Shown: positions 1 to 64,000 of the stretch, in pieces
Numbering within the stretch: position 1 is the first letter of the stretch
How the letters are laid out: every line of letters starts with the position of its first letter
Origin: Kiloniellaceae bacterium
GTDB lineage: Bacteria > Pseudomonadota > Alphaproteobacteria > Kiloniellales > Kiloniellaceae
Length of the DNA stretch: 64,000 bases
Assembly (NCBI GenBank): GCA_009377535.1
Contig: WHTV01000001.1
Location: 106,421-170,420, forward strand
Direction of reading: 5' to 3'
Notes under the pieces: model-generated
What the model was told of the DNA's origin: nothing
What the model saw: the letters and a program-made list of their open reading frames with translations, nothing else
Databases searched by the model: none
Translations under genes and position numbers: made by a program

Positions 1-534
1 GCGCTCTCCATCGCCGCCGGCTGGCGCCTCGCCGGCTTCGAGGACGTGCTCGGCGCCCGCACGCCGGTCGTGCGAGCCATGCCGAACACCCCGGCTGCCG
101 TCGGCCGCGGCATGACCGTGCTCTGTGCCAACGCGAGGGCCGACGCGAAGCTGCGCGCGATCTCCGGTGAGCTGCTGGCCGCCGTCGGCGAAACCGCCTG
201 GGTCGACGACGAAGGCCTCATCGACGCGGTCACCGCCGTCTCCGGCGGTGGCCCAGCCTACGTGTTTCTCCTCATCGAATGTCTGGCCAAGGCGGGCGTC
301 GAGGCCGGCCTGCCGGAAGACCTCGCCATGCAGTGCGCCCGTGTCACGGTTGCCGGTGCCGGCGAGCTGGTCCACATCGCCAGCGAGCCCGCCTCCACCC
401 TGCGCGAGAACGTCACCTCACCCGGCGGCACCACGCTAGAGGCGCTCAAGATCCTCATGGCCGAAGATGGTCTGCAGCCGCTCATGACCCGTGCCGTCGC
501 CGCCGCCACCGCCCGCAGCAAGGAGCTGGGGTAG
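1..534 (+). CDS. proC: Pyrroline-5-carboxylate reductase, C-terminal part (5' end outside window)
   Basis: The frame is open from base 1, so only about the last 177 codons are present. The enzyme reduces pyrroline-5-carboxylate to proline with NAD(P)H in the cytoplasm. The fragment shows VVRAMPNTPA, the end of the nucleotide-binding domain, then the helical dimerisation domain with AVSGGGPAYVFLLIE and a C-terminal TSPGGTTLEAL signature. The ORF-track start at 46 is an internal GTG. A weak GCGG/CCGC hairpin plus five T residues follows the stop. Proline is also a compatible solute, but any link to the ectoine genes 7 kb away is only thematic. Confidence 0.95.
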   Translation, partial: ALSIAAGWRLAGFEDVLGARTPVVRAMPNTPAAVGRGMTVLCANARADAKLRAISGELLAAVGETAWVDDEGLIDAVTAVSGGGPAYVFLLIECLAKAGVEAGLPEDLAMQCARVTVAGAGELVHIASEPASTLRENVTSPGGTTLEALKILMAEDGLQPLMTRAVAAATARSKELG

Positions 535-588
535 GGAACGCGGCTCCGCCTTTTTGACATTCGGCCCCGCCGGTCCATGTCATAGGCC

Positions 589-1512
589 ATGAGCACCGAA
601 AGCTGGCAGACCTCGCGCCGCGCCGTGCTTGGCGGCCTGGCGACCTTGCCTTTCGCCGGACCCATCGCCCGCGCCATCGAGGACGCGCCGATCACCCGGC
701 CCATTCCGTCGAGCGGCGAAGCGTTGCCGGTCATCGGCATGGGCTCCTGGATCACCTTCAACGTCGGCGGCGATCAGCGCTTGCGCGATGTCCGCGCCGA
801 GGTGCTGCGCGAATTCTTTGCGCGCGGCGGCAAGCTGGTCGACTGCTCGCCGATGTACGGGACTTCGGCCGAGGTCATCGGCTACGGGCTGGAAAAGATC
901 GGCCGGCCGCCGCAGCTGTTTGCCGCCAGCAAGGTGTGGACCTGGTGGCAGTCGAACGGGCCGGAGCAGACGGAGGAGCAGCGCGCCGCCTGGGGCGTCG
1001 AGCGCTTCGACCTCATGCAGGTGCACAACCTGCTGAACTGGGACGGCCACCTGGAAACTCTGAAGGCCTGGAAGGCGGAGGGGCGCTTGCGCTACCTCGG
1101 CATCACCACCTCCCACGGCAGCCGCCACGGCGAGATGGAAGAGGTGATGAAGAGCCAGCCGCTCGATTTCGTGCAGCTGACCTACAACATCCTGGATCGC
1201 GAGGCTGAAGAAAGGCTGCTTCCGCTGGCCGCGGATCGCGGCCAGGCCGTGCTGGTGAACCGGCCGTTCCGCCAGAAGGCGCTCATCCGCCGCTTCGAGG
1301 GTTATCCTCTGCCGGATTGGGCGGTGGAGATCGACGCCGTGAACTGGCCGCAGTTCCTGCTGAAGTTCATCGTCTCCCACCCCGCCGTCACCTGCGCGAT
1401 CCCCGCCACCTCGCGCCCCGACCACATGGCGGAGAACATGGGTGCGCTCCACGGCCGCCTGCCCGAGGCCGACCTGCGCCGCCGCATGGTCGCCTATGTC
1501 GAGAGTCTGTAG
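589..1512 (+). CDS. Tat-exported aldo/keto reductase
   Basis: 307 aa. The N-terminus carries a twin-arginine type signal (TSRRAVLGGLATLPFAG) followed by a complete aldo/keto reductase barrel. The catalytic tetrad is readable as D85, Y90 (DCSPMYG), K115 (AASKVW) and H146 (MQVHNL), so an NAD(P)H-dependent carbonyl reductase is expected. Export by Tat would place a cofactor-bound, folded enzyme in the periplasm, which is uncommon for this family but known in proteobacterial paralogues. It starts 55 bp after proC and is followed closely by a membrane protein gene. The substrate cannot be read from the sequence. Confidence 0.85.
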   Translation: MSTESWQTSRRAVLGGLATLPFAGPIARAIEDAPITRPIPSSGEALPVIGMGSWITFNVGGDQRLRDVRAEVLREFFARGGKLVDCSPMYGTSAEVIGYGLEKIGRPPQLFAASKVWTWWQSNGPEQTEEQRAAWGVERFDLMQVHNLLNWDGHLETLKAWKAEGRLRYLGITTSHGSRHGEMEEVMKSQPLDFVQLTYNILDREAEERLLPLAADRGQAVLVNRPFRQKALIRRFEGYPLPDWAVEIDAVNWPQFLLKFIVSHPAVTCAIPATSRPDHMAENMGALHGRLPEADLRRRMVAYVESL

Positions 1513-1523
1513 GCTCTCCCCCC

Positions 1524-2159
1524 ATGTTCCCCTTCGATGCGGAAGTGCTGGACTCCAGCTATGCCCTCTACAACGCGGCGGTCTGGCCGGCCCAGGCTGT
1601 TGCCCTGGCCTTGGCGCTGATCGCGGTCTGGCTCAGCGTCTGGCTGCGCCCCGGCGCCGGCCGCGCCGTCGGCGTCCTTCTCGCGGCCGGCTGGCTGTGG
1701 TGCGGCTTGGTGTTCTTTCCGCGGTACCTCGCGCAATTGGACTTCATGGCTCCGGTCTATGGCTGGGCCTTCGTCACCCAAGCCGGGCTGCTGCTTTGGG
1801 CCCTGGTCTGGCGCCCGCTGCGCCCGCGTGCGCCGGCGCGGGCGGCGGGAGTGGCCGGTCTGGCGCTGGCGTTCCTGGCGGTCTGCGGCCTGCCGCTGGT
1901 CTCCGGCCTCGGCGAGGCCGGCTTCGCCGCCGCGCGCGTCGTCGGCATCGCGCCCGGCCCCACGGTGATCTTCACCCTCGCCCTGCTGTTGCTGGCCGAG
2001 GGGCGGGTGCCCCGGCTGCTGCTGATCGTCCCGCTGCTGTGGTGCGGGGTCGCCGCGGTCACCGGCTGGACGCTGGGCGTGCCGGAGAGCCTGGCGGTGG
2101 TTCTGCTCGCCCTGCCGGCCGTCGGGCTGCTGCTCTGGCCCGCTCGCCGCCCCGGCTGA
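1524..2159 (+). CDS. DUF6064-like membrane protein
   Basis: 211 aa from an ATG 11 bp after the reductase stop; the ORF-track entry begins upstream inside that reductase and is too long. The protein is very hydrophobic with about six membrane segments. The start (FDAEVLDSSYALYNAAVWPAQ) matches my memory of DUF6064 membrane proteins, which have a conserved YN-x-x-VWPAQ near the N-terminus. No catalytic residues stand out and the function is unknown. Its close spacing suggests cotranscription with the aldo/keto reductase. Confidence 0.7.
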   Translation: MFPFDAEVLDSSYALYNAAVWPAQAVALALALIAVWLSVWLRPGAGRAVGVLLAAGWLWCGLVFFPRYLAQLDFMAPVYGWAFVTQAGLLLWALVWRPLRPRAPARAAGVAGLALAFLAVCGLPLVSGLGEAGFAAARVVGIAPGPTVIFTLALLLLAEGRVPRLLLIVPLLWCGVAAVTGWTLGVPESLAVVLLALPAVGLLLWPARRPG

Positions 2160-2208
2160 GCCTTGCTATTCTTCACGGTGTGACGATCGGATTCGGGACG
2201 AGAGCAGC

Positions 2209-2700
2209 ATGAGTGATGCCCCCCTGAAGGACGCCGCGCGGCGCGTGCAGGAGGCCATCGAGGCCGCCGGCTTCGCCTTCCGCGTCAGCGAGTTTCCGGC
2301 CTCTACGCGCACCTCGGAGGAGGCCGCCGCGGCGATCGGCTGCGCCGTGGCGCAGATCGCCAAGTCGCTGATCTTCCGCGCCCGTGACAGTGGCCGGGCG
2401 GTGCTGGTCATGGCGAGCGGCGCCAATCGGGTCGACGAGAAAGCGGTGGGCCGCCTGCTGGGCGAGAAGCTCGCACGGGCCGATGCCGACTTCGTGCGGA
2501 CGAAGACCGGCTTTGCCATCGGCGGCGTGCCGCCGGTCGGCCACCGCGAAGCGCCGGTTGCCTTCATCGACGCGGATCTCATGGATATGCCGGAGATCTG
2601 GGCTGCTGCCGGCACGCCCAACGCTGTCTTTCGCCTGACGCCGGTGGCCCTGGTGGCACTGACCGACGGTCAGGTGGCGGCCATCAAGAAGCCCGCATAG
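2209..2700 (+). CDS. YbaK/EbsC-family aminoacyl-tRNA deacylase
   Basis: 163 aa, the usual length of a stand-alone YbaK/ProX editing domain. Diagnostic stretches are the QIAKSLIF lysine motif, VMASGANRVDEK, the GFAIGGVPPVGH loop and the closing AAGTPNAVFRLTP. Family members hydrolyse mischarged tRNAs such as Cys-tRNA(Pro) or Ala-tRNA(Pro) in trans. Which tRNA is edited here cannot be told from sequence. It lies 49 bp after the DUF6064 gene, on the same strand, and could share its transcript. Confidence 0.88.
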   Translation: MSDAPLKDAARRVQEAIEAAGFAFRVSEFPASTRTSEEAAAAIGCAVAQIAKSLIFRARDSGRAVLVMASGANRVDEKAVGRLLGEKLARADADFVRTKTGFAIGGVPPVGHREAPVAFIDADLMDMPEIWAAAGTPNAVFRLTPVALVALTDGQVAAIKKPA

Positions 2701-2772
2701 CACCGGGGGGGAGGTGGCCTTTCATTCGGCCTGCCCGGGCCCTAAGTTAGGCGGTAAGGAGGACAGTCCGAC

Positions 2773-3441
2773 ATGGTCAAGAAACCCTCTGCGCGAAAGC
2801 GCTCCGGCAAAGCTTCTGCCAAGAAGGCTTCGGCTAAGGATTCTGGCAAGGCGGCGGCCGCGGACACCCCCCGGCACATCATCGACACCGCCTTCGTGCT
2901 GGTGCTCGAGCGCGGCTGGCGCGGTCTTTCCCTGGCGGAAATCGCCGAGGCGGCCAAGCTGCCGCTGTCCCAGGTCTACCCGCTGTTTCCCTCCAAGCAG
3001 GCGATCCTCGACGGTTTCACCGACAGGGTCGATGCCGAGATGATGGCGGAGGGCGCCGAGGACCTGGACAGTCCCGCCCGCGATCGCCTTTTCGACATGC
3101 TGATGCGCCGTTTCGACGCTCTGCAGCCGTACAAAGAGGCCCTGGGAATCATTCTGCAGGACCAGCTGCGTGACCCCCTGGCCGCCTGCTGCGGGCTCGG
3201 CCGCCTGGCGAGGTCCATGGCGACGACCCTGGAGGCCGCCGGCTTCTCCACCACCGGCTGCCGCGGTGTCTTGCGTCTGAAAGGGCTCTCGGCGATCTAC
3301 CTCTCGGCCATCCGGGTCTGGCTGCGCGACGACAGCGAGGACATGGCCAAGACCATGGCTCATCTGGACAAGCAGCTCGCCCGCGTGGACAACCTGGTCG
3401 GCCGGCTCAAAAGCTACCGGCCGCGCCGCGCGGCCGCCTGA
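2773..3441 (+). CDS. TetR-family transcriptional regulator next to phasin gene
   Basis: 222 aa. A Lys/Ala/Ser-rich tail (residues 1-30) precedes a TetR helix-turn-helix (HIIDTAFVLVLERGWRGLSLAEIAEAAKLPLSQVYPLFPSKQAIL) and an all-helical ligand or dimer domain. A good ribosome site AAGGAGG lies about 11 bp before the ATG. The gene sits directly upstream of a phasin gene on the same strand, an arrangement repeated in alphaproteobacteria, so control of storage-granule genes is a fair guess. The ligand is unknown. Confidence 0.82.
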   Translation: MVKKPSARKRSGKASAKKASAKDSGKAAAADTPRHIIDTAFVLVLERGWRGLSLAEIAEAAKLPLSQVYPLFPSKQAILDGFTDRVDAEMMAEGAEDLDSPARDRLFDMLMRRFDALQPYKEALGIILQDQLRDPLAACCGLGRLARSMATTLEAAGFSTTGCRGVLRLKGLSAIYLSAIRVWLRDDSEDMAKTMAHLDKQLARVDNLVGRLKSYRPRRAAA

Positions 3442-3507
3442 GCGGATTCCGCCGGCAAGGGGCGATTGAGCCAAGCCGCTCTTATGGTTAACGAATCTCT
3501 CGGCGGC

Positions 3508-3527
3508 AGTCGGGCTCCTGCCCGACT
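3508..3527. terminator. Hairpin after TetR gene
   Basis: Perfect 8-bp stem AGTCGGGC / GCCCGACT with a TCCT loop, 66 bp after the TetR stop. There is no T tract, so it may end transcription weakly or only stabilise the 3' end. Confidence 0.4.
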
Positions 3528-3553
3528 CCGCGGCCCGCCTCGGAAAAAATTCA

Positions 3554-3569
3554 TTGTGCAGTGCAGCAA
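3554..3569. promoter_or_regulatory. PhaR-type operator candidate upstream of phasin promoter
   Basis: TTGTGCAGTGCAGCAA is a near-perfect TGCA-rich dyad just upstream of the phasin -35 box. PhaR repressors of alphaproteobacteria bind TGC/GCA-rich dyads of this sort at phasin promoters. A second TGC-rich dyad (TTGGTGCGACGCAACA) lies at 3621-3636, downstream of the -10. No phaR gene is in the window, so this is inference from motif type only. Confidence 0.4.
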
Positions 3570-3576
3570 AATCTCC

Positions 3577-3605
3577 TTGACCGCATACAAATGGCGGCTT
3601 ATATC
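3577..3605 (+). promoter_or_regulatory. Sigma-70 type promoter of the phasin gene
   Basis: TTGACC, an exact 17-bp spacer, then TATATC. It is the best -35/-10 pair in the gap, stands in a locally AT-richer stretch and leaves a leader of about 70 nt before the phasin ATG. Confidence 0.55.
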
Positions 3606-3680
3606 AAGGTCACGCACAGATTGGTGCGACGCAACATTTTCTCCGTGGGATAAACCCGCCAGAGATGAGGAGCCCAGATC

Positions 3681-4187
3681 ATGGCCGTTTCCGCTAACCC
3701 GTTTTTGAATGGTGAGTTCCCCAAGATCGATTTCGCTGCCTTCATGGACCCCAGCAAGTTCACCGAGCAGTGGGAGAAGTTCGACTTCGCCAAGGTCGCC
3801 GATCAGTTCAAGGTGCCGGGCCTCGATGCCCAGGCGCTGGTCGAATATCAGAAGCGCAACCTCGAGGTCTTCGCCCTGGCCAACAAGATCGCCCTTGAGG
3901 GCGCTCAGGCCTTGATCAGCCGGCAGGCCGAGTTCGTCCGCAAGGGCGTCGAGGACGCCTCCAAGGCGCTGTCCGAGCTGAACGCCGCCGGCACGCCGCA
4001 GGACAAGCTGTTGAAGCAGGCCGAGCTGGCCAAGGCCGTCTACGAGGCCGCCGTTGCCAACCTGCAGGAGCTGACCGAGATGGCCAGCAAGTCGAACGGC
4101 GAGGCCGCCAACCTGCTGTCGACCCGCGTGAGCGAGAGCTTCGGCGAGTTCACCGGCGAGATCAAGAAGACCGCGAAGAAGAAGTAA
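3681..4187 (+). CDS. Phasin family protein (polyhydroxyalkanoate granule protein)
   Basis: 168 aa, Phe-rich N-terminus (FPKIDFAAFMDPSKFTEQWEKFDF) and a long amphipathic helical body with repeated LANKIALEGAQALISRQAEF type heptads, ending in a lysine tail (KKTAKKK). This is the phasin pattern: the protein coats polyhydroxyalkanoate granules and limits their size. A ribosome site GAGGAG lies 9 bp before the ATG. A clear promoter and TGCA dyads precede it and a hairpin terminator follows, so it is probably a strongly expressed single-gene unit. No PHA synthase is in the window. Confidence 0.9.
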   Translation: MAVSANPFLNGEFPKIDFAAFMDPSKFTEQWEKFDFAKVADQFKVPGLDAQALVEYQKRNLEVFALANKIALEGAQALISRQAEFVRKGVEDASKALSELNAAGTPQDKLLKQAELAKAVYEAAVANLQELTEMASKSNGEAANLLSTRVSESFGEFTGEIKKTAKKK

Positions 4188-4225
4188 GCCGCTCTTCGCG
4201 GAGCTATTTCCTCCGAAAAGTGACT

Positions 4226-4253
4226 AAGGGCCGTCCTCCGGGGCGGCCCTTTT
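4226..4253 (+). terminator. Rho-independent terminator after phasin gene
   Basis: Eight-bp stem AAGGGCCG / CGGCCCTT with a 10-nt loop, ending in a short TTT run, 38 bp after the phasin stop. Confidence 0.75.
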
Positions 4254-4388
4254 CGCTGTCGGCCACCCGCTTTCTCCTCGGGCCGGTTGATCCAGGGCGC
4301 GCGGCGCCGTCGCAGCGGGACTTAACATTTTCCGGCGCCACCCTATCTTAGCGGGTTGAAAAACCACCCAGCGAAAGGGAGAGCGCAG

Positions 4389-5147
4389 ATGAGGCAAACA
4401 GCGAGGCTTACGGTTCTGGGCGTGGTGGCGGCGGCGATGCTGCCGCTCGGGGCCCAAGCCGGCGAGAGCGTGACCTACAGCGTCGATGGTGCGGAATTCG
4501 AGGGCTACAACGCGCCCGCCAAGGGCGACTCCAAAGGTCTCGTGCTGATCATCCACGACTGGGACGGGCTCACCGACTACGAGGAGAAGCGCGCCGAGAT
4601 GCTGGCCGAGATGGGCTACGACGCCTTCGCCGTCGATCTCTTCGGCAAGGGCAACCGACCGGCGGATGTCGACGCCCGGCGGGCCGAGACCGGCAAGCTC
4701 TACAGCGACCGCGAGAAGATGCGCAGCCTGCTGACGGGCGGTCTCGCTGCGGCGCGCGAACGCAGCGCTGCCCCGGCGGTGGTCATGGGCTACTGCTTCG
4801 GCGGCGCCGCGGTGCTCGAGATGGCGCGCTCCGGCCAGGCCGAGGAGGTCGCCGGTTACGCCACCTTCCACGGCGGCCTCGCCACTCCTGAGGGTCAGAG
4901 CTATCCGGCCTCGACCCCGCCGCTGCTGATCGCTCACGGCGGGGCGGACAGCTCGATCACCATGGACGAGGTGGCGGGCCTCTCGAAGGAGCTGGAGGCC
5001 GGCGGCCTCACCTACGAGATCCAGGTCTACTCCGGTGCGCCGCACGCCTTCACGGTGTTCGACTCCCAGGCCTACCGGGAGACCGCTGACAGGCAGTCCT
5101 GGCAGGCTTTCCAGGATTTCCTCGCCAGCACCCTGATCGGCAGCTGA
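4389..5147 (+). CDS. Secreted dienelactone hydrolase family protein
   Basis: 252 aa from the ATG at 4389, preferred over the TTG at 4356 because AGGGAG lies just before it and the product then begins with a normal signal peptide (MRQTARLTVLGVVAAAMLPLGAQA, cut after AQA). The alpha/beta-hydrolase triad is C136 in GYCFGG, D187 in HGGADSS and H219 in GAPHAF. Use of Cys as nucleophile is typical of dienelactone hydrolases. The enzyme probably cleaves a cyclic or small ester in the periplasm; the natural substrate is unknown. Confidence 0.87.
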   Translation: MRQTARLTVLGVVAAAMLPLGAQAGESVTYSVDGAEFEGYNAPAKGDSKGLVLIIHDWDGLTDYEEKRAEMLAEMGYDAFAVDLFGKGNRPADVDARRAETGKLYSDREKMRSLLTGGLAAARERSAAPAVVMGYCFGGAAVLEMARSGQAEEVAGYATFHGGLATPEGQSYPASTPPLLIAHGGADSSITMDEVAGLSKELEAGGLTYEIQVYSGAPHAFTVFDSQAYRETADRQSWQAFQDFLASTLIGS

Positions 5148-5160
5148 GACTCGGCAGAGC

Positions 5161-5192
5161 GGACCCGGCCGCCGCTGTGGGCGGCCGGGTCC
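5161..5192. terminator. Strong hairpin between convergent genes
   Basis: Perfect 13-bp stem GGACCCGGCCGCC / GGCGGCCGGGTCC with a 6-nt loop. It sits between the convergent hydrolase and tautomerase genes and may act on both strands, although neither side has a T tract. Confidence 0.6.
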
Positions 5193-5200
5193 TCCGCCTG

Positions 5201-5422
5201 TCAGCCACCCTGGTTCTGGATTGCCTTGACGTCGGCGGCGGTCAAGGCCTTGCCGCCGATGCCCCATTCCCCGCTGGCGATCTCGTGCACGCGCACCCAG
5301 GTGACGCCGCGCATGGCTTCACCCTCGATCGCCACCATCGCGTCGGTGACCTTGGCGATCATCTCCTGCTTCTGATCCTTGTTGAAGACGCCTTCGATGA
5401 GTTGGATGTCGACGAGGGGCAT
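5201..5422 (-). CDS. 4-oxalocrotonate tautomerase family protein
   Basis: 73 aa. The start was moved to the ATG at 5422, since this gives the mature N-terminus M-PLVDIQLIEGVF, with the Pro that becomes the N-terminal catalytic base, and since AAGGAG lies 9 bp upstream. The small length and the KVTDAMVAIEGEAMRGVTWVRVHE core fit the tautomerase superfamily, which forms trimers or hexamers and interconverts enol and keto acids. It is divergent from an HxlR regulator, with a long inverted repeat between the two, so it is probably that regulator's target. Confidence 0.85.
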   Translation of the reverse strand: MPLVDIQLIEGVFNKDQKQEMIAKVTDAMVAIEGEAMRGVTWVRVHEIASGEWGIGGKALTAADVKAIQNQGG

Positions 5423-5515
5423 GGACTGTCTCCTTCTGTGAATGGCCGTCACCCCCGCGGGTTTGCGGGTGCCGCGCCTCTGTGTGCGGGCAGGGGTCCC
5501 ACAACGCCGCCCGGG

Positions 5516-5566
5516 CCTGCCAGTTCACGAAGTGAAGTCGGCCGCTACAATAACTGAACTGGCAGG
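5516..5566. promoter_or_regulatory. Inverted repeat in divergent tautomerase/HxlR promoter region
   Basis: CCTGCCAGTTCA (5516-5527) is matched exactly by TGAACTGGCAGG (5555-5566) with a 27-bp spacer. Inside it TTCACGAAGTGAA (5524-5536) is a second perfect dyad. It lies 63 bp before the HxlR start and about 94 bp before the tautomerase start, where an operator for a divergent pair is expected. Confidence 0.5.
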
Positions 5567-5628
5567 CGGCGGCCCTCCGGCGTAGGCTGCTCTCCAGACG
5601 ATCGGAGCAAAGCCCGAAGGAGAGGCGC

Positions 5629-6327
5629 ATGGCCGAAGGCAGCTACAACCAGTTCTGTCCCGTCGCGATGGCGGCGGAGATCCTCTGCACCCGCTGGACC
5701 ATCGTCCTGTTGCGGGAACTGGCCGCCGGCTCGACCCGCTTCAACGAGCTGCGCCGTGGCGTGCCGCGCATGTCACCGGCCCTCCTCGCCAAGCGCCTGC
5801 GTGATCTCGAAGCGGCGGGCGTCGTCACGCGCTCCCCGCTGGCCGGCGAGGCGGAGATCCACGAATACAGGCTAACGGCGGCCGGCCGTGACCTGAAAGC
5901 CGTCGTCGAGGCGATGGGTCGCTGGGGCCAGCGCTGGGTGGAGTCGGACGCGTCGCTGCGCAATCTCGACCCCAACTTGCTCATGTGGGACATGCGGCGC
6001 AACCTCGACACCACGCCGATGCCGCGCGGCCGCAGCACCATCCAGTTCATCTATGGCGAGCTGCCGGAGGCACGGCGCAACTGGTGGCTCATCGTGGAGC
6101 CCGAGGCCAGCGTCGACCTCTGTTCGGTCGATCCCGGCTTCGAGGTCGATCTCTACGTGGCGACGGACCTGCGCACGATGACAGAGATCTGGATGGGCTA
6201 TCAGACCGTGGCCCGTGCCAAGGACGACGGCAAGCTGCTGCTCACCGGCAGCCGCAAGCTGGAGGCGGCCCTGCAGACCTGGCTGGGCCTCAGTCCCTTC
6301 GCCAAGGAGAAAAAGCTGGTGGCCTGA
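5629..6327 (+). CDS. HxlR-family regulator with C-terminal SCP2-like domain
   Basis: 232 aa, about twice a normal HxlR protein. Residues 1-105 are an HxlR winged helix (CPVAMAAEILCTRWTIVLLRELAAGSTRFNELRRGVPRMSPALLAKRLRDLEAAGVV). Residues about 110-225 (TIQFIYGELPEARRNWWLIVEPEASVDLCSVDPGFEVDLYVATDLRTMTEIWMGY) look like a sterol-carrier SCP2 fold, probably a hydrophobic ligand sensor. It is transcribed away from the tautomerase and likely controls it. A ribosome site GGAGAGG lies 5 bp before the ATG. Confidence 0.85.
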   Translation: MAEGSYNQFCPVAMAAEILCTRWTIVLLRELAAGSTRFNELRRGVPRMSPALLAKRLRDLEAAGVVTRSPLAGEAEIHEYRLTAAGRDLKAVVEAMGRWGQRWVESDASLRNLDPNLLMWDMRRNLDTTPMPRGRSTIQFIYGELPEARRNWWLIVEPEASVDLCSVDPGFEVDLYVATDLRTMTEIWMGYQTVARAKDDGKLLLTGSRKLEAALQTWLGLSPFAKEKKLVA

Positions 6328-6340
6328 GGCGCGTCCGGGC

Positions 6341-6802
6341 TCAGAAGATTCCCGCTTCCAAGCCCGCCGCCATGGCCATGCCCAGATCGCGGCAGTCGCC
6401 GACGAAGCTGTCCTGCCAAGGGCCGCGGCAGATGAGCGGCGCCTGCACCGCGCGCCAGCGCAGGCCGGTGACGATGGTCTCGACGCCGCGCTTGGTGCCG
6501 GTGCCGTCGTGGCCGGCGCGGATGTAGAGGCAATAGGGCAGGCCCTCGGTCTTCTCCAGCACGGCGTAGTAGCTGCGGTCGAAGAAATCCTTCAGCGCGC
6601 CGCTCATGTAGCCGAGGTTCTCGGTGGTGCCCAGGATCACGCCGTCGGCCGCCAGGATGTCGTCCGGGCCGGCCTCGAAAGGAGTGAGGGCGCGGACCTC
6701 CACCGCCTCGATCTCCGGCGCGCTGGCCCCCTCCACCGCCGCGTCGCGCAGCCGCGTGGTATTCTGCGAGGGCACGTGGGCGACGATGAGGAGGCGTTTC
6801 AC
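6341..6802 (-). CDS. Flavodoxin-fold NAD(P)H-dependent reductase
   Basis: 153 aa starting at GTG. The N-terminal IVAHVPSQNTTRLRDAAVEG loop binds FMN phosphate and GTTENLGYMSGALKDFFDRSYY is the isoalloxazine-binding loop of NADPH-dependent FMN reductases and flavodoxin-like proteins. It probably reduces a quinone, azo compound or free flavin. It is convergent with the HxlR gene (13-bp gap) and has no obvious pathway neighbours. Confidence 0.8.
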   Translation of the reverse strand: MKRLLIVAHVPSQNTTRLRDAAVEGASAPEIEAVEVRALTPFEAGPDDILAADGVILGTTENLGYMSGALKDFFDRSYYAVLEKTEGLPYCLYIRAGHDGTGTKRGVETIVTGLRWRAVQAPLICRGPWQDSFVGDCRDLGMAMAAGLEAGIF

Positions 6803-6829
6803 CGCTATGTTTCACTAGCTATGGCGCCG

Positions 6830-7231
6830 TCAGCCGCTCAGCCGTCTGTAGAGGGCCCGGATGTAGCTGTGGTCGGCATCCTTGAACTCGCCCTCGGCAA
6901 GGTCGGTCTTATAGTCCTCCAGTTCCTGACGCAGGTCATCCGAATGGCCGCTGCGCGCCAGCAGCTTGTCGATGAGGGCCAGGGTCTCGGCATTCTTGGC
7001 CGCCTCGTCCGCCGGCAGGGCGGCAACCGCGGCGGCCTCCGGTGCTTCATCGGCCTCCGTCTCGGCCTCCGCGGTGCGGGTGCCGGCGGTCAACAGCACG
7101 CTCCAGGAAGTGCCGGCTGCCGCCACCTTGGTGTCGAGTACGCGGGCCGCTGCCAGCACTTCCTCGTCATTGTCGCTGCCCAGCGTCTCCAGCAGGGAAA
7201 TTATCTCCGCCCGGTCCAAGCCGTCGGTCAT
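6830..7231 (-). CDS. Hypothetical protein with acidic Ala/Glu-rich middle
   Basis: 133 aa, unrecognised. A good ribosome site (GAGG, 6 bp) precedes the ATG. The N-terminal 45 residues (GLDRAEIISLLETLGSDNDEEVLAAARVLDTKV) and the C-terminal 45 (ALIDKLLARSGHSDDLRQELEDYKTDLAEGEFKDADHSYIRALYRRL) look helical and conserved in style; the middle is a low-complexity acidic linker. There is no signal peptide or membrane segment. It is transcribed in the same direction as the ectoine genes, 87 bp after ask, and may be read through from them. Confidence 0.6.
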   Translation of the reverse strand: MTDGLDRAEIISLLETLGSDNDEEVLAAARVLDTKVAAAGTSWSVLLTAGTRTAEAETEADEAPEAAAVAALPADEAAKNAETLALIDKLLARSGHSDDLRQELEDYKTDLAEGEFKDADHSYIRALYRRLSG

Positions 7232-7318
7232 ATCGCGCCTCGCTTCAAATGGTTCTATCCTCGGGCGCGACTTTAGCGAAAAGACCCCGGCTTCGGCAAA
7301 CTCGGGGGAAGCGCCGCC

Positions 7319-8764
7319 TCAGGCCGCGGCGCTGAGGGACGAGGCCGCCGCGCCGGCAGCCCGCTCGATCAGCGCCCGATGCAAGGCCCGGATGCAGGCG
7401 TCGTGGTCCCCCTCGTCGACGATGACCTGCATGTCGACCTTGCGCAGGAGGTCGTTGAAGCCGAGCGGCTCGATGCCGGCCTCGGCCAGGGCGGTGAGGA
7501 CGCGGGCCCCGAGTGCCGGCACGCGCAGGTCGCGGCCGAGGATCGAGATCACCGCCACGTTGCGCGAGTTGATCACAGCGGAGGGGAAGCGCTCGTTGAG
7601 ATCCTGCTCCACCCGCTTCACCGCCTTGGCCGCCCCCTTCAGGAAGTGGGTGATGGTGTTGGCGTTGGAGGTCTTGGCGACGATCTGCGCCTTGTGGCGC
7701 TTCAGCGTTTCGAGGATCGCCGCGTCGTAGCCCTTCACGCCGACCATGTCCTGCTCGAAGAACTCGAAGGCATAGACGCCCTTCAGGCCGGTGATGATCT
7801 CCACGGCCGGCGCCTTGGCCGCGAGGTCGCCGCGGATCACCGCGCCCGGGCTTTCCGGCTCGAAGGTGTTCTTGATGCGCAAGGGGATGCAGGCCTGGCG
7901 CAGGCCCTTGGCGGCGCTCGGATGGATCGCCTCCATGCCCATGTTGGAGAGCTGGTCGGCGACGTCGTAGTTGGTCTCCGCGATGGGCTTCACCGCCGCG
8001 GCTCCGACCAGCTTCGGGTCGGCGGAAGACAGGTGGAACTCCTTGTGGATCACCGCCTCCACGGCGCCGACCTCGACGGCGATGCGCGAGAAGGTCAGCT
8101 CACTGTAGCCGCGGCCGTAGAGCCCCACCAGACCCTCCTCGCACTGGACATAGCCGGTGACGATGGGCAGTTGGCGGGAGAGGTCGAGGGCCACGAAGGC
8201 CTCGGCGATGCGCTGGTCGAGCTTTTTGAAGCCGTTCTCGCGCCAGCCGGTCAGGTCGACGAAGGTCGCGTTCACATCCGCGCGCTGCAGCCGCAGCATC
8301 AGGTTGTGGGCGCTGTGCGCTTCGCCGACGCCGCACAGCATCTCGCGCACGGCCATCAGGTGCTCCGGCAGCTTGAAGTGGCCGAAGGAACAGAGGCGTC
8401 GCAGGTCCATAAGGCAGCTGCGCACGCCTTCTATGCGCTCCTCGACGAAGCGGTCGGCCAGGGCGATGTCGGCCGAGTCGTCGAGGACGTCCCGGTTCTT
8501 CTCGTGCATGGCCGCGCCGGTGCGGGTCAGCGCATCGCCCCAGGCCCACTCGCTTTCCGAGCCGGCGTAAAGCGCATAGACGCCGGCTTCGCCGGTCTTC
8601 TTGTGCTCCAGCAGCAGGTCGGTCATGCCGCTGTAGGCGGAGACGACGAAGACGCGGTTGTAGAGTTCCGTAGCCTGGCGATCGCCGATCATGATGTCGT
8701 TCACCACGGTATCGACTGCCGACGTGGAGGTGCCGCCGATCTTATGGACGGTCGGATTGGTCAT
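7319..8764 (-). CDS. ask_ect: Ectoine-specific aspartate kinase (Ask_Ect)
   Basis: 481 aa. Begins with the kinase motif VHKIGGTS and ends with ACT-type regulatory repeats (VAVISILGRDLRVPALGARVLTALAEAGIEPLGF). It phosphorylates aspartate, the first step toward aspartate semialdehyde. Placed last in the ectAB-ectC-ectD run, it is the specialised aspartokinase found in many ectoine clusters, thought to be less feedback-inhibited by lysine and threonine. The gap to ectD is only 54 bp, which supports one operon. It is unlikely to be the housekeeping LysC, given context and the HKIGGTS motif. Confidence 0.92.
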   Translation of the reverse strand: MTNPTVHKIGGTSTSAVDTVVNDIMIGDRQATELYNRVFVVSAYSGMTDLLLEHKKTGEAGVYALYAGSESEWAWGDALTRTGAAMHEKNRDVLDDSADIALADRFVEERIEGVRSCLMDLRRLCSFGHFKLPEHLMAVREMLCGVGEAHSAHNLMLRLQRADVNATFVDLTGWRENGFKKLDQRIAEAFVALDLSRQLPIVTGYVQCEEGLVGLYGRGYSELTFSRIAVEVGAVEAVIHKEFHLSSADPKLVGAAAVKPIAETNYDVADQLSNMGMEAIHPSAAKGLRQACIPLRIKNTFEPESPGAVIRGDLAAKAPAVEIITGLKGVYAFEFFEQDMVGVKGYDAAILETLKRHKAQIVAKTSNANTITHFLKGAAKAVKRVEQDLNERFPSAVINSRNVAVISILGRDLRVPALGARVLTALAEAGIEPLGFNDLLRKVDMQVIVDEGDHDACIRALHRALIERAAGAAASSLSAAA

Positions 8765-8818
8765 GGCTTGCCTGCGTTTGTCCTAGATATTCGATCCTGG
8801 GTCCGCGCCTGCAGCTGC

Positions 8819-9721
8819 CTAAGCGGCCAGCTTCAGAGGTTGCGGCGCCCGCTCGCTGAGGAAAGCCGGGCGCGGCCTGCTGGCGCCGAAGGGCTCGACC
8901 ACAGCATTGCTCATCGCGTTGTATGCGAAGAAGGCGTTGGAGCGCGGGAAGGGGGTGATGTTGCTGTTGGAGCCGTGCATCAGGTTGCAATCGAATACGG
9001 TGGCCGACCCGGCCTTGCCTGTAGCGACAGCGATTCCGCCGGCTTCCACCATGCGGGCCAGCGACTCGTCGTCGGGAACGCCGTACTCCTGTTTCTTGAG
9101 GGACTTCTTGTAGTGGTCGTCGGGCGTTTCGCCGACGCAGGACAGGAACCACCAGTGCGATCCCGGGATCACCATCAGCGGGCCGTTGAAGCTATCGTTG
9201 TCGGTCAGCGCCACTGAAATGCTGAGGGCCCGCATGCGCGGCATGCCGTCCTCGACGTGCCAAGTTTCGAAGTCCGAGTGCCAGTAGAATTCCTTGGCAC
9301 GGAAGCCCGGCTTGAAGTTCAGGCGGGACTGGTTGACGTAGATGGCGTCGTCCAGCACCTGGCTGACCAGTCCGGCCAGGCGCGGGTCGCGCGCCAAGCT
9401 GTCGAACAGAGGGCTCACCTTATGGATTTCGAAGATGGTGCGCACCGTGCCGCTCCCCGGCTCGGTAATGGTGCTCTCCCGCTCGGTTATCGTGGGCTCG
9501 CGGCTCAAGCGCCCCAGTTCGGCGCGCAGCGCCGCCACTTCCTCGCCATCCAGCAATTCGGGGAGAATCAGATAGCCGTCGCGCTCATAGTCCGCGAGCT
9601 GACGCGGCGACAAAGGTCCCACGGAGCGCTCGGCGTTGCCGTAGACCACCGGGTCGAGCCGCGGCAGCCATTCGGGAGAGGGCGCAATGCGCGATGGATA
9701 GGGATCTTCCAAGGGTCTCAT
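8819..9721 (-). CDS. ectD: Ectoine 5-hydroxylase
   Basis: 300 aa. The EctD signature is intact: F-x-WHSDFETWHVEDGMPRMRALS supplies the first Fe ligands (HSD) and substrate contacts, and the distal His is in NLMHGSNSNITPF. This Fe(II)/2-oxoglutarate dioxygenase converts ectoine to 5-hydroxyectoine, using O2. There is a small internal echo (PTITERESTITEP) that does not disturb the core. It lies 60 bp after ectC. The presence of ectD means hydroxyectoine, useful against heat and drying, should be made as well as ectoine. Confidence 0.96.
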   Translation of the reverse strand: MRPLEDPYPSRIAPSPEWLPRLDPVVYGNAERSVGPLSPRQLADYERDGYLILPELLDGEEVAALRAELGRLSREPTITERESTITEPGSGTVRTIFEIHKVSPLFDSLARDPRLAGLVSQVLDDAIYVNQSRLNFKPGFRAKEFYWHSDFETWHVEDGMPRMRALSISVALTDNDSFNGPLMVIPGSHWWFLSCVGETPDDHYKKSLKKQEYGVPDDESLARMVEAGGIAVATGKAGSATVFDCNLMHGSNSNITPFPRSNAFFAYNAMSNAVVEPFGASRPRPAFLSERAPQPLKLAA

Positions 9722-9781
9722 TTACTCCTCGTCCGGTTGCTCTTTCATGTACCTCATCACGTGCTTTGAACGAACCGAGCC

Positions 9782-10177
9782 TCAAACGGCCTCCTCTTCC
9801 TCCAGTGCATAGGCGCCGTCGGGGCCGTGCACTTCCTTGCCGTTGACGGGCGGATTGAAGCAGCAGGCCATGACCATCTCGGCCTCGCCGCGCAGGATGT
9901 GCTCGTCGTGCTTGTCGAGGGCGTACATCACGCCGGGCCGGATCGCGTGCACCTCGCCGGTGGCGCAGTCCTCGATGGAACCCTCCCCGGAGATGCAGTA
10001 GACGGACTCCATGTGGTTCTTATAGTGCATGCGAAGCTCGGCGCCCTGGTAGATCGTGGTGATGTGGAAGCTGAAGCCCATGGCGTCGCCCTTCAGCAGC
10101 AGGCGCACGCTCTCCCAGCCTTGCGAGACGATCCGGCGCTCGCTGTCCTTGGCTGTGTTGTAGTCCCTGACGATCAT
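9782..10177 (-). CDS. ectC: L-ectoine synthase
   Basis: 131 aa cupin, normal length. [45 protein letters not shown] starts the family pattern; [20 protein letters not shown] and [18 protein letters not shown] carry the Glu, Tyr and His positions that bind the catalytic iron in studied EctC proteins. It closes N-gamma-acetyl-diaminobutyrate to ectoine with loss of water. It begins only 14 bp after the ectAB stop, so the genes are almost certainly cotranscribed. Confidence 0.97.
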
Positions 10178-10191
10178 CTTATTCTTCTCCT

Positions 10192-12033
10192 TCAGGCCGC
10201 GGCGGCCGCACGATGGGTTTCCGCGAAGGCTTTTGCCAGAATGTCGAGGCCGGCGTCCAGCTGCTCCTGTTTGATGGTCAGCGGCGCCAGCACCTTCACG
10301 ATCTGATCCTGCGCGCCGGAGGTCTCGATCACCAAGCCGCGCTCGAAGCAGGCGGCACAGATCGCCGAGGCCGTCTTGCCCTCGCCGACGTCGATGCCGC
10401 GGAACATGCCGCGCCCCTTGGTGGCGTAGCCGTGTTTCTTGGCGATCTCCGCCAGGCGCTCGCCCAAGTGCTCGCCCTTGGCGGCGATCTTCCCGGCGAA
10501 GGCACCGTTCTTCCAGAACTTCTCCAGCGCCACCCTGGCCGTGACGAAGGCGTGGTTGTTGCCGCGGAAGGTGCCGTTGTGCTCGGCCGGCTGCCAGATG
10601 TCATGCTCCGGCTTCAGCAACACCATGGCGAAGGGCAGTCCCATGCCGGAGAGCGACTTAGCCAGGGTGACGATATCCGGCGAAATGCCCATCTCCTCGA
10701 AGGAGAAGAACGTTCCGGTGCGCCCGCAGCCGGCCTGGATGTCATCGACGATCAGCAGGCTGCCGTGCTTATGCGCCAGCTGCTCCAGGGCCTGCATCCA
10801 CTCGGTCGATGCGGCATTGAGGCCGCCCTCGCCCTGCACCGTTTCGACGATGAAGGCCGCCGGCGCCTCGAGGCCGCTGGACGAGTCGTCGAGCATCTGC
10901 CCCAGCATCTCCAGGCCCGTGGTGCCGTCGGCGAGGTAGCCGTCGTAGGGCATCCGGGTGACTCCCTCGAGCGGCAGGCCGGCGCCGCCGCGGTGGTAGC
11001 CGTTGCCGGTGCAGGCCAGCGCCCCCAGGGTGACACCGTGGAAGCCGTTGGTGAAGGCGACCACCTGGCGGCGCCCGGTCACCTTGCGGGCCAGCTTGAG
11101 GGCCGCCTCGACGGCATTGGCGCCGGTCGGGCCGGTGAACTGCAGGCGGTAGTCCATGCCGCGCGGCTCAAGGATGATCTTCTCGAAGGCGCCGATGAAT
11201 GCGCCTTTGGCCTCGGTATACATGTCGAGGCCATGGGTGACGCCATCGCGCAGAATATAATCGACCAGCGCCAGCTTCATGTCCGGATCGTTATGTCCGT
11301 AGTTCAGCGTCGAGCAGCCCGCCAGGAAGTCGATGTAGCGGCGGCCGTCCGCGGCAATCAACTCGGCGCCCTGGGCGCGCTCGAAGACGATCGGGAAGCT
11401 GCGGCAGTAGCTGCGGACTTCCGATTCTCTGCGGGTGAAGGTCTCGATGGCTGCGGACATGAAGGGCCTCAAATGCTGTGACGGGGGGAATGGGCGGCGG
11501 GCGACGCGATCGAAGGGGCCGATTTCCACCAGATGCTCGGTGTCGTGCCGGCCGCCGAAATGGGCCTCGCGCTCGAAGTGCGCGTCGTCGGCGATCGGCG
11601 CGCCGAGATCGTCGGCGATGGCGCGGAACAGCGCCCAGGATGCCGCGTTGTCGCGGGTGATGGTGCTGTGAATGTAATGGACCGGCGCGCAGGCCTTGCG
11701 CTTCAGCAGCTCGCGGACAAGTTGCTTAGCGACGCCGCGACCGCGCGCGTCGGGGTGAACGGCGACCTGCCAGACGAACAGCGTGTCCGGCTTCTCCGGC
11801 GGCAGGTAGCCGGAGACCCAGCCGATCGGCTTGCCGTCGGCCTCCGCCAGGGCACAGGTGCCGGCAAAATGCGAACACTGCAGAAGGTTGCAGTACATGG
11901 AATTGTCGTCGAGCGCCTCGATGCTCTTGATGAGCGCCCAGATCCGCGCCCCGTCGGCTTTGCGCGGCCGGCGGTAGGTGACCGCCCGGCTTTTCTGGCT
12001 GCGGGGGGCATGAACGGCTTGGTCGAGTTGCAT
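10192..12033 (-). CDS. ectAB: EctA-EctB fusion: diaminobutyrate acetyltransferase plus diaminobutyrate-2-oxoglutarate transaminase
   Basis: 613 aa from the ATG at 12033, which has GGAGAAG 7 bp upstream; the ORF-track start 16 codons earlier lacks support. Residues 1 to about 175 are EctA, a GNAT acetyltransferase ([18 protein letters not shown] acetyl-CoA loop). After a short linker ([17 protein letters not shown]) a complete EctB begins at M192: [38 protein letters not shown], and the PLP lysine in LAKSLSG. Together they make diaminobutyrate from aspartate semialdehyde and acetylate it. These are normally two genes. The M192 codon still has GAGG 6 bp upstream, and a TGA lies in the +1 frame at 11469-11471, so separate EctB synthesis or a single-base error must be considered. 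Confidence 0.9.
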
Positions 12034-12065
12034 TGTGGTCTTCTCCAGGCGGCGGAATTGGCCAG

Positions 12066-12094
12066 ATAATTTGTATATCAAACTAAATTGTCAA
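12066..12094 (-). promoter_or_regulatory. Promoter of the ectoine operon
   Basis: Read on the minus strand: TTGACA, 17-bp spacer, AATTAT, in an AT-rich island, 33 bp before the ectAB ATG. The -35 is a perfect consensus and the spacing is ideal. Confidence 0.7.
12070..12082. promoter_or_regulatory. Candidate EctR operator overlapping the ectA promoter
   Basis: TTTG-TATAT-CAAA is a dyad lying between the -35 and -10 of the ectoine promoter. MarR-type EctR1 repressors bind dyads over the -10 region of ectA promoters, and ectR is transcribed away from this spot. The 12034-12341 gap otherwise holds only AT-rich sequence and the ectR leader, with no further gene seen. Confidence 0.5.
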
Positions 12095-12341
12095 CCGTAA
12101 AGGCAGGGCCGATCCGGCGCCGCCGGATAAGAATTCAGGAATATTGTTCGGAAATGCGCGCGAGATGGCAAAGTTCCTGAAATCTAACAAGACTCACAGA
12201 TCGAAGTGAAGATGAAGTATGGAGAAAAGATATTTCGTTAGCAGAACTAAATGCCTTATTGGCCGGCCTGGGGCAGGGCCTTAGAATCCAGGCAAGAAAG
12301 GTTCGATTCTCGAAGCAGTCACGGAAGGCGACAGAAGCTCC

Positions 12342-12827
12342 ATGCAGCGGCGCTCACAGCAGGCCCTCTCAGCCATGCGCCAGATCCTGCGCGCGACGGA
12401 GAACTATGGCCGCAAGCTGGCCCGCTCGACGGGGCTGACGGCCTCCCAACTCCTGCTGCTGCAAGTGCTCGACCAGCACGGCGAGACCACGGCGGGCCAG
12501 ATCGCCGCCCACATGGGCATCACCCAGGCGACCACCACCAGCCTGCTGCACAAGCTGGAGGCGCGCAATCTGGTGAGCCGCCAGCGCGGCGACAGCGACC
12601 GCCGCCAGGTCTGGCTGTCGCTCACCGAGGAGGGCCGTGAGAAGCTCGCGGCGGCGCCGGACGGTCTGCAGGGAATTTTCAAGGAGCGATTCGAGAATCT
12701 GGATTCCTGGGAACAGGCCATGCTGGTCGCCGCCCTGGAGCGGGTCGTCGCCATGCTCGATGCGGAGGCCCTGGACGCGGCACCGGTGCTCGACGTGGGC
12801 GCCCTCGACCGTGACCAGCAGCCCTAA
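12342..12827 (+). CDS. ectR: MarR-family regulator of ectoine genes (EctR type)
   Basis: 161 aa MarR protein. The winged helix reads LDQHGETTAGQIAAHMGITQATTTSLLHKLEARNLVSRQRGDSDRRQVWLSLTEEG, flanked by dimerisation helices. It is divergent from ectAB, the standard place for EctR1, a repressor that responds to osmotic conditions. A modest GGAAGG lies about 12 bp before the ATG. The C-terminal Ala/Asp-rich tail is variable. Identity as EctR rests on position and family rather than on a diagnostic motif. Confidence 0.85.
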   Translation: MQRRSQQALSAMRQILRATENYGRKLARSTGLTASQLLLLQVLDQHGETTAGQIAAHMGITQATTTSLLHKLEARNLVSRQRGDSDRRQVWLSLTEEGREKLAAAPDGLQGIFKERFENLDSWEQAMLVAALERVVAMLDAEALDAAPVLDVGALDRDQQP

Positions 12828-12840
12828 GCGTCTGGGCCGC

Positions 12841-13281
12841 CTAGCGGCTGACCACCACCATCTTCTCGATGACGTCGTCCATCTGCCGGTCGTCGACCAG
12901 GATGTGGAGAACCTCCAGCGTGGGCAGCAGGTTGCTCCGCTTGCCGATCCGGATCACCGGGTTCTTGCCGGGGATCAGCATGCGGCGTTCCCCGAAATTG
13001 AGCCGCAGGAAGAGGTCGCCGTCCTCCTCGAACCACCAGGGCTCGGGGTGCCGGTAGGTCATCCGCTTGACGGTCTCGCCGTTCTCTTCGACGTACTCGT
13101 GGCTCGGGTAGGTGTAGTCCGGATCGTGCGCCAGGCCGATCTGGTGATCGAGGCCGGTCAGGAAGATGCGGCGCAGGTCTTCCATGCGGCGGTCGACCAG
13201 CTTCTTGCGGCGCGCCGGATTGTGGGTGCGCGGCGCCCGGGCGGGCACCACAAAGTCGAGTTCTGCGCGGGAAACGGAAAT
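12841..13281 (-). CDS. Conserved hypothetical protein, start codon uncertain
   Basis: About 136-146 aa, unrecognised. It contains RRMEDLRRIFLTGLDHQIGLAHDPDYTYPSHEYVEENGETVKRMTYRHPEPWWFEEDGDLFLRLNFGERRMLIPGKNPVIRIGKRSNLLPTLEVLHILVDD, a soluble mixed alpha/beta pattern rich in aromatic residues. The ORF track begins at GTG 13251, which has no ribosome site. Ten codons upstream an ATT at 13281 has a strong GGAGG exactly 5 bp before it, so either a rare ATT start or a base error (ATG) is likely. Its 3' end lies 13 bp from the convergent ectR stop. Confidence 0.6.
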   Translation of the reverse strand: MSVSRAELDFVVPARAPRTHNPARRKKLVDRRMEDLRRIFLTGLDHQIGLAHDPDYTYPSHEYVEENGETVKRMTYRHPEPWWFEEDGDLFLRLNFGERRMLIPGKNPVIRIGKRSNLLPTLEVLHILVDDRQMDDVIEKMVVVSR

Positions 13282-13607
13282 GAGAACCTCCAGGCGCCTT
13301 GCCGCGCCGGCTGTGAACAGGAAGCCGAATCCTAGCGGAAAGGGTAGAATTTGTCAAAAAGCGACACCCTGTCGTTTTTACGACAAGGCAAGATTTGTTC
13401 TGCAAGAGAATGCGCCCGGCGTTTCACCGTCGCTCCGGCAGCGGCACCCATGGATCGTCAGCCGCAGCCTTCCTCAGTCCAAGGAGCATCGGTCGCCGCG
13501 TTGTGAAAAATCCGTGTCTGCCGCCTTCTTGCCGGTCTCTTCGGGCAGATGATAGCTTCGCGGCGGTTTACCGGCCGGCGACGGCATCAGCAGGGGACGC
13601 GGCAGGA
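13282..13607. other. Divergent intergenic region with clustered CGACA/TGTCG dyads
   Basis: No gene is seen. At 13362-13385 the half-site CGACA / TGTCG occurs three times in alternating orientation (CGACA-N3-TGTCG-N6-CGACA), within a longer imperfect inverted repeat TTGTCAAAAAGCGACA / TGTCGTTTTTACGACAA (13351-13386). This could be an operator for the minus-strand hypothetical gene, or a small hairpin with a T5 run. The rest is ordinary sequence leading to csaA. Confidence 0.4.
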
Positions 13608-13967
13608 ATGACAGCTGACCAGGGGACTTCCCCGGAAATCACTTACGAAGACTTCGCGCGGGTCGACGTGCGGGTCGGCACCATCGTCGATGCTCAGCCC
13701 TTTCCCGAGGCGCGGCGACCGGCGCTGAAGCTGTGGGTCGACCTGGGCGCGGCGATCGGCGTGAAGAAGACCTCGGCGCAGATCACCCTGCACTACGACC
13801 CTGGCCGCCTGGTCGGCAAGCAGGTCGCCGCGGTGGTGAATTTCCCGCCGCGCCAGATCGGCAAGTTCATGTCGGAAATTCTGGTGCTCGGCTTTCCCGA
13901 CGAGGCGGGCGAGGTGGTGCTGGTCACGCCGGACCTGCCGGTGCCCAACGGCGGCCGGCTCTACTAG
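13608..13967 (+). CDS. csaA: CsaA-type tRNA-binding domain protein
   Basis: 119 aa. Almost the whole protein is one tRNA-binding OB fold: YEDFARVDVRVGTIVDAQPFPEARRPALKLWVDLGA, KKTSAQITLHYDPGRLVGKQVAAVVNFPPRQIGKFMSEILVLGF. CsaA is linked in Bacillus to protein export as a chaperone and forms dimers that can bind tRNA. The ATG at 13608 was chosen because it begins the conserved region; the ORF-track start 71 codons earlier adds low-quality sequence. It is convergent with the next gene and has no functional partner nearby. Confidence 0.88.
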   Translation: MTADQGTSPEITYEDFARVDVRVGTIVDAQPFPEARRPALKLWVDLGAAIGVKKTSAQITLHYDPGRLVGKQVAAVVNFPPRQIGKFMSEILVLGFPDEAGEVVLVTPDLPVPNGGRLY

Positions 13968-13994
13968 CTCGACTGCACTCTACTAGCTTGACTG

Positions 13995-14777
13995 CTAGGT
14001 GATGTTGAAGCGCTGCAGGACATCGGCGAGGTCGTCGCCGAACTGGCTGCCGCGGCGGATCAGCCCGACGTTCATCGGCAGGGCCTTGAGCTCCGCATGG
14101 TCGGGATCCAGGCTGGTCAGCAGGGCCACCGGAATCGACTTTGTGGCGGGCATGGAGGCCAGGGCACAGGCCAGGTCGACGCCGCTCATGCGCGGCATGA
14201 CCTGCGCGGTGATCACCAGATCCGGCTTGGTCTCGAGGATGAGCTCCAGCGCCTCGATGGGATTCAGGACGGCGGAGACGCGGTAGCCGCAGGCCGCCAG
14301 CTCACGGCCGACGACCCTGGCGGCGGATCGCTGCGGCAGGACCAGCGTCACGTCCTTGTCCATGATGGTGACGTCTTCGACGTTGAAGGTCTTCTGCTGC
14401 GGCAGCTCGCGCAGCACGGCGGCGACCTTGTCGAGGTCCACCTTTTCGCCGTCCAGCACCGCGCTGATACGGTCGGCGAAGGCGATCAGGTCGTCGGCAT
14501 GCTGGGCTCCGACGGCATCGATCTCGTTGAGGTATTCATCCAGGCGGTGGGTCAGGGGACCGAAGCCGACCAGGTTCACCGCACGGGCCTTCATGCGCAG
14601 GTTGGCCGATTCCTGGGACAGGATCTTGGCGGCCTCTTTCGGGTTGAGGATGCCGTTCTTGACCTGCTGGACGCGCAGCTCGAGGTTGCTGACGAGATCT
14701 CGGGCCTCGTCGATGACCTCGCTCTCCACCTGGGAATCGAGTTCCTCTTCCGAAATCAATCCACGCGTAACGGCCAT
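13995..14777 (-). CDS. Pseudo-receiver protein with HPt-like N-terminal helices
   Basis: 260 aa from the ATG at 14777 (GGAG close upstream). Residues about 15-135 are helical with an HPt-like look (NLVGFGPLTHRLDEYLNEI). Residues about 140-260 have the length and pattern of a response-regulator receiver, but the acidic pocket is gone (TLVLPQRSAAR in place of V-DD) and the phospho-acceptor site reads ITAQVMPRMSG, with Ala where Asp is expected. Hence it is probably a phosphorylation-independent signalling adaptor. Its partners are unknown; the neighbouring EnvZ-like kinase is one possibility but is a separate transcription unit. Confidence 0.7.
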   Translation of the reverse strand: MAVTRGLISEEELDSQVESEVIDEARDLVSNLELRVQQVKNGILNPKEAAKILSQESANLRMKARAVNLVGFGPLTHRLDEYLNEIDAVGAQHADDLIAFADRISAVLDGEKVDLDKVAAVLRELPQQKTFNVEDVTIMDKDVTLVLPQRSAARVVGRELAACGYRVSAVLNPIEALELILETKPDLVITAQVMPRMSGVDLACALASMPATKSIPVALLTSLDPDHAELKALPMNVGLIRRGSQFGDDLADVLQRFNIT

Positions 14778-14928
14778 GGCCTTCTCCAAACCTTACAGTA
14801 CGATATTTTTTGCTTAAGTGGCGGCCGGACTAGGTTAGGCCGGCAGGAGTTAACGCCGTATAAACAGGTCAAATCGCCAGGAAAGGTGAGCACAACCGTG
14901 CCGGGAAGCCGGCGGACTTCGGTCCGGA

Positions 14929-16287
14929 TCAAACCGGTAGCCAGATGCGCGCCCTCAGGCCGCCGCCGGGCGCTGCTTCCAAGGCTACGTCGCCGCCGTG
15001 GCTGCGCGCCACATCGCGCGCGATGGTCAGGCCGAGGCCGATGCCGCCGGTAGCCGGATTGCGCGACTGCTCGAGCCGGAAGAAGGGCTTGAAGACGTCC
15101 TCGTAGCTCTCCGGCGGAATGCCCGGGCCATCGTCGTCGATCGTCACTTCGACCAAGCTCTTGCGGCGACCGGCCCTGACGGCGACATGCTGGCCGTGGC
15201 GCTGGGCATTGGCGATCAGGTTGGTCAGGCAGCGGCGCATGCCTTCGCGGCGCAGCGGCAGGGTGAGGTCCTGCTCGACGTGCAGGTCGAGCGCGCGACC
15301 ATCGCGGGTCAACTGCGTCACCACATCGCGCAGCAGGCGACCGAGGTCGGTCGGCGCCGGTGTCTCCTGGCCTTCGCCGCGGGCAAAGGCAAGGTACCCC
15401 TCCACCATGTGCTCCATCTCCGAGACATCGGCCTGCAGGTATTTTGCGTCGGGGACCTCCTGCAGCATTTCCAATTGCAGCTTCATGCGGGTGAGCGGCG
15501 TGCGCAGGTCATGGCTGACGCCCGCCAGCATCTCGGTGCGTTGCTGGATCTGCCGCTTGATGCGGTCGCGCATGCTGATGAAGGCGACGGCGGCCTGGCG
15601 GACTTCCGTCGCACCTTCCGGCTTGAAGTCGCGCACCTCCCGGCCCTTGCCGAAGCTGTCGGCGGCGTGCGCCAGGCGACGGATCGGTTTCACCTGATTG
15701 CGCATGAAGACGACAGCGATGCCGAACAGCAGGATCGAGCTGCCGATGGTCCAGGAGATGAAGATGTAGGTGGTGGAGGAGAAGAGCCTTTCGCTGGTGA
15801 CCAGCACGCGCAGCACGCCTTGCGGAAGTTGTACCAGAATCTCGACGCGCTCGCGGATCGAGCGCGTGTCGATCGCGAAGCGCCGGCCCAGGCGTTCGCG
15901 CAGCGCGTCCTCCAACCGCGCCTCGACCACGCTGCGGACGCTGCCGGGGCGCGCCAGCATCGGCAGCTCGACGGCCTCCGTCAGGCTGAGTTGGAGCTGC
16001 ATCGTCGAGCGTGCCAGCTGAAAGACCTCGCGCCGATGCTGCAAGCCGGGGTCCTGCTCCAAGAGGGCGATCACCGCTGCGACATCGCCGGCAAGGCCCT
16101 GGGCCAGCCGCTTTGTAATGGTGTCGTAGTGACGATCGTAGAACACCCAGGTGGAGATCACCTGCAGCAGGATGAGCGGCGTGATGATGATCAGGACGGC
16201 GCGGCCGAGCAGCGAGCGCGGCAGGAAGCGCCGGACCGGGCCGGGCGTGCCGTGCGGATAGAGCGGGTCTGGCGGCGAAGAGGTCAT
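14929..16287 (-). CDS. EnvZ-like sensor histidine kinase
   Basis: 452 aa. A first membrane helix (AVLIIITPLILLQVISTWVF), a periplasmic domain of about 120 residues, a second helix (YIFISWTIGSSILLFGIAVVFM), HAMP (PIRRLAHAADSFGKG), the H-box AGVSHDLRTPLTRMKLQLEML, and an ATPase domain with N-box LIANAQRH, DDDGPGIP and GGIGLGLTIARDV. It autophosphorylates on His and should pass phosphate to the OmpR-type regulator encoded 49 bp upstream. The stimulus is unknown; osmotic or envelope signals fit EnvZ relatives. Confidence 0.9.
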   Translation of the reverse strand: MTSSPPDPLYPHGTPGPVRRFLPRSLLGRAVLIIITPLILLQVISTWVFYDRHYDTITKRLAQGLAGDVAAVIALLEQDPGLQHRREVFQLARSTMQLQLSLTEAVELPMLARPGSVRSVVEARLEDALRERLGRRFAIDTRSIRERVEILVQLPQGVLRVLVTSERLFSSTTYIFISWTIGSSILLFGIAVVFMRNQVKPIRRLAHAADSFGKGREVRDFKPEGATEVRQAAVAFISMRDRIKRQIQQRTEMLAGVSHDLRTPLTRMKLQLEMLQEVPDAKYLQADVSEMEHMVEGYLAFARGEGQETPAPTDLGRLLRDVVTQLTRDGRALDLHVEQDLTLPLRREGMRRCLTNLIANAQRHGQHVAVRAGRRKSLVEVTIDDDGPGIPPESYEDVFKPFFRLEQSRNPATGGIGLGLTIARDVARSHGGDVALEAAPGGGLRARIWLPV

Positions 16288-16336
16288 CGGCCGGGAAAAC
16301 GGAAGGCGGCGCGGCGGCAGATCACTCGGCGAAGCA

Positions 16337-17047
16337 TCAGTCGGGCATCAGCACGTAACCGGTGCCACGCACGGTCTGCAGGTAGCGCGGGAACTTCGGA
16401 TCGGGCTCGATCTTGCGACGCAGGCGTGTCACCTGCACGTCGATGGTGCGGGTGTTGCCGCTGATCATGCTTTCCTCGCCCAGGGCGTCGCGGGTGATCG
16501 GCTCGCCGGCGCGCCGGGCCAGCGCTTTCAGCAAGGAGGCCTCGGCGGTGGTCAGCCGCACGAAGCTGCCGGCGCGGGTCAGCTCCTCGCGCTCCAGGTC
16601 GAAGCAGAACTCGCCGAAGGTGATCTTGCTCGGCGGCGGTGCCGCCGGCGGTGGCACGCGGCGCAGGATGGCGTTGATGCGCAAGACCAGCTCGCGCGGC
16701 TCGAAGGGCTTCGGCAGGTAGTCGTCGGCGCCGCATTCGAAGCCGGCGATGCGGTTCTCCGTTTCGTTCATGGCGGTCAGCAGCAGGATCGGCACCGCGT
16801 TGTCGTGGCGCAGCGTCTCGGTCAGCTGAAGGCCGGTCTCGCCGGGCATCATGATGTCGAGCACCAGCAGGTCGAAGGCCAGCGCCGCCAGCTTGGCGCG
16901 CGCATCGGCGGCATCGACCGCCGTGGTGACGCGAAAGCCCTGGTCGCTCAGATAGCGCTGTAGCAGGCCGCGCAGGCGCGTGTCGTCGTCGACGACCAGG
17001 ATGTGCGGCTGCTCGGCCGGGGCCTGTTCGCTGGCTTGCTCGCTCAT
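16337..17047 (-). CDS. OmpR-family response regulator (PetR-like)
   Basis: 236 aa. Receiver domain with DDD pocket (LVVDDDTRLRGLL), phospho-acceptor D in LLVLDIMMPGETG and the switch Thr/Lys (LLTAMNE, YLPKPF), then a winged-helix DNA-binding domain (LTTAEASLLKALARRAGEPITRDAL, RTIDVQVTRLRRKIEPDPKFPRYLQTVRGTGYVL). It is followed by its kinase and preceded by a MarR protein, an order that resembles petP-petR of Rhodobacter, where PetR is needed for cytochrome bc1 synthesis. That link is family knowledge and is not shown here. Confidence 0.92.
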   Translation of the reverse strand: MSEQASEQAPAEQPHILVVDDDTRLRGLLQRYLSDQGFRVTTAVDAADARAKLAALAFDLLVLDIMMPGETGLQLTETLRHDNAVPILLLTAMNETENRIAGFECGADDYLPKPFEPRELVLRINAILRRVPPPAAPPPSKITFGEFCFDLEREELTRAGSFVRLTTAEASLLKALARRAGEPITRDALGEESMISGNTRTIDVQVTRLRRKIEPDPKFPRYLQTVRGTGYVLMPD

Positions 17048-17112
17048 GGCCGGGAGTATAGGGCCGCCCGCAGTGGCCCGCTAGCGGCAGGACTCACCAG
17101 CAATGAGGCAAA

Positions 17113-17655
17113 CTAGCGCCGGCCTGCGGTCTTTGTCGGAGGTGTCTTCGCGGCGGCGGGCCGGCCGGCCAGCTCAGGGCGGTCGAAGCGGCCGCGATCG
17201 GCCGCGTCGATGATGTTGATGAGCACGGTGCGAAAGCCCTCCACCGCCTCGGCACCGGCGCTGCGATAGGCCCGCGCGATGCGCACGCGCTGCTGCTCGG
17301 TCAGCTTGTTCTCCAGTTCGCGGCCCTTGTCGGTGAGGTCCAGGAGGCGCTGACGGCGGTCGCGCAGGCCGGGGCGCTGGGTGATGAAGCCATCCGCCAC
17401 CAGCTGGCTCAGGACCCGGGAGAGCGACTGCTTGGTGATGCGCAGGATGGCCAGCAACTCCGACACTGTGATGCCGGGATTGCGGCCGACGAAGTAGATG
17501 ACCCGGTGGTGGGCACGCCCAAAACCGTAGTCGGCAAGGATCTGGTCCGGCTCGCCGGTGAAGTCGCGGTAGGCGAAGAACAGCAGTTCCATCGCCTGGC
17601 GCAGCTCCTCCTCGCGCAGGAAGAGGGGATTCGGACCGCCTTTTACGTCAGCCAT
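17113..17655 (-). CDS. MarR-family regulator, PetP-like
   Basis: 180 aa from the ATG at 17655; the ORF-track version runs 108 codons into the upstream gap. FLREEELRQAMELLFFAYRDFTGEPDQILADYGFGRAHHRVIYFVGRNPGITVSELLAILRITKQSLSRVL is the strongly conserved PetP-type N-terminus and helix-turn-helix. The tail is an unstructured Ala/Pro/Lys extension. It is transcribed toward the PetR-like regulator and away from ilvE. The long AT-rich gap upstream has dyads that suit autoregulation. Confidence 0.85.
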   Translation of the reverse strand: MADVKGGPNPLFLREEELRQAMELLFFAYRDFTGEPDQILADYGFGRAHHRVIYFVGRNPGITVSELLAILRITKQSLSRVLSQLVADGFITQRPGLRDRRQRLLDLTDKGRELENKLTEQQRVRIARAYRSAGAEAVEGFRTVLINIIDAADRGRFDRPELAGRPAAAKTPPTKTAGRR

Positions 17656-17659
17656 ATTG

Positions 17660-17717
17660 ACATATCTACCTAATCTTGTTACATATCGATAGCAATATTT
17701 GATCGAAAGTATCAAAT
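17660..17717. promoter_or_regulatory. Candidate operators between petP-like gene and ilvE
   Basis: An exact inverted repeat ATTTGAT-N7-ATCAAAT at 17697-17717, and a direct repeat ACATATC at 17660-17666 and 17681-17687, spaced 21 bp or two helical turns. The stretch is much more AT-rich than its surroundings. It lies just upstream of the petP-like start, so autoregulation by that MarR protein is the simplest reading. Confidence 0.45.
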
Positions 17718-17902
17718 CGGAACTATTTACCGAAGAAAATCTCTGATCGGTTAGCCTTACTGACTGATCTTCCCTAGATTTCCGGCGCGGCTCTGGGGAA
17801 GGGGTCAGCATCTCCTGCCGGCGGGAAGTCTTACGGGGGCGGGCCGGCCCCGCGCAACGATCAACAATCCTCTCAGCAAGGTTTTTAGGGACGAAACGAG
17901 CA

Positions 17903-18796
17903 ATGTCCATACTCCCTTTCGACGACCGTGACGGCGTCATCTGGTACGACGGCGAACTGATGCCCTGGCGCGACGCCAAGCTGCACGTGCTCAGCCACGG
18001 GCTGCACTACGGCTCCTGCGTCTTCGAGGGCGAGCGCTCCTATGCCGGGCGCATCTTCAAGATCGAGGAACATCACGACCGGCTGCTTGCCTCGGGCAAG
18101 CTGCTCGGCTTCAACCTGCCTTACAGCCGCCAGGAGATCGACGCGGCCGCTGTGGCGGTGCTGGAGGCCAATGGCATCGTCGACGGCTACATCCGCCCGG
18201 TCGCCTGGCGCGGCAGCGAGATGATGGCGGTTTCGGCCCAGCAGACCAAGATTCACGTGGCCGTGGCCGCCTGGCAGTGGCCGGCCTATTTCGCGCCGGA
18301 GGCCCGCCTGAAGGGCATCCGCATGACCATGGCCGACTGGAAGCGGCCCTCGCCGGAAACCGCACCCTGCCGCTCCAAGGCGGCCGGCCTCTATATGATC
18401 TGCACGCTTTCCAAGCACGCGGCCGAGGCCAAGGGCTACAATGATGCCCTCATGCTCGACTATCGTGGCTTGATTGCGGAGGCAACCGGTGCCAACGTGT
18501 TCCTGGTACAGGACGGCAAGATCCACACGCCGACGCCGGACTGCTTCCTCGACGGCATTACCCGACGCACCGTCATCGAGCTCGCCAAGCGGCGCGGCTA
18601 TGAGGTGATAGAGCGGGCGATCAAGCCGAAGGAGCTTGCAAAGACCCAGGAGGTTTTCTTGACGGGGACCGCCGTGGAGGTGACGCCGGTGGCCGAGATC
18701 GACGAATTCAGGTTCGCGGCCGGTGAGATCACCCGCAACCTGATGAACGACTACGACACTCTGGTGCGCAAGCACGCCGCTGCCAGCGCTGCCTAG
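17903..18796 (+). CDS. ilvE: Branched-chain amino acid aminotransferase
   Basis: 297 aa class-IV PLP enzyme. SHGLHYGSCVFEGERSY is the N-terminal signature, the PLP lysine is K159 in PCRSKAAGLYM, and EATGANVFLVQDGKIHTP plus FLTGTAVEVTPV complete the fold. It makes valine, leucine and isoleucine from their keto acids with glutamate as donor. It is a single-gene unit: a divergent regulator lies upstream and a strong terminator follows. D-amino acid transaminase is the alternative in this family, but the VEGERSY/TGTAVEV pattern favours IlvE. Confidence 0.93.
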   Translation: MSILPFDDRDGVIWYDGELMPWRDAKLHVLSHGLHYGSCVFEGERSYAGRIFKIEEHHDRLLASGKLLGFNLPYSRQEIDAAAVAVLEANGIVDGYIRPVAWRGSEMMAVSAQQTKIHVAVAAWQWPAYFAPEARLKGIRMTMADWKRPSPETAPCRSKAAGLYMICTLSKHAAEAKGYNDALMLDYRGLIAEATGANVFLVQDGKIHTPTPDCFLDGITRRTVIELAKRRGYEVIERAIKPKELAKTQEVFLTGTAVEVTPVAEIDEFRFAAGEITRNLMNDYDTLVRKHAAASAA

Positions 18797-18823
18797 CGCC
18801 GCCCTTACATCGGTTCGACAATG

Positions 18824-18862
18824 ACCGGGCGGCGCAAAGGGTAGCGCCGCCCGGTTTTTTTT
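18824..18862 (+). terminator. Rho-independent terminator after ilvE
   Basis: Perfect 12-bp stem ACCGGGCGGCGC / GCGCCGCCCGGT with an 8-nt loop followed by eight T residues. This is the cleanest terminator in the window. Confidence 0.95.
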
Positions 18863-18882
18863 GGAACTTGAAGGAGATTGAA

Positions 18883-19392
18883 ATGTCCCGCGCCTTCGTG
18901 AAAGAAGACGACGCCGGCATGCCCGAGGCGCAGGTCGATCTGCCGATGAGCGAGCACCCGAACTTCGTGACGGCGGCGGGCCTGCAGATGCTGCGCGAGA
19001 AGGCGAAGGAGTACGAGGCCGAGCGCGCGCGCCTGAAGGGGCATGAAGGCGAGCTTTCCGCCCAGTCGCATCTTCCGCGTGTGGAGCAGGAACTGCGCTA
19101 TTGGGAGGAACGCCTGCGCACGGCCATCCCGATCGATCTCGCCAAGCAGCCGCGCGGCAAGGTCGCCTTCGGCGCCGTGGTGACCGTGGCCGACGAGGAG
19201 GGCAAGCAGCGCGATTATGCCATCGTCGGCGAGGACGAGGCCGACCCGCAGAACGGCAAGGTCTCCTACGTCTCGCCCCTGGCCCGCGCCCTGGACGGCG
19301 CCGAAGTCGGCGACACCATCGTCTGGAAGCGTCCCGCCGGCGACCAGGAGCTCGAGGTGATGGCGATCAAGTATGAGGCGGGTGAGGCATGA
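18883..19392 (+). CDS. GreA/GreB-family transcription elongation factor
   Basis: 169 aa from the ATG at 18883, which has AAGGAG 8 bp upstream. The coiled coil (GLQMLREKAKEYEAERARL...RVEQELRYWEERLRTAIPID) precedes a FKBP-like C-terminal domain (VAFGAVVTVADEEGKQRDYAIVGEDEADPQNGKVSYVSPLARALDGAEVGD). Gre factors enter the RNA polymerase secondary channel and rescue backtracked complexes. The tip of the coiled coil reads HEGELSAQSHLP, not the usual acidic D-x-x-EN-x-EY, so cleavage activity may be changed. It could be a Gre paralogue and not the main GreA. Confidence 0.85.
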   Translation: MSRAFVKEDDAGMPEAQVDLPMSEHPNFVTAAGLQMLREKAKEYEAERARLKGHEGELSAQSHLPRVEQELRYWEERLRTAIPIDLAKQPRGKVAFGAVVTVADEEGKQRDYAIVGEDEADPQNGKVSYVSPLARALDGAEVGDTIVWKRPAGDQELEVMAIKYEAGEA

Positions 19393-19487
19393 GCCGCTGA
19401 CTTCAGAAGCCGGCTTCCTGCTGGTGCTGCCGGAAGACGAGGAGAACGCGGCGAGGCGCTGTCCATGGCTGAAGGGCAGGCACCCAG

Positions 19488-19925
19488 CTAGACCCCCGGC
19501 CCGCGCTCCAGGTAGGTGTTCAGTACGATGTAGGACTGGGTTCTGATCACGCCCTTGATGGCGTAGAGGCGGTGGAGGATGTCTTCCAGCGCGCGGGTGC
19601 TTTCGCAGCGCACCTTCAGCACCATGCAGGTGTCGCCGGCGACGGCGTGGATTTCCTCGACGCGGGAGTCGTCGGCCACGGCCATCAGCTCCGGCGTCTT
19701 GCCCCAGCCCTCGGTGTCGATATGAATGAAGGCCGAGAGCGGCCGGCCGACCGCCTCGCCGTCGAGGCGCGCCACGGTGGCGCGGATGGCGCCGGATTTC
19801 TTCAGCTTCTTCACCCGCTCGTGCACGGCCGGCGCCGAGAGGTGCAGGCGCTCGCCCATCTCCTTGTAGGAGAGGGTGGCGTCCTCGGCCAAGAGGCCTA
19901 ACAGCTTTCGGTCCGTCGGGTCCAT
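19488..19925 (-). CDS. Lrp/AsnC-family transcriptional regulator
   Basis: 145 aa. The N-terminal helix-turn-helix reads DRKLLGLLAEDATLSYKEMGERLHLSAPAVHERVKKLKKSGAIRATVARLD, followed by the RAM/AsnC ligand domain (SAFIHIDTEGWGKTPELMAV... GDTCMVLKVRCESTRALEDIL). It is divergent from an MFS transporter, which is probably its target, since Lrp proteins of this type often control amino-acid exporters next door. The effector is unknown. Confidence 0.88.
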   Translation of the reverse strand: MDPTDRKLLGLLAEDATLSYKEMGERLHLSAPAVHERVKKLKKSGAIRATVARLDGEAVGRPLSAFIHIDTEGWGKTPELMAVADDSRVEEIHAVAGDTCMVLKVRCESTRALEDILHRLYAIKGVIRTQSYIVLNTYLERGPGV

Positions 19926-20053
19926 GCGCCGAGCTTACCAGGTTCGGCTCTGAACGGTATTCGTAATTTCTGAAGCGGGTAATTTGCGGATTGTTCAGAA
20001 TGAAATTCGGCAAAAGAATGACTTCGTCGTCCCCTCGTTCCAGGAGAAGCCGA

Positions 20054-21241
20054 ATGTCCGAAGCCTCCGGCACCGCCGTTCCTCTCCGCTTCACGCCGGC
20101 GCTCAGCCGCCAGCTTCTCAGCCTGACGCTGGCCATCGCCACGGTGGGTCTGCAGTCGCTCATGGTGGCGCCGCTCCTGACCGACATGGCGCGCGACCTG
20201 GCGGTCGGGCCGGCGGTGATCGGCCGCGCCGTCGGCCTCTACGGGGCGGGCGTGGCGCTGGCGGCACTGATCAGCGCGCCCAGGCTCGACGGCTGGCCGC
20301 GGCGGCGCGTCCTGGTGCTCGCCCTGGTCGCGCTCGGCCTGGCGCTCGCCGGCTGCGCCCTGGCGCGTGACGGGGTGATGCTGGGGGCCGCCATGGCGGC
20401 CTGCGGCCTGGCGGCTGGCGTCATCCTGCCGACCACCTATGCGCTGGCCGGCGACCTGGCGCCGCAGGCTTTGCGCTCGCGCGCCATCGGCCGGGTCATC
20501 GTCGGCTGGTCCGTCGCCATGGTGCTGGGCGTGCCGGCGGCCGCCCTGCTGGCCGAGCAGTTCGGCTGGCGCGGCGCCTATGCGGTGATCGCCGGGGTCG
20601 CCGCCCTGGCGGCGCTGTCGGTCCTGACCCTCCCGGCGGCCAAGGTCCCCGAGGGCGCGCGACTCGTGCCCTACCGCGTTGCCCTGGCGCAGCCGGAGGT
20701 GCTGCGGCTACTGATCATGACGCTGGCTTACATGCTGGCCTTCTACGGTTGCTACACCTTTCTCACCGATCACCTGCGCGCAACCGATGACCTCGGCCCC
20801 TCGCTCGGCGGCTGGATCTCGCTCAGCTACGGCCTCGGCTTCGGCCTGGCGGTGTTCGGCGACGGCCTGCTCGATCGTCTCGGACCCTGGCGGGTCGCCG
20901 CGCCTGCCTTTCTCATCCTGGCGGGCATCATGCTGCTGCTGCCCCTGGCGGCGGGACTCTCGCCGTGGGCGGTGGTGGCGCTGGCGCTGCCCTGGGGCAT
21001 CGTGAACCACTTCGGCCTCAACGTCCTCGTCTCGCTGCTGTCGAGCGGCGAGGCGGCCGTGCGCGGTGCCGTGCTCGGGCTCTACAGCGCCGTCACCTAC
21101 CTCGCGCACTTCCTCGCTGGCGCCGGCCTCGGCCTGGTCTATGCCGGGGCCGGCTTCACGGCGGTGGCAATGGTCGCGGCCGCGGGATTGGCTGTTGCGG
21201 CGGGGATGGCGGTGCTGCCGGCTGTGACGCGGCGGGCGTGA
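20054..21241 (+). CDS. MFS transporter
   Basis: 395 aa from the ATG at 20054 with AGGAGAAG 8 bp upstream; the ORF-track start is 21 codons too early. Twelve hydrophobic segments and the MFS pattern are clear, with the loop GAGVALAALISAPRLDGWPRRRVLVLAL between TM2 and TM3 standing for the usual G-x-L-D-R-x-GRR-x motif. The profile is that of small drug or amino-acid exporters. Control by the divergent Lrp regulator would favour an amino-acid or metabolite efflux role. Confidence 0.85.
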   Translation: MSEASGTAVPLRFTPALSRQLLSLTLAIATVGLQSLMVAPLLTDMARDLAVGPAVIGRAVGLYGAGVALAALISAPRLDGWPRRRVLVLALVALGLALAGCALARDGVMLGAAMAACGLAAGVILPTTYALAGDLAPQALRSRAIGRVIVGWSVAMVLGVPAAALLAEQFGWRGAYAVIAGVAALAALSVLTLPAAKVPEGARLVPYRVALAQPEVLRLLIMTLAYMLAFYGCYTFLTDHLRATDDLGPSLGGWISLSYGLGFGLAVFGDGLLDRLGPWRVAAPAFLILAGIMLLLPLAAGLSPWAVVALALPWGIVNHFGLNVLVSLLSSGEAAVRGAVLGLYSAVTYLAHFLAGAGLGLVYAGAGFTAVAMVAAAGLAVAAGMAVLPAVTRRA

Positions 21242-21250
21242 TCGGCAGCG

Positions 21251-21721
21251 CTACTCGGCCGCGTCTGGACCGCGTTTGACCCAGCGGGCGGCGGCGGCAT
21301 CGTCGCTGTCGCGGGCGTCGACCCACTGGGCGCCCTGGTCGGTCTCTTCCAGCTTCCAGAAGGGGGCCTTGGTCTTCAGCCAGTCCATGAGGAATTCGCA
21401 GGCCTCAAAGGCGGCCTGGCGGTGGGCCGAGGCGGCGGCGACCATCACGATCTGGTCGCCGGGCTCGAGGCGGCCGTAGCGGTGGATGACCAAGCTCGCT
21501 TCCAACGGCCAGCGCTGCTTCGCCTCCTCTTCGATCTCGGAAAGCATCTTCTCGGTCATCGCCGGGTAGTGCTCCAGCGTCATGGCGCTGATCCCGCTGC
21601 CGCCCGCCATGTCGCGCACCAGGCCGACGAAGACGGCGACGCCGCCGATGGCCTGATTGCCCTCGGTGAGCTTGGCGAGTTCCTTGCCGACGTCGAAGTC
21701 TTCCTGCTGCACGCGGATCAT
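21251..21721 (-). CDS. moaE: Molybdopterin synthase catalytic subunit
   Basis: 156 aa. Shows GNQAIGGVAVFVGLVRDMAGGSGISAMTLEHYPAMTEKML, the RYGRLEPGDQIVMVAAASAHRQAAFEACEFLMDWLKTKAPFWKLE core with the conserved Lys pair, and a C-terminal WVDARDSD. With MoaD it puts two sulfurs into cyclic pyranopterin monophosphate. It is the last gene of the minus-strand run and follows moaD by 5 bp. Confidence 0.96.
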   Translation of the reverse strand: MIRVQQEDFDVGKELAKLTEGNQAIGGVAVFVGLVRDMAGGSGISAMTLEHYPAMTEKMLSEIEEEAKQRWPLEASLVIHRYGRLEPGDQIVMVAAASAHRQAAFEACEFLMDWLKTKAPFWKLEETDQGAQWVDARDSDDAAAARWVKRGPDAAE

Positions 21722-21726
21722 GGCGT

Positions 21727-21978
21727 TCAGCCTCCGGTCACCGGCGGGAAGAGGGCGACCTCGTCGTCGGGGCCGATGGGGTCGCCCGGCTTGGCGTAGG
21801 CCTGGTTCACCGCCACGCGGATGGCACCGCGGTCGGAGAGCGCGTCGGCGAAGTTGGGCCCGCGGCCTTCCAGCCAGGACAGGAGCTGGCCCACCGTGGC
21901 GACGCCCGCCGGCGGGGTCACGTTTTCCTCGGCAAGGCCGGTTTTGGTCTTGAGCCAGGCAAAATACAGCAGCTTCAC
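21727..21978 (-). CDS. moaD: Molybdopterin synthase sulfur carrier subunit
   Basis: 83 aa ubiquitin-like protein ending in the obligatory Gly-Gly (ALFPPVTGG) that becomes the thiocarboxylate. MKLLYFAWLKTKTGLAEENV starts the beta-grasp fold. It donates sulfur to MoaE, whose gene follows directly. It needs MoeB/MoaD-activating enzyme and the moaA/moaC products, none of which are in the window. Confidence 0.95.
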   Translation of the reverse strand: MKLLYFAWLKTKTGLAEENVTPPAGVATVGQLLSWLEGRGPNFADALSDRGAIRVAVNQAYAKPGDPIGPDDEVALFPPVTGG

Positions 21979-22002
21979 GAGGTCTTGCTTCCTAAGGCTT
22001 TG

Positions 22003-23271
22003 TTATTGTGTCACTTCGCTGAAGGGCAGGAAGTCCACCATCGCGCCGGCCTCCAGCCGGGTCAAGTCCTCGGGCAGCTCGACGAGGCCGTCGGCCGCGA
22101 CCAGGGAGGAGAGAATGCCGGCACCCTCGCGCGGGAACTTCTGCGCCGTTAGGGCGCCCGTGGGATCCTCGACCAGATGGGCGCGCAGCCATTCGCGGCG
22201 GTCCTTTTTCTTCTTGTGGTCGAAGCCGGCGCGTACGCGAAAGACATGCGGCGGCGCGTCGCGGCCGCCCATCATGCGCAGTATCAAGGGCCGCACGATG
22301 GTGAGGAAGGTGACCACCACGGCGACCGGGTTGCCCGGCAGGCCGACGAAGGGGATGCGCCCGACCTGGCCGAGGGCGATGGGCCGGCCGGGCTTCACCG
22401 CCAGGCGCCAGAGGTGCAGCTTGCCGAGGGCTTCGACGGCGGCTTTTATGTGGTCCTCTTCGCCGACCGAGACGCCGCCGGAGGTGACCAGCAGGTCATG
22501 GTCGGCTTTCGCCTCGTCGAGTGCCGAGCGCACCACGTCGGGGCGGTCCGGCAGGATGCCGAGGTCGTTGACCTGGCAGCCGAGGCCGATGAGGAGGGCG
22601 TGGATGGTGTAGCGGTTGGAATCGTAGATGGCGCCGGCCTCGAGCGGCTGGCCCGGCTCGCGCAGTTCGTCGCCGGTGGAGAACAGGCCAACCTTGAGCC
22701 GGGTCGAGACCACGACCTCGCGGCGGCCGACCGCCGCGGCCTGGCCGACGTCCTGTGGACGCAGGCGCTGGCCGCGCTGCAGGACGACGCTGCCCTTGGC
22801 GACGTCCTCGCCGGCCTCGCGCGCGTTGGCGCCTTTCCTGATGCCCGGCTTGATGATGACGTGTTCGTCCCCCGCGTCGCCTTCGGCAATGCAGTCCTCC
22901 TGCATCATCACGGTGTCGGGACCGTCCGGCAGGCGCGCGCCGGTGAAGATACGGATCGCCGCCCCGGGTCGGGCGGCCGGCAGATCCTGCTGGCCCGCGG
23001 TCACCCTGCCGACGACCGGCAGGCGCGTTTCTTCGTAGGGATCGAGGTCGGCGTGGAAGACGGCAAAGCCGTCGACGGCGGAGTTGGGCGCCGGTGGGAC
23101 GTCGACCGGCGAGACGATGTCCTCTGCCAGGATGCGGCCGAGCGCCGCGTGCAGGGCGACCGGCTCGGTGCCGGTCACCGGCGTGATCGCCTTCGAGAGC
23201 AGCTCGCGCGCCTCGTCGACTCGCATGAGGCGTCCGCCGTGGGCGAAGCAGTCGTCGCTCAGCTGTGCCAT
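22003..23271 (-). CDS. moeA: Molybdopterin molybdenumtransferase
   Basis: 422 aa from the ATG at 23271; the ORF-track version overlaps mobB. Typical MoeA order: N-terminal VDEARELLSKAITPVTGTEPVALHAALGRILAEDIVSPVDVPPAPNSAVDGFAV, the middle GARLPDGPDTVMMQED, the active-site domain SGGVSVGEEDHIKAAVEALG with PGRPIALGQVGRIPFVGLPGNPVAVVVTF, and a C-terminal beta domain. It inserts molybdate into adenylated molybdopterin. It lies 4 bp after mobB, in one operon. Confidence 0.96.
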   Translation of the reverse strand: MAQLSDDCFAHGGRLMRVDEARELLSKAITPVTGTEPVALHAALGRILAEDIVSPVDVPPAPNSAVDGFAVFHADLDPYEETRLPVVGRVTAGQQDLPAARPGAAIRIFTGARLPDGPDTVMMQEDCIAEGDAGDEHVIIKPGIRKGANAREAGEDVAKGSVVLQRGQRLRPQDVGQAAAVGRREVVVSTRLKVGLFSTGDELREPGQPLEAGAIYDSNRYTIHALLIGLGCQVNDLGILPDRPDVVRSALDEAKADHDLLVTSGGVSVGEEDHIKAAVEALGKLHLWRLAVKPGRPIALGQVGRIPFVGLPGNPVAVVVTFLTIVRPLILRMMGGRDAPPHVFRVRAGFDHKKKKDRREWLRAHLVEDPTGALTAQKFPREGAGILSSLVAADGLVELPEDLTRLEAGAMVDFLPFSEVTQ

Positions 23272-23275
23272 GGCG

Positions 23276-23821
23276 CTACTCTGCCGCGTGCACTCTTGCG
23301 GCGAGGCCGCAGCGGGCGACGATGAAATCGGCGATGCCCTCGACGTCGTTGAGGTCGAGGCGGGGTACCGGCAGGCCCGGCAAGTCGACGTCCGAGGCGA
23401 CGGCAACGATCTTTGGATCGTCGGGCTGGATCAGCGGCTTGCCGTGGCCGGGGCGATGGATTTCGATCTTCTCGTGGCCCTTGGCCTTCCAGCCTTCGAT
23501 GATCAGCAGGTCGACCGGCGACATCTTCTGCATCAGGTCGTGGCTGTCCGGCTCGGCCTCGTCGCGCAGCTCGTGCATCAGCGCCCAGCGCTTGCCCGAC
23601 CCGATCATGACTTCCGTCGCGCCGGCGGCGCGGTGCTCATAAGAGTCCTTGCCCGGCTTGTCGACGTCGAAGGCGTGGTGGGCGTGCTTCATAGTGGAAA
23701 CCTTCAGGCCGCGGCGCACCAGCGCGGGAAGCAATTGGACAATAAGAGTGGTCTTGCCGCTGCCGCTCCAGCCGGCCAGGCCGATCACCTTCATGCCTGC
23801 TGTGGTGTCCTGGCCGCTCAT
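23276..23821 (-). CDS. mobB: Molybdopterin-guanine dinucleotide biosynthesis protein B
   Basis: 181 aa from the ATG at 23821, whose ATGA overlaps the pgsA stop. P-loop GWSGSGKTTLIVQLLPALVRRGLKV, then KHAHHAFDVDKPGKDSYEHRAAGA and the Walker-B like LLIIEGWK. MobB is a GTPase that assists MobA in attaching GMP to molybdopterin; no mobA is in the window. The tight overlap means cotranslation with pgsA. Confidence 0.95.
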   Translation of the reverse strand: MSGQDTTAGMKVIGLAGWSGSGKTTLIVQLLPALVRRGLKVSTMKHAHHAFDVDKPGKDSYEHRAAGATEVMIGSGKRWALMHELRDEAEPDSHDLMQKMSPVDLLIIEGWKAKGHEKIEIHRPGHGKPLIQPDDPKIVAVASDVDLPGLPVPRLDLNDVEGIADFIVARCGLAARVHAAE

Positions 23822-24390
23822 TGGCCGCCGCCCTCCTGGCCGACCATATGCTTCAGGCCGCGCGACATGTAGTCGTAGCCGGTGACGGCAGTCAGGGCCC
23901 CGGCGATCCACAGGCCGACCTCGCCGATAGTATGCACCGGGATCGGCACCAGCCGGGTGTCGCCGACGATGAGAAAACCGAGCGCCACCATCTGAATGAC
24001 GGTCTTCCACTTGGCCAGCTTGGTGACCGGCACCGAGACCTTGCTCTCGGCGAGGTATTCGCGCAGGCCGGAGACCAGGATCTCGCGTCCCAGGATGACG
24101 ATGGCCGGGATCATCTCCAGGCCGGCGATCTGCTGCGTGGCGACCAGCATGACGATCAGCGAGGCGACCAGCAGCTTATCGGCGATGGGATCGAGGAAGC
24201 GGCCGAGCGGCGAGATCTGCTTCATGTGGCGGGCGAGATAGCCGTCGAAATAGTCGGTGACGCAGGCCAGGGTATAGCCCGCCAGGGCCAGCCAGCGGAA
24301 CAGCGGCGTATCCACATAAATCAGCGCCAGCAGCAGCGGGATCGCGGCAATGCGCGACAAGGTCAGGATATTCGGCAGGCTGGTCAGCAT
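23818..24390 (-). CDS. pgsA: CDP-diacylglycerol-glycerol-3-phosphate 3-phosphatidyltransferase
   Basis: 190 aa from the ATG at 24390 (AGGAGGAAG about 11 bp upstream). The CDP-alcohol phosphotransferase signature is complete: DYFDGYLARHMKQISPLGRFLDPIAD. Four or more membrane helices (LPNILTLSRIAAIPLLLALIYV, LLVASLIVMLVA, VIQMVALGFLIVG). It makes phosphatidylglycerol phosphate, committing lipid to PG and cardiolipin. It follows uvrC by about 150 bp, a pairing seen in many alphaproteobacteria. Confidence 0.94.
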   Translation of the reverse strand: MLTSLPNILTLSRIAAIPLLLALIYVDTPLFRWLALAGYTLACVTDYFDGYLARHMKQISPLGRFLDPIADKLLVASLIVMLVATQQIAGLEMIPAIVILGREILVSGLREYLAESKVSVPVTKLAKWKTVIQMVALGFLIVGDTRLVPIPVHTIGEVGLWIAGALTAVTGYDYMSRGLKHMVGQEGGGQ

Positions 24391-24543
24391 GAGCGCCGGT
24401 TCTTCCTCCTGAAGGCTGGCCCGCGGCCGGTGCCGCGGACGCTTCGTCTCTGTGCCGTTGTAGCATAGCCGCCGCTGCCGACCCAGGGGGCAGGGCGGCC
24501 GCAAAGACGGGGAAATCGCCGGGTGATTGAGCCGGCTGGACTT

Positions 24544-26538
24544 CTAGCCATCCCGATGAAAGTGATCGTAGATCTTGCGGGCGACGGTCTTGGAAATGCC
24601 CTCCACGGCCTCCAGGTCGGTGAGGCCCGCCCGGGCCACGGCCCGGGCGGCACCGAAGTGCAGCAGCAGGGCCTTCTTGCGCCTTGCGCCGATGCCGGGA
24701 ACCTCGTCGAGGGCCGACCGCAGCCGCGCCTTGCTCCGCCCGGCCCGGTGGGTGCCGATAGCGAAGCGGTGCGCCTCGTCGCGCAGGCGCTGCAGGAAGT
24801 AGAGCGCCGGGTCGCGCGGCTGCAGCATGAAGGAAGGCCGGCCCGGCAGGAAGATGCGCTCGCGCCCGGCATCGCGGTCAGGCCCCTTGGCGATCGCGGC
24901 GATCGGCAGGTCGCCGAGGCCGAGGTCGGCCAAGACCTCCAGGCCGACCGTCAGCTGGCCCTGGCCGCCGTCGAGCAGCACCAGGTCGGGCCACTGGCCG
25001 CCGCCGCGCTCCGGGTCCTCCTTGAGGGCGCGCTGGAAGCGCCGGGTCAGCATCTCGCGCATCATGGCGTAGTCGTCGCCGGCGACGGTTTTCGGGTCCC
25101 TGATCTTGAACTTGCGGTAGGCGTTCTTCCGGAAGCCCTCGGGTCCGGCGACCACCATGCAGCCGTAGGGCTCGCTGCCCTGGATGTGGCTGTTGTCGTA
25201 GATCTCGATACGCTCGGGCGTGGCCTCCAGGCCGAAGATCTCGGCCACTTGCTCCAGCAGCTTGCGCTGGCTGCTGCTTTCGGCGAGGCGTCGGGCCAGC
25301 GCCTCGCGGGCGTTGTGCAAGGCGTTGTCGATCAGCTTGCGCTTGGCGCCGCGCTGCGGGCGGCTGAGGTCCACCTTGTGCTCGGCCTTCACCGACAGCG
25401 CCTCGGCGATGAGGTCCTGCTCCTCCAGGGCGTGGCTCAGCAGGATCAGGCGGGGCACCGGCTTGTTCTCGTAGAACTGGGCAACGAAGGCGCCGAGCAC
25501 CTCCGCAACTCCCTGGGTCTTGTCGTGGCTCGGGAAGTAGGCACGGTTGCCGTAGTTGCGCCCGGCGCGAAAGAAGAACACCTGGATGCAGATCTGGCCG
25601 CCCTGCTCCTCGGCAGCGATGACATCGGCGTTGTCGACGCCCTCGATGTTGATGTCCTGGTGGGCCTGTATCTGGGCAAGGGCCCGGATACGGTCGCGGT
25701 ATACCGCGGCGGTTTCGAAGTCGAGGCGTCCGGCCGCTTCCTCCATGCGCGTGCCCAACTGCTGCTGCACCTCCTGCGAACGCCCGGTGAGAAACCGGCG
25801 CGCCTGGGTCACCAGGTCACGGTAGTCGGGCGCCGCGATGCGCTCGACGCAGGGCGCCGAGCAGCGCTTGATCTGGTACATCAGGCAGGGGCGGGTGCGG
25901 GTCGAGAAGACCGCGTCGCTGCAGGAGCGCAGCAGGAAGGCGCGCTCCAACGCGGTGATGGTGCGGTTTACCGCACCGGCCGAGGCGAAGGGCCCGAAGT
26001 AGTCGCCCTCGCGGGTATGGGCGCCGCGGTGCTTGGTGATCTGCGGGATGGCGTGGTCGGCGGTCAGCAGGATGTAGGGAAAGGACTTGTCGTCGCGCAG
26101 CAGCACGTTGTAGCGCGGCATGAGGCGCTTGATGAGGTTGCTCTCCAGCAGCAGCGCCTCGACCTCGGTGTGGGTCTCCACCACCTCCATGGCCACGGTC
26201 TCCGCCACCATGCGCAGCAGGCGGCGCGGCAGCTTGCCGACCTGGGTGTAGTTGGTGACCCGACGTTTCAGGTTGCGCGCCTTGCCGACGTAGAGGGCAT
26301 CGCCCTTACGATTCAGCATGCGATAGACGCCGGGACTGGGCGACAGGGTCTTCACGGTGTCGCCAATCACGGCGACGCCGCGGGCGACGCTCTCGCCCAA
26401 ACCCGAGAGGTCCGGGTCCTCCGCCTCGCCTCCGGCGGCGGGCAGATAGGGCTCCGCCGGATCCTCCTCCAACCCCATGGCCGAGCGCTTGCCGCCTGCC
26501 GAGGGGTCGTTCCGGGGACGCTTAGGGGCTCTGGTCAT
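24544..26538 (-). CDS. uvrC: Excinuclease ABC subunit C
   Basis: 664 aa from the ATG at 26538. The N-terminal extension ([26 protein letters not shown]) is poorly conserved in type. Then comes the GIY-YIG nuclease ([29 protein letters not shown]), a UVR motif near the middle ([24 protein letters not shown]), the RNase H-like nuclease ([27 protein letters not shown]) and helix-hairpin-helix repeats ([19 protein letters not shown]). It makes both incisions at lesions loaded by UvrB. It heads the uvrC-pgsA-Mo cofactor series. Confidence 0.96.
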
Positions 26539-26989
26539 CGCTTGAACCGGGGTGTCGCGAAAGGGGATCTTTTGGGGCGCCCGACGACGCCGGCCGCGTT
26601 GTCGGAAACAAAGCAACCGTGGCCGGCGTGGTCAACTGATCCGGGGGATTGCCGGCTCAGCCCGAGGGCGCGTCCGGGCCGCTACCGGCAAGCCGCCCGA
26701 TTCTATCCACCAATCCTGTGGATAAATCTGTGGTTATTCCGCCCTCGCCTGAGCCCCTTCTTAGGGAATTCTACACTTTTGTTAAGCCGCCTACATTTTA
26801 GGCAATTTATTTTACATCACTGATTTATAATACGAAAAATCAAGTCAAGAATAAAGTTAACAGCGGCGCCCCAAAAATGTCATCGACTCTGGCGTGATTT
26901 TCGGTCTGCCCTAGGCCCTGTGTACAACTCGGTCTTGGCCGGGCAGGGATTGGCTGTTTGCGCAACGGCTTAGCCGCTACTCCTCCGGC
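26539..26989. other. Long AT-rich gap with DnaA-box-like sites upstream of uvrC
   Basis: No gene is seen. The block 26755-26870 is far more AT-rich than the rest of the window. Just before it TGTGGATAA (26717-26725) is a perfect DnaA box, with near matches CTATCCACC (26703-26711) and TGTGGTTAT (26729-26737); another, TGTGTACAA, is at 26919-26927. The minus strand also carries TTGACT and TATTATAAAT promoter-like elements. It may be simply the uvrC promoter region; an origin-like or DnaA-controlled element is the alternative. Confidence 0.35.
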
Positions 26990-27400
26990 TCAATCGCCGC
27001 TCCGCCGGCGGGCAACCTCGACGCCGATGCCGCCGATGTCGGCGTAGCGGTCGAGCTTCTCGATGCGCACTTTGGTCTCGCTGACTGGGACAAAGCCGAA
27101 GCAGACGTCGGACAGTTCATCGGCCAGGGTTTCCAGCAGCCGGAAGGTGGTGGTCAGGCAGTGGTTGCGCACCGCCTTGGCGAGCCGGCCGTAGTCCAGC
27201 ACTTCGTTGATGTTGTCGCGCGCCGGCGGCGGGTAGTCGACCGTGAGCTCGATATTGATGCGCAGGCGCTGGCGCCGGGCGCGCTCCTCCTCGCTGACGC
27301 CGATGCTGCAGGACAGCGTCAGGTCGCGAATCAGGATGCGCTGCGAGAGCACGCTGGATTTCACGCGGTCGCCGGCGAGGCGGGGCTGGGTGGTGGGCAT
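26990..27400 (-). CDS. folB: Dihydroneopterin aldolase
   Basis: 136 aa. ILIRDLTLSCSIGVSEEERARRQRLRINIELTVDYPPPARDNINEVLDYGRLAKAVRNHC is the FolB/FolX pattern, and RLLETLADELSDVCFG holds the conserved Glu that binds the pterin. C-terminal KVRIEKLDRYADIGGIGVEVARR. It cleaves dihydroneopterin to the folate precursor. FolX epimerase cannot be excluded by sequence alone. It lies between the exchanger gene and uvrC on the minus strand. Confidence 0.9.
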   Translation of the reverse strand: MPTTQPRLAGDRVKSSVLSQRILIRDLTLSCSIGVSEEERARRQRLRINIELTVDYPPPARDNINEVLDYGRLAKAVRNHCLTTTFRLLETLADELSDVCFGFVPVSETKVRIEKLDRYADIGGIGVEVARRRSGD

Positions 27401-27450
27401 CGGGGATTCTCCGCGCAGGCGGCGACTCGAGGGAATCGGGAAGAGGCATC

Positions 27451-28491
27451 CTAAAGCCGCGCGGCCGTTGTCTCAACTGCGGGGGCGCCGGTGACGTGGT
27501 TGGCCGGGGGGCCGGCGGTGAACGTCGTCTGCTTGTGCGGGTCGAACTGGAACCACACGTAGGCGACATAGAGCAGCACGAAGACGGCACCGTGCGCCCG
27601 GCCGACCCGCTTGCCGAGCAGCATGACCGGCAGCGCCAGCAGGGTGGCGCCGGCCAGCACCCAAATGTCGAAGCGCAGGATCTCAGATGCCACGGCGACC
27701 GGGGTGATCATGAAGAGCACGCCGAGGATCAGCAGGATATTGAAGATGTTGGAGCCCAGCACGTTGCCGAGGGCCACCTCGGTGTGGCCACGAAAGGCGG
27801 CGACAATGGCCGTGGCCAGCTCCGGCAGGGAGGTGCCGACGGCGACCAGGGTGAGGCCGATCACGGTCTCCGACACCCCAGCGGCCCGCGCGATGACGGT
27901 GGCCCCGCGCACCAGCAGCTCCGATCCGCCCGCCAGGGCGATGATGCCGCCGACGACGAGGACGGCGGCCAGCCAGACAGACTTCGGCGCGGCGCCAGCC
28001 TCCTCGATCGCCTCCAGGCCGGTGGCGACGTCGTTGTCGCCGCGGCGCTCGACGATGTAGCTCATCACCAGGTAGCCCACCATCAGCAGGACCATCAGGG
28101 CCCCGTGCGGGAAGCTGAGGCGCTGGAAACAGGCCAGCAGGATGAAGACGGCAGTGGCCGCCACCATGGCCAGGGTGTCGCGCAGGATGCGCTTGGGCTC
28201 GCGCTCGATCGGGCAGAGCAGGGCGGCGATGCCGAGAATCAGCAGGATGTTGGCGATGTTGGAGCCGACCACGTTGCCGACGCCGATATCTGTCGCCCCC
28301 CGCAGGCCGGCGGTGACGGTCACCACCAGTTCGGGCATGGAGGTCGCCATGGCGACCACCGTGAGGCCGATGAGCAGCGGCGACAGCCCGAAGCGCAGCG
28401 AGAGGCCGACGGCCCCCCGCAGCAGGACTTCGCCACCGACGAACAGCAGGACCAGACCACCTCCGGCTTGCAGGAATGCGAGGGCTGTCAT
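27451..28491 (-). CDS. Calcium/sodium antiporter (YrbG/CaxA family)
   Basis: 346 aa from the ATG at 28491. Two homologous halves, each with about five helices, carry the inverted alpha repeats: GLTVVAMATSMPELVVT with GNVVGSNIANILLILG, and GLTLVAVGTSLPELATA with GNVLGSNIFNILLILG. These are the ion-binding motifs of K+-independent Na+/Ca2+ exchangers. In a marine organism Na+-driven Ca2+ export is plausible. The ORF-track start 26 codons earlier is less likely. Confidence 0.93.
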   Translation of the reverse strand: MTALAFLQAGGGLVLLFVGGEVLLRGAVGLSLRFGLSPLLIGLTVVAMATSMPELVVTVTAGLRGATDIGVGNVVGSNIANILLILGIAALLCPIEREPKRILRDTLAMVAATAVFILLACFQRLSFPHGALMVLLMVGYLVMSYIVERRGDNDVATGLEAIEEAGAAPKSVWLAAVLVVGGIIALAGGSELLVRGATVIARAAGVSETVIGLTLVAVGTSLPELATAIVAAFRGHTEVALGNVLGSNIFNILLILGVLFMITPVAVASEILRFDIWVLAGATLLALPVMLLGKRVGRAHGAVFVLLYVAYVWFQFDPHKQTTFTAGPPANHVTGAPAVETTAARL

Positions 28492-28654
28492 TTCCGGATG
28501 TGGTACCAGGACGGTTGCAACGAGAATCGCGGCAGACTGCGGGCCCCAGGACAGGGACCGGCTGCCCACCGCGGCGGGTGGGCCAGAGGCCGGGACAGGC
28601 CTTACATGTCGACCCGCAGCGGATTATTCAATGAAATATTGGTCGGTGGCAGGC

Positions 28655-29065
28655 TCAGCCTTCGGGCTCGCCTTCCGGTCGCAGCTTCAGGGCCGCCGAG
28701 TTCATGCAGTAGCGCAGGCCGGTCGGCTCGGGGCCGTCCGGAAAGACGTGGCCGAGATGGGCATCACAGGATGCGCAGAGCACCTCGGTGCGGCGCATCC
28801 ACAACTTGCGCTCCTCCTTGGTAGCGACCGCCTGCTCGCTGACCGGGGCGTAGAAGGAGGGCCAGCCGGTCCCGGAGTCGAACTTGGTCTGGGAGGAGAA
28901 CAACGGCGTGCCGCAGACCACGCAGTCATAGGTGCCGGGCGTCTTGGTCGCATGGTAGCGGCCGCTGAAGGCCCGCTCGGTGCCGGCCTCCTGGGTGACG
29001 TGGTAAGCCTCGGGGCTGAGGCTGCGCAGCAGTTCTTCGCGGCTCTTTTTCACTTTTTGTTCCAT
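28655..29065 (-). CDS. msrB: Peptide-methionine (R)-S-oxide reductase
   Basis: 136 aa from the ATG at 29065. Zinc-binding pairs CVVC and CASC are present, SGTGWPSFYAPV is the substrate loop, and the catalytic Cys is in LRYCMNSAALKL. It reduces the R-epimer of methionine sulfoxide in cytoplasmic proteins, using thioredoxin. TrxB is encoded in the same window, and a periplasmic counterpart, MsrP, lies 17 kb away. Confidence 0.95.
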   Translation of the reverse strand: MEQKVKKSREELLRSLSPEAYHVTQEAGTERAFSGRYHATKTPGTYDCVVCGTPLFSSQTKFDSGTGWPSFYAPVSEQAVATKEERKLWMRRTEVLCASCDAHLGHVFPDGPEPTGLRYCMNSAALKLRPEGEPEG

Positions 29066-29147
29066 GGCAGCCTCCTGGTCTCCCCTGTGCTGCTCAATGT
29101 GAAACGCCCGGCGCGCGGCGGCAAGGGGCAGGGGCTTCACTTCCCCG

Positions 29148-29636
29148 TTAGGGACGCGCGCGTTTGAGTTTCTCCAGGGTCTCGTGCAGGGCGGAGAGGA
29201 AGTCCGAGCGGTCGCGCTGGGAGAAAGGCCGCGGCCCGCCCGTCACCTGGCCGGCCTCGCGCAGCTCGGCCATCAGGTTGCGGCTGGCCAGCGCCATGCC
29301 GATGGAGCGGTCGGAAAAGCCCTTGCCGTTGTGCGCCAGCACCGCGGCGCCGGCCTTCACGCAGCGCGCGGCCAGCGGGATGTCGGCGGTGATCACCACG
29401 TCGCCCGGCCCGGCCCGCTCGGCGATCCAGTCGTCGGCGGCGTCGAAGCCGGCACCAACCACCACCCGCTTGACCAGCGGATGCACCGGCAGCGCGATGA
29501 TGCCGTTGGCGACCACCTGCACGGTCCAGCCGTGGCGCTGGGCGACCTTATAGATCTCCTGCTTGACCGGGCAGGCGTCGGCATCGACATAGATGGTGCC
29601 GCCCTGGCGGCCGTTCGCCGCTGTCATCTCGTTCAT
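29148..29636 (-). CDS. yaiI: YaiI/YqxD family protein (DUF188, UPF0178)
   Basis: 162 aa from the ATG at 29636. IYVDADACPVKQEIYKVAQRHGW opens the family, followed by FDAADDWIAERAGPGDVVITADIPLAARCVKAGA and FSDRSIGMALASRNLMAELREAG. The acidic residues sit like those of PIN-type nucleases, so a nuclease role has been proposed for the family, but none is established. Its start ATG overlaps the TGA of a 50-aa ORF (ATGA), so the two are likely translated together. Confidence 0.9.
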   Translation of the reverse strand: MNEMTAANGRQGGTIYVDADACPVKQEIYKVAQRHGWTVQVVANGIIALPVHPLVKRVVVGAGFDAADDWIAERAGPGDVVITADIPLAARCVKAGAAVLAHNGKGFSDRSIGMALASRNLMAELREAGQVTGGPRPFSQRDRSDFLSALHETLEKLKRARP

Positions 29637-29785
29637 GCAACCCACTCCCGCAGCCGGGGGTCTGCGCCGGCCATGTCCTCGTAAAGCCAGACCATGGGGT
29701 CGCAGAACCACAGCTTGGCCAGCGCGCAGAGAATCAGGCCCTCGTCCATGGCGAAGAGACGTGCGATGCCCGCTTCCAGGGTCAT
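29633..29785 (-). CDS. Small 50-aa ORF between uvrB and yaiI
   Basis: Too short for the ORF track. It encodes MTLEAGIARLFAMDEGLILCA...LREWVA, 50 aa, starting 3 bp after the uvrB stop and overlapping the yaiI start by ATGA. The product is acidic-amphipathic with two Trp and two Cys and no signal peptide. I do not recognise it. The tight packing on both sides, with no spare bases, is the main evidence that it is translated. Confidence 0.6.
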   Translation of the reverse strand: MTLEAGIARLFAMDEGLILCALAKLWFCDPMVWLYEDMAGADPRLREWVA

Positions 29786-29788
29786 GGC

Positions 29789-31939
<2,151 letters not shown>

Positions 31940-32037
31940 GCCCCTTTATATGCATTTCCCTCCGCCGGATGCCAGGGGCCAGCGACGGACGGCCGCCGAC
32001 TTGCTGTCACCTGCCTGTCAGGAGCGTCCGAGGAACG

Positions 32038-32184
32038 CTACAGCAGCGGGGCAAAGAGCAGCAGGCCGGCGGCGATGCCGACGGCGACGAAGGCGGCCAG
32101 AAACAGCCGCTTCAGGCAGCGCCTGAGGGCGCTGCCCTTGGCCAGGGGCTGGTGGCGCGTGATCAGCGCCGGATCAAACAGCAT
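32038..32184 (-). CDS. Small single-pass membrane ORF downstream of sortase
   Basis: Too short for the ORF track. It encodes a 48-aa product, MLFDPALITRHQPLAKGSAL then RRCLKRLFLAAFVAVGIAAG and LLLFAPLL. A basic stretch precedes one clear transmembrane helix of about 20 residues that ends at the C-terminus, so a tail-anchored or small accessory protein is expected. It begins 5 bp after the sortase stop on the same strand, which suggests translation with it. I do not recognise the family. Confidence 0.6.
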   Translation of the reverse strand: MLFDPALITRHQPLAKGSALRRCLKRLFLAAFVAVGIAAGLLLFAPLL

Positions 32185-32189
32185 TCACG

Positions 32190-32870
32190 CTACAAGGCGC
32201 CATTGGGGATACCTTCTCCTGGTTGGATCCCCCCGGACAAGTCTGTGGAAAGGGCCGCTCCCCCGAGCGGCAGGTGGCTTTCGGCCGGCGGCATCCCCGC
32301 CTCCGCCGTCACCGCGTAGCGCAGCGGCCCGCCGGGATCGACGGCATCGAAGGGATAGCAGGTGACCAGGGTGAGCAGCTCGCCCGTCTCGGCCCTGCGC
32401 GCCGTCACCGGGTGGCGCACGTCGATCACCTGATGGCCGCGCACCAGGTAGTCGCGCCAGGCGCCGCTGCGGTCCTGCAGCTGCAGGCGGCTGCCGTCGG
32501 CCAACTCGCGCAGGAAGGCGAAGTGGGTGTCGCGGTGGCCGCTGAGGATCCGATGGCCGAGGCCGGCAGTGCCCGACACCACGGCGGGGCCGAAGGCGAG
32601 GCTGCGGCCGCTGGCGCCCGCCAGCACGTAGAGATCGACGCCGAGTTCCGGCACCTTGAGGCGCGCCACCGGCCAGGTATCGGCCCAGGGCCAGGGCTTC
32701 GCCTGCTCCGCTCCGGCCAGGGTCTCGGTCCACGCGCGCTCGAGCAGGCGCTGGGCCAGCCACGCCTTGCCGTGGATGGCGGCGGCCCCGCCGAGCTGCC
32801 ACAGGCCGAGGGCCAGGGACAGCGCGGCGAGGCCAAGAAGGGCCCGGTTGAGGGTTAAGGTCCTAGCCAC
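32190..32870 (-). CDS. Sortase, marine proteobacterial type
   Basis: 226 aa from a GTG at 32870 that overlaps the end of the VIT/VWA gene by 8 bp; the ORF-track extension is the shadow of that gene. One N-terminal membrane helix (LTLNRALLGLAALSLALGLWQLG), then the sortase barrel with H112 (ILSGHRDTHF), C171 (LTLVTCYPF) and R184 (PLRYAV), the transpeptidase triad. It should cut the LPQTA signal of the neighbouring protein and join it to an unknown acceptor. This Gram-negative sortase class is known from marine proteobacteria. Confidence 0.9.
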   Translation of the reverse strand: MARTLTLNRALLGLAALSLALGLWQLGGAAAIHGKAWLAQRLLERAWTETLAGAEQAKPWPWADTWPVARLKVPELGVDLYVLAGASGRSLAFGPAVVSGTAGLGHRILSGHRDTHFAFLRELADGSRLQLQDRSGAWRDYLVRGHQVIDVRHPVTARRAETGELLTLVTCYPFDAVDPGGPLRYAVTAEAGMPPAESHLPLGGAALSTDLSGGIQPGEGIPNGAL

Positions 32871-35151
32871 TATGGCCTGTCCGGCACTGGCGGCGCAGCA
32901 CCAGTAGGACCAGCAGCAGGCCCAGCAGCAGGTAGGCGCCGCCGAGGATCGCCATGCGTTCAGCCGGCGTTGCCGTCTGCGGCAGGGTGATGGCCTGGCC
33001 GTCGGCCGCCGCGGCCCGCTGCAGCAGCGGCGCCGGCAGCGCCCACTGGCGCATTTCGGTAGAGGCGGGGGCCGGACTCTCGGCTGTGCCCGGGTGGCCG
33101 AAGACCTTCCCGGCATCCCAGCCGGCCGGCAGGTCGCGGGCGATCTCCTCGCTCTGCAGGTTCTCGCCCTGAGGCCGGGCCACCGCGTCGTCGATCGCCA
33201 CCAGGGCGGTGTAACGGGTGACCAGTCCGTGATCCAAGGCCAGGGCCAAGGCCTGGGCGCGGATCGCCGCCTGGTCGGTTTCCGGCCCGCTTCGGTAGAG
33301 GCCGTCCTCGATCTGCACCAGCTTGGCGCGGGCCCAGACCGCGGCGACGCCCGGCGCCGCGGTGAGCTCGCTCAGCGCCAGGCGCTGTTGCCAGGGGCCG
33401 TCGGCCGCGTTGCCGATGATCAGCAGCTGACCGTCGAGTTCCTTCAGGTCGACGCCTTCCAGGCGCGCCGCGAAGGTGACCGGCTCGCCGGCGTAGAGGT
33501 CGGGCAGCGGCGTCGGATAGAGCTCGATGCGCTTGCCGGCGGTGAGCGGCCAGCCGACCCGGATTTCGGTCAGCGCCGGCTGCTCCAGCTTCGCCAGCAG
33601 GGCGTCCATGCGCGGCTTCACCTCGCCGAGGTCGCCGATGTGGGTGAAGCTGCCGCGGCCGATCTCGGCCGCCTTGCGCATGAAGTAGCTGTTGGGGGCC
33701 GAACCGATGCCGACGGTGAAGAGACGCTGTGCGCCGAGCTGGCCGGCCACCTCGCGCAACAGCTCGTCTTCGTTGCCGACCGCGCCGTCGGTGAGGAAGA
33801 CCACCTGCTGCAGGTGACTCTCGGAGGGCGCGGCGCCAAGCGCCAGCTGCAGGGCGGGGCGCATCTCCGTGCCGCCCTCGGCCTCGAGCGCGCTGACGTA
33901 GTGCCAGGCCTTGGCTGCGTTGGCGACGGTGGCGGCGACCGGCTGCGGGAAGAGGGCGTGGGTCGTGCTGTTGAACTGGATGACGTTGAAGCGGTCCTCG
34001 GGCCGCAGCCGCTTCAGGGCGGCGATCACTGCCGCCTTCGCCTGGTCCAGCGAGTCGCCGTGCATCGAGCCGGAGGTGTCGACGACGAAGACCAGCTCGC
34101 GCGGCAGCGGGGTCGCCAGTGACCCGGCCTGCAGGGCCGGCGGCACCATCATCACCAGAAGGTGGGCATTGGCGCCGACCTGCTCGGCGAAGACGGCGGC
34201 TTGCGGGCTGTCGGATGCTTTCGGCGCCCACTCCAGCACGAAATCGCGGTCGGCCGGTACCTCACCGTCACGCAGGATCACGGTCTGGCGGTTGCCGGTG
34301 CCGGTCTCGATGGTCACGGGATGGTAGAGGCTGCGCAGCGAGGCCAGCGGCAGGCCGGCGTCGAGCTCGACGGTGAGCGACAGCAGGTTGTGCTTGTCAC
34401 CGTCGGTGTGCACCGGGCCGAAGAGGTCGCCGTCCTCGCCGGAGGTCCCGGTCGCAGCCACCGGATCGATGGCGGGCTGTGGTGCCGGTGCCTCAGCGAT
34501 GTCGGGCTGGGGTTCCGGGGTGTAGCGCGGCGCCACCACCATGGGGAAACGCAGGGCGAAGGTGCCGTTTTCATAGGCGACGGCGTCCTGGAAGCCGATC
34601 TCCACGGTGATGCTTTCGCCGGGGCCGATGTTGGCCACCGCGGTGACGAAGACGTTGGGCCGCTCGCCGCTCACCAGGCTGGCGCGCTGGCCGTTGTCGG
34701 CCGCCGCGCGGTAGGCGCGCTCGGCCTCCGCCTTTTCCATGATGCGGCCCTCGACGCGGCGCTCGCCGATGGTCATGGTCAGGCGGTCGACGGCGGAACG
34801 CTCGGGCAGCGGGAAGACGTAGATGCCCTCCAGCCAGCGGTCGCTCGGGTTGTGGAAGACCTGGCGCACCGTGGCCCGGGCCACCATGCCGTTCACCGCG
34901 ATGGCGACGTCGCTCTTCAGGATGGGGGCCTCGAGCACCGTCCCGGCCTCGCCGCTGCGGAAGAACAGGCCGGCCGGGGTCTCCGCTTCCGCCGCCTGGG
35001 CCGGCAGGGCGCGGACAGCGAGTGCGGCCAGCATGACCAGCACCGCCAGCACCAGGGTCCCGGCGATCACCAGGACGTTGTGGAGGACCGTCCTCCCAAG
35101 GCGCGACGGGAAGGCGCTGTAGACATGCTGTGGCGGCAGGTGGTGTGGCAT
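32863..35151 (-). CDS. VIT/VWA-domain sortase target protein, marine type
   Basis: 762 aa. After a long N-terminus with a signal helix (VLVIAGTLVLAVLVMLAALAVRALPAQA) come a VIT domain (AVNGMVARATVRQVFHNPSDRWLEGIYVFPLPERSAVDRLTM) and a VWA domain with an intact MIDAS (VFVVDTSGSM, STTHALF, TDGAVGNEDEL). The C-terminus is a sorting signal: LPQTA at residue 723, a hydrophobic helix and basic RRQCR. It is the likely substrate of the overlapping sortase and would be displayed in the periplasm or outer surface; adhesion through a metal site is the usual VWA role. Confidence 0.9.
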   Translation of the reverse strand: MPHHLPPQHVYSAFPSRLGRTVLHNVLVIAGTLVLAVLVMLAALAVRALPAQAAEAETPAGLFFRSGEAGTVLEAPILKSDVAIAVNGMVARATVRQVFHNPSDRWLEGIYVFPLPERSAVDRLTMTIGERRVEGRIMEKAEAERAYRAAADNGQRASLVSGERPNVFVTAVANIGPGESITVEIGFQDAVAYENGTFALRFPMVVAPRYTPEPQPDIAEAPAPQPAIDPVAATGTSGEDGDLFGPVHTDGDKHNLLSLTVELDAGLPLASLRSLYHPVTIETGTGNRQTVILRDGEVPADRDFVLEWAPKASDSPQAAVFAEQVGANAHLLVMMVPPALQAGSLATPLPRELVFVVDTSGSMHGDSLDQAKAAVIAALKRLRPEDRFNVIQFNSTTHALFPQPVAATVANAAKAWHYVSALEAEGGTEMRPALQLALGAAPSESHLQQVVFLTDGAVGNEDELLREVAGQLGAQRLFTVGIGSAPNSYFMRKAAEIGRGSFTHIGDLGEVKPRMDALLAKLEQPALTEIRVGWPLTAGKRIELYPTPLPDLYAGEPVTFAARLEGVDLKELDGQLLIIGNAADGPWQQRLALSELTAAPGVAAVWARAKLVQIEDGLYRSGPETDQAAIRAQALALALDHGLVTRYTALVAIDDAVARPQGENLQSEEIARDLPAGWDAGKVFGHPGTAESPAPASTEMRQWALPAPLLQRAAAADGQAITLPQTATPAERMAILGGAYLLLGLLLVLLVLRRQCRTGHSG

Positions 35152-35373
35152 GATGTTCCCCCGGGTTCCTTGCTGGCCGTTTCGTTGCGGCGGGTGACGG
35201 GGTGTCGCCCCGCCGCTCCCTGAGGTTCATGAGGCCCGCCGAGCATGGCGGTAGCGGTTCGGGAATGCGGCGATTCCGTGATGCTTTCGGAAGCGATTGC
35301 GGCAGCGGCGGCGGGCCAGCCCTCTGCGCTTGTCGGTTCCAATTGCCGCGCGAAGGCACTAAATTGCCGCTGA

Positions 35374-36627
<1,254 letters not shown>

Positions 36628-36637
36628 GCCGGTCGGC

Positions 36638-38062
36638 GTGTCGATCGACGCCCTGCTCGACGACCACGACGCCCTCGCCCTGGCGGCGCTGATCCGCCGG
36701 GGTGAGGTCGCTCCCCTCGAGATCCTGGATGCCACCATCGCCCGCATCGAGGCGCGCGATCCTGTCGTCAATGCGGTGGTGCACCGCTGCTACGACGAGG
36801 CGCGCGCCGAACTTGCCGGCGGCATTCCGGAAGGCCCCTTCGCCGGCCTGCCCTTCCTGCTGAAGGATCTCTACACCTTCCGCCGCGGGCAGCCCTGCGG
36901 CAACGGCAGCCACTGGCTGGCCGACTACCGCGCCCCCTTCGACGACCCCATGGTGGCGCGCTGGCGCTCCGCCGGCCTGGTGGTGCTCGGCAAGACCGCG
37001 ACCTCCGAGTTCGGCCTCAGCGTCTCGACCGAGACCCGCCGACACGGCGCCACGCGCAATCCCTGGAACCGCGACTACTCGGCCGGCGGCTCCAGCGGCG
37101 GCGCGGCGGCGGCGGTGGCCGCCGGCCTGGTGCCGCTGGCGCATGCCTCCGACGGTGGCGGCTCGATCCGCATTCCGGCCTCCTGCTGCGGCCTCTTCGG
37201 CCTGAAGCCCAGCCGCGGGCGCAACATCACCAGCTATGCCTGGGCCGGCCTCGGCGTCTTCCACGCGGTGACCCGCAGCGTGCGCGATTCGGCGGCGCTG
37301 CTCGATGCCGTCTGCGGGCTACCCAGCCATCATCCCTACAGCCTGCCGAAGCCGGCGACGCCCTTCCTCGATGCGGTCGGTCGCGACCCGGGGCGCAAGC
37401 GCATCGCCTGGACCGCCCGCACGCCGGACGACGTCGAACTTCATCCCGATTGCCGCGCGGCGGTCGAGTGCGCCGCCAAGCTGGCGGCGGGCTTCGGCCA
37501 CGACGTTGAGGAGGCGGCGCCGGAGATCGACTACGGCCTGCTGCGCCAGGCGATGATCGTCATCGTCGCAGCCAACACCGCAGAGGCGCTGGCGCCGGGC
37601 AATCTGCTGGTGCCGGAGGGCGCGGCGGAGGGCGACGTCGAGACCATGACTTGGCATTTTGCCGTGCGCGGCGCCAAGGTCTCCGCCACGCAATACCTGC
37701 GTGCCCTACGCGGCATCCGCAGCATCGGCGAGTGCCTGAATGCTTTCCTGCAGCGCTACGACCTGCTGCTGACCCCGACCATGGCTGAGCCGCCGATGCG
37801 CCTCGGCCGGCTGGACCCCATGACCGACGATTTCGAGGGCTTCAACCGGGCGGTCCAACCCTACGTCACCTTCACCCAGATGTTCAACATGTCGGGCCAG
37901 CCGGCGGCCTCCCTGCCGCTGCACTGGACGGCCGATGGCCTGCCGGTCGGCGTGCAGATCGCGGCCCCCGTCGGCGAGGAAGCGCGCCTCTTCGCCCTGG
38001 CGGGCCAGTTCGAGCTGGCGGCCCCCTGGTTTCCCCGCCGCCCGCCGTTGCCGGCAGCCTGA
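36638..38062 (+). CDS. Amidase signature family hydrolase
   Basis: 474 aa from a GTG 10 bp after the aspC stop. The Ser-cisSer-Lys triad region is readable: catalytic Lys in [12 protein letters not shown] and the Gly/Ser-rich signature [48 protein letters not shown]. It hydrolyses an amide to acid and ammonia. It lacks the partner subunits that would make it GatA. The cotranscription with aspC may reflect shared nitrogen metabolism, but the substrate is unknown. Confidence 0.88.
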
Positions 38063-38309
38063 TCCGGCCAGACCCCGTCGTGGTGCAGGGGGCCGGCGGC
38101 CTCGGGGAGGTTGGAAGGGCTCTTGTTGCGAACTGAAATCATCCGAAAGGAAGCCTTAATCCGTTGCTCAACGGTGAGTTGATGGACCGGTCAGCCCCTT
38201 CATTTCGCTTACCTATCAAAGTTTACGTTTTCCTAATCCGCAACCGGGACAATGAGGCAGTTGCCGCAATCGCCGAATGGCGGCGAAGGCCACATGTTGC
38301 GAGAGACCA

Positions 38310-40034
38310 ATGAGCTCCTTAGCCGCCGTCAAGAGCATCAAGCTGACGACAAAGACGATGGTTTTGACCATCGCGCTGATCATCACGGCTGCAGCCGCCT
38401 GTGCCGCCGCCGCCGTCTTCGCCATTCAGTCCGAGATCCGCGACCAGGTGGTGGACCGCCAGGCCGCCAGCCTGCGCATCGCCGCGGACATCTTCGGCGA
38501 GAACCATCCCCAGCTGCAGGTGACCAAGAAGGGCCTGGAAGTCGATCGCCTCGTGATCGACGGGATCCCCGAATTTCCGGACCACGGGATGATCGACCGG
38601 GTCGGCTACCTGACCGGCGAGACCGCCACGGTCTTCGTCTGGGACGAGGAGTCCAAGGACTTCTGGCGCCGCACCACGAACATCAAGAAGGATGACGGCA
38701 GCCGCGCCATCGGCACCCAGCTGGGCAAGGACGGCGCGGTCTATGCGGTGGTGACCAAGGGAGCGACCTACTACGGCGAGGCGGTCATCCTCGGCAAGGA
38801 CTACTACACGGCCTATGCGCCGATCTTCTCCCTCGAAGGCAAGGTCATCGGCATTCTCTACGTCGGCGTGTTGAAGGCCAACATCACTGCGGTGCTGGAC
38901 CAGCTCACCAGCAAGCTGGCGATCACCTCCGCCATCACCATCCTGGTGACCGCGCTGATCGCCTTCTTCGCCTTCCGTCGGCTGCTGCGTCCGCTGCCGC
39001 GCCTGGCCCAGCTGATGGATCGCCTGGCGCGTGACGACACCCAGGTCGAGGTGACCTACCAGGAGCAGGGCGACGAGATCGGCGACATGGCGCGCGCGGT
39101 CCAGGTGTTCAAGGAGAACGCCGTGGAGAAGCGCCGCCTGGAGCAGGAACGTGCCGCGCAGGAGGCGCGTGCCACCACCGAGAAGCGCGCCGCGATGAAC
39201 AGCCTGGCCGACGAGTTCGAGCAGTCGGTTGGCAACAGGGTGACCTCCGTGTTGGACGCCGCGGCCCACATCGACGCCTCCACCAAGGAAGTGCGTCAGC
39301 TGGCGAACCAGACCAGCGATAAGAGCAACCAGGTGAGTGGCGCGGCCGAGGGCGCCAGCGGCAATGTCGACAGCGTCGCCGCGGCGGCCGAGGAGATGTC
39401 GGCCTCGATCGGCGAGATCGCGCGCCGCGCCAGCGAGTCGGCCAAAGTCGCCGCGGATGCGGTGCTGCAGGCGGAGACCACCAACGAGACGGTCCGCTCG
39501 CTGGATACCGCGGCGCAGAAGATCGGCGACGTGGTGAAGCTGATCAACGAGATCGCCGAACAGACCAACCTGCTGGCGCTGAATGCCACCATCGAGGCGG
39601 CGCGGGCCGGGGAAGCGGGCAAGGGCTTCGCGGTGGTCGCCAACGAGGTGAAGACCCTCGCCTCGCAGACCACCAAGGCGACCGAGGAGATCTCCGATCA
39701 GATCAACTCGATGCAGCAGGCCACCTCGGAAGCGGTGTCGGCCATCGCCAACATCCGCGGCGTGATCGGCCAGGTCAACGAGTCGGCCACGGCCATCGCT
39801 TCGGCGGTGGAGGAACAGAATGCGGCGACCCAGGAGATCGGGCGCAACGTGGAGTCCGCAGCGAGCGACACTGCGCGGGTCTCCTCGACCATCGCCGAGG
39901 TGCGCACGGCCTCCGAGCAGACCATGACCGCCATCCAGCAGGCGGTGGCTGCCATCGAAGGCCTCAACGACGACGCCAACGAGCTGAAACAGCAGGTCGG
40001 CGCCTTCCTCGACAAGGTGCGCCAGAGCGCCTGA
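38310..40034 (+). CDS. Methyl-accepting chemotaxis protein with periplasmic Cache domain
   Basis: 574 aa from the ATG at 38310. TM1 ([23 protein letters not shown]), a single-Cache-type sensor ([75 protein letters not shown]), TM2, HAMP ([20 protein letters not shown]) and the signalling coil with the hairpin tip [38 protein letters not shown]. It controls CheA in response to a periplasmic ligand. No che genes are nearby. There is no CheR/CheB pentapeptide at the C-terminus. Confidence 0.93.
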
Positions 40035-40070
40035 GGCGCCTGCGGCACAGAGTTAAGTCCTGGCGTGACG

Positions 40071-40107
40071 GGAAGGGGCGGCTCCCAGGGCCGCCCCTTC
40101 CTCGTTT
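40071..40107 (+). terminator. Terminator after chemoreceptor gene
   Basis: Perfect 12-bp stem GGAAGGGGCGGC / GCCGCCCCTTCC with a 7-nt loop and a short T run (CTCGTTTTC). It stands between convergent genes. Confidence 0.8.
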
Positions 40108-40124
40108 TCACGTTCTCAAGGAGG

Positions 40125-41090
40125 TCAGGCGGCGAGGCGCGTGGCGAGGCCGGCCTGGGGGTCGAGTCCGAGCATGAGGTTCATGTTCTGCACCGCGGCG
40201 CCGGAGGCTCCCTTGCCGAGGTTGTCGAGGACGGCGGCGAGCACTGCCTGGTCGCCGGCGGCGTTGCCGAAGACGTGGAGGCGCATGTCGTTGCTGCCGT
40301 TCAGGCCCTCGGGGTCGAGATCCTCCTGGCTCGCGCTTTCGGTGGCGGAGGCGACGCTGACGAAGTCCTGGCCGGCGAAGCGCTCGGCCAGCGCCTTGCG
40401 CAGTTCCTCCGGCGTGGGGCGTCCGGGCAGCGCCCAGAGCTGCAGCGGAACCTGCACCAGCATGCCTTTGTAGTAGTTGCCCACTGCCGGCACGAAGAGC
40501 GGCGCGTGGTCAAGTCCGCTGTGCACGCGTATCTCCGGGATGTGCTTGTGGGCAAGGCCGAGCGCATAGGCGCGGTAGGCGTTCTTCAGGTGATCCGGCG
40601 CCGCGGCGTCCTCGTAGCGCCGGATCAGGTCCTTGCCGCCGCCGGAGTAGCCGGAGACCGCATTCACGGTGACCGGGAAATCTTTCGGCAGCAGCCCGGC
40701 GTCGACCAGCGGGCGGATCAGGGCGAGCACGCCGGTCGGATAGCAGCCCGGATTGCTCACCCGCTTGGCGGCCTTCACCTTGGCAGTCTGCGCGCGGTCC
40801 AGCTCGGGAAAGCCGTAGGTCCAGTCCGGATCGGTGCGGTAGGCGGTGCTGGCGTCGATCACCCGGGTTTGCGGGTTCTCGATCAGGCCGACGGCTTCGC
40901 GCGCCGCGGCGTCGGGCAGGCAGAGAATGGCCAGGTCGGCCTCGTTCAAGGCGCAGGCGCGGGCGGCCGGGTCCTTGCGCTCGCCCTCGGCCAGGCGGAT
41001 CAACTGGACATCGGCGCGCGACTCGAGGCGCCCCCGGATCTGAAGCCCCGTGGTGCCTGCCTCGCCATCGATGAAAATCCGCGCCGTCAT
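40125..41090 (-). CDS. argC: N-acetyl-gamma-glutamyl-phosphate reductase
   Basis: 321 aa from the ATG at 41090; the 499-aa ORF-track form runs on into the upstream gap. IFIDGEAGTTGLQIRGRL is the NADP-binding start in the short, type-2 ArgC class, the active-site Cys is in SNPGCYPTGVLALIRPL, and HIPEIRVHSGL holds the conserved His. It reduces N-acetylglutamyl phosphate to the semialdehyde in arginine synthesis. No other arg gene is near. Confidence 0.93.
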   Translation of the reverse strand: MTARIFIDGEAGTTGLQIRGRLESRADVQLIRLAEGERKDPAARACALNEADLAILCLPDAAAREAVGLIENPQTRVIDASTAYRTDPDWTYGFPELDRAQTAKVKAAKRVSNPGCYPTGVLALIRPLVDAGLLPKDFPVTVNAVSGYSGGGKDLIRRYEDAAAPDHLKNAYRAYALGLAHKHIPEIRVHSGLDHAPLFVPAVGNYYKGMLVQVPLQLWALPGRPTPEELRKALAERFAGQDFVSVASATESASQEDLDPEGLNGSNDMRLHVFGNAAGDQAVLAAVLDNLGKGASGAAVQNMNLMLGLDPQAGLATRLAA

Positions 41091-41420
41091 GTCCCTCGCA
41101 TCCTCAAATAATCTTCGCGCAACAACGGCTTCCCACCGCTCTCTACGGGGGATTTCACGTCGTTTGCGATCTTGCGGCCAACGATTATCGGCTTTCCACA
41201 GCGCGAAGTCACTGAAAATCCATGCCAGGGTCCCGGGTGCGTCGCTGCCCCAGGTTTTTCGGTTGCCAGCCGACCGCGTTGTTTGAAACCATAGGCCTGC
41301 AAAGGTTGACGCGGCCCCTTCATAGGGGGCGCGGCGACCCAAACAACCAGGAAAGTTCGCCCCAGGTTCGCCATGGGGAAGCTCATGGTTCGACTCCCGG
41401 AGGGCGACGGGGAGGAAACC
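41091..41420. other. Divergent gap between argC and EF-G paralogue
   Basis: No gene is supported. A small hairpin CCCCT-TCAT-AGGGG lies at 41315-41328 in the EF-G leader, and an isolated TTGACG at 41306 has no matching -10. The ORF-track frames here are open only by chance and lack ribosome sites. Confidence 0.4.
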
Positions 41421-43451
41421 ATGATGTCCAGATCGGTAACGGCGGCGCGCTGCGCCGCCCTTGTGGGACCCTACACCAGCGGCAAGACGACGCTGCTGGA
41501 AGCCCTGCTGCTGCAGGCCGGCGCCCTTCATCGCAAGGGCTCCGTCACCGAAGGCACCTCGCTCGGCGATTCCGCTCCCGAGGCCCGCGCCCGCCAGATG
41601 ACCACCGAGCCCAACTTCGCGCACTGCAGCTATCTTGACGAGACCTGGTCATTCATAGACTGCCCCGGCTCCATCGAACTGGCCCAGGACGTGCACTCCG
41701 CGCTGATGGGGGTCGACGTGGTCGTCGTCGTGGCGCCGCCGGAGCCCGCGCGCTGCCTGACGCTGGCGCCGATCTTCAAGTTTCTCGACGACTACCAGAT
41801 CCCGCACATCCTGTTCGTCAACCGGATGGACAAGGCCTCGGCGCGCGTACGCGACATCCTGGAGGCTTTGCAGTCGATCTCGGAGCGCCCGCTGATGCTG
41901 CGCCAGGTGCCGATCCGCGAAGGCGAAGAGATCACCGGCTTCGTCGACCTGGTGAGCGAGCGTGCCTGGCGCTATAACCTCAACAAGCAGTCCGACCTCA
42001 TCGAGATGCCCGAGCAGGTCAAGGACCGCGAGGAGGCGGCCCGGCGTGAGCTGCTGGAATCGCTTGCCGACTTCGACGACGGCCTGCTCGAGCAACTGCT
42101 CGAGGACAAGGTGCCGGCCCCGGCCGAGATCTACGAGCAGCTCAGCAAGGATCTTGCCGAGGACCTCATCGTTCCGGTGCTCTTCGGCTCCGCCGAGCAG
42201 GGCCACGGCATCACCCGCCTGTGGAAGGCGCTGCGCCACGAGACTCCGGACCCGGCAACGACCGCGGCCCGTCTCGGCGTGCCGGAGGGGACTGACCTGG
42301 CCGCCAGCGTGATCCGCACCTACCACGCGCCGCACACCGGCAAGATGTCGATCGCCCGCGTCTGGCGTGGTGAGCTGAAGGACGGCGACAACCTGGGCAG
42401 CGAAAGGGTGTCGGGGCTCTACCGCCTGATGGGACCGGAGAACCAGAAAGCCGCCAGCGCCGGCGCGGGCGACCTGGTGGCGCTCGGCCGCATGGACTCG
42501 GTCGCGGCCGGCGAGCTGCTCACCGAGGCGGGGCGCCGCGACGATGCCGGCCTGGTCTGGCCGGAGGTGCCGAAGCCCGTCTTCACCCTGTCGATCCGAC
42601 CACACAACCGCCAGGATGAGGTGAAGCTGACGGCGAGCCTTGCCAAGCTGACCGAGGAAGATCCCTCCCTGGTGCTCGAGCACAACGACGACACCAACGA
42701 GATGCTGCTGCGTGGCCAGGGCGACATCCATCTGAAGCTGGCCGTGGATCGCCTGAAGAGCCGCTTCAACGTCGAGGTCGATGCGACGCGTCCGCAGACC
42801 GCCTATAAGGAGACCATCCGCAAGGCGACCAAGCAGCACTCGCGCTTCAAGCGCCAGACTGGCGGCCACGGCCAGTTCGGCGATGTCCACGTCGAAATCC
42901 GGCCGCTGCCGCGCGGCGAAGGCTTCGCGTTCGTCGACAAGGTGGTCGGTGGCTCGGTGCCGCGCCAATACATCGGTGCCGTCGAGCACGGCGCCAAGGA
43001 ATACCTCGCGCGCGGGCCGCTCGGCTTTCCGGTGGTCGACGTCTCGGTGACGCTCTACGATGGGCAGTACCATTCCGTCGACTCCTCCGACCAGGCCTTC
43101 AAGACGGTCGCCCGCATGGCCATGGCCGAGGGCTTGCCGAATTGCGAGCCCGTCCTGCTGGAGCCGATCTACGAGGTCACCATCTCGGTGCCCAGCGAAT
43201 TCACCAACAAGGTCCACTCGCTGGTCTCCGCCCGGCGCGGCCAGATCCTCGGCTTCGAGATGCGGGCCGGCTGGAAGGGTTGGGACGATCTCAAGTGCCA
43301 CCTGCCGGAGGAAGAGCTGCAGGACCTCATCATCGAGCTGCGCTCGCTGACCGTCGGCGTCGGCAGCTTCGACTGGCGCTTCGACCACCTGCAGGAGCTG
43401 ACCGGACGCTTGGCCGACCAGGTGATCTCGCAGCGCCAGGCGGCCGACTAG
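41421..43451 (+). CDS. Elongation factor G-like GTPase (FusA2-type paralogue)
   Basis: 676 aa from the ATG at 41421, which has GGGGAGG 5 bp upstream. Domain order is that of EF-G: GTPase (GPYTSGKTTLLEALL; VNRMDK), domain II, and domains III-V (RQTGGHGQFGDVHVEIRPL, EFTNKVHSLVSARRGQILG). The G3 motif reads DCPGS, where translational GTPases have DTPGH; the His that activates hydrolysis is thus Ser. This marks a divergent paralogue, as in EF-G II groups that have Tyr here. It may act in ribosome splitting, stress or not on GTP turnover in the usual way. Confidence 0.85.
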   Translation: MMSRSVTAARCAALVGPYTSGKTTLLEALLLQAGALHRKGSVTEGTSLGDSAPEARARQMTTEPNFAHCSYLDETWSFIDCPGSIELAQDVHSALMGVDVVVVVAPPEPARCLTLAPIFKFLDDYQIPHILFVNRMDKASARVRDILEALQSISERPLMLRQVPIREGEEITGFVDLVSERAWRYNLNKQSDLIEMPEQVKDREEAARRELLESLADFDDGLLEQLLEDKVPAPAEIYEQLSKDLAEDLIVPVLFGSAEQGHGITRLWKALRHETPDPATTAARLGVPEGTDLAASVIRTYHAPHTGKMSIARVWRGELKDGDNLGSERVSGLYRLMGPENQKAASAGAGDLVALGRMDSVAAGELLTEAGRRDDAGLVWPEVPKPVFTLSIRPHNRQDEVKLTASLAKLTEEDPSLVLEHNDDTNEMLLRGQGDIHLKLAVDRLKSRFNVEVDATRPQTAYKETIRKATKQHSRFKRQTGGHGQFGDVHVEIRPLPRGEGFAFVDKVVGGSVPRQYIGAVEHGAKEYLARGPLGFPVVDVSVTLYDGQYHSVDSSDQAFKTVARMAMAEGLPNCEPVLLEPIYEVTISVPSEFTNKVHSLVSARRGQILGFEMRAGWKGWDDLKCHLPEEELQDLIIELRSLTVGVGSFDWRFDHLQELTGRLADQVISQRQAAD

Positions 43452-43468
43452 CACCCGCCGTGTGAGCT

Positions 43469-43563
43469 CACCCTTGAGACGCCTTGGCGTCCAGGGTGGG
43501 CTTCACCCCCCGAGACAGTCGGTGGAGCCCCCCGCGGCCGACGCAAGACGTCGTGGGCGGCTC
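43469..43563. other. Multi-hairpin intergenic stretch after EF-G paralogue
   Basis: CACCCT-TGA-GACGCC-TT-GGCGTC-C-AGGGTG (43469-43498) forms a strong stem. The same AGGGTG can pair with a downstream CACCC (43504-43508). Next comes GAGCC...GGCTC (43525-43563) enclosing CGACG-CAAGA-CGTCG (43539-43553). No T tract follows on either strand. It could be a complex terminator, a leader of the glycosyltransferase gene, or part of an RNA. Confidence 0.4.
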
Positions 43564-43639
43564 GCCGTGGCAGGACTGAACCTCCTTTGCCCGGATTAAA
43601 ATTCGTTCATGTCGGAACAACGCCATCTCGCCTGCGTCG

Positions 43640-44833
43640 GTGAAGAAGCAGGCGGTGTGCGGGAGAGCACCTATCGACCTGCAATGTGAGGGACTTGTAG
43701 GGGCTGTGCCGCTGGCGCCGGGCGCCAAGGGGGGTGGGTCCCGAGAGCAATTTGCGAGGCTTGGTGTGGCTTGTCCTGCAAGTGGTCATGTTCCGGCATC
43801 GATCATCATAGCGAACTTCAATTACGCGCATTTTCTCAAGCGGTGCATCGACAGCGCTCTCGACCAAGACTACCGCAACGTGGAGGTGGTGGTGGTCGAT
43901 GATGCTTCGAGCGACGACTCTGCCGAGGTCATCAGGTCGTACGGGTCGCGGATCAAGTCGCGCCTGAAGGCGCGCAACGAGGGGCATGCCTCGGCATTCA
44001 ACGCGGGCTTCGCGGAAAGCTCCGGCGAGATCGTCTTCTTCCTGGACGCCGACGACTACCTCTATCCGAACGCCGTCTCGGAAGTAATCGAGGCCTGGGA
44101 CGACCGCACGGCGCAGGCGCAGTTCAGGCTCCACCTCGTCCACGACGACAGCGCCGTTGTGGACGTCTATCCGCCTCCCGAGCTGCCCTTCGACGACGGC
44201 GACGTGCTGCCGCAGCTGCTGCGCTGCGGGCGCTACCGCACGACGGTTACCAGCGGCCTTGCCTTCGACCGTGCAACCTTGCAGTCCATCCTGCCGATTC
44301 CCGAGGCGCCGTTTCGCCAGGGGGCCGACGGTTATCTTGCGACCGTGGCGCCGATCTACGGCGATGTGACCTCGATCGAGGCCTGCCTTGGGGTCTACCG
44401 TCAGCACGAGGCCAACCACTCGTCTTTCGGCGAGAAGCTGGCCGAGCGCGCGCGCTGGCGCATAGCGCACGACTTCCATCGCCTCGCCGCCCTGTCGCGG
44501 CGCGCGGACGAGGCGGGGCTGGCGCTGCCGGAAGACGCCTGCCTGCGTGATCCGACCCATCTCGAAGAGCGCCTGGCTTCTCTCTGCGTGGAGCGCTCGC
44601 GCCATCCCGTCGACGGCGACACGCGCCTGCGGCTGGCTGCCGCCGGCGCGGCCGCGAGCCTGGAGATGAATGCCTCGCTGCGCCGCCGAGCCTTTCTGGC
44701 CGCTTGGTTTCTTGCCGTCGGGACTCTGCCGCGCCGCTCGGCCAGGAGCGTCCTGTCGTGGAAGCTGATGGCCTCCTCGCGCCCCGCCGTGCTGGCGCAG
44801 CTGTCGAAGAGCCTCCGGCGGGTGGTCGGATAG
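43640..44833 (+). CDS. Family 2 glycosyltransferase
   Basis: Up to 397 aa; the start is uncertain. The GT-A fold begins at VPASIIIANFNYAHFLKRCIDSALDQDYRNVEVVVVDDASSDDSAEVI, with the metal-binding FLDADDYLYP. The 45 or so residues before this look non-conserved, and a GTG at 43766 with GAGG a few bases upstream is a likely true start. It transfers a sugar from a nucleotide-sugar to an unknown acceptor, probably for a cell-surface glycan. It is isolated from any polysaccharide cluster and convergent with a kinase gene (3-bp gap). Confidence 0.85.
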   Translation: MKKQAVCGRAPIDLQCEGLVGAVPLAPGAKGGGSREQFARLGVACPASGHVPASIIIANFNYAHFLKRCIDSALDQDYRNVEVVVVDDASSDDSAEVIRSYGSRIKSRLKARNEGHASAFNAGFAESSGEIVFFLDADDYLYPNAVSEVIEAWDDRTAQAQFRLHLVHDDSAVVDVYPPPELPFDDGDVLPQLLRCGRYRTTVTSGLAFDRATLQSILPIPEAPFRQGADGYLATVAPIYGDVTSIEACLGVYRQHEANHSSFGEKLAERARWRIAHDFHRLAALSRRADEAGLALPEDACLRDPTHLEERLASLCVERSRHPVDGDTRLRLAAAGAAASLEMNASLRRRAFLAAWFLAVGTLPRRSARSVLSWKLMASSRPAVLAQLSKSLRRVVG

Positions 44834-44836
44834 AGC

Positions 44837-46318
<1,482 letters not shown>

Positions 46319-46551
46319 GCCTTGGCTTGTCCTGGGCTCCGGGGGGAGGGTCTGTCGACAGCGGCAGGTTGCCACCCTGATGGATAGCAAACGGCTCTTT
46401 CCAACTGGTTAACCTTGTCGGGGAATCATTCGCTGCCAGGATGCGCTCGCGCAGAGTTGACTTGTCGACCCCGGTCCTGCGGGCTACCTCCTTGGCCAGC
46501 AAGGCCGCACAAAATGCGGGCTCTCGAGAGCAGATCAGGAGGTTTTACCGC

Positions 46552-47544
46552 ATGTTGATCCGGATCCGACGGGGCTGGGAAATCCCCGAATCGCAGGTGA
46601 CCCCTGAGAATTGTTTCCTGGACCGGCGCCGGCTGCTGAAGACGGCAGCGGCCGGATCGATGCTGATCGGCAGCGCCGGGCTGCTGACGGCCTGCGACGA
46701 CATGTCGGTTGCCGAGGCGGCCGAGGACGACGACCCTTCGGCCAAGCTCTACCCGGTCTCGCGCAATGAGCGCTACACCCTGGATCGGCCGATCACCGAC
46801 GAATCGCTGGCCACCAGCTACAACAACTTCTACGAATTCGGCTCCTCCAAGAACATCGCGGCAAAGGCACAGGCGCTGCCGATCCGGCCCTGGACCGTCA
46901 CCTTCGACGGCATGGTCGAAGAGCCCAGGGAGGTCGACATTGATGATCTGCTGGCCAGGATGCCGCTGGAGGAGCGGCTTTACCGCCACCGCTGCGTCGA
47001 GGCCTGGTCGATGGCGGTGCCCTACAGCGGCTTCCCGATGAAGGCGCTGGTCGATTTCGCCAAGCCGCTGTCTTCGGCCAAGTACGTGAAGATGACCACC
47101 TTCCTGGACCCGGAGGTGGCCGGCGGCCAGCGCGCCGCCTGGTATCCCTGGCCCTACGTTGAGGGCCTTACCATGGCCGAGGCGACCCACGAGCTGGCCT
47201 TCATCGCCACCGGCCTCTACGGCAAGCCGATCGTCAAGCAGAACGGCGCGCCGCTGCGCCTGGCGGTACCATGGAAGTACGGCTTCAAGCACATCAAGAG
47301 CATCGTGCGCTTCGAGTTCACCGACGAGCGGCCGAAGTCTTACTGGGAGGTCATCCAGGGCAGCGAGTACGGCTTCTGGGCCAACGTGAACCCGGAAGTG
47401 CCGCACCCACGCTGGAGCCAGGCCAGCGAGCGCGTCCTGGGCCTGAACGAGCAGGTGCCGACCCTGCTCTACAACGGCTATGCCGAGTTCGTGGCCGACC
47501 TTTACAAGGACATCGACACCGCCGAAGAACGGCTCTTCATGTAG
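46552..47544 (+). CDS. msrP: Protein-methionine-sulfoxide reductase catalytic subunit MsrP
   Basis: 330 aa from the ATG at 46552 with AGGAGG 9 bp upstream. A Tat signal (FLDRRRLLKTAAAGSMLIGSAGLL) leads into a sulfite-oxidase fold whose Mo ligand is C148 in YRHRCVEAWSMAVPYSGFPM. C-terminal WANVNPEVPHPRWSQASERVLG. MsrP repairs oxidised methionines in periplasmic proteins, receiving electrons from the membrane haem protein MsrQ. No msrQ lies next to it, which is unusual. It depends on molybdopterin made by genes such as moaDE, moeA and mobB in this window. Confidence 0.93.
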   Translation: MLIRIRRGWEIPESQVTPENCFLDRRRLLKTAAAGSMLIGSAGLLTACDDMSVAEAAEDDDPSAKLYPVSRNERYTLDRPITDESLATSYNNFYEFGSSKNIAAKAQALPIRPWTVTFDGMVEEPREVDIDDLLARMPLEERLYRHRCVEAWSMAVPYSGFPMKALVDFAKPLSSAKYVKMTTFLDPEVAGGQRAAWYPWPYVEGLTMAEATHELAFIATGLYGKPIVKQNGAPLRLAVPWKYGFKHIKSIVRFEFTDERPKSYWEVIQGSEYGFWANVNPEVPHPRWSQASERVLGLNEQVPTLLYNGYAEFVADLYKDIDTAEERLFM

Positions 47545-47582
47545 CGTGCCCTGGTTTGCACGAGCATGCCGAAACGGTCCGC

Positions 47583-47611
47583 CGGCCCCGAGAGGAGCCA
47601 CGGGCCGTTTT
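47583..47611 (+). terminator. Terminator after msrP
   Basis: CGGCCC / GGGCCG stem with a 13-nt loop followed by TTTT, 38 bp after the msrP stop. Confidence 0.55.
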
Positions 47612-47640
47612 CCTTGTGCCCAAGGATGTGGGCGGCTGAA

Positions 47641-47815
47641 AAGAAAATGCCGGGCCAAAAGGCCCGGCAAGTTGAACAGGGAGGCTTCACGTCTGGGAGA
47701 CGTAGGACCTGAAAGGAGTGGGAACTCCCAGAGGCCCTTTTCCGAGCGGGGGGCGCTCGGAACTCACTCCGGCCGAAGCCGAAAATCCGGGGGATGCTGC
47801 GACGCAACATCCGAT
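47641..47815 (-). ncRNA. Candidate structured RNA ending in its own terminator
   Basis: In the 438-bp gap between convergent msrP and lysR the minus strand could form, in order: a bulged GATGTTGCG/CGCAGCATC hairpin (47793-47811), CGGC-TTCG-GCCG with the stable UUCG loop (47770-47781), a GGAGTG/CACTCC helix enclosing CCGAGCG-N5-CGCTCGG (47715-47770), and TCTGGGAG/CTCCCAGA or alternatively ACGTCT-N3-AGACGT. It ends at TGCCGGGCC-TTTT-GGCCCGGCA followed by TTTTCTTTTC. The UUCG loop and T tract only work on the minus strand. Alternatively this is the long 3' end of the lysR transcript. Confidence 0.4.
47645..47669 (-). terminator. Minus-strand Rho-independent terminator
   Basis: Perfect 9-bp stem TGCCGGGCC / GGCCCGGCA with a TTTT loop, followed on the minus strand by TTTTCTTTTC. 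It lies 310 bp beyond the lysR stop, hence may belong to a separate transcript. Confidence 0.8.
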
Positions 47816-47982
47816 GACTTGAAAATAGGGATTTGAATTTCTTTTACTACATACATTCGGGCAGTGGTGATATGCGAACAGCGCATGGCTGCGCAAGCGA
47901 CTGATTTTATTGTAGATTCATGGCATTTTTGGGTCCATTTTCAGGGCCCGAAAGTCGACACCGGGGCGGTGCGGAATAGCTA

Positions 47983-48873
47983 TCAGAAGTTGGATTCCGC
48001 AACCTTGCGTAGCAGGAAGTCCCGGAACACCGAGATCCGCTTGGAGCGGCGCATTTCCTCCGCATAGACGAAGTAGGCATCGAACTGTGGGCCGTTCAGT
48101 TCGGGCAGCACCTGCACCAGGTCCGGGTTGGCGGCCGCCATGAACTCCGGCAGGGCGCCGAGGCCGGCGCCCGACTGCACCGCCTTCATGACGCCGTAGA
48201 CGTTGTTCACGGTCATCGTCGGGCGGCGCAGCTGGCTGTCCTTGTAGCCGACCCGGAGCAGCCAGTTCACGTCCGGCACCGGCGGGCGCACGTCCTCGCC
48301 GTAGACCACGATGCGATGCTTGTCGAGATCCTTGGCGGTCTGCGGCACGCCGTGCTTCTTGATGTAGCTGGCGGCGGCATAGATGTGCATGTTCACCGTC
48401 ATCAGGTGACGCTGGATGAGATCGGCCTGGCGCGGCGGCGAGAAGCGGATCGCCAGGTCGGCCTCGCGCATGGAGAGATCGACCTCGCGGTCGAGCAGCA
48501 GCAGGTGGCACTCGATCTCCGGGTAGACGTCGATGAACTCGCTCATGCGGGCGGCCAGCCAGTGGGAGCCGAAGGCCACCGTGGTGGTGATCTTCAGCGG
48601 TCCCTTGGGCCGGTCCTTGCTCTCGGTGAGCTGCGCCTCGGTCATCGCCAGCTTGCCGAAGACCTCGTGGGCCGTGCGATACAGCAGCTCGCCCTGCTCG
48701 GTGAGGATGAGGCCGCGGGCATGGCGGTGGAACAGCGGCACCTTCAGGCTGTCTTCGAGGGCCGAAATCTGGCGGCTCACCGCCGACTGGCTGAGGTTCA
48801 GCAGCTCGCCGGCATGAGTAAAGCTGCCCGCCTCCGCCACAGCGTGGAAGATGCGCAGCTTGTCCCAATCCAT
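47983..48873 (-). CDS. LysR-family transcriptional regulator
   Basis: 296 aa from the ATG at 48873 (MDWDKLRIFHAVAEAGSFTHAGELLNLSQSAVSRQISALEDSLKVPLFHRHARGLILTEQGELL), a standard LysR helix-turn-helix. The effector domain reads LKITTTVAFGSHWLAARMSEFIDVYPEIECHLLL... READLAIRFSPPRQADLIQRHL. It lies directly downstream of trxB on the same strand, so a thiol or redox-related role is possible. A terminator between the two suggests it has its own promoter. Confidence 0.88.
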   Translation of the reverse strand: MDWDKLRIFHAVAEAGSFTHAGELLNLSQSAVSRQISALEDSLKVPLFHRHARGLILTEQGELLYRTAHEVFGKLAMTEAQLTESKDRPKGPLKITTTVAFGSHWLAARMSEFIDVYPEIECHLLLLDREVDLSMREADLAIRFSPPRQADLIQRHLMTVNMHIYAAASYIKKHGVPQTAKDLDKHRIVVYGEDVRPPVPDVNWLLRVGYKDSQLRRPTMTVNNVYGVMKAVQSGAGLGALPEFMAAANPDLVQVLPELNGPQFDAYFVYAEEMRRSKRISVFRDFLLRKVAESNF

Positions 48874-48976
48874 AATGGTGGCCCCGAGGCCCCGCTTCTG
48901 GGGCAGGCCAACATCGTCCAGCATGCTCGCCTCCTTGGGCGAATCGCTGCCCTCCGCGAGGGGCGGAAGGCCGAGA

Positions 48977-49013
48977 GAAAAGGGTTTAGAGCCCGGGGAA
49001 CCCCCGCTAAACC
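48977..49013 (-). terminator. Terminator after trxB
   Basis: On the minus strand GGTTTAGCGGGGG-TTCC-CCGGGCTCTAAACC forms a stem with one small bulge, followed by CTTTTCTC, 34 bp after the trxB stop. Confidence 0.7.
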
Positions 49014-49046
49014 GCGATTTAGTATAGGACGGAAGGGTTAATGAGG

Positions 49047-50018
49047 CTATTCCGCAGCTTTATCGACGGAATCTGTCAATTCTGCCAGGAATTTCTCCGC
49101 CTCCAGGGCTGCCATGCAGCCCATGCCGGCCGCGGTGACGGCTTGGCGGAACACCTTGTCGACGCAGTCGCCGGCGGCGAAGACCCCCGCCGCCGAAGTG
49201 CCGGTGGAGCCGCGGGCGGCCAGGATATAGCCCTCGTCGTCCATCTTCACCGCGCCCTGGAACACCTTGGTGGCCGGGTCGTGGCCGATGGCGATGAAGA
49301 CCCCCTCGCAGGGCAGTTCACTGAGTTCCGCAGTCCGCGTGTCGCGCAAGCGTACGCCGGTCACCCCGTCCATCGGACCGTCGCCTCCCAGGATGTCGTC
49401 GATCACGGCGTTCCAGCGCACCTCGATCTTGGGGTTGCGGAACAGCCGGTCCTGGCCGATTTTCTCGGCGCGCAGCGCCTCGCGGCGGTGGATCAGGGTT
49501 ACCTTGGAGCAGATGTTGGCGAGGTAGAGGGCCTCCTCCACCGCGGTGTTGCCGCCGCCGACCACCACCACCTCCTTGCCGCGATAGAAGAAGCCGTCGC
49601 AGGTGGCGCAGGCGGAGACGCCGCGGCCGTTGAACTTCTGCTCTCCCGGAATGCCCAGCCAGCGCGCCTGGGCGCCGGTGGCGATGATCACCGCGTCGGC
49701 GGTGTAGGTGGTGCCGCTATCGCCCCGCATGAGCAGCGGGCGGCGGGTGAAATCGACCTCGGTGATGATGTCGGAGACGATATCGGTGCCGACGTGCTCG
49801 GCCTGCTTCTGCATCTGTTCCATCAGCCAGGGACCCTGGATGACGTCGGCGAAGCCCGGGTAGTTCTCCACGTCGGTGGTGATGGTCATCTGTCCGCCGG
49901 GCTGCAGGCCGTGGACCAGCCGCGGTTCTAGATTGGCGCGGGCGGAATAGATCGCCGCAGTCAGCCCGGCAGCGCCGGAGCCGATGATGAAAATCTTGCT
50001 GTGGCGGGTTTCGGCCAT
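49047..50018 (-). CDS. trxB: Thioredoxin-disulfide reductase
   Basis: 323 aa from the ATG at 50018. FAD-binding IIGSGAAGLTAAIYSARANLEP, redox-active C137-A-T-C140 (GVSACATCDGFFYRGKEV), NADPH-binding VVVGGGNTAVEEALYLA and C-terminal GVFAAGDCVDKVFRQAVTAAGMGCMAALEAE. It transfers electrons from NADPH to thioredoxin, which in turn serves MsrB and ribonucleotide reductase. The ORF-track start lies far upstream in the divergent GNAT region and is wrong. Confidence 0.96.
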   Translation of the reverse strand: MAETRHSKIFIIGSGAAGLTAAIYSARANLEPRLVHGLQPGGQMTITTDVENYPGFADVIQGPWLMEQMQKQAEHVGTDIVSDIITEVDFTRRPLLMRGDSGTTYTADAVIIATGAQARWLGIPGEQKFNGRGVSACATCDGFFYRGKEVVVVGGGNTAVEEALYLANICSKVTLIHRREALRAEKIGQDRLFRNPKIEVRWNAVIDDILGGDGPMDGVTGVRLRDTRTAELSELPCEGVFIAIGHDPATKVFQGAVKMDDEGYILAARGSTGTSAAGVFAAGDCVDKVFRQAVTAAGMGCMAALEAEKFLAELTDSVDKAAE

Positions 50019-50202
50019 GACGGGAAAAGCTCCTGACTCGGATGTACTTACCGAAAATAGAGACGGCAGCGGCGAGCCGCAAGGCGACGAAGCGCCGCGC
50101 CGGCAAGCTTGCGGGGGATATCTCGCGGCCCATCTTGACGGCCGGGCGGTCCGATTCCAGGCTGCGGCCCCGCCCAGAGAGCAGCAACGGACCGGCCAGC
50201 CC

Positions 50203-50694
50203 ATGAACCTCGTCATCCGCGCGGCCGAAGCCCGCGATCGCGGGCGCCTCATCGATCTCTACGAGGTGCTCAACCGCCACGAGGACAAACTTACCGGCGA
50301 CCGCCGCATCGGCCGGGAGGCGGCGGCGGAAAACCTCGACGACAGCAGGGCTCGGCTGGGTTCCGACGGCCTGTTTCTCGTCGCGGAAGTCGACGGAGAG
50401 GTCGTCGGGCTGGTCACGCTGGACTTCAAGGAGGGTGCAATCTACGTCCGCCCGGAGCTGCGCGCCCACGCCCACATCGTCGAGCTGGTGGTGGACCCGG
50501 CGCACCAGCGCCACGGCATCGGCCGCGCCCTGATGACGGCGGCGGAAGGCGAGGCCGCAGCCCGCGGGTATCGGCGCCTCACGATCAGCGTCATGGTCGG
50601 CAACCGCGAGGCCGAGCAAGCCTATGCCCGCCACGGCTTCCGTCCCCTGGCGCAGGAGCTGGTCAAGACGATCGGCGGGTCCGCGGCGGACTGA
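50203..50694 (+). CDS. GNAT-family N-acetyltransferase
   Basis: 163 aa from the ATG at 50203. The acetyl-CoA loop IVELVVDPAHQRHGIGRALMTAAEGEAAARGYRRLTISVMVGNREAEQAYARHGFRPL is the standard GNAT core. The substrate (protein N-terminus, amino acid or antibiotic) cannot be told. It is divergent from trxB with a 184-bp gap. Confidence 0.87.
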   Translation: MNLVIRAAEARDRGRLIDLYEVLNRHEDKLTGDRRIGREAAAENLDDSRARLGSDGLFLVAEVDGEVVGLVTLDFKEGAIYVRPELRAHAHIVELVVDPAHQRHGIGRALMTAAEGEAAARGYRRLTISVMVGNREAEQAYARHGFRPLAQELVKTIGGSAAD

Positions 50695-50739
50695 TTCCGC
50701 CTGTCGGGTTGCACGCGGTGCAGGCCTGAATTTTCCAAA

Positions 50740-50778
50740 ATGCATGTCTCAGACCTGCAGGACGATGCATAATACATC
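50740..50778. promoter_or_regulatory. Dyads upstream of XRE-SulP genes
   Basis: ATGCATGTC (50740-50748) is inverted in GACGATGCAT (50761-50770), and GATGCATAATACATC (50764-50778) is itself an almost perfect dyad. They lie 33-70 bp before the XRE gene, a usual place for an autoregulatory site. Confidence 0.4.
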
Positions 50779-50810
50779 ATTCTTGCTCGTTTGTTCATGA
50801 GGATTGCCAG

Positions 50811-51089
50811 ATGATCACCGCGGGGCAGATGCGTGCCGGCCGGGCCCTGCTGGGCATCGACCAGCGCCGGCTGGCCGCGTTGGCAGGGGTGTCGCTGCCG
50901 ACCATCCAGCGCATGGAGGCCAGCGACGGCACCGTGCGCGGTGTGGTCGACTCCCTCACCAAGGTGGTCGCCGCCTTCGAGGCGGCGGGACTCGAGCTCA
51001 TCGGCGACGACGCGCCGAGCACCGCCCGCGGCCGCGGGGTGCGCCTGCGCGAGCCGCAGCCTGCGCTGCCGCCGCGGGGTCGCAAATGA
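50811..51089 (+). CDS. Small XRE-family DNA-binding protein upstream of SulP
   Basis: 92 aa. One Cro/CI-type helix-turn-helix covers residues 1-65 (ITAGQMRAGRALLGIDQRRLAALAGVSLPTIQRMEASDGTVRGVVDSLTKVVAAFEAAGLELI), followed by a basic Pro/Arg tail. Its TGA overlaps the SulP ATG (ATGA), so the two are translationally coupled. It most likely represses its own operon, using dyads just upstream. Anion signals may act through an unknown route, since no ligand domain is present. Confidence 0.85.
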   Translation: MITAGQMRAGRALLGIDQRRLAALAGVSLPTIQRMEASDGTVRGVVDSLTKVVAAFEAAGLELIGDDAPSTARGRGVRLREPQPALPPRGRK

Positions 51090-52816
51090 GCGACCTCGGC
51101 GGTTCGGGCGCGGGTGCGCCGTCTGCGGCGTCCTTCTGGCAGCTGTTCAAGCCGAAGGTCTTCACCGTCCTTGGCGAGGGCTATGGCCTTGCCCACCTGC
51201 GCAGCGATGCGCTCGCCGGCCTCACGGTGGCGGTGGTCGCGCTGCCGCTGGCCATGGCGCTGGCCATCGCCTCCGGCACTACGCCGGACAAGGGGCTGGT
51301 GACCGCCGTGATCGCCGGCTTCTTGATTTCGGCCTTCGGGGGCAGCCGCTTCCAGATCGGCGGGCCGACCGGCGCCTTCGTCGTGGTGGTGTTCAACGTC
51401 ATCGCCCAGCACGGCTACGACGGCCTGCTGCTGGCCACCCTGATGGCCGGCGCCATGCTGGTGGCGGCGGGCTTCATGCGCTTCGGCACCTGGATCAAGT
51501 ACATCCCCGAGCCGGTGGTAACCGGCTTCACCGCCGGCATCGCCGTGATCATCTTCACCAGCCAGCTGAAGGACCTCTTCGGCCTGGCTCCGGACAGCCT
51601 GCCGGCCGAGTTCCTGCCCAAGGTGGAGGCCCTGTGGTCGGCGCGCGAGACCCTCGATGCGGCCACCTTCGCCATCGCCGCGGCGGCGCTGGCGGCGATC
51701 CTGCTGCTGCGCCGCTACCTCCCACGGGCGCCGGGCTTCCTGGTCGCCGTGGTCGGCGCCTCGCTGGCGGTCTGGCTGCTCGGTCTGCCGGTGGAGACCA
51801 TCGGCTCGCGCTTCGGGGCGATCCCCTCCAGCCTGCCGCTGCCCAGCCTGCCGTCCTTCAGCCTCCACCAAGCCGTCGAGGTGCTGCCGGCGGCCTTCAC
51901 CATCGCCTTCCTGGCCGGCATCGAGAGCCTGCTCTCGGCCATGGTGGCCGACGGCATGACCGGCGCGCGCCATCGCTCCAACTGCGAGCTGGTGGCTCAG
52001 GGCCTCGCCAATACCGCCTCGGCCTGCTTCGGCGGCCTGCCGGCCACCGGCGCCATCGCGCGCACCGCCACCAACATCCGCTCCGGCGCGCGCTCGCCGA
52101 TCGCTGGCATGCTGCATGCGGCCTTCCTGCTGGGCTTCATGCTGCTGGCCGCGCCGCTGGCCTCCTACGTGCCGCTCGCCAGCCTTGCCGCGGTGCTGGT
52201 CATCGTCGCCTGGAACATGAGCGAGATCGACAAGTTCCGCAGCCTGCTGAGCGCGCCGCCGGGCGACGCCGTGGTGCTGCTGGTCACCTTCTTCCTCACC
52301 GTCATGGTCGACCTGACCGTGGCCATCCAGGTCGGAGTCGTCATGGCGGCGATCCTCTTCATGCACCGCATGGCCCAGGTGGTGCAGGTGGAAAAGGGCG
52401 TCGGCTTCCTGCAGGGCGACGTCGACGACGCGCAGATCCCGGCGCTTGATTACGCCTTCCAGACGCTGCCGCCGGGCGTCGAGATGTTCAGCCTGCGCGG
52501 ACCGCTGTTCTTCGGCGCCGCGCGCAGCCTACGCGACGCGCTGGAGGCCATGCCGACGCCGCCGCGGGTGTTCATCCTGCGCATGCGCAACGTGCCGATG
52601 ATCGATTCCTCCGGCGTCGCCGCGCTCTCCGACTTCATGCGCCGCTGCCGCGCCCGCGGGGTGGCCGTGATCGTCTCCGGTATCCGCCCGCAGCCCAGTG
52701 AAGTGCTCGCCCGCATGGGCTTCGACGGCCGCCACGACAACCTGCGCCTGGCCGAGAACTTCGCCGCCGCGCGGGCGATGGCGGCGGCCATGATCCAGGC
52801 CGGTCAGGCGGAATAG
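51086..52816 (+). CDS. SulP-family anion transporter with STAS domain
   Basis: 576 aa from the ATG at 51086 (the ORF-track start lies inside the XRE gene in another frame). About 12-14 membrane segments begin with LRSDALAGLTVAVVALPLAMALAIASGTTPDKGLVTAVIAGFLISAFGGSRFQIGGPTGAFVVV, the SLC26/SulP signature. The C-terminal STAS domain carries VFILRMRNVPMIDSSGVAALSDFMRRCRARGV. Such proteins carry sulfate, bicarbonate or dicarboxylates. In marine bacteria bicarbonate or sulfate are both possible; there is no carbonic anhydrase or sulfur gene nearby to decide. Confidence 0.93.
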   Translation: MSDLGGSGAGAPSAASFWQLFKPKVFTVLGEGYGLAHLRSDALAGLTVAVVALPLAMALAIASGTTPDKGLVTAVIAGFLISAFGGSRFQIGGPTGAFVVVVFNVIAQHGYDGLLLATLMAGAMLVAAGFMRFGTWIKYIPEPVVTGFTAGIAVIIFTSQLKDLFGLAPDSLPAEFLPKVEALWSARETLDAATFAIAAAALAAILLLRRYLPRAPGFLVAVVGASLAVWLLGLPVETIGSRFGAIPSSLPLPSLPSFSLHQAVEVLPAAFTIAFLAGIESLLSAMVADGMTGARHRSNCELVAQGLANTASACFGGLPATGAIARTATNIRSGARSPIAGMLHAAFLLGFMLLAAPLASYVPLASLAAVLVIVAWNMSEIDKFRSLLSAPPGDAVVLLVTFFLTVMVDLTVAIQVGVVMAAILFMHRMAQVVQVEKGVGFLQGDVDDAQIPALDYAFQTLPPGVEMFSLRGPLFFGAARSLRDALEAMPTPPRVFILRMRNVPMIDSSGVAALSDFMRRCRARGVAVIVSGIRPQPSEVLARMGFDGRHDNLRLAENFAAARAMAAAMIQAGQAE

Positions 52817-52820
52817 ACCG

Positions 52821-54071
52821 TCAGTCCTGCGGGACGACTTCTCGCGCCTCGGGATTGAGACGGCTGGCCACGGCGGTGGCGGCGTGGCCGACCGGCAGCG
52901 CCGTGCCGGTCTCCTCCGCCCGCTTCTCGCCGGAGACGAGGCGGTAGACCGCCAGCAGGGCGGTGGCGCCTTGCAGCAGTGCCAGGCAGGCGAAGAGGGC
53001 CGGCGCCCCCAGGTAGGTGATGGCGAGGCCGCCGGCCGGCGGGCCCAGAACGATGCCGACGTTCATCACCAGCACCAGCCCGCCGCTGGCCGCCACCATC
53101 TGCGCCGGCGCCAGGCGGTCGTTGGTGTGGGCGACGCCCAGGGAATAGAGCGGCAGGGTGAAAGCGCCGACCAGGGCGACGGCGGCGTAGAGCCAGGGGC
53201 CGTCGGCCAGGCGGGTGGCGGTCATCCAGACGGCGAGGCAGGCGATCAGCGCGACGCCGGCCGCCCCGGCGATCACCAGACGGCGATCGATGCGGTCGGA
53301 GAGGGCGCCGAGCGGGAACTGCCCGAGCACGCCGCCTAAGGTGCCTGCTGCGACCAGGAGCCCGACCTGGCTGGCGGGCAGGCCGATGGCGACGCCGAAG
53401 AGGCCGAGGCCGACGTAGAAGGCACCTTGCGAGAGGCCGTTGAGGAAGCTGACCGACAGGCCGAGGGGCGAGAGGCCGAAGAGTTCGCGCACCGAGAGCC
53501 TGGCCGGCGCCTCGAAGGCCTGGCCCCGATCGGCCGAGAGCAGCATGGGCACCAGCGACAGCGAGATCAGCACCGAGACGATGACGAAGAGGAGGTTGCC
53601 GTCGCGGTCCGGAATGCCGAGCAGCAGCTGGCCGAGCGCGACGCCGCCGGTCTGGGTGATGAAGTAGATGGAGAGCAGGCCGGCGCGGGTGCGGTTGTCG
53701 GCGCGGCCGTTCAGCCAGCTCTCCGCCACCACGTAGAGGCCCGGAAAGCAGAAGCCGGCCAGCGCCCGCATGGCGGCCCAGCTCCAGGGGTCGGCGGTCA
53801 CCATGTGGATCAGCGCGGCGGTGGAGCACAGCGAGGCCAGCGCGCCGAAGCTGCGGATATGGCCGACCCGGGCGACGATCTTCGGCGCGACGAGGCAGCC
53901 GAAGAGGGCCGCCAGCGGATAGGCCGCCTGCATGAAGGCGATCTCGGTCTGCGTGAAGCCGAGGTCCGTCGCGCGCAGCGTGAGGAGCGTCACCAGCAGG
54001 CCGTTGCTGATCATCAGCAGCAGCATGCCGAGGAACAGCGGCCAGGACTCCATGATGCCGCGGCGAAGCAC
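52821..54071 (-). CDS. MFS transporter (YcaD-like)
   Basis: 416 aa from a GTG at 54071, supported by GAGGAG 8 bp upstream. Twelve membrane helices; motif-A-like GCLVAPKIVARVGHIRSFG, and VVAESWLNGRADNRTRAGLLSIYFITQTGGVALGQLLLG, a stretch typical of the YcaD/MFS_1 group. The substrate is unknown. It is convergent with SulP (4-bp gap). Confidence 0.85.
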   Translation of the reverse strand: MLRRGIMESWPLFLGMLLLMISNGLLVTLLTLRATDLGFTQTEIAFMQAAYPLAALFGCLVAPKIVARVGHIRSFGALASLCSTAALIHMVTADPWSWAAMRALAGFCFPGLYVVAESWLNGRADNRTRAGLLSIYFITQTGGVALGQLLLGIPDRDGNLLFVIVSVLISLSLVPMLLSADRGQAFEAPARLSVRELFGLSPLGLSVSFLNGLSQGAFYVGLGLFGVAIGLPASQVGLLVAAGTLGGVLGQFPLGALSDRIDRRLVIAGAAGVALIACLAVWMTATRLADGPWLYAAVALVGAFTLPLYSLGVAHTNDRLAPAQMVAASGGLVLVMNVGIVLGPPAGGLAITYLGAPALFACLALLQGATALLAVYRLVSGEKRAEETGTALPVGHAATAVASRLNPEAREVVPQD

Positions 54072-54177
54072 TTGGGGGACTCCTCGATGAACGGAAAGGC
54101 CGCGACCTCCGCGGCCCCCTGCTCACCTATCCCAACTGCGCGGCGCTGCCAAGCTCAGTGAAGCGGCGCGGCTGCCT

Positions 54178-54618
54178 TTACCAGCTGCCGGTGTTCTGCA
54201 TCGAGGCCCAGGGCTCCTGGGGCGGCAGGGACTCGCCCTTTTGCAGCAGCTCGATGGAAATGTTGTCGGGCGAGCGCACGAAGGCCATGTGGCCGTCGCG
54301 CGGCGGGCGGTTGATGGTGACGCCGCCGTCCATCAGCTGCTGGCAGGTGGCGTAGATGTCGTCGACCCGGTAGGCGAGGTGGCCGAAGTTGCGCCCCCCG
54401 TCGTAATCTTCCGGGTCCCAGTTGTAGGTCAGCTCCACCAGCGGCGCCTGGCTCTCCTTGGCCTGCGCCACGTCTTCCGGCGCCGCCAGGAACACCAGGG
54501 TGAAGCGGCCCTTGTCGTTTTCCATGCGCCTGACCTCCTTGAGGCCCAGCTTGTTGCAGTAGAAGTCGAGCGAGGCGTCGAGGTCCTTCACCCGGACCAT
54601 GGTGTGCAGGTATTGCAT
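54178..54618 (-). CDS. gloA: Lactoylglutathione lyase / VOC-family protein
   Basis: 146 aa, one vicinal-oxygen-chelate fold of two modules. [44 protein letters not shown] starts like glyoxalase I; metal ligands appear as H5, the Glu of LVELTYNWD, the His of NFGHLAYRV and the Glu of ISIELLQ. It should convert the methylglyoxal-glutathione adduct to lactoylglutathione. Some relatives have other substrates, so the GloA name is likely but not certain. Confidence 0.82.
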
Positions 54619-54710
54619 CGATAACTCTTCCTGATTTTGTGGTTATAGTGGCAGGATCTGCCGGTAACTTAGTGCCAAGCCGGGCGCGATTCCAGAGGCG
54701 CACGAGAGCT

Positions 54711-54884
54711 CCCTCACCCAGCTTCGCCTAAGCTCGATCTCACGATCTCGCTAAGGCTACGCAGCCCTCTCCCCGAAGGGGCGAGGGATACAAGATTTTC
54801 CCTCTCCCCCAAAGCATTTGGGGGAGAGGGTTGCGCAGGCTTGGCAAGCGCGAAGCGCGCGCCTAGCCGAAGCTGGGTGAGGGG
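54711..54884. repeat. REP/MITE-like palindromic intergenic element
   Basis: CCCTCACCCAGCTTCG (54711-54726) is repeated in exact inverted form at 54868-54883, and the match continues imperfectly inward. Inside are two more palindromes, CCCTCTCCCCGAAGGGGCGAGGG and CCCTCTCCCCCAAAGCATTTGGGGGAGAGGG. No ORF is carried. Elements with this CCCTCTCCC...GGGAGAGGG makeup are widespread intergenic repeats in alphaproteobacteria. It is the only copy I see in the window and fills the gap upstream of gloA. Confidence 0.75.
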
Positions 54885-54906
54885 GCCTGCGCTCTGCGCC
54901 GCTGCC

Positions 54907-56820
54907 TCAGAACCCGAACATGTGGTCGAAGGAGAAGGCTTTCTCTCCGTGGGTGAGGCCGTGGTAGCCGAAGAGGCGGCAGGTGGTGTCGCGGATGATG
55001 ACGTAGCCTTCCGGCCCGGCCGCCTTCATGTCGGCGGCGGAGAAGTAGTCCGTCGGCGTCCACAGCAGGGAGCCGCCGCAGGCGATGCGAACCTCGTGCT
55101 CGGCCAGCGCCTCGCCGTTGCTGTCGTGCAGGATGAGCGTCGTCTGGCTCTCGGCGTGCCAGGGCGTCGAGGCCGGGTAGATGAGGTGGCAGAGCGCCGC
55201 GTAGGGCGCCGGGCCGAAGGAGAGGAACAGGCGCGTGGAAAGCCCCGGCGCGCGCCCGGCGTAGGACTGCGGCTCGCCCTTGTAGGTCAGCACGGCATTG
55301 AAGATGTGGGCGCCGAAAGAGGTCTCGGCGATGTGGCCGGAGGCCTTGTCCTCGTAGCGGAACAGGCCGTGCAGCCAGCCGTCGGCCTCGCCGCCCTCGG
55401 CGAAGTCGTAGACCAGCTCCATGTGGCCCCAATCGGCCTCGCCGCCGTTCAGCAGTTCGGCGACGTCGACGAGCGTCGCGTGGTTGCGCGGCAGCTTGCC
55501 GAGCGCGCGGCCGCCGATCTCGCGGCCGTCGGGGTCGTAGGCGTAGAGCGCTAACGGCAGGTTGGCCTGGCAGGTCGACATCGGCGTCGGCAGCGCGAGG
55601 GAGCGGAAGCGCCCGCGCGGCAGAATCGGCGCCGGCAGGATGAAGCCCTTGCCGAGCAAGTTGGCGAGCTCCGGGATGCGCGGGTCGGGCTTCAGGTCGA
55701 CCCGCTCTACGTTGGCGTGGGCGATGCGGCGGCGCGGCGGCGTGTCGACGCCGTTTGTGATGACTTCGTAGCGCGGCCGCACGAAGTGCTTGCCGGCCTG
55801 CACCTCGATCTGCTGCGGCCAGCGCGCTTTGGGCAGCAGCTCGGCGGTGTCGATGGCGAGCGTGCCGAAGGGCGGGATCTCGCGTTCGAGCCAGGCGATG
55901 GCGTCCTCGCCCATGAGGTTGAGGCCGACGCTGCCGGCAGGCATCGGCGCCGGGTGGCTGTTCTGCACCCAGAGCAGCACCTGCTCGTTGTTGCGCGGCG
56001 CCGGCAGGCCGGCGTAGAGGTCGGCCGGCCAGGAGTTGGCGTCGTGGGTGCAGGACAGCGCCTCGTCGCCATCGCTGTCGCCGTAGATGTCGAGCGCGTA
56101 CTTCACGATGTCATGCCCGGCGACGCCGCAGACGTGCAGGAAGAGGCTGCCGGTGAAGTCGTCGAGGCCGAAGCGTTGGCGCACCTGCTGGGAATCGATC
56201 ACCACGCTGGCGCCCGCGCCGGGCAGCGGGTCCGACCACTCGGCGAGCGGCCGGCCGCCCTGGTCCATGAGGCAGCACCAGGCGGCGGGCGCCGTGGCGC
56301 CATAGGTCGACCAGTAGTTGGCGGTGGCGAGGCGCGTGTGGAGGCCCGCGCCGTCGCGGAAGAGCACCAGGTTGGTGGCGAAGTTCAGGCTGTCGAGATA
56401 GTTGCGCCGATTGGTCAGCATCGCCTCGGGCAGGCGCAGGGCATCGAGGCTCACCACCTCGGCGCCCGATGGCAGCAGGTGGCCGATGTGGGCGATCAGG
56501 CGTTCCGCATCGAAGGCGGTGACGAAGACCTTCTTCGCCTTGCAGCCCGGCAGGTCGGTCACCGGTTGGGCCTGGTGCCTCAGGATCTCGCCGATGTCCT
56601 CGAGGTCCTGCACGTAGACCGCGGCGATGTCGAGACCGCCGATGTCGTAGATCTCGGCGAAGGCGCGGGCGTAGCCGAGCGGATCGTAGATCGCCACGGA
56701 GCCGCCGGCGAGCTCGCCCAGCAGCTTTGCCGCCTGGCGCGCGGCCAGCGGATGGCCGATGGCCTTGAAGAAGGCGTTGCCGCCCTTGGCATTGCTGAAG
56801 GTCTCGATGTTCAGGGCCAT
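54907..56820 (-). CDS. Unknown 637-aa protein with repeated beta-rich modules
   Basis: I do not recognise the family. Residues 1-150 look like an alpha/beta domain (GGSVAIYDPLGYARAFAEIYDI, KKVFVTAFDAERLIAHIGHLLPSGAEVVSLDALRLP) ending in YLDSLNFATNLVLFRDGAGLHTRLATANYW. The rest is beta-rich and seems to hold about four copies of one unit: a D-x-G-x-x-(L/I) turn, then a V/L-I-D-x-x-(E/Q)-L step (QGGRPLAEW..ASVVIDSQQV; AWLEREIPPFGTLAIDTAELL; PDGREIGGRA..ATLVDVAELL; SNGEALAEHE). No signal peptide or membrane helix is seen. It lies 34 bp after an Fe(II) oxygenase gene in an apparent operon. Confidence 0.65.
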   Translation of the reverse strand: MALNIETFSNAKGGNAFFKAIGHPLAARQAAKLLGELAGGSVAIYDPLGYARAFAEIYDIGGLDIAAVYVQDLEDIGEILRHQAQPVTDLPGCKAKKVFVTAFDAERLIAHIGHLLPSGAEVVSLDALRLPEAMLTNRRNYLDSLNFATNLVLFRDGAGLHTRLATANYWSTYGATAPAAWCCLMDQGGRPLAEWSDPLPGAGASVVIDSQQVRQRFGLDDFTGSLFLHVCGVAGHDIVKYALDIYGDSDGDEALSCTHDANSWPADLYAGLPAPRNNEQVLLWVQNSHPAPMPAGSVGLNLMGEDAIAWLEREIPPFGTLAIDTAELLPKARWPQQIEVQAGKHFVRPRYEVITNGVDTPPRRRIAHANVERVDLKPDPRIPELANLLGKGFILPAPILPRGRFRSLALPTPMSTCQANLPLALYAYDPDGREIGGRALGKLPRNHATLVDVAELLNGGEADWGHMELVYDFAEGGEADGWLHGLFRYEDKASGHIAETSFGAHIFNAVLTYKGEPQSYAGRAPGLSTRLFLSFGPAPYAALCHLIYPASTPWHAESQTTLILHDSNGEALAEHEVRIACGGSLLWTPTDYFSAADMKAAGPEGYVIIRDTTCRLFGYHGLTHGEKAFSFDHMFGF

Positions 56821-56854
56821 AAGCTTCTCGAAAACACTCTCTGGTAGGGCCGCA

Positions 56855-57586
56855 TCACTTGCCGAAGCGCAGCAGCTTCTTGGTCCAGGCGGAAAGGGCG
56901 TGGCGCCTGAGTTCCCTGTTGAGGACCCCTTGGTCGGTCAGCCAGTTCAGCTGGATCGAGCGGCGGGGGCCGACGAAGGCCTTGTGGCCGTGCCAGGCCT
57001 GCGGCGAGCAGCGGAAGGCGACCAGCGTGCCGGCCTCGGGCGGCACCTCGGCGGCATAGTCCTCCAGGTCGTCGGGTCCGTTCAGCATGCGCAGGCGCCC
57101 GCCGTCGGACTCCCAGGCGCTGTTCACGTAGATCAGGGCGGTGACCAGCTTGGTCTTCGAATCCGTGTGGATGGCGCCGTCCTTGGCGCGCGACTGGCCG
57201 CGCAGCGTGACCATGGTGGGCCGCCCGGAAAGATCGATCTCGAACTTCCGCTCGAAGGCCGAGGTCACCGCTGGGCCCTGCAACTCGTCCAGCAGCGCCG
57301 TGAAGGCCGGACCGCATTTCAGGCTGCTGGAGGGGAAGCTGCCGCCGCTCTCGATCGCTGGAAAGTCGCGCTCGACCGCCGCCAGCGCCTCGCGCTTCAG
57401 GAAGCCCGGCACGATGAGGAAGTCGAAGGGCGCCCGCTGCAAGGCCGTGGCCGCGAAGCGTTCGAGGTCGAGGCGCGGGGAGCGCGGCGTGGTTTCGGTG
57501 GCGAGGCTCGACAAGCGGCAGATCCCTAGAGTCGTCGCTGGGCTGTCGTCACGGCGCGGTCGTCGTTCGGCGATGCCCTCAAGCAA
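56855..57586 (-). CDS. 2OG-Fe(II) oxygenase family protein
   Basis: Up to 243 aa; the ORF starts at a TTG (57586) and another TTG at 57514 with AGGGA upstream is possible, as no ATG occurs early. The prolyl-hydroxylase-like core has the HxD pair in KDGAIHTDSKTKLVTALIYVNSAWESDGGRLRML, the distal His in SPQAWHGHKAF and the 2-oxoglutarate Arg in GPRRSIQLNWL. It hydroxylates an unknown substrate. It sits between an ELM1-family gene (41-bp gap) and the 637-aa protein, either of which, or their product, could be its partner. Confidence 0.85.
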   Translation of the reverse strand: MLEGIAERRPRRDDSPATTLGICRLSSLATETTPRSPRLDLERFAATALQRAPFDFLIVPGFLKREALAAVERDFPAIESGGSFPSSSLKCGPAFTALLDELQGPAVTSAFERKFEIDLSGRPTMVTLRGQSRAKDGAIHTDSKTKLVTALIYVNSAWESDGGRLRMLNGPDDLEDYAAEVPPEAGTLVAFRCSPQAWHGHKAFVGPRRSIQLNWLTDQGVLNRELRRHALSAWTKKLLRFGK

Positions 57587-57627
57587 AGCATTTAAGACCC
57601 CTGCGGCGAAAGATCAAACGACCGCGA

Positions 57628-58665
57628 TCAGTGCTGACGCGCCGCGAGGCGCCGACGGATCTCCGCGGCGGCCCGACGGGTCTCCGCCAGCGGCGTATAG
57701 GTCCAGTCCTCCAGCGCGCCGGTGAAGGGCCGCGCGATGCCGGCCGCGGCGAGGGTCTCGTGGAAGCGGGCGAACTTGGCCGAGCGGCCGCGCAGGTGGA
57801 CGACGTGCACCGGTTTGCCGGTGCTGGCGGCCTCGGAAACCATATTCACCGAGTCGCCGGTCACCACGACGTGGTCGGCCAGCGCCAGCATGCCGAAGTA
57901 GGGATTCTCGCCCTGTCCGTCCCAGATCTCCGCCGGCAGGCCGGCAAGGCCGCGGTGCAGCACCTCCTCGTTGCGCGCGCCGGTACGCCGCGAGGTGGTG
58001 ACCATGAGACCCCAGCCCGCGCGTGCAAGCGCCGCCAGCCGGCCGGTCAGCTGCGTCATGGTGGCGACGTCGAGGCGAAAGACCTTGTTGTCGCCGCCGA
58101 TGAGCACGGCCAGACGCCTTTCCGGCAGGTGGGCGTAGCGCGGCGCGAAGTGCGCCGCCGCCTCGGCCAGGCGCTCGGGCGTCACGCGGCCGAGGGCGCC
58201 GCGGGTGGTCAGCACGTTCGCGGCGCGCAGGCGGTCGTGCTCCGGCGTGACGATGAGGTCGATGGCGGCGGGATCGATGGCCGGGTTCTGGATCTGCACC
58301 GTGAAGGTGCGCCCGCCGCTCAGGTGCCGGATGTCGCGGGTCAACGGCACGGTCTGGCGGCCGCTGGCAATCCACAGGTCGGGCCAGGGCGGTGCCAGGC
58401 GGTCGCCCTTGGGTCCCAGGGTGCTGAGCGGATCCTTGATGAGCCCCGCCGGCAGCCAGCGCCAGGGCTTGCCGACCGATACCCGCTTCACCTCGGCTTC
58501 GAGCCCGAGCGCCTCGGCGAGGCCGCGGCATTGGATCTCCATGCCCGCCTTGCCGTCGGTCACCACCCAGCAGGTCAGCTCGACCGGCGCTGCGGGAGCG
58601 GCGTCCGGCGCCGGGGCGGCGCGGCCTTCGGAGTCTGTCTGGGGCGTGAATTCAGGCCGGTTCAT
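57628..58665 (-). CDS. ELM1-family protein (mitochondrial fission ELM1-like, GT-like fold)
   Basis: 345 aa from the ATG at 58665; the longer ORF-track form runs into the Lrp region. The conserved start CWVVTDGKAGMEIQCRGLAEALGLEAEVKRV, the middle GRQTVPLTRDIRHLSGGRTFTVQIQNPAIDPAAIDLIVTPEHDRLRAANVLTTRGALGRV, LAVLIGGDNKVFRLD and HVVVTGDSVNMVSEAASTGKPVHVVHL mark the ELM1 family. The last part looks like the donor-binding half of a GT-B glycosyltransferase. The bacterial role is unknown. It is the first gene of the set with the oxygenase and the 637-aa protein. Confidence 0.88.
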   Translation of the reverse strand: MNRPEFTPQTDSEGRAAPAPDAAPAAPVELTCWVVTDGKAGMEIQCRGLAEALGLEAEVKRVSVGKPWRWLPAGLIKDPLSTLGPKGDRLAPPWPDLWIASGRQTVPLTRDIRHLSGGRTFTVQIQNPAIDPAAIDLIVTPEHDRLRAANVLTTRGALGRVTPERLAEAAAHFAPRYAHLPERRLAVLIGGDNKVFRLDVATMTQLTGRLAALARAGWGLMVTTSRRTGARNEEVLHRGLAGLPAEIWDGQGENPYFGMLALADHVVVTGDSVNMVSEAASTGKPVHVVHLRGRSAKFARFHETLAAAGIARPFTGALEDWTYTPLAETRRAAAEIRRRLAARQH

Positions 58666-58781
58666 GGCGGGCCGGACTATGGCCGCGCGCCCTTGCCGGT
58701 GCAAGGGTGAAGCGGCGGCGCCCGGTCGCCGCTTTGCGCCGGTTTTGCACAGGCGAGGGGGCTTGCCAGTAAGGGGTTGCC

Positions 58782-58798
58782 GGGTAATATTGTTACCC
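58782..58798. promoter_or_regulatory. Candidate Lrp operator
   Basis: GGGTAA-TATTG-TTACCC, a perfect 6-bp dyad, 51 bp upstream of the Lrp-family gene. The length and AT-rich centre fit Lrp/AsnC sites, so autoregulation is likely; it is also 116 bp from the divergent ELM1 gene. Confidence 0.5.
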
Positions 58799-58848
58799 AG
58801 TGGCCGCAGCGGCGGGCGCGAACCTGTCTTCTCGTACCGAGGGTGCCT

Positions 58849-59349
58849 ATGCGCCGGGTCAAGTTGGACCGAATCGATCTGCAGATTCTGCAGGATCTCC
58901 AGGAAGACGGGCGGATTACCAACGTGGAGCTGGCGCGCCGTGCCGGCATCTCCGCCCCGCCCTGCCTCAGGCGCGTCCGCGCGCTGGAGGAAGCCGGCTA
59001 CATCAAGGGCTATCACGCCGACCTGGATGCTGAAGAGCTCGGCTTCGAGGTGACCTTTTTCGCCCTTATCGGCCTCGACAGCCAGTCGGAGAACGTGCTC
59101 GACAAGTTCGAGTCCCTGGTCGGCGGCTGGCCGGAGGTGCGCGAGTGCCACATGGCGCGCGGGCCGGACGACTTCGTGCTGCGCCTGGTGGCACGCAACA
59201 CCGCGCACGAGAACGAACTGACCCGGCGGCTGACCTCGGCCGCCCACGTGGTCACGGTGAAGACCATCCAGGTCATCCGCACCGCCAAGTCCACCCCGGG
59301 CGTGCCCATCGACATCGCCCAGGGCGTCGAACCGGCCAGCCACGACTAA
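58849..59349 (+). CDS. Lrp/AsnC-family transcriptional regulator
   Basis: 166 aa from the ATG at 58849. Helix-turn-helix LDRIDLQILQDLQEDGRITNVELARRAGISAPPCLRRVRALEEAGYIKGYHADLD, then the RAM domain (VTFFALIGLDSQSENVLDKFESLVGGWPEVRECHMARGPDDFVLRLVA). The C-terminal 25 residues extend beyond the usual end. It lies 221 bp before a branched-chain amino acid binding protein gene, so Lrp-type control of that transporter by leucine or a related amino acid is a good guess. Confidence 0.9.
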   Translation: MRRVKLDRIDLQILQDLQEDGRITNVELARRAGISAPPCLRRVRALEEAGYIKGYHADLDAEELGFEVTFFALIGLDSQSENVLDKFESLVGGWPEVRECHMARGPDDFVLRLVARNTAHENELTRRLTSAAHVVTVKTIQVIRTAKSTPGVPIDIAQGVEPASHD

Positions 59350-59570
59350 AATTCGTTCGCGCGGCGCAGGGTCTCTCACGCGAGAGGCTTCACGCGCGCA
59401 AGGCGAATGCTATGCTCGTGTTCGAACGAACAACGGGGCGCCGTCGGCCTGGTCGGCGGCGCGCGCTCCGGCGGAAGAAGCTTGCAACAACGCCGGTGCT
59501 GGACGCCGTGCCGCCGCTGGCCTACAAGGCGGCCCCAGCGCCGAAAATATTCTGCGGAAAGGAAATTTCC

Positions 59571-60812
59571 ATGCCATCTTGGCCACTTAAGCTGTCTGCC
59601 CCGGCAGGCAGGAAACTCGCAACGGTCGCCGCTGCTTCGCTCTGCGCGGCCACCGCTCTGGGCGGCAGCGCCCTGGCGCAGGACGTGAAGATCGGCCTCG
59701 TCGGCGGCATCTCCGGCCCCATCGCCGCCTTGGCGCCGCCGATGATCAACGCCTCCAAGCTGGCGATCGAGCACGTGAACGCGCAGGGCGGCCTGCTCGG
59801 CGGGCGGAAGCTGGTCGCCGTGGTCGGTGATTCGGCCTGCAGCCAGCAGGGCGGCGCCGACGCCGCCACCAAGGCGGTCAACGTCGAGCAGGTGGTCGCC
59901 ATGGTTGGCCCCTACTGCTCCGGCGCTACCCTGGCCGCCGCCAACTCGGTGACCATTCCGGCCGGCGTCGTGATGATCTCGCCCTCGGCCACGTCGCCGG
60001 AGCTGACCACGCTGAACGACAAGGACCTGGTGTTCCGCACCGCGCCCTCGGACAGCTTCCAGGGCCAGGCTCTGGCCCGCAAGCTGCTGGCAGAGGGCAC
60101 CCAGAAAGCGGCCGTCGCCTTCCTCAACAACGACTACGGCAAAGGTTTCGCCGAGGCCTTCCGCAGCGAGTTCGAGGCCCAGGGCGGCGAGATCGCCGGC
60201 TACTCAGCCCACGAGGACGGCAAGGCCTCCTATCGGTCCGAACTGGCCGAGCTGGCCGCCAAGGGCGCCGAGACGCTGGTGCTGATCGACTACGGCGACG
60301 GTGCCGGCATGACCATCCTGCGCCAGGCCCTGGAGAACGGCTTTTTCTCTAAGTTCGTCGGCGGTGACGGCATGAAGACCGATGCCCTGGTCAATGCGCT
60401 GGGCGCCGAGAACCTGGAGAGCTTCACCACCTCGGCGCCGGTCGGCGCGGAGTCGGCGGGCCTCGACGTGTTCAACGAACTCTTTGCGGCGGCCGGCGGC
60501 GACCAGAGTGCGGTCTACGCCACCACCTCCTATGATGCCACCTTCCTGCTGGCCCTGGCCATCGAGAAGGCTGGTGCGGCGGACCGCTCGAAGATCTCCC
60601 AGGCGCTGCGCGAAGTCGCCTCGGCGCCGGGCGAGGTCATTCTGCCGGGCGAGTGGGAGAAGGCCCGCCAGCTGCTTGCCGAAGGCAAGGACATCGACTA
60701 CCAGGGTGCGGCTGGCGATCACGAGTTCGACGAGAACGGCGACGTGCCGGGCGTCTACGCCCTCTTCGCCGTGGCCGACGGCAGCCTGAAGATGGTCTCC
60801 GCCATCGAATAG
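59571..60812 (+). CDS. Branched-chain amino acid ABC transporter substrate-binding protein
   Basis: 413 aa from the ATG at 59571 (AAGGA about 9 bp upstream). Signal peptide KLATVAAASLCAATALGGSALA, cut before QDVKIGLVGGISGPIAAL. The periplasmic-binding fold of the LivJ/LivK type is clear: GPYCSGATLAAANSVTIPAGVVMISPSATSPELT, VAFLNNDYGKGFAEAFRSEFEAQGG. It delivers leucine-type or related ligands to LivHMGF, whose genes lie next door on the opposite strand. A true amide or other amino acid ligand is possible in this family. Confidence 0.92.
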   Translation: MPSWPLKLSAPAGRKLATVAAASLCAATALGGSALAQDVKIGLVGGISGPIAALAPPMINASKLAIEHVNAQGGLLGGRKLVAVVGDSACSQQGGADAATKAVNVEQVVAMVGPYCSGATLAAANSVTIPAGVVMISPSATSPELTTLNDKDLVFRTAPSDSFQGQALARKLLAEGTQKAAVAFLNNDYGKGFAEAFRSEFEAQGGEIAGYSAHEDGKASYRSELAELAAKGAETLVLIDYGDGAGMTILRQALENGFFSKFVGGDGMKTDALVNALGAENLESFTTSAPVGAESAGLDVFNELFAAAGGDQSAVYATTSYDATFLLALAIEKAGAADRSKISQALREVASAPGEVILPGEWEKARQLLAEGKDIDYQGAAGDHEFDENGDVPGVYALFAVADGSLKMVSAIE

Positions 60813-60840
60813 CGACGAGTCCGCGTGGCGGCGGGGGCGC

Positions 60841-61800
60841 TCAGCTTCCGCCGCCGCCGGTCTTCCGCCCAGCGCGCGTGGGATCTTCCGGCAGCAGTCC
60901 CTCCGGCCGGAAGCGCAGCACCAGCTGCAGCATCAGCCCGATCAGGAAGGCCCGGATGTACTTGGCCTGGATGGCCATCTCCGTCGGCAGCTGATCGGTC
61001 GCGAACTCCGTCATCGACCAGATGATCCACACCACGGCAGCGCCGAGGATGGCGCCGCGATTGTTCCCGGAGCCGCCGAGGATCAGCATGATCCAGATGA
61101 GGAAGGTGGTGATCATGGGATCGATGCCTTCGGGCGTGATCGACCGGTTGAAGTGGGCCAGCAGCGCGCCGCCGAGGCCCATCAGGCAGGCCCCGAAAAG
61201 GAAGGCCTGGAGCCGGCGGAAGGCGATGTCCTTGCCGAGCGAGGCGGCCGCCGTCTCATTGTCGCGGATCGCCCGCATCATGCGGCCCCAGGGCGAGCGG
61301 AACTGGTGCTCGACCAGCAGGTAGACGAGCGCCAGGCAGAACAGCACCAATCCCAGGTAGGCAAGCTGCGAGAAGAGGTAGTCGAGATCGCCGAAGGGCC
61401 GCGGCAGGTTGTTGAGTCCGCGTGCCGAGTTGGTCAGCCAGTCCTCCGACTTGGCGACCAGGCGGATGATCTCCGCCACGCCGATGGTGGCGACCGCCAG
61501 GTAATCGGAGCGGAAGCGCAGCGTGATTTTGCCGATCGGCCAGGCAATCAGCCCGGCCATGACCATGGCCCCGATCCAGCCGACTGCCACTGGCAGTTCG
61601 AAGCCGCCGAGGCGGCCCTCGACCGCCGGCCCCGTGAGGATCGCGGAGGTATAGGCGCCGACCGCGAAGAAGCCGGCGATACCGGCGTTGAACAGGCCGG
61701 TCAGCCCCCACTGGATGTTGAGGCCCAGCGCCAGGATGGCGTAGATGCCGATGAAGATCGCCATGAAGACCGCGTAGTTCAGCAGGCCGAGCCATTCCAT
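60841..61800 (-). CDS. livM: Branched-chain amino acid ABC transporter permease LivM
   Basis: 319 aa, about nine to ten membrane helices. NYAVFMAIFIGIYAILALGLNIQWGLTGLFNAGIAGFFAVGAY is the family start and AAASLGKDIAFRRLQAFLFGACLMGLGGALLAHFNRSITPEG the EAA-like coupling region. It forms the channel with LivH. It lies 13 bp after livH and ends 28 bp from the convergent binding-protein gene. Confidence 0.93.
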   Translation of the reverse strand: MEWLGLLNYAVFMAIFIGIYAILALGLNIQWGLTGLFNAGIAGFFAVGAYTSAILTGPAVEGRLGGFELPVAVGWIGAMVMAGLIAWPIGKITLRFRSDYLAVATIGVAEIIRLVAKSEDWLTNSARGLNNLPRPFGDLDYLFSQLAYLGLVLFCLALVYLLVEHQFRSPWGRMMRAIRDNETAAASLGKDIAFRRLQAFLFGACLMGLGGALLAHFNRSITPEGIDPMITTFLIWIMLILGGSGNNRGAILGAAVVWIIWSMTEFATDQLPTEMAIQAKYIRAFLIGLMLQLVLRFRPEGLLPEDPTRAGRKTGGGGS

Positions 61801-61813
61801 CGCGGGTCTCTCC

Positions 61814-62686
61814 TTACAGTACCTTGCCGCGCAGCAGGCCTGTCGGCCGCAGCGCCAGCATGATCAGCAGGACGGCGAAGGCCAGCGCCGACTTGTACTC
61901 CGACGGCAGGAAGATCACCGAGCACTCCTCGGCGATGCCGATGATCATGCCGCCGAGCACGGCGCCCTCGACGCGCCCGACGCCGCCGAGGATGGCGGCG
62001 GCGAACATCGGCAGCAGCATGTACCAGCCCATCAGCGACTTCAGCTCGGTGTTGATGCCGAGAAAGAAGCCGGCGGCAGCGCCGAGCAGGCCGATGATGG
62101 TCCAGGTCAGGATAGTGGTCAGCCGCGTGTCGATGCCGGAAAGCTGCGCCAGGTCCGGGTTGTCGGACATCGCGCGCATCGCCTTGCCCCAGCGCGTGTA
62201 GCCGAGGAAGAGCATCAGGGCGACGACCAGCACGACGGTGGCTGCCAGAGTCCAGAACTCGCGGTCCTTGATGCGGATTCCGAAGTAGCTCTCCGGCCGC
62301 ACGATGCCACCGACGTAGGTCAGCGAGTCGACGCCCCATACGACCTGCACAATGGCACGCAGCATGAGCGCAACGCCGAGCGAGGCGATCACCGTGAGGA
62401 TCGCGCTGCGCCGACGCAGGTGCTCGTAGAACAGCCAGTGCAGCCCGACAGCGATGCCCGCCGTCGCGATCATGGCAAAAGGCAGCGCCAGCCAGGGATT
62501 CATGCCGGTGCCGGCGACCAGCGCCAGCACCAGGAAGGCACCCATCGTCGCCATGTCGCCGTGCGCCAGATGGGCAAAGCGCAGCACCCCGAACACCAGA
62601 GTGATACCGATGGCGCCGAGCGCATAGATCGATCCCAGCACGATGCCGGGCACTAGGTAGAAGTTGAGGAAGCTCAGCAGGTCCAT
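61814..62686 (-). CDS. livH: Branched-chain amino acid ABC transporter permease LivH
   Basis: 290 aa, about eight membrane helices. NFYLVPGIVLGSIYALGAIGITLVFGVLRFAHLAHGDMATMGAFLVLAL is the standard LivH start; AMRAMSDNPDLAQLSGIDTRLTTILTWTIIGLLGAAAGFFLG is the coupling loop. It pairs with LivM in the membrane. It follows livF by 17 bp in the operon livG-livF-livH-livM. Confidence 0.94.
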   Translation of the reverse strand: MDLLSFLNFYLVPGIVLGSIYALGAIGITLVFGVLRFAHLAHGDMATMGAFLVLALVAGTGMNPWLALPFAMIATAGIAVGLHWLFYEHLRRRSAILTVIASLGVALMLRAIVQVVWGVDSLTYVGGIVRPESYFGIRIKDREFWTLAATVVLVVALMLFLGYTRWGKAMRAMSDNPDLAQLSGIDTRLTTILTWTIIGLLGAAAGFFLGINTELKSLMGWYMLLPMFAAAILGGVGRVEGAVLGGMIIGIAEECSVIFLPSEYKSALAFAVLLIMLALRPTGLLRGKVL

Positions 62687-62703
62687 GTTCGGCCTTTCCC
62701 CGC

Positions 62704-63417
62704 TCAGCCGCCGAGAAACATCTGGGCGATCTCGCGGTCGGCCAACAGGTCGGCGCCGCTGCCCTCGGCGCGATTGCGGCCGGAGGCCAGCACGTAGGCG
62801 CGATCGGAGAAGGCCAGCGCCTGCTTGGCGTGCTGCTCGACCAGCAGCACGGCCACGCCGGCGGCGCGCACGTCGCGGATGATCTGGAAGATCTGTTCGC
62901 AGTAGCGGGGAGACAGCCCGGCCGTCGGCTCATCGAGCAGCAGCAGTTGCGGGTCGAGCATCAGGGCGCGGCCGAAGGCGACCATCTGACGCTGGCCGCC
63001 GGAGAGACTGCCGGCCGGCTTGCGGCGCTTCTCGACGAGATCGGGGAACAGGACGTAGACTCGCTCGAGCGCAGCTTCGAGTCCCTCCCTGCGCAGGAAG
63101 GCGCCCATCTCCAGGTTCTCCTGCACGGTCATTTCGCGGAACACGTTGTCGACCTGTGGCACGTAGCCGATGCCGCAACGCACGATGCGATTGGGCGGCC
63201 AGCCCGCGATGTCCTGGTCCTCGAAGCGGATGCTGCCCTGGCGCAGCCTTATCAGGCCGAAAATGGCCTTCAGGACCGTCGACTTGCCGGCGCCGTTGGG
63301 GCCGATGACGCCGACGATCTCGCGGCGGCCGACGGTGAGATCGATGCCGTGCAGGATGTCGGCGCCGCCGTAGCCCCCGACGGCTCCGGCGACGCTCAGG
63401 ATGGGATCTGCGGTCAT
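62704..63417 (-). CDS. livF: Branched-chain amino acid ABC transporter ATP-binding protein LivF
   Basis: 237 aa from the ATG at 63417, which overlaps the livG stop (ATGA). Walker A GPNGAGKSTVLKAIFG, the Q-loop VPQVDNVFREMTV, signature SLSGGQRQMVAFGRAL, Walker B LLLLDEPTAGLSP and the H-loop VEQH. It hydrolyses ATP with LivG to drive import. Confidence 0.95.
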   Translation of the reverse strand: MTADPILSVAGAVGGYGGADILHGIDLTVGRREIVGVIGPNGAGKSTVLKAIFGLIRLRQGSIRFEDQDIAGWPPNRIVRCGIGYVPQVDNVFREMTVQENLEMGAFLRREGLEAALERVYVLFPDLVEKRRKPAGSLSGGQRQMVAFGRALMLDPQLLLLDEPTAGLSPRYCEQIFQIIRDVRAAGVAVLLVEQHAKQALAFSDRAYVLASGRNRAEGSGADLLADREIAQMFLGG

Positions 63418-64000
63418 GCCGTGCGTTCGCCGAGATAGGCTTCGAGAACCTGGTGATCGCGGCGCACGGTTTCGAAGTCGCCTTCGATCAGCACGCGCCC
63501 CTCGGCCATGCAGATGACCGGGTCGCAGAGCTTCTCGACGAAGGCCATGTCGTGCTCGACCAGCAGGAAGGTGAAGCCGCGCTCCTGGTTGAGGTTCTGG
63601 ATTTTCTCCTCCACCTCGCGCAGCAGAGTGCGGTTCACGCCGGCTGCCGGTTCGTCGAGCAGCACCAGCTTGGCCTCGGTCATCATGGTGCGGCCGAGCT
63701 CCAGCAGCTTCTTCTGACCGCCGGAGAGGTTGCCGGCGCGCTCCTGGGCCAGGTGGGAGAGGCCGAGGAAGGCGAGGGTGTCCTCGGCGCGCGCCCGCAC
63801 CTCCGCCTCGCGCCGCTGCACGCGCGCCGCGGTCAGCCAGTTGGCCCACAGGTGCTCGCCATCCTGCTGGTCGCACGCCACCATCAGGTTCTCCAGCACG
63901 GTCAGGCGAAAGAATTCGTGGGGGATCTGGAAGGTACGCACCATGCCGCGCGCAAAGCGCTTGTGCGGCGGCAGACGGGAGATGTCTTCGCCGAGGAACT
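63414..64000 (-). CDS. livG: Branched-chain amino acid ABC transporter ATP-binding protein LivG, 5' end outside window
   Basis: The frame stays open through 64000 (FLGEDISRLPPHKRFARG before the ORF-track start at 63944), so the N-terminus and Walker A lie beyond the window. About 195 codons remain, with VRTFQIPHEFFRLTVLENLMVA (Q-loop), NLSGGQKKLLELGRTMM, LVLLDEPAAGVN and VEHDMAFVEKLCDPVICMAEG. The LLELGR and AAGVN forms are typical of LivG, as opposed to LivF. It is coupled to livF by ATGA. Confidence 0.94.
   Translation of the reverse strand, partial: FLGEDISRLPPHKRFARGMVRTFQIPHEFFRLTVLENLMVACDQQDGEHLWANWLTAARVQRREAEVRARAEDTLAFLGLSHLAQERAGNLSGGQKKLLELGRTMMTEAKLVLLDEPAAGVNRTLLREVEEKIQNLNQERGFTFLLVEHDMAFVEKLCDPVICMAEGRVLIEGDFETVRRDHQVLEAYLGERTA

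Follow-up and report, generated by a model that had tools for sequence, protein, structure and literature searches.

Ectoine is a salt-protectant that is produced industrially. In its pathway EctB supplies the diaminobutyrate that EctA acetylates in the next step, and flux into the pathway is controlled by EctB. The locus considered here, which belongs to a marine Pelagibius species whose draft genome is 91% complete in 317 contigs, carries both enzymes in one reading frame, and this raises the question of whether the frame is a genuine gene fusion, how and how often such joins arose, and what joining the two enzymes would do. The window, i.e. the whole stretch of DNA that was analysed, comprises 64,000 nucleotides and was compared with related genomes and with known ectoine clusters. 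Canonical ectABC(D)-ask_ect clusters for ectoine and 5-hydroxyectoine have been reviewed across 510 producers (PMC5924519); they have the same enzymes and the same order ectA-ectB-ectC-ectD-ask as the window and likewise a MarR-type gene alongside, but in the window ectA and ectB are one gene.

The joined reading frame and its cluster

Read on the minus strand from 12033 to 10192, the window translates into 613 amino acids with zero stops inside (Table 1). The EctA half scores 180.8 bits against NCBIfam TIGR02406 (cut-off 120.6; profile positions 2-156 of 157) and the EctB half 613.1 bits against TIGR02407 (cut-off 552.2; profile positions 2-411 of 412, residues 198-604), which confirms the single EctA-EctB frame proposed in the initial annotation, with both profiles nearly full-length and over cut-off. 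The linker of about 17 residues described there corresponds to residues 175-191, between the end of the EctA profile and EctB Met192 (11460), and within it residues 179-191 have no counterpart in the alignment with two congeners. The positions given for the ectB ATG (11460-11458), for GAGG 6 nt upstream (11470-11467) and for the out-of-frame TGA (11471-11469) likewise agree with the sequence.

Concerning the catalytic residues, the PLP lysine of the EctB half is kept as K459 (codon 10659-10657) within an AKSLSG motif, and aligns with the lysine replaced by alanine in the solved EctB structure PDB 9s1p. In the EctB of P. lautus the PLP-binding lysine is Lys274 and the protein is reported to be tetrameric (PMC6915088). 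The EctA half matches the solved EctA structures 3d3s, 6sjy and 6sk1 in a phmmer search.

The genes ectC, ectD and a specialised aspartokinase gene all lie in the ectAB operon and are all intact, so the description of an otherwise complete ectoine cluster, with EctC, EctD and an Ask_Ect-type aspartokinase downstream, also stands. In the host genome (91% complete) the fused gene is the sole EctA and the sole EctB over cut-off and hence must supply both activities, if ectoine is made by the ectoine-cluster route. The draft was scaffolded: outside the window, a gap of ten N (G000:C111, ~44410-44419) lies inside a flavoprotein dehydrogenase-like gene.

Table 1. Features of the ectoine locus, in window coordinates.
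Feature	Position	Strand	Remarks
ectAB (EctA-EctB fusion gene)	10192..12033	-	single 613-codon frame, stop included; 66.5 kDa
EctA domain (GNAT L-2,4-diaminobutyrate acetyltransferase)	11512..11973	-	TIGR02406 match, fusion residues 21-174
EctA-EctB junction	11461..11511	-	fusion residues 175-191
GAGG, Shine-Dalgarno-like, for ectB	11467..11470	-	6 nt upstream of ectB ATG
Out-of-frame TGA	11469..11471	-	ends ectA only after removal of one base upstream
EctB part (PLP diaminobutyrate-2-oxoglutarate transaminase)	10195..11460	-	residues 192-613, own ATG
ectC, ectoine synthase	9782..10177	-	profile search
ectD, ectoine hydroxylase	8819..9721	-	TIGR02408
ask_ect, aspartate kinase (Ask_Ect-type)	7319..8764	-	PRK09181 model
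Candidate EctR, MarR-type regulator	12342..12827	+	divergent; several MarR models match, none over cut-off

Congeners and the origin of the join

Ectoine genes occur in three of the eight genomes of the Pelagibius genus sample, namely that of the window and the congeners G004 and G007. In both congeners ectA and ectB are separate genes, set 61-91 bp apart and with a TGA between them, and both also have GAGG upstream of ectB. In Pelagibius marinus NBU2595 (G007), whose EctA and EctB are 76% and 85% identical to those of the window, the two genes are kept apart by a TGA and a spacer of ~60 bp. Compared with the congeners, the window has lost 8 bp of the last codons of ectA (CTGCAGAG in G007) and, from the spacer, another 30-59 bp that include the stop. 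Through the 8-bp loss the reading frame bypasses the old stop, and removal of the ectA tail together with most of the spacer and the stop itself would have brought the two genes into one frame.

This origin departs from the one first suggested, a single-base deletion between genes formerly 8 bp apart. The alignment shows the two larger deletions instead, and the congener ectA stop lies 61-91 bp upstream of ectB. Moreover, at the TGA of 11469-11471, removing a base from the present sequence restores the stop, so that an insertion would be needed and not a deletion. A one-base indel as the main route was rejected, since it is the spacer as a whole in which window and congeners differ.

Relative to the congeners, EctA has a dN/dS of 0.24-0.31 and EctB one of 0.22-0.24, values that average over the time before and after the join. 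Pelagibius marinus also carries a second EctB-like gene (G007:C17:217908-219239, L039), which is 52% identical and sits on a long separate branch.

Frequency and recurrence

The fusion is rare, and in the Pseudomonadota sample, the phylum to which the frequency survey was confined, it occurs in Alphaproteobacteria only. About 119 of the 124 fetched loci with both genes have ectA and ectB separate; the five fused records represent three genomes, to which two rhizobial plasmids are additional. Among 54 EctA copies over cut-off in the phylum sample (399 genomes), only that of the window lies in a reading frame exceeding 600 codons, and the longest open frame is 317 in the class of G800 (45 EctA copies, 369 genomes) and 246 in the order of G483 (23 copies, 398 genomes). 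Several candidates were discarded on inspection: G025, for which the length of the open frame was misleading, has a TGA after ectA, and G041 C1, G166, G349 and G370 have a stop between the halves.

As to whether relatives share the joined frame, a point raised by the initial annotation, the congeners G004 and G007 do not, and it is found in G041, G265 and the two rhizobial plasmids. G041, of another family in the same order, has EctA and EctB in one frame of 605 aa with a short linker on contig C64 (L032:508-3561), adjoining a beta-aspartyl-peptidase gene and with no ectC beside it. The same genome has a second, separate ectA/ectB pair, and its fusion may serve another acetyl-diaminobutyrate route. 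G265, of another family in the class, has on contig C59 a single frame of 617 aa, again with a short linker, followed by ectC and ectD. Both differ from the window in their linkers and in their positions in the EctB tree.

The rhizobial fusions lie on finished plasmids, pSfreGR64b of Sinorhizobium fredii GR64 (WP_080604305.1, 632 aa) and pMspAR07c of Mesorhizobium sp. AR07 (WP_319946014.1, 633 aa), and in each case ectC follows. In S. fredii GR64 the fused gene is flanked by nif genes on one side and by a nodA-family gene on the other. RefSeq labels both (L161, L160; NZ_CP137018.1, NZ_CP080526.1) just as ectB, so that ectA looks missing. They resemble the window in having ectC next and in keeping an internal ribosome-site-like sequence and ATG, and differ from it in a separate origin in the EctB tree, a longer linker, their plasmid location and an annotation as transaminase only. 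Between the two species the proteins are 86% identical, and the linker of 42 codons stays in frame, free of indels and stops, over ~32 substitutions. On plasmid pMspAR02c of Mesorhizobium sp. AR02, a degraded ectA remnant (L232:3871-4052) lies directly upstream of an intact ectB (4052-5359). This ectB has its own ribosome site and start and is 95% identical to the EctB part of the AR07 fusion, a case which suggests that EctB, made from the internal start, can outlast the EctA half. At its internal ectB start every fusion has a start codon, ATG or GTG, together with a GAGG/GGAG-type sequence.

In an EctB tree of 60 sequences the window adjoins G004 and G007 with starred support, and the fused state needs 3-4 independent changes, four as counted on this tree, at least three of which are forced by well-supported branches. 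The ectA-ectB fusion apparently arose independently several times. Apparently it was also undescribed before: passages retrieved by term search from the review of 510 producers (PMC5924519), an EctB biochemistry paper, a phototroph survey and a 2026 Planctomycetota survey describe none, and in the main text of PMC5924519 the same term search for 'fused' or 'fusion' returned reporter fusions only.

Functional interpretation

Taken together, the locus is likely to hold a genuine, recently formed ectA-ectB fusion, though the window-type fusion is borne by only one genome, a draft of 317 contigs. Since both enzyme halves are intact, its main product should be a bifunctional EctAB protein of 66.5 kDa, whose EctB half would turn aspartate semialdehyde and glutamate into L-2,4-diaminobutyrate and whose EctA half would acetylate the latter, EctC then closing the ring. 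Free EctB, computed at 45.2 kDa from its own ATG, is probably made alongside the fusion, because a ribosome-site-like sequence and the ATG survive inside the frame. A fused tetramer would hold four EctA domains on short linkers, with a fixed ratio and close sites, and the channelling of diaminobutyrate raised in the initial annotation may or may not follow.

Such an arrangement need not be of any use to the cell. It is a serious possibility, falling just short of probable, that the fusion is neutral, i.e. that spacer loss took the stop, that translation from its own start still provides much EctB and that no channelling or regulatory benefit follows. At the GC content of the locus a random 13-codon linker has a chance of ~0.26 of being open and in frame, so that once the spacer shrinks about one join in four would be open by chance and need not be selected. 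The retained internal ribosome-site-like sequence and start agree with this, as does the domain order, which is that of the operon with EctA first, though EctB acts first. The rarity and scatter of the fusions point the same way, and so does Mesorhizobium AR02, where the EctA half was lost and EctB with its own start kept. Against a wholly neutral history stand the rhizobial fusions, whose frame has been kept in two species with 86% identical proteins, and the persistence of at least three independent occurrences.

The opposite proposal goes further. EctAB would be a recurrent, selected alphaproteobacterial solution that couples diaminobutyrate formation to acetylation, with the internal start giving free EctB and mixed EctAB/EctB oligomers setting the activity ratio. 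We regard this as doubtful.

Integrity of the sequence at the junction

A genuine fusion with a mainly bifunctional product presupposes that the junction was read correctly. The alternative is a sequencing or assembly error in which a one-base indel, e.g. in the C6 run of the junction, masks the true ectA stop: dropping one C from this run puts a TGA in frame just upstream of the ectB ATG, the draft assembly is MAG-like, and ectA and ectB are separate in both congeners. To us it appears very improbable. A frame-break audit set 200 kb of the window contig against 540 kb of the two congeners, G265 lying outside its scope, and retained real coding frames, in which third-position changes dominate. 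It found 135 genes around the locus, which cover 134 kb of that contig, to be intact, with zero true frame breaks; the two apparent breaks left after filtering were a 10-N scaffold gap and an antisense artefact, neither of them an indel. Without the coding-position filter about 20 genes had seemed broken, mostly antisense shadow ORFs.

From the zero indels in 134 kb, the chance of an indel error in the junction of ~50 bp can be put at ~0.001 or less, there are no N bases in the junction, and a sequencing indel at the joint is thus unlikely. Beyond any single base, the spacer as a whole has 40-70 bp fewer than that of the congeners, and the same EctA-EctB architecture is found in finished plasmids. 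At the G265:C59 joint (L051:1960-2020), one C less in a C5 run would give an in-frame TAG directly after the usual EctA end.

Finally, a decaying cluster with an inactive fused protein is scarcely credible: EctA is indeed less conserved than EctB with respect to the congeners (76% against 85% identity), but each half exceeds its curated cut-off, the EctB half retains its PLP lysine, dN/dS stays well under 1 as averaged over the time before and after the join, and the remaining cluster genes are all intact.

Implications

On present evidence, which is that of sequence comparison, the ectA-ectB fusion appears real, apparently recurrent and mechanistically modest. Databases conceal such fusions under 'ectB', and ectA can consequently look absent in genome surveys. 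A natural EctAB fusion also lends itself to testing whether a link between the first two steps alters flux or the leakage of diaminobutyrate.

Follow-up and report, generated by a model that had tools for sequence, protein, structure and literature searches.

A gene of 48-50 codons, encoding a predicted single-helix membrane protein, directly follows the gene for a class GN sortase in genomes of Pelagibius (family Kiloniellaceae) and, to judge from how its sequence has been conserved, is a real gene rather than a chance open reading frame. Tentatively, and with somewhat less than even confidence, it is proposed to be the third gene of a target-sortase-small-protein operon, kept by selection because its product serves as an accessory helix, stabilising the sortase or keeping it in position, and is neither a substrate nor an acceptor. 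The status of the gene, its position, its conservation and the predicted helix are read from sequence; from these we infer the function. In the protein-family libraries consulted, the gene is undescribed, the small protein having no match in Pfam or NCBIfam. The literature searched yielded no experimental work on class GN sortases, and we know of neither an acceptor nor a means of control for these enzymes. Because the small gene appears coupled to the sortase throughout a genus in which type strains are in culture, it lends itself to a simple genetic test.

Organization of the target-sortase locus

The locus lies on the minus strand of the window (that is, the whole stretch of 64,000 nucleotides that was analysed, which comes from a 4.4-Mb draft genome). 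The sortase target (35151-32863, minus strand; 762 aa) has a signal peptide, VIT and VWA domains and a C-terminal sorting signal; it scores 724 bits against TIGR03788 (cut-off 551.65), matches the Pfam VIT and VWA models as well, and ends in LPQTATPAERMAILGGAYLLLGLLLVLLVLRRQCRTGHSG (followed by the stop), a sorting signal of the form LPQTA--helix--RRQCR. The sortase (32870-32190, minus strand; GTG start, 226 aa, with an N-terminal anchor helix) scores 196.3 bits against TIGR03784, 'class GN sortase' (cut-off 158.25), and 69 bits against Pfam Sortase, and the catalytic H, C and R are present in its sequence, within GHRDTH, TLVTCYP and GGPLRY. The two proteins belong to already known families and, by sequence, the enzyme is a class GN sortase with a dedicated adjoining target, its transpeptidase activity being putative. 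The locus thus resembles other TIGR03784/TIGR03788 pairs in having adjacent genes that both exceed the curated cut-offs and a single LPQTA target, but differs from them in its added small third gene, which is absent in other lineages. A target-site search covering LPQTA and LPQGA forms found 28 other sites in the draft genome, none of which has a sorting tail; an LPQ pattern search gave 88 matches versus 52 in the reversed control, and hence most of these matches are due to chance. Another genome of the same order (G057) harbors two class GN sortases, on contigs C80 and C73.

The target and sortase genes overlap by 8 nt (32863-32870) and, following a gap of 5 nt after the sortase stop (32185-32189), the small gene (32184-32038, minus strand) encodes the 48-residue product MLFDPALITRHQPLAKGSALRRCLKRLFLAAFVAVGIAAGLLLFAPLL. 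This geometry, the form of the target's C-terminus and the assignment of the pair to a known type had all been given by an earlier, first-pass annotation of this DNA, and each was borne out here. No promoter or terminator distinguishable from shuffled sequence was found at the locus. A possible ribosome-binding site, GGAGAAGG (32212-32219, minus strand), lies within the sortase gene, near the 3' end; it sits 27 nt upstream of the small ORF's ATG, which is far for a normal site of this kind, and in one of the two Pelagibius clades (clade A) a related purine-rich block, AGGAAAGG, occurs 12-13 nt upstream of the ATG. From this arrangement we infer translational coupling of the small ORF to the sortase gene. 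A continuous fusion with the sortase, or a frameshift into it, was rejected, because the small ORF's ATG in the window comes right after an in-frame stop codon and because the offset between the two genes varies between species.

The small protein consists of a basic segment followed by a C-terminal hydrophobic helix, in line with the earlier description of one basic segment plus one membrane helix: four basic residues (R21, R22, K25 and R26) precede the hydrophobic stretch, and an AlphaFold model based on a seven-row alignment predicts a single helix spanning residues 15-44 (mean pLDDT 76, with blocks 21-40 at 89-93). Given basic residues ahead of that stretch, the N-terminus is predicted by the positive-inside rule to be cytoplasmic, and only about 2-4 residues would extend into the periplasm. 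Both ends of the protein are invariant among orthologues--MLFDP at the start and LFAPL at the finish--as are PL, GS, LRR, R26, G36, A39 and L41, and a small-xxx-small motif, G36xxx[A/G]40, is kept in all of them.

Conservation, coding and distribution

The Pelagibius set comprises eight genomes, including those of P. marinus and P. litoralis as well as Pelagibius MAGs. The sortase is present in all eight, and the small ORF follows it in each of the seven that have sequence there (G000, G001, G002, G003, G005, G006 and G007), the contig of the eighth (G004) ending inside the sortase tail. The orthologues are 48 or 50 residues long and start at -11 nt (G003, G005), +5 nt (G000, G002, G007) or +18 nt (G001, G006) relative to the sortase stop. 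When 63 genomes of the order were searched with a profile, strong matches occurred only adjoining the sortase; the match in one of these, the sister MAG G012 discussed below, is not independent, because the profile included the G012 sequence, and the unvarying adjacency within the genus partly reflects inheritance, inasmuch as the genus has one common ancestry. The small gene is conserved although a hypervariable stretch stands just before it: in the alignment across the genus, the sortase tail following the catalytic domain (32193-32297 in the window; 3329-3440 in locus L039; also in L037 and L038) ranges from 27 to 67 aa and, in G003, G004 and G005, is made up of short repeats in tandem (with a unit of 15 bp and 7.5 copies in G005).

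Several lines of evidence indicate that the ORF codes for protein. Within clade A, synonymous substitution in the small ORF is about five to ten times faster than non-synonymous substitution, with omega values of 0.11 for G001-G003, 0.10 for G003-G006 and 0.21 for G001-G006 (Fisher P = 6.5e-7, 3.4e-10 and 3e-4, respectively); these are close to the omega values of the sortase core for the same three pairs (0.16, 0.45 and 0.26). Between clades the small ORF's omega is 0.33-0.70, and within clade B, which contains the window, it is 0.60-0.75 and not significant; hence it is clade A, together with what is conserved between clades, that carries the case for coding. DNA alignment scores inside the ORF reach z values of 9 to 26, and in 19 of 21 pairs conservation begins at the ATG and drops to about zero past the stop codon, the two exceptions being a very close pair (G003-G005) and a pair that shares uvrB directly downstream (G000-G007). 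That the ORF is untranslated--an accidental open frame or an RNA element--is very improbable: pairs from the window's own clade, taken alone, lack significant purifying selection, as such a reading would have it, but two clades separated by synonymous distances of 0.45-1.5 share the start, the stop and the length of the ORF as well as 21 invariant residues, and together with the synonymous excess in clade A this largely refutes it.

Beyond the genus the picture changes. When a profile built from Pelagibius sequences only was run against 289 sampled genomes of the class, the single match was the window's own copy, with none in the 288 others. No homologue was found at 73 class GN sortase loci outside the clade (at five of which an unrelated hydrophobic ORF occurs nearby), nor beside the sortase in related genera of the family and order, where, moreover, no hydrophobic ORF follows the sortase save in one chance-like case lying over a terminator. 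Family-wide, wherever contigs reach, genes for an aminotransferase, the target and the sortase and then uvrB follow one another within a few kb; the sortase locus is therefore an old one, and the small gene, which lies between fixed neighbours, is specific to its lineage.

A possible exception is G012, which is the sister of Pelagibius in a quick FastTree tree of target plus sortase when the root is set on other families (support of 0.92 for the relevant split). Its sortase is followed by a 52-residue ORF that overlaps the sortase stop as ATGA, has one C-terminal helix and carries LLFGPLV near its end. In segment-preserving shuffles its similarity to the Pelagibius proteins gave P of about 0.05 for three of four queries and 0.27 for the fourth, and a model built from six Pelagibius sequences did not find it. 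The ORF is a possible homologue and would be consistent with a gain in an ancestor shared by the two lineages, but its sequence similarity is marginal. The distribution as a whole suggests that the small gene was present in the ancestor of Pelagibius and is restricted to that genus plus one doubtful sister case.

The first-pass annotation was thus right to expect a conserved small ORF behind the sortase in relatives, which exists throughout Pelagibius, yet its wider suggestion of a missing partner for this type of sortase in general fails. The gene was added within one lineage, and class GN sortases elsewhere go without it; therefore it cannot be the general missing piece, a role that the 73 outside loci and the relatives within the order rule out.

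Possible functions of the small protein

The proposed accessory role can be laid out as follows. The small gene would be co-transcribed with target and sortase, and its product would be made by coupling to sortase translation and inserted with its N-terminus in the cytoplasm; the helix could then pack, through G36xxx[A/G]40, against a membrane helix of the sortase or of the arriving target, and so stabilise or position the enzyme--for example, by shielding the sortase anchor helix from proteases or, alternatively, by holding the sortase where the LPQTA signal is presented. Against this role stands the fact that class GN sortases elsewhere work without such a protein.

A suggestive trace of the small protein may be seen in the sortase itself. 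At the membrane boundary (site WQLGGA, 32784-32801), the residue following WQLG at the outer end of the anchor helix is G in 9 of 9 members of the clade with the small gene; among the 55 others, 45 have Q, E or H there. This substitution is no more than suggestive, because it represents one evolutionary event and because the total of clade-specific sortase columns (6, versus 4-19 in control groups) is not unusual, so that co-adaptation of the sortase was rejected. The sortases of loci L094 and L105 also have GG at this site but lack the small gene. A bolder reading, which is improbable, holds that Gram-negative sortase systems recruit lineage-specific micro-proteins as membrane subunits and that the Pelagibius protein of 48-50 residues (and the 52-residue one of G012) has become a required sortase subunit, with the anchor helix's widely conserved polar residue (Q/E/H) giving way to G in this clade.

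The most serious alternative to the accessory helix, itself unlikely, is that a selected membrane protein merely shares the operon and acts without the sortase, in membrane stress or with another partner. Selection and position establish a gene, not a partner, and any interaction with the sortase is putative; but the small gene is never found away from the sortase, and the overlap or very short spacing has persisted even though the sortase tail, like the sequence downstream, has diverged. It is decidedly improbable that the protein acts as an inhibitor or timer, made last so as to limit target cleavage once the sortase suffices: its place as the final gene of the operon, coupled to the sortase, would suit such a role and its anatomy would be identical to that of an accessory helix, but sequence does not tell inhibition from stabilisation. 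Hardly credible is the idea, raised in the first-pass annotation, of an anchor acceptor--a membrane protein, encoded beside the sortase, to whose amine the cleaved target would be joined--because the orthologues of G002 and G007 have no lysine, the single lysines of the others are not at a conserved place, and the predicted N-in topology leaves only those few terminal residues in the periplasm; the gene's absence from nearly all genomes with a class GN sortase argues against it as well, and the role was set aside in view of the lysine content and the predicted topology.

Comparison with described accessory proteins

An accessory of the same sortase type, PdsO, occurs in other proteobacteria, and NCBIfam holds a model for it (pdsO, TIGR03789); the earlier statement that no accessory subunit is known is therefore right only in part. 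In this order none of 63 genomes exceeds the TIGR03789 cut-off and the only matches are generic, sub-cut-off OmpA matches, so that PdsO was set aside as an accessory here. PdsO is like the proposed role of the small protein in being an accessory beside a class GN-type sortase, but is a much larger, OmpA-type protein.

From work by Ramirez et al. in 2022, SafA is reportedly a small membrane protein that is encoded next to a sortase and was proposed to protect it, and it is said to carry an FPW motif. The Pelagibius gene likewise adjoins a sortase gene, in seven of seven genomes with sequence there; the differences are that the SafA system involves a Gram-positive housekeeping sortase, that FPW is absent from all six distinct Pelagibius small proteins and that no homology is shown. 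A title cited in PMC11389406 describes SafA as an actinobacterial, sortase-linked signal-peptidase antagonist. Possible small-x-small cleavage sites occur in sortases both with and without the small gene, and SafA-like protection by way of altered cleavage sites was rejected, there being no difference under the signal-peptidase rule.

A parallel in form is offered by CydX, CydY and CydZ, small single-helix proteins encoded in cytochrome bd operons, where lineages differ in which small protein they carry and where the function of CydX has been established experimentally (PMC4325964). The Pelagibius protein is also small, single-helix and encoded with a membrane enzyme; the enzyme is a different one, however, there is no sequence relation, and its function, unlike that of CydX, is deduced rather than experimental.

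Small ORFs of other kinds also occur behind class GN sortases in two unrelated proteobacterial MAGs: at locus L137 a lipoprotein-like ORF of 61 aa (-4 nt relative to the stop of the sortase gene, a 4-nt overlap), and at locus L092 an ORF of 54 aa with a signal-like helix (+19 nt).
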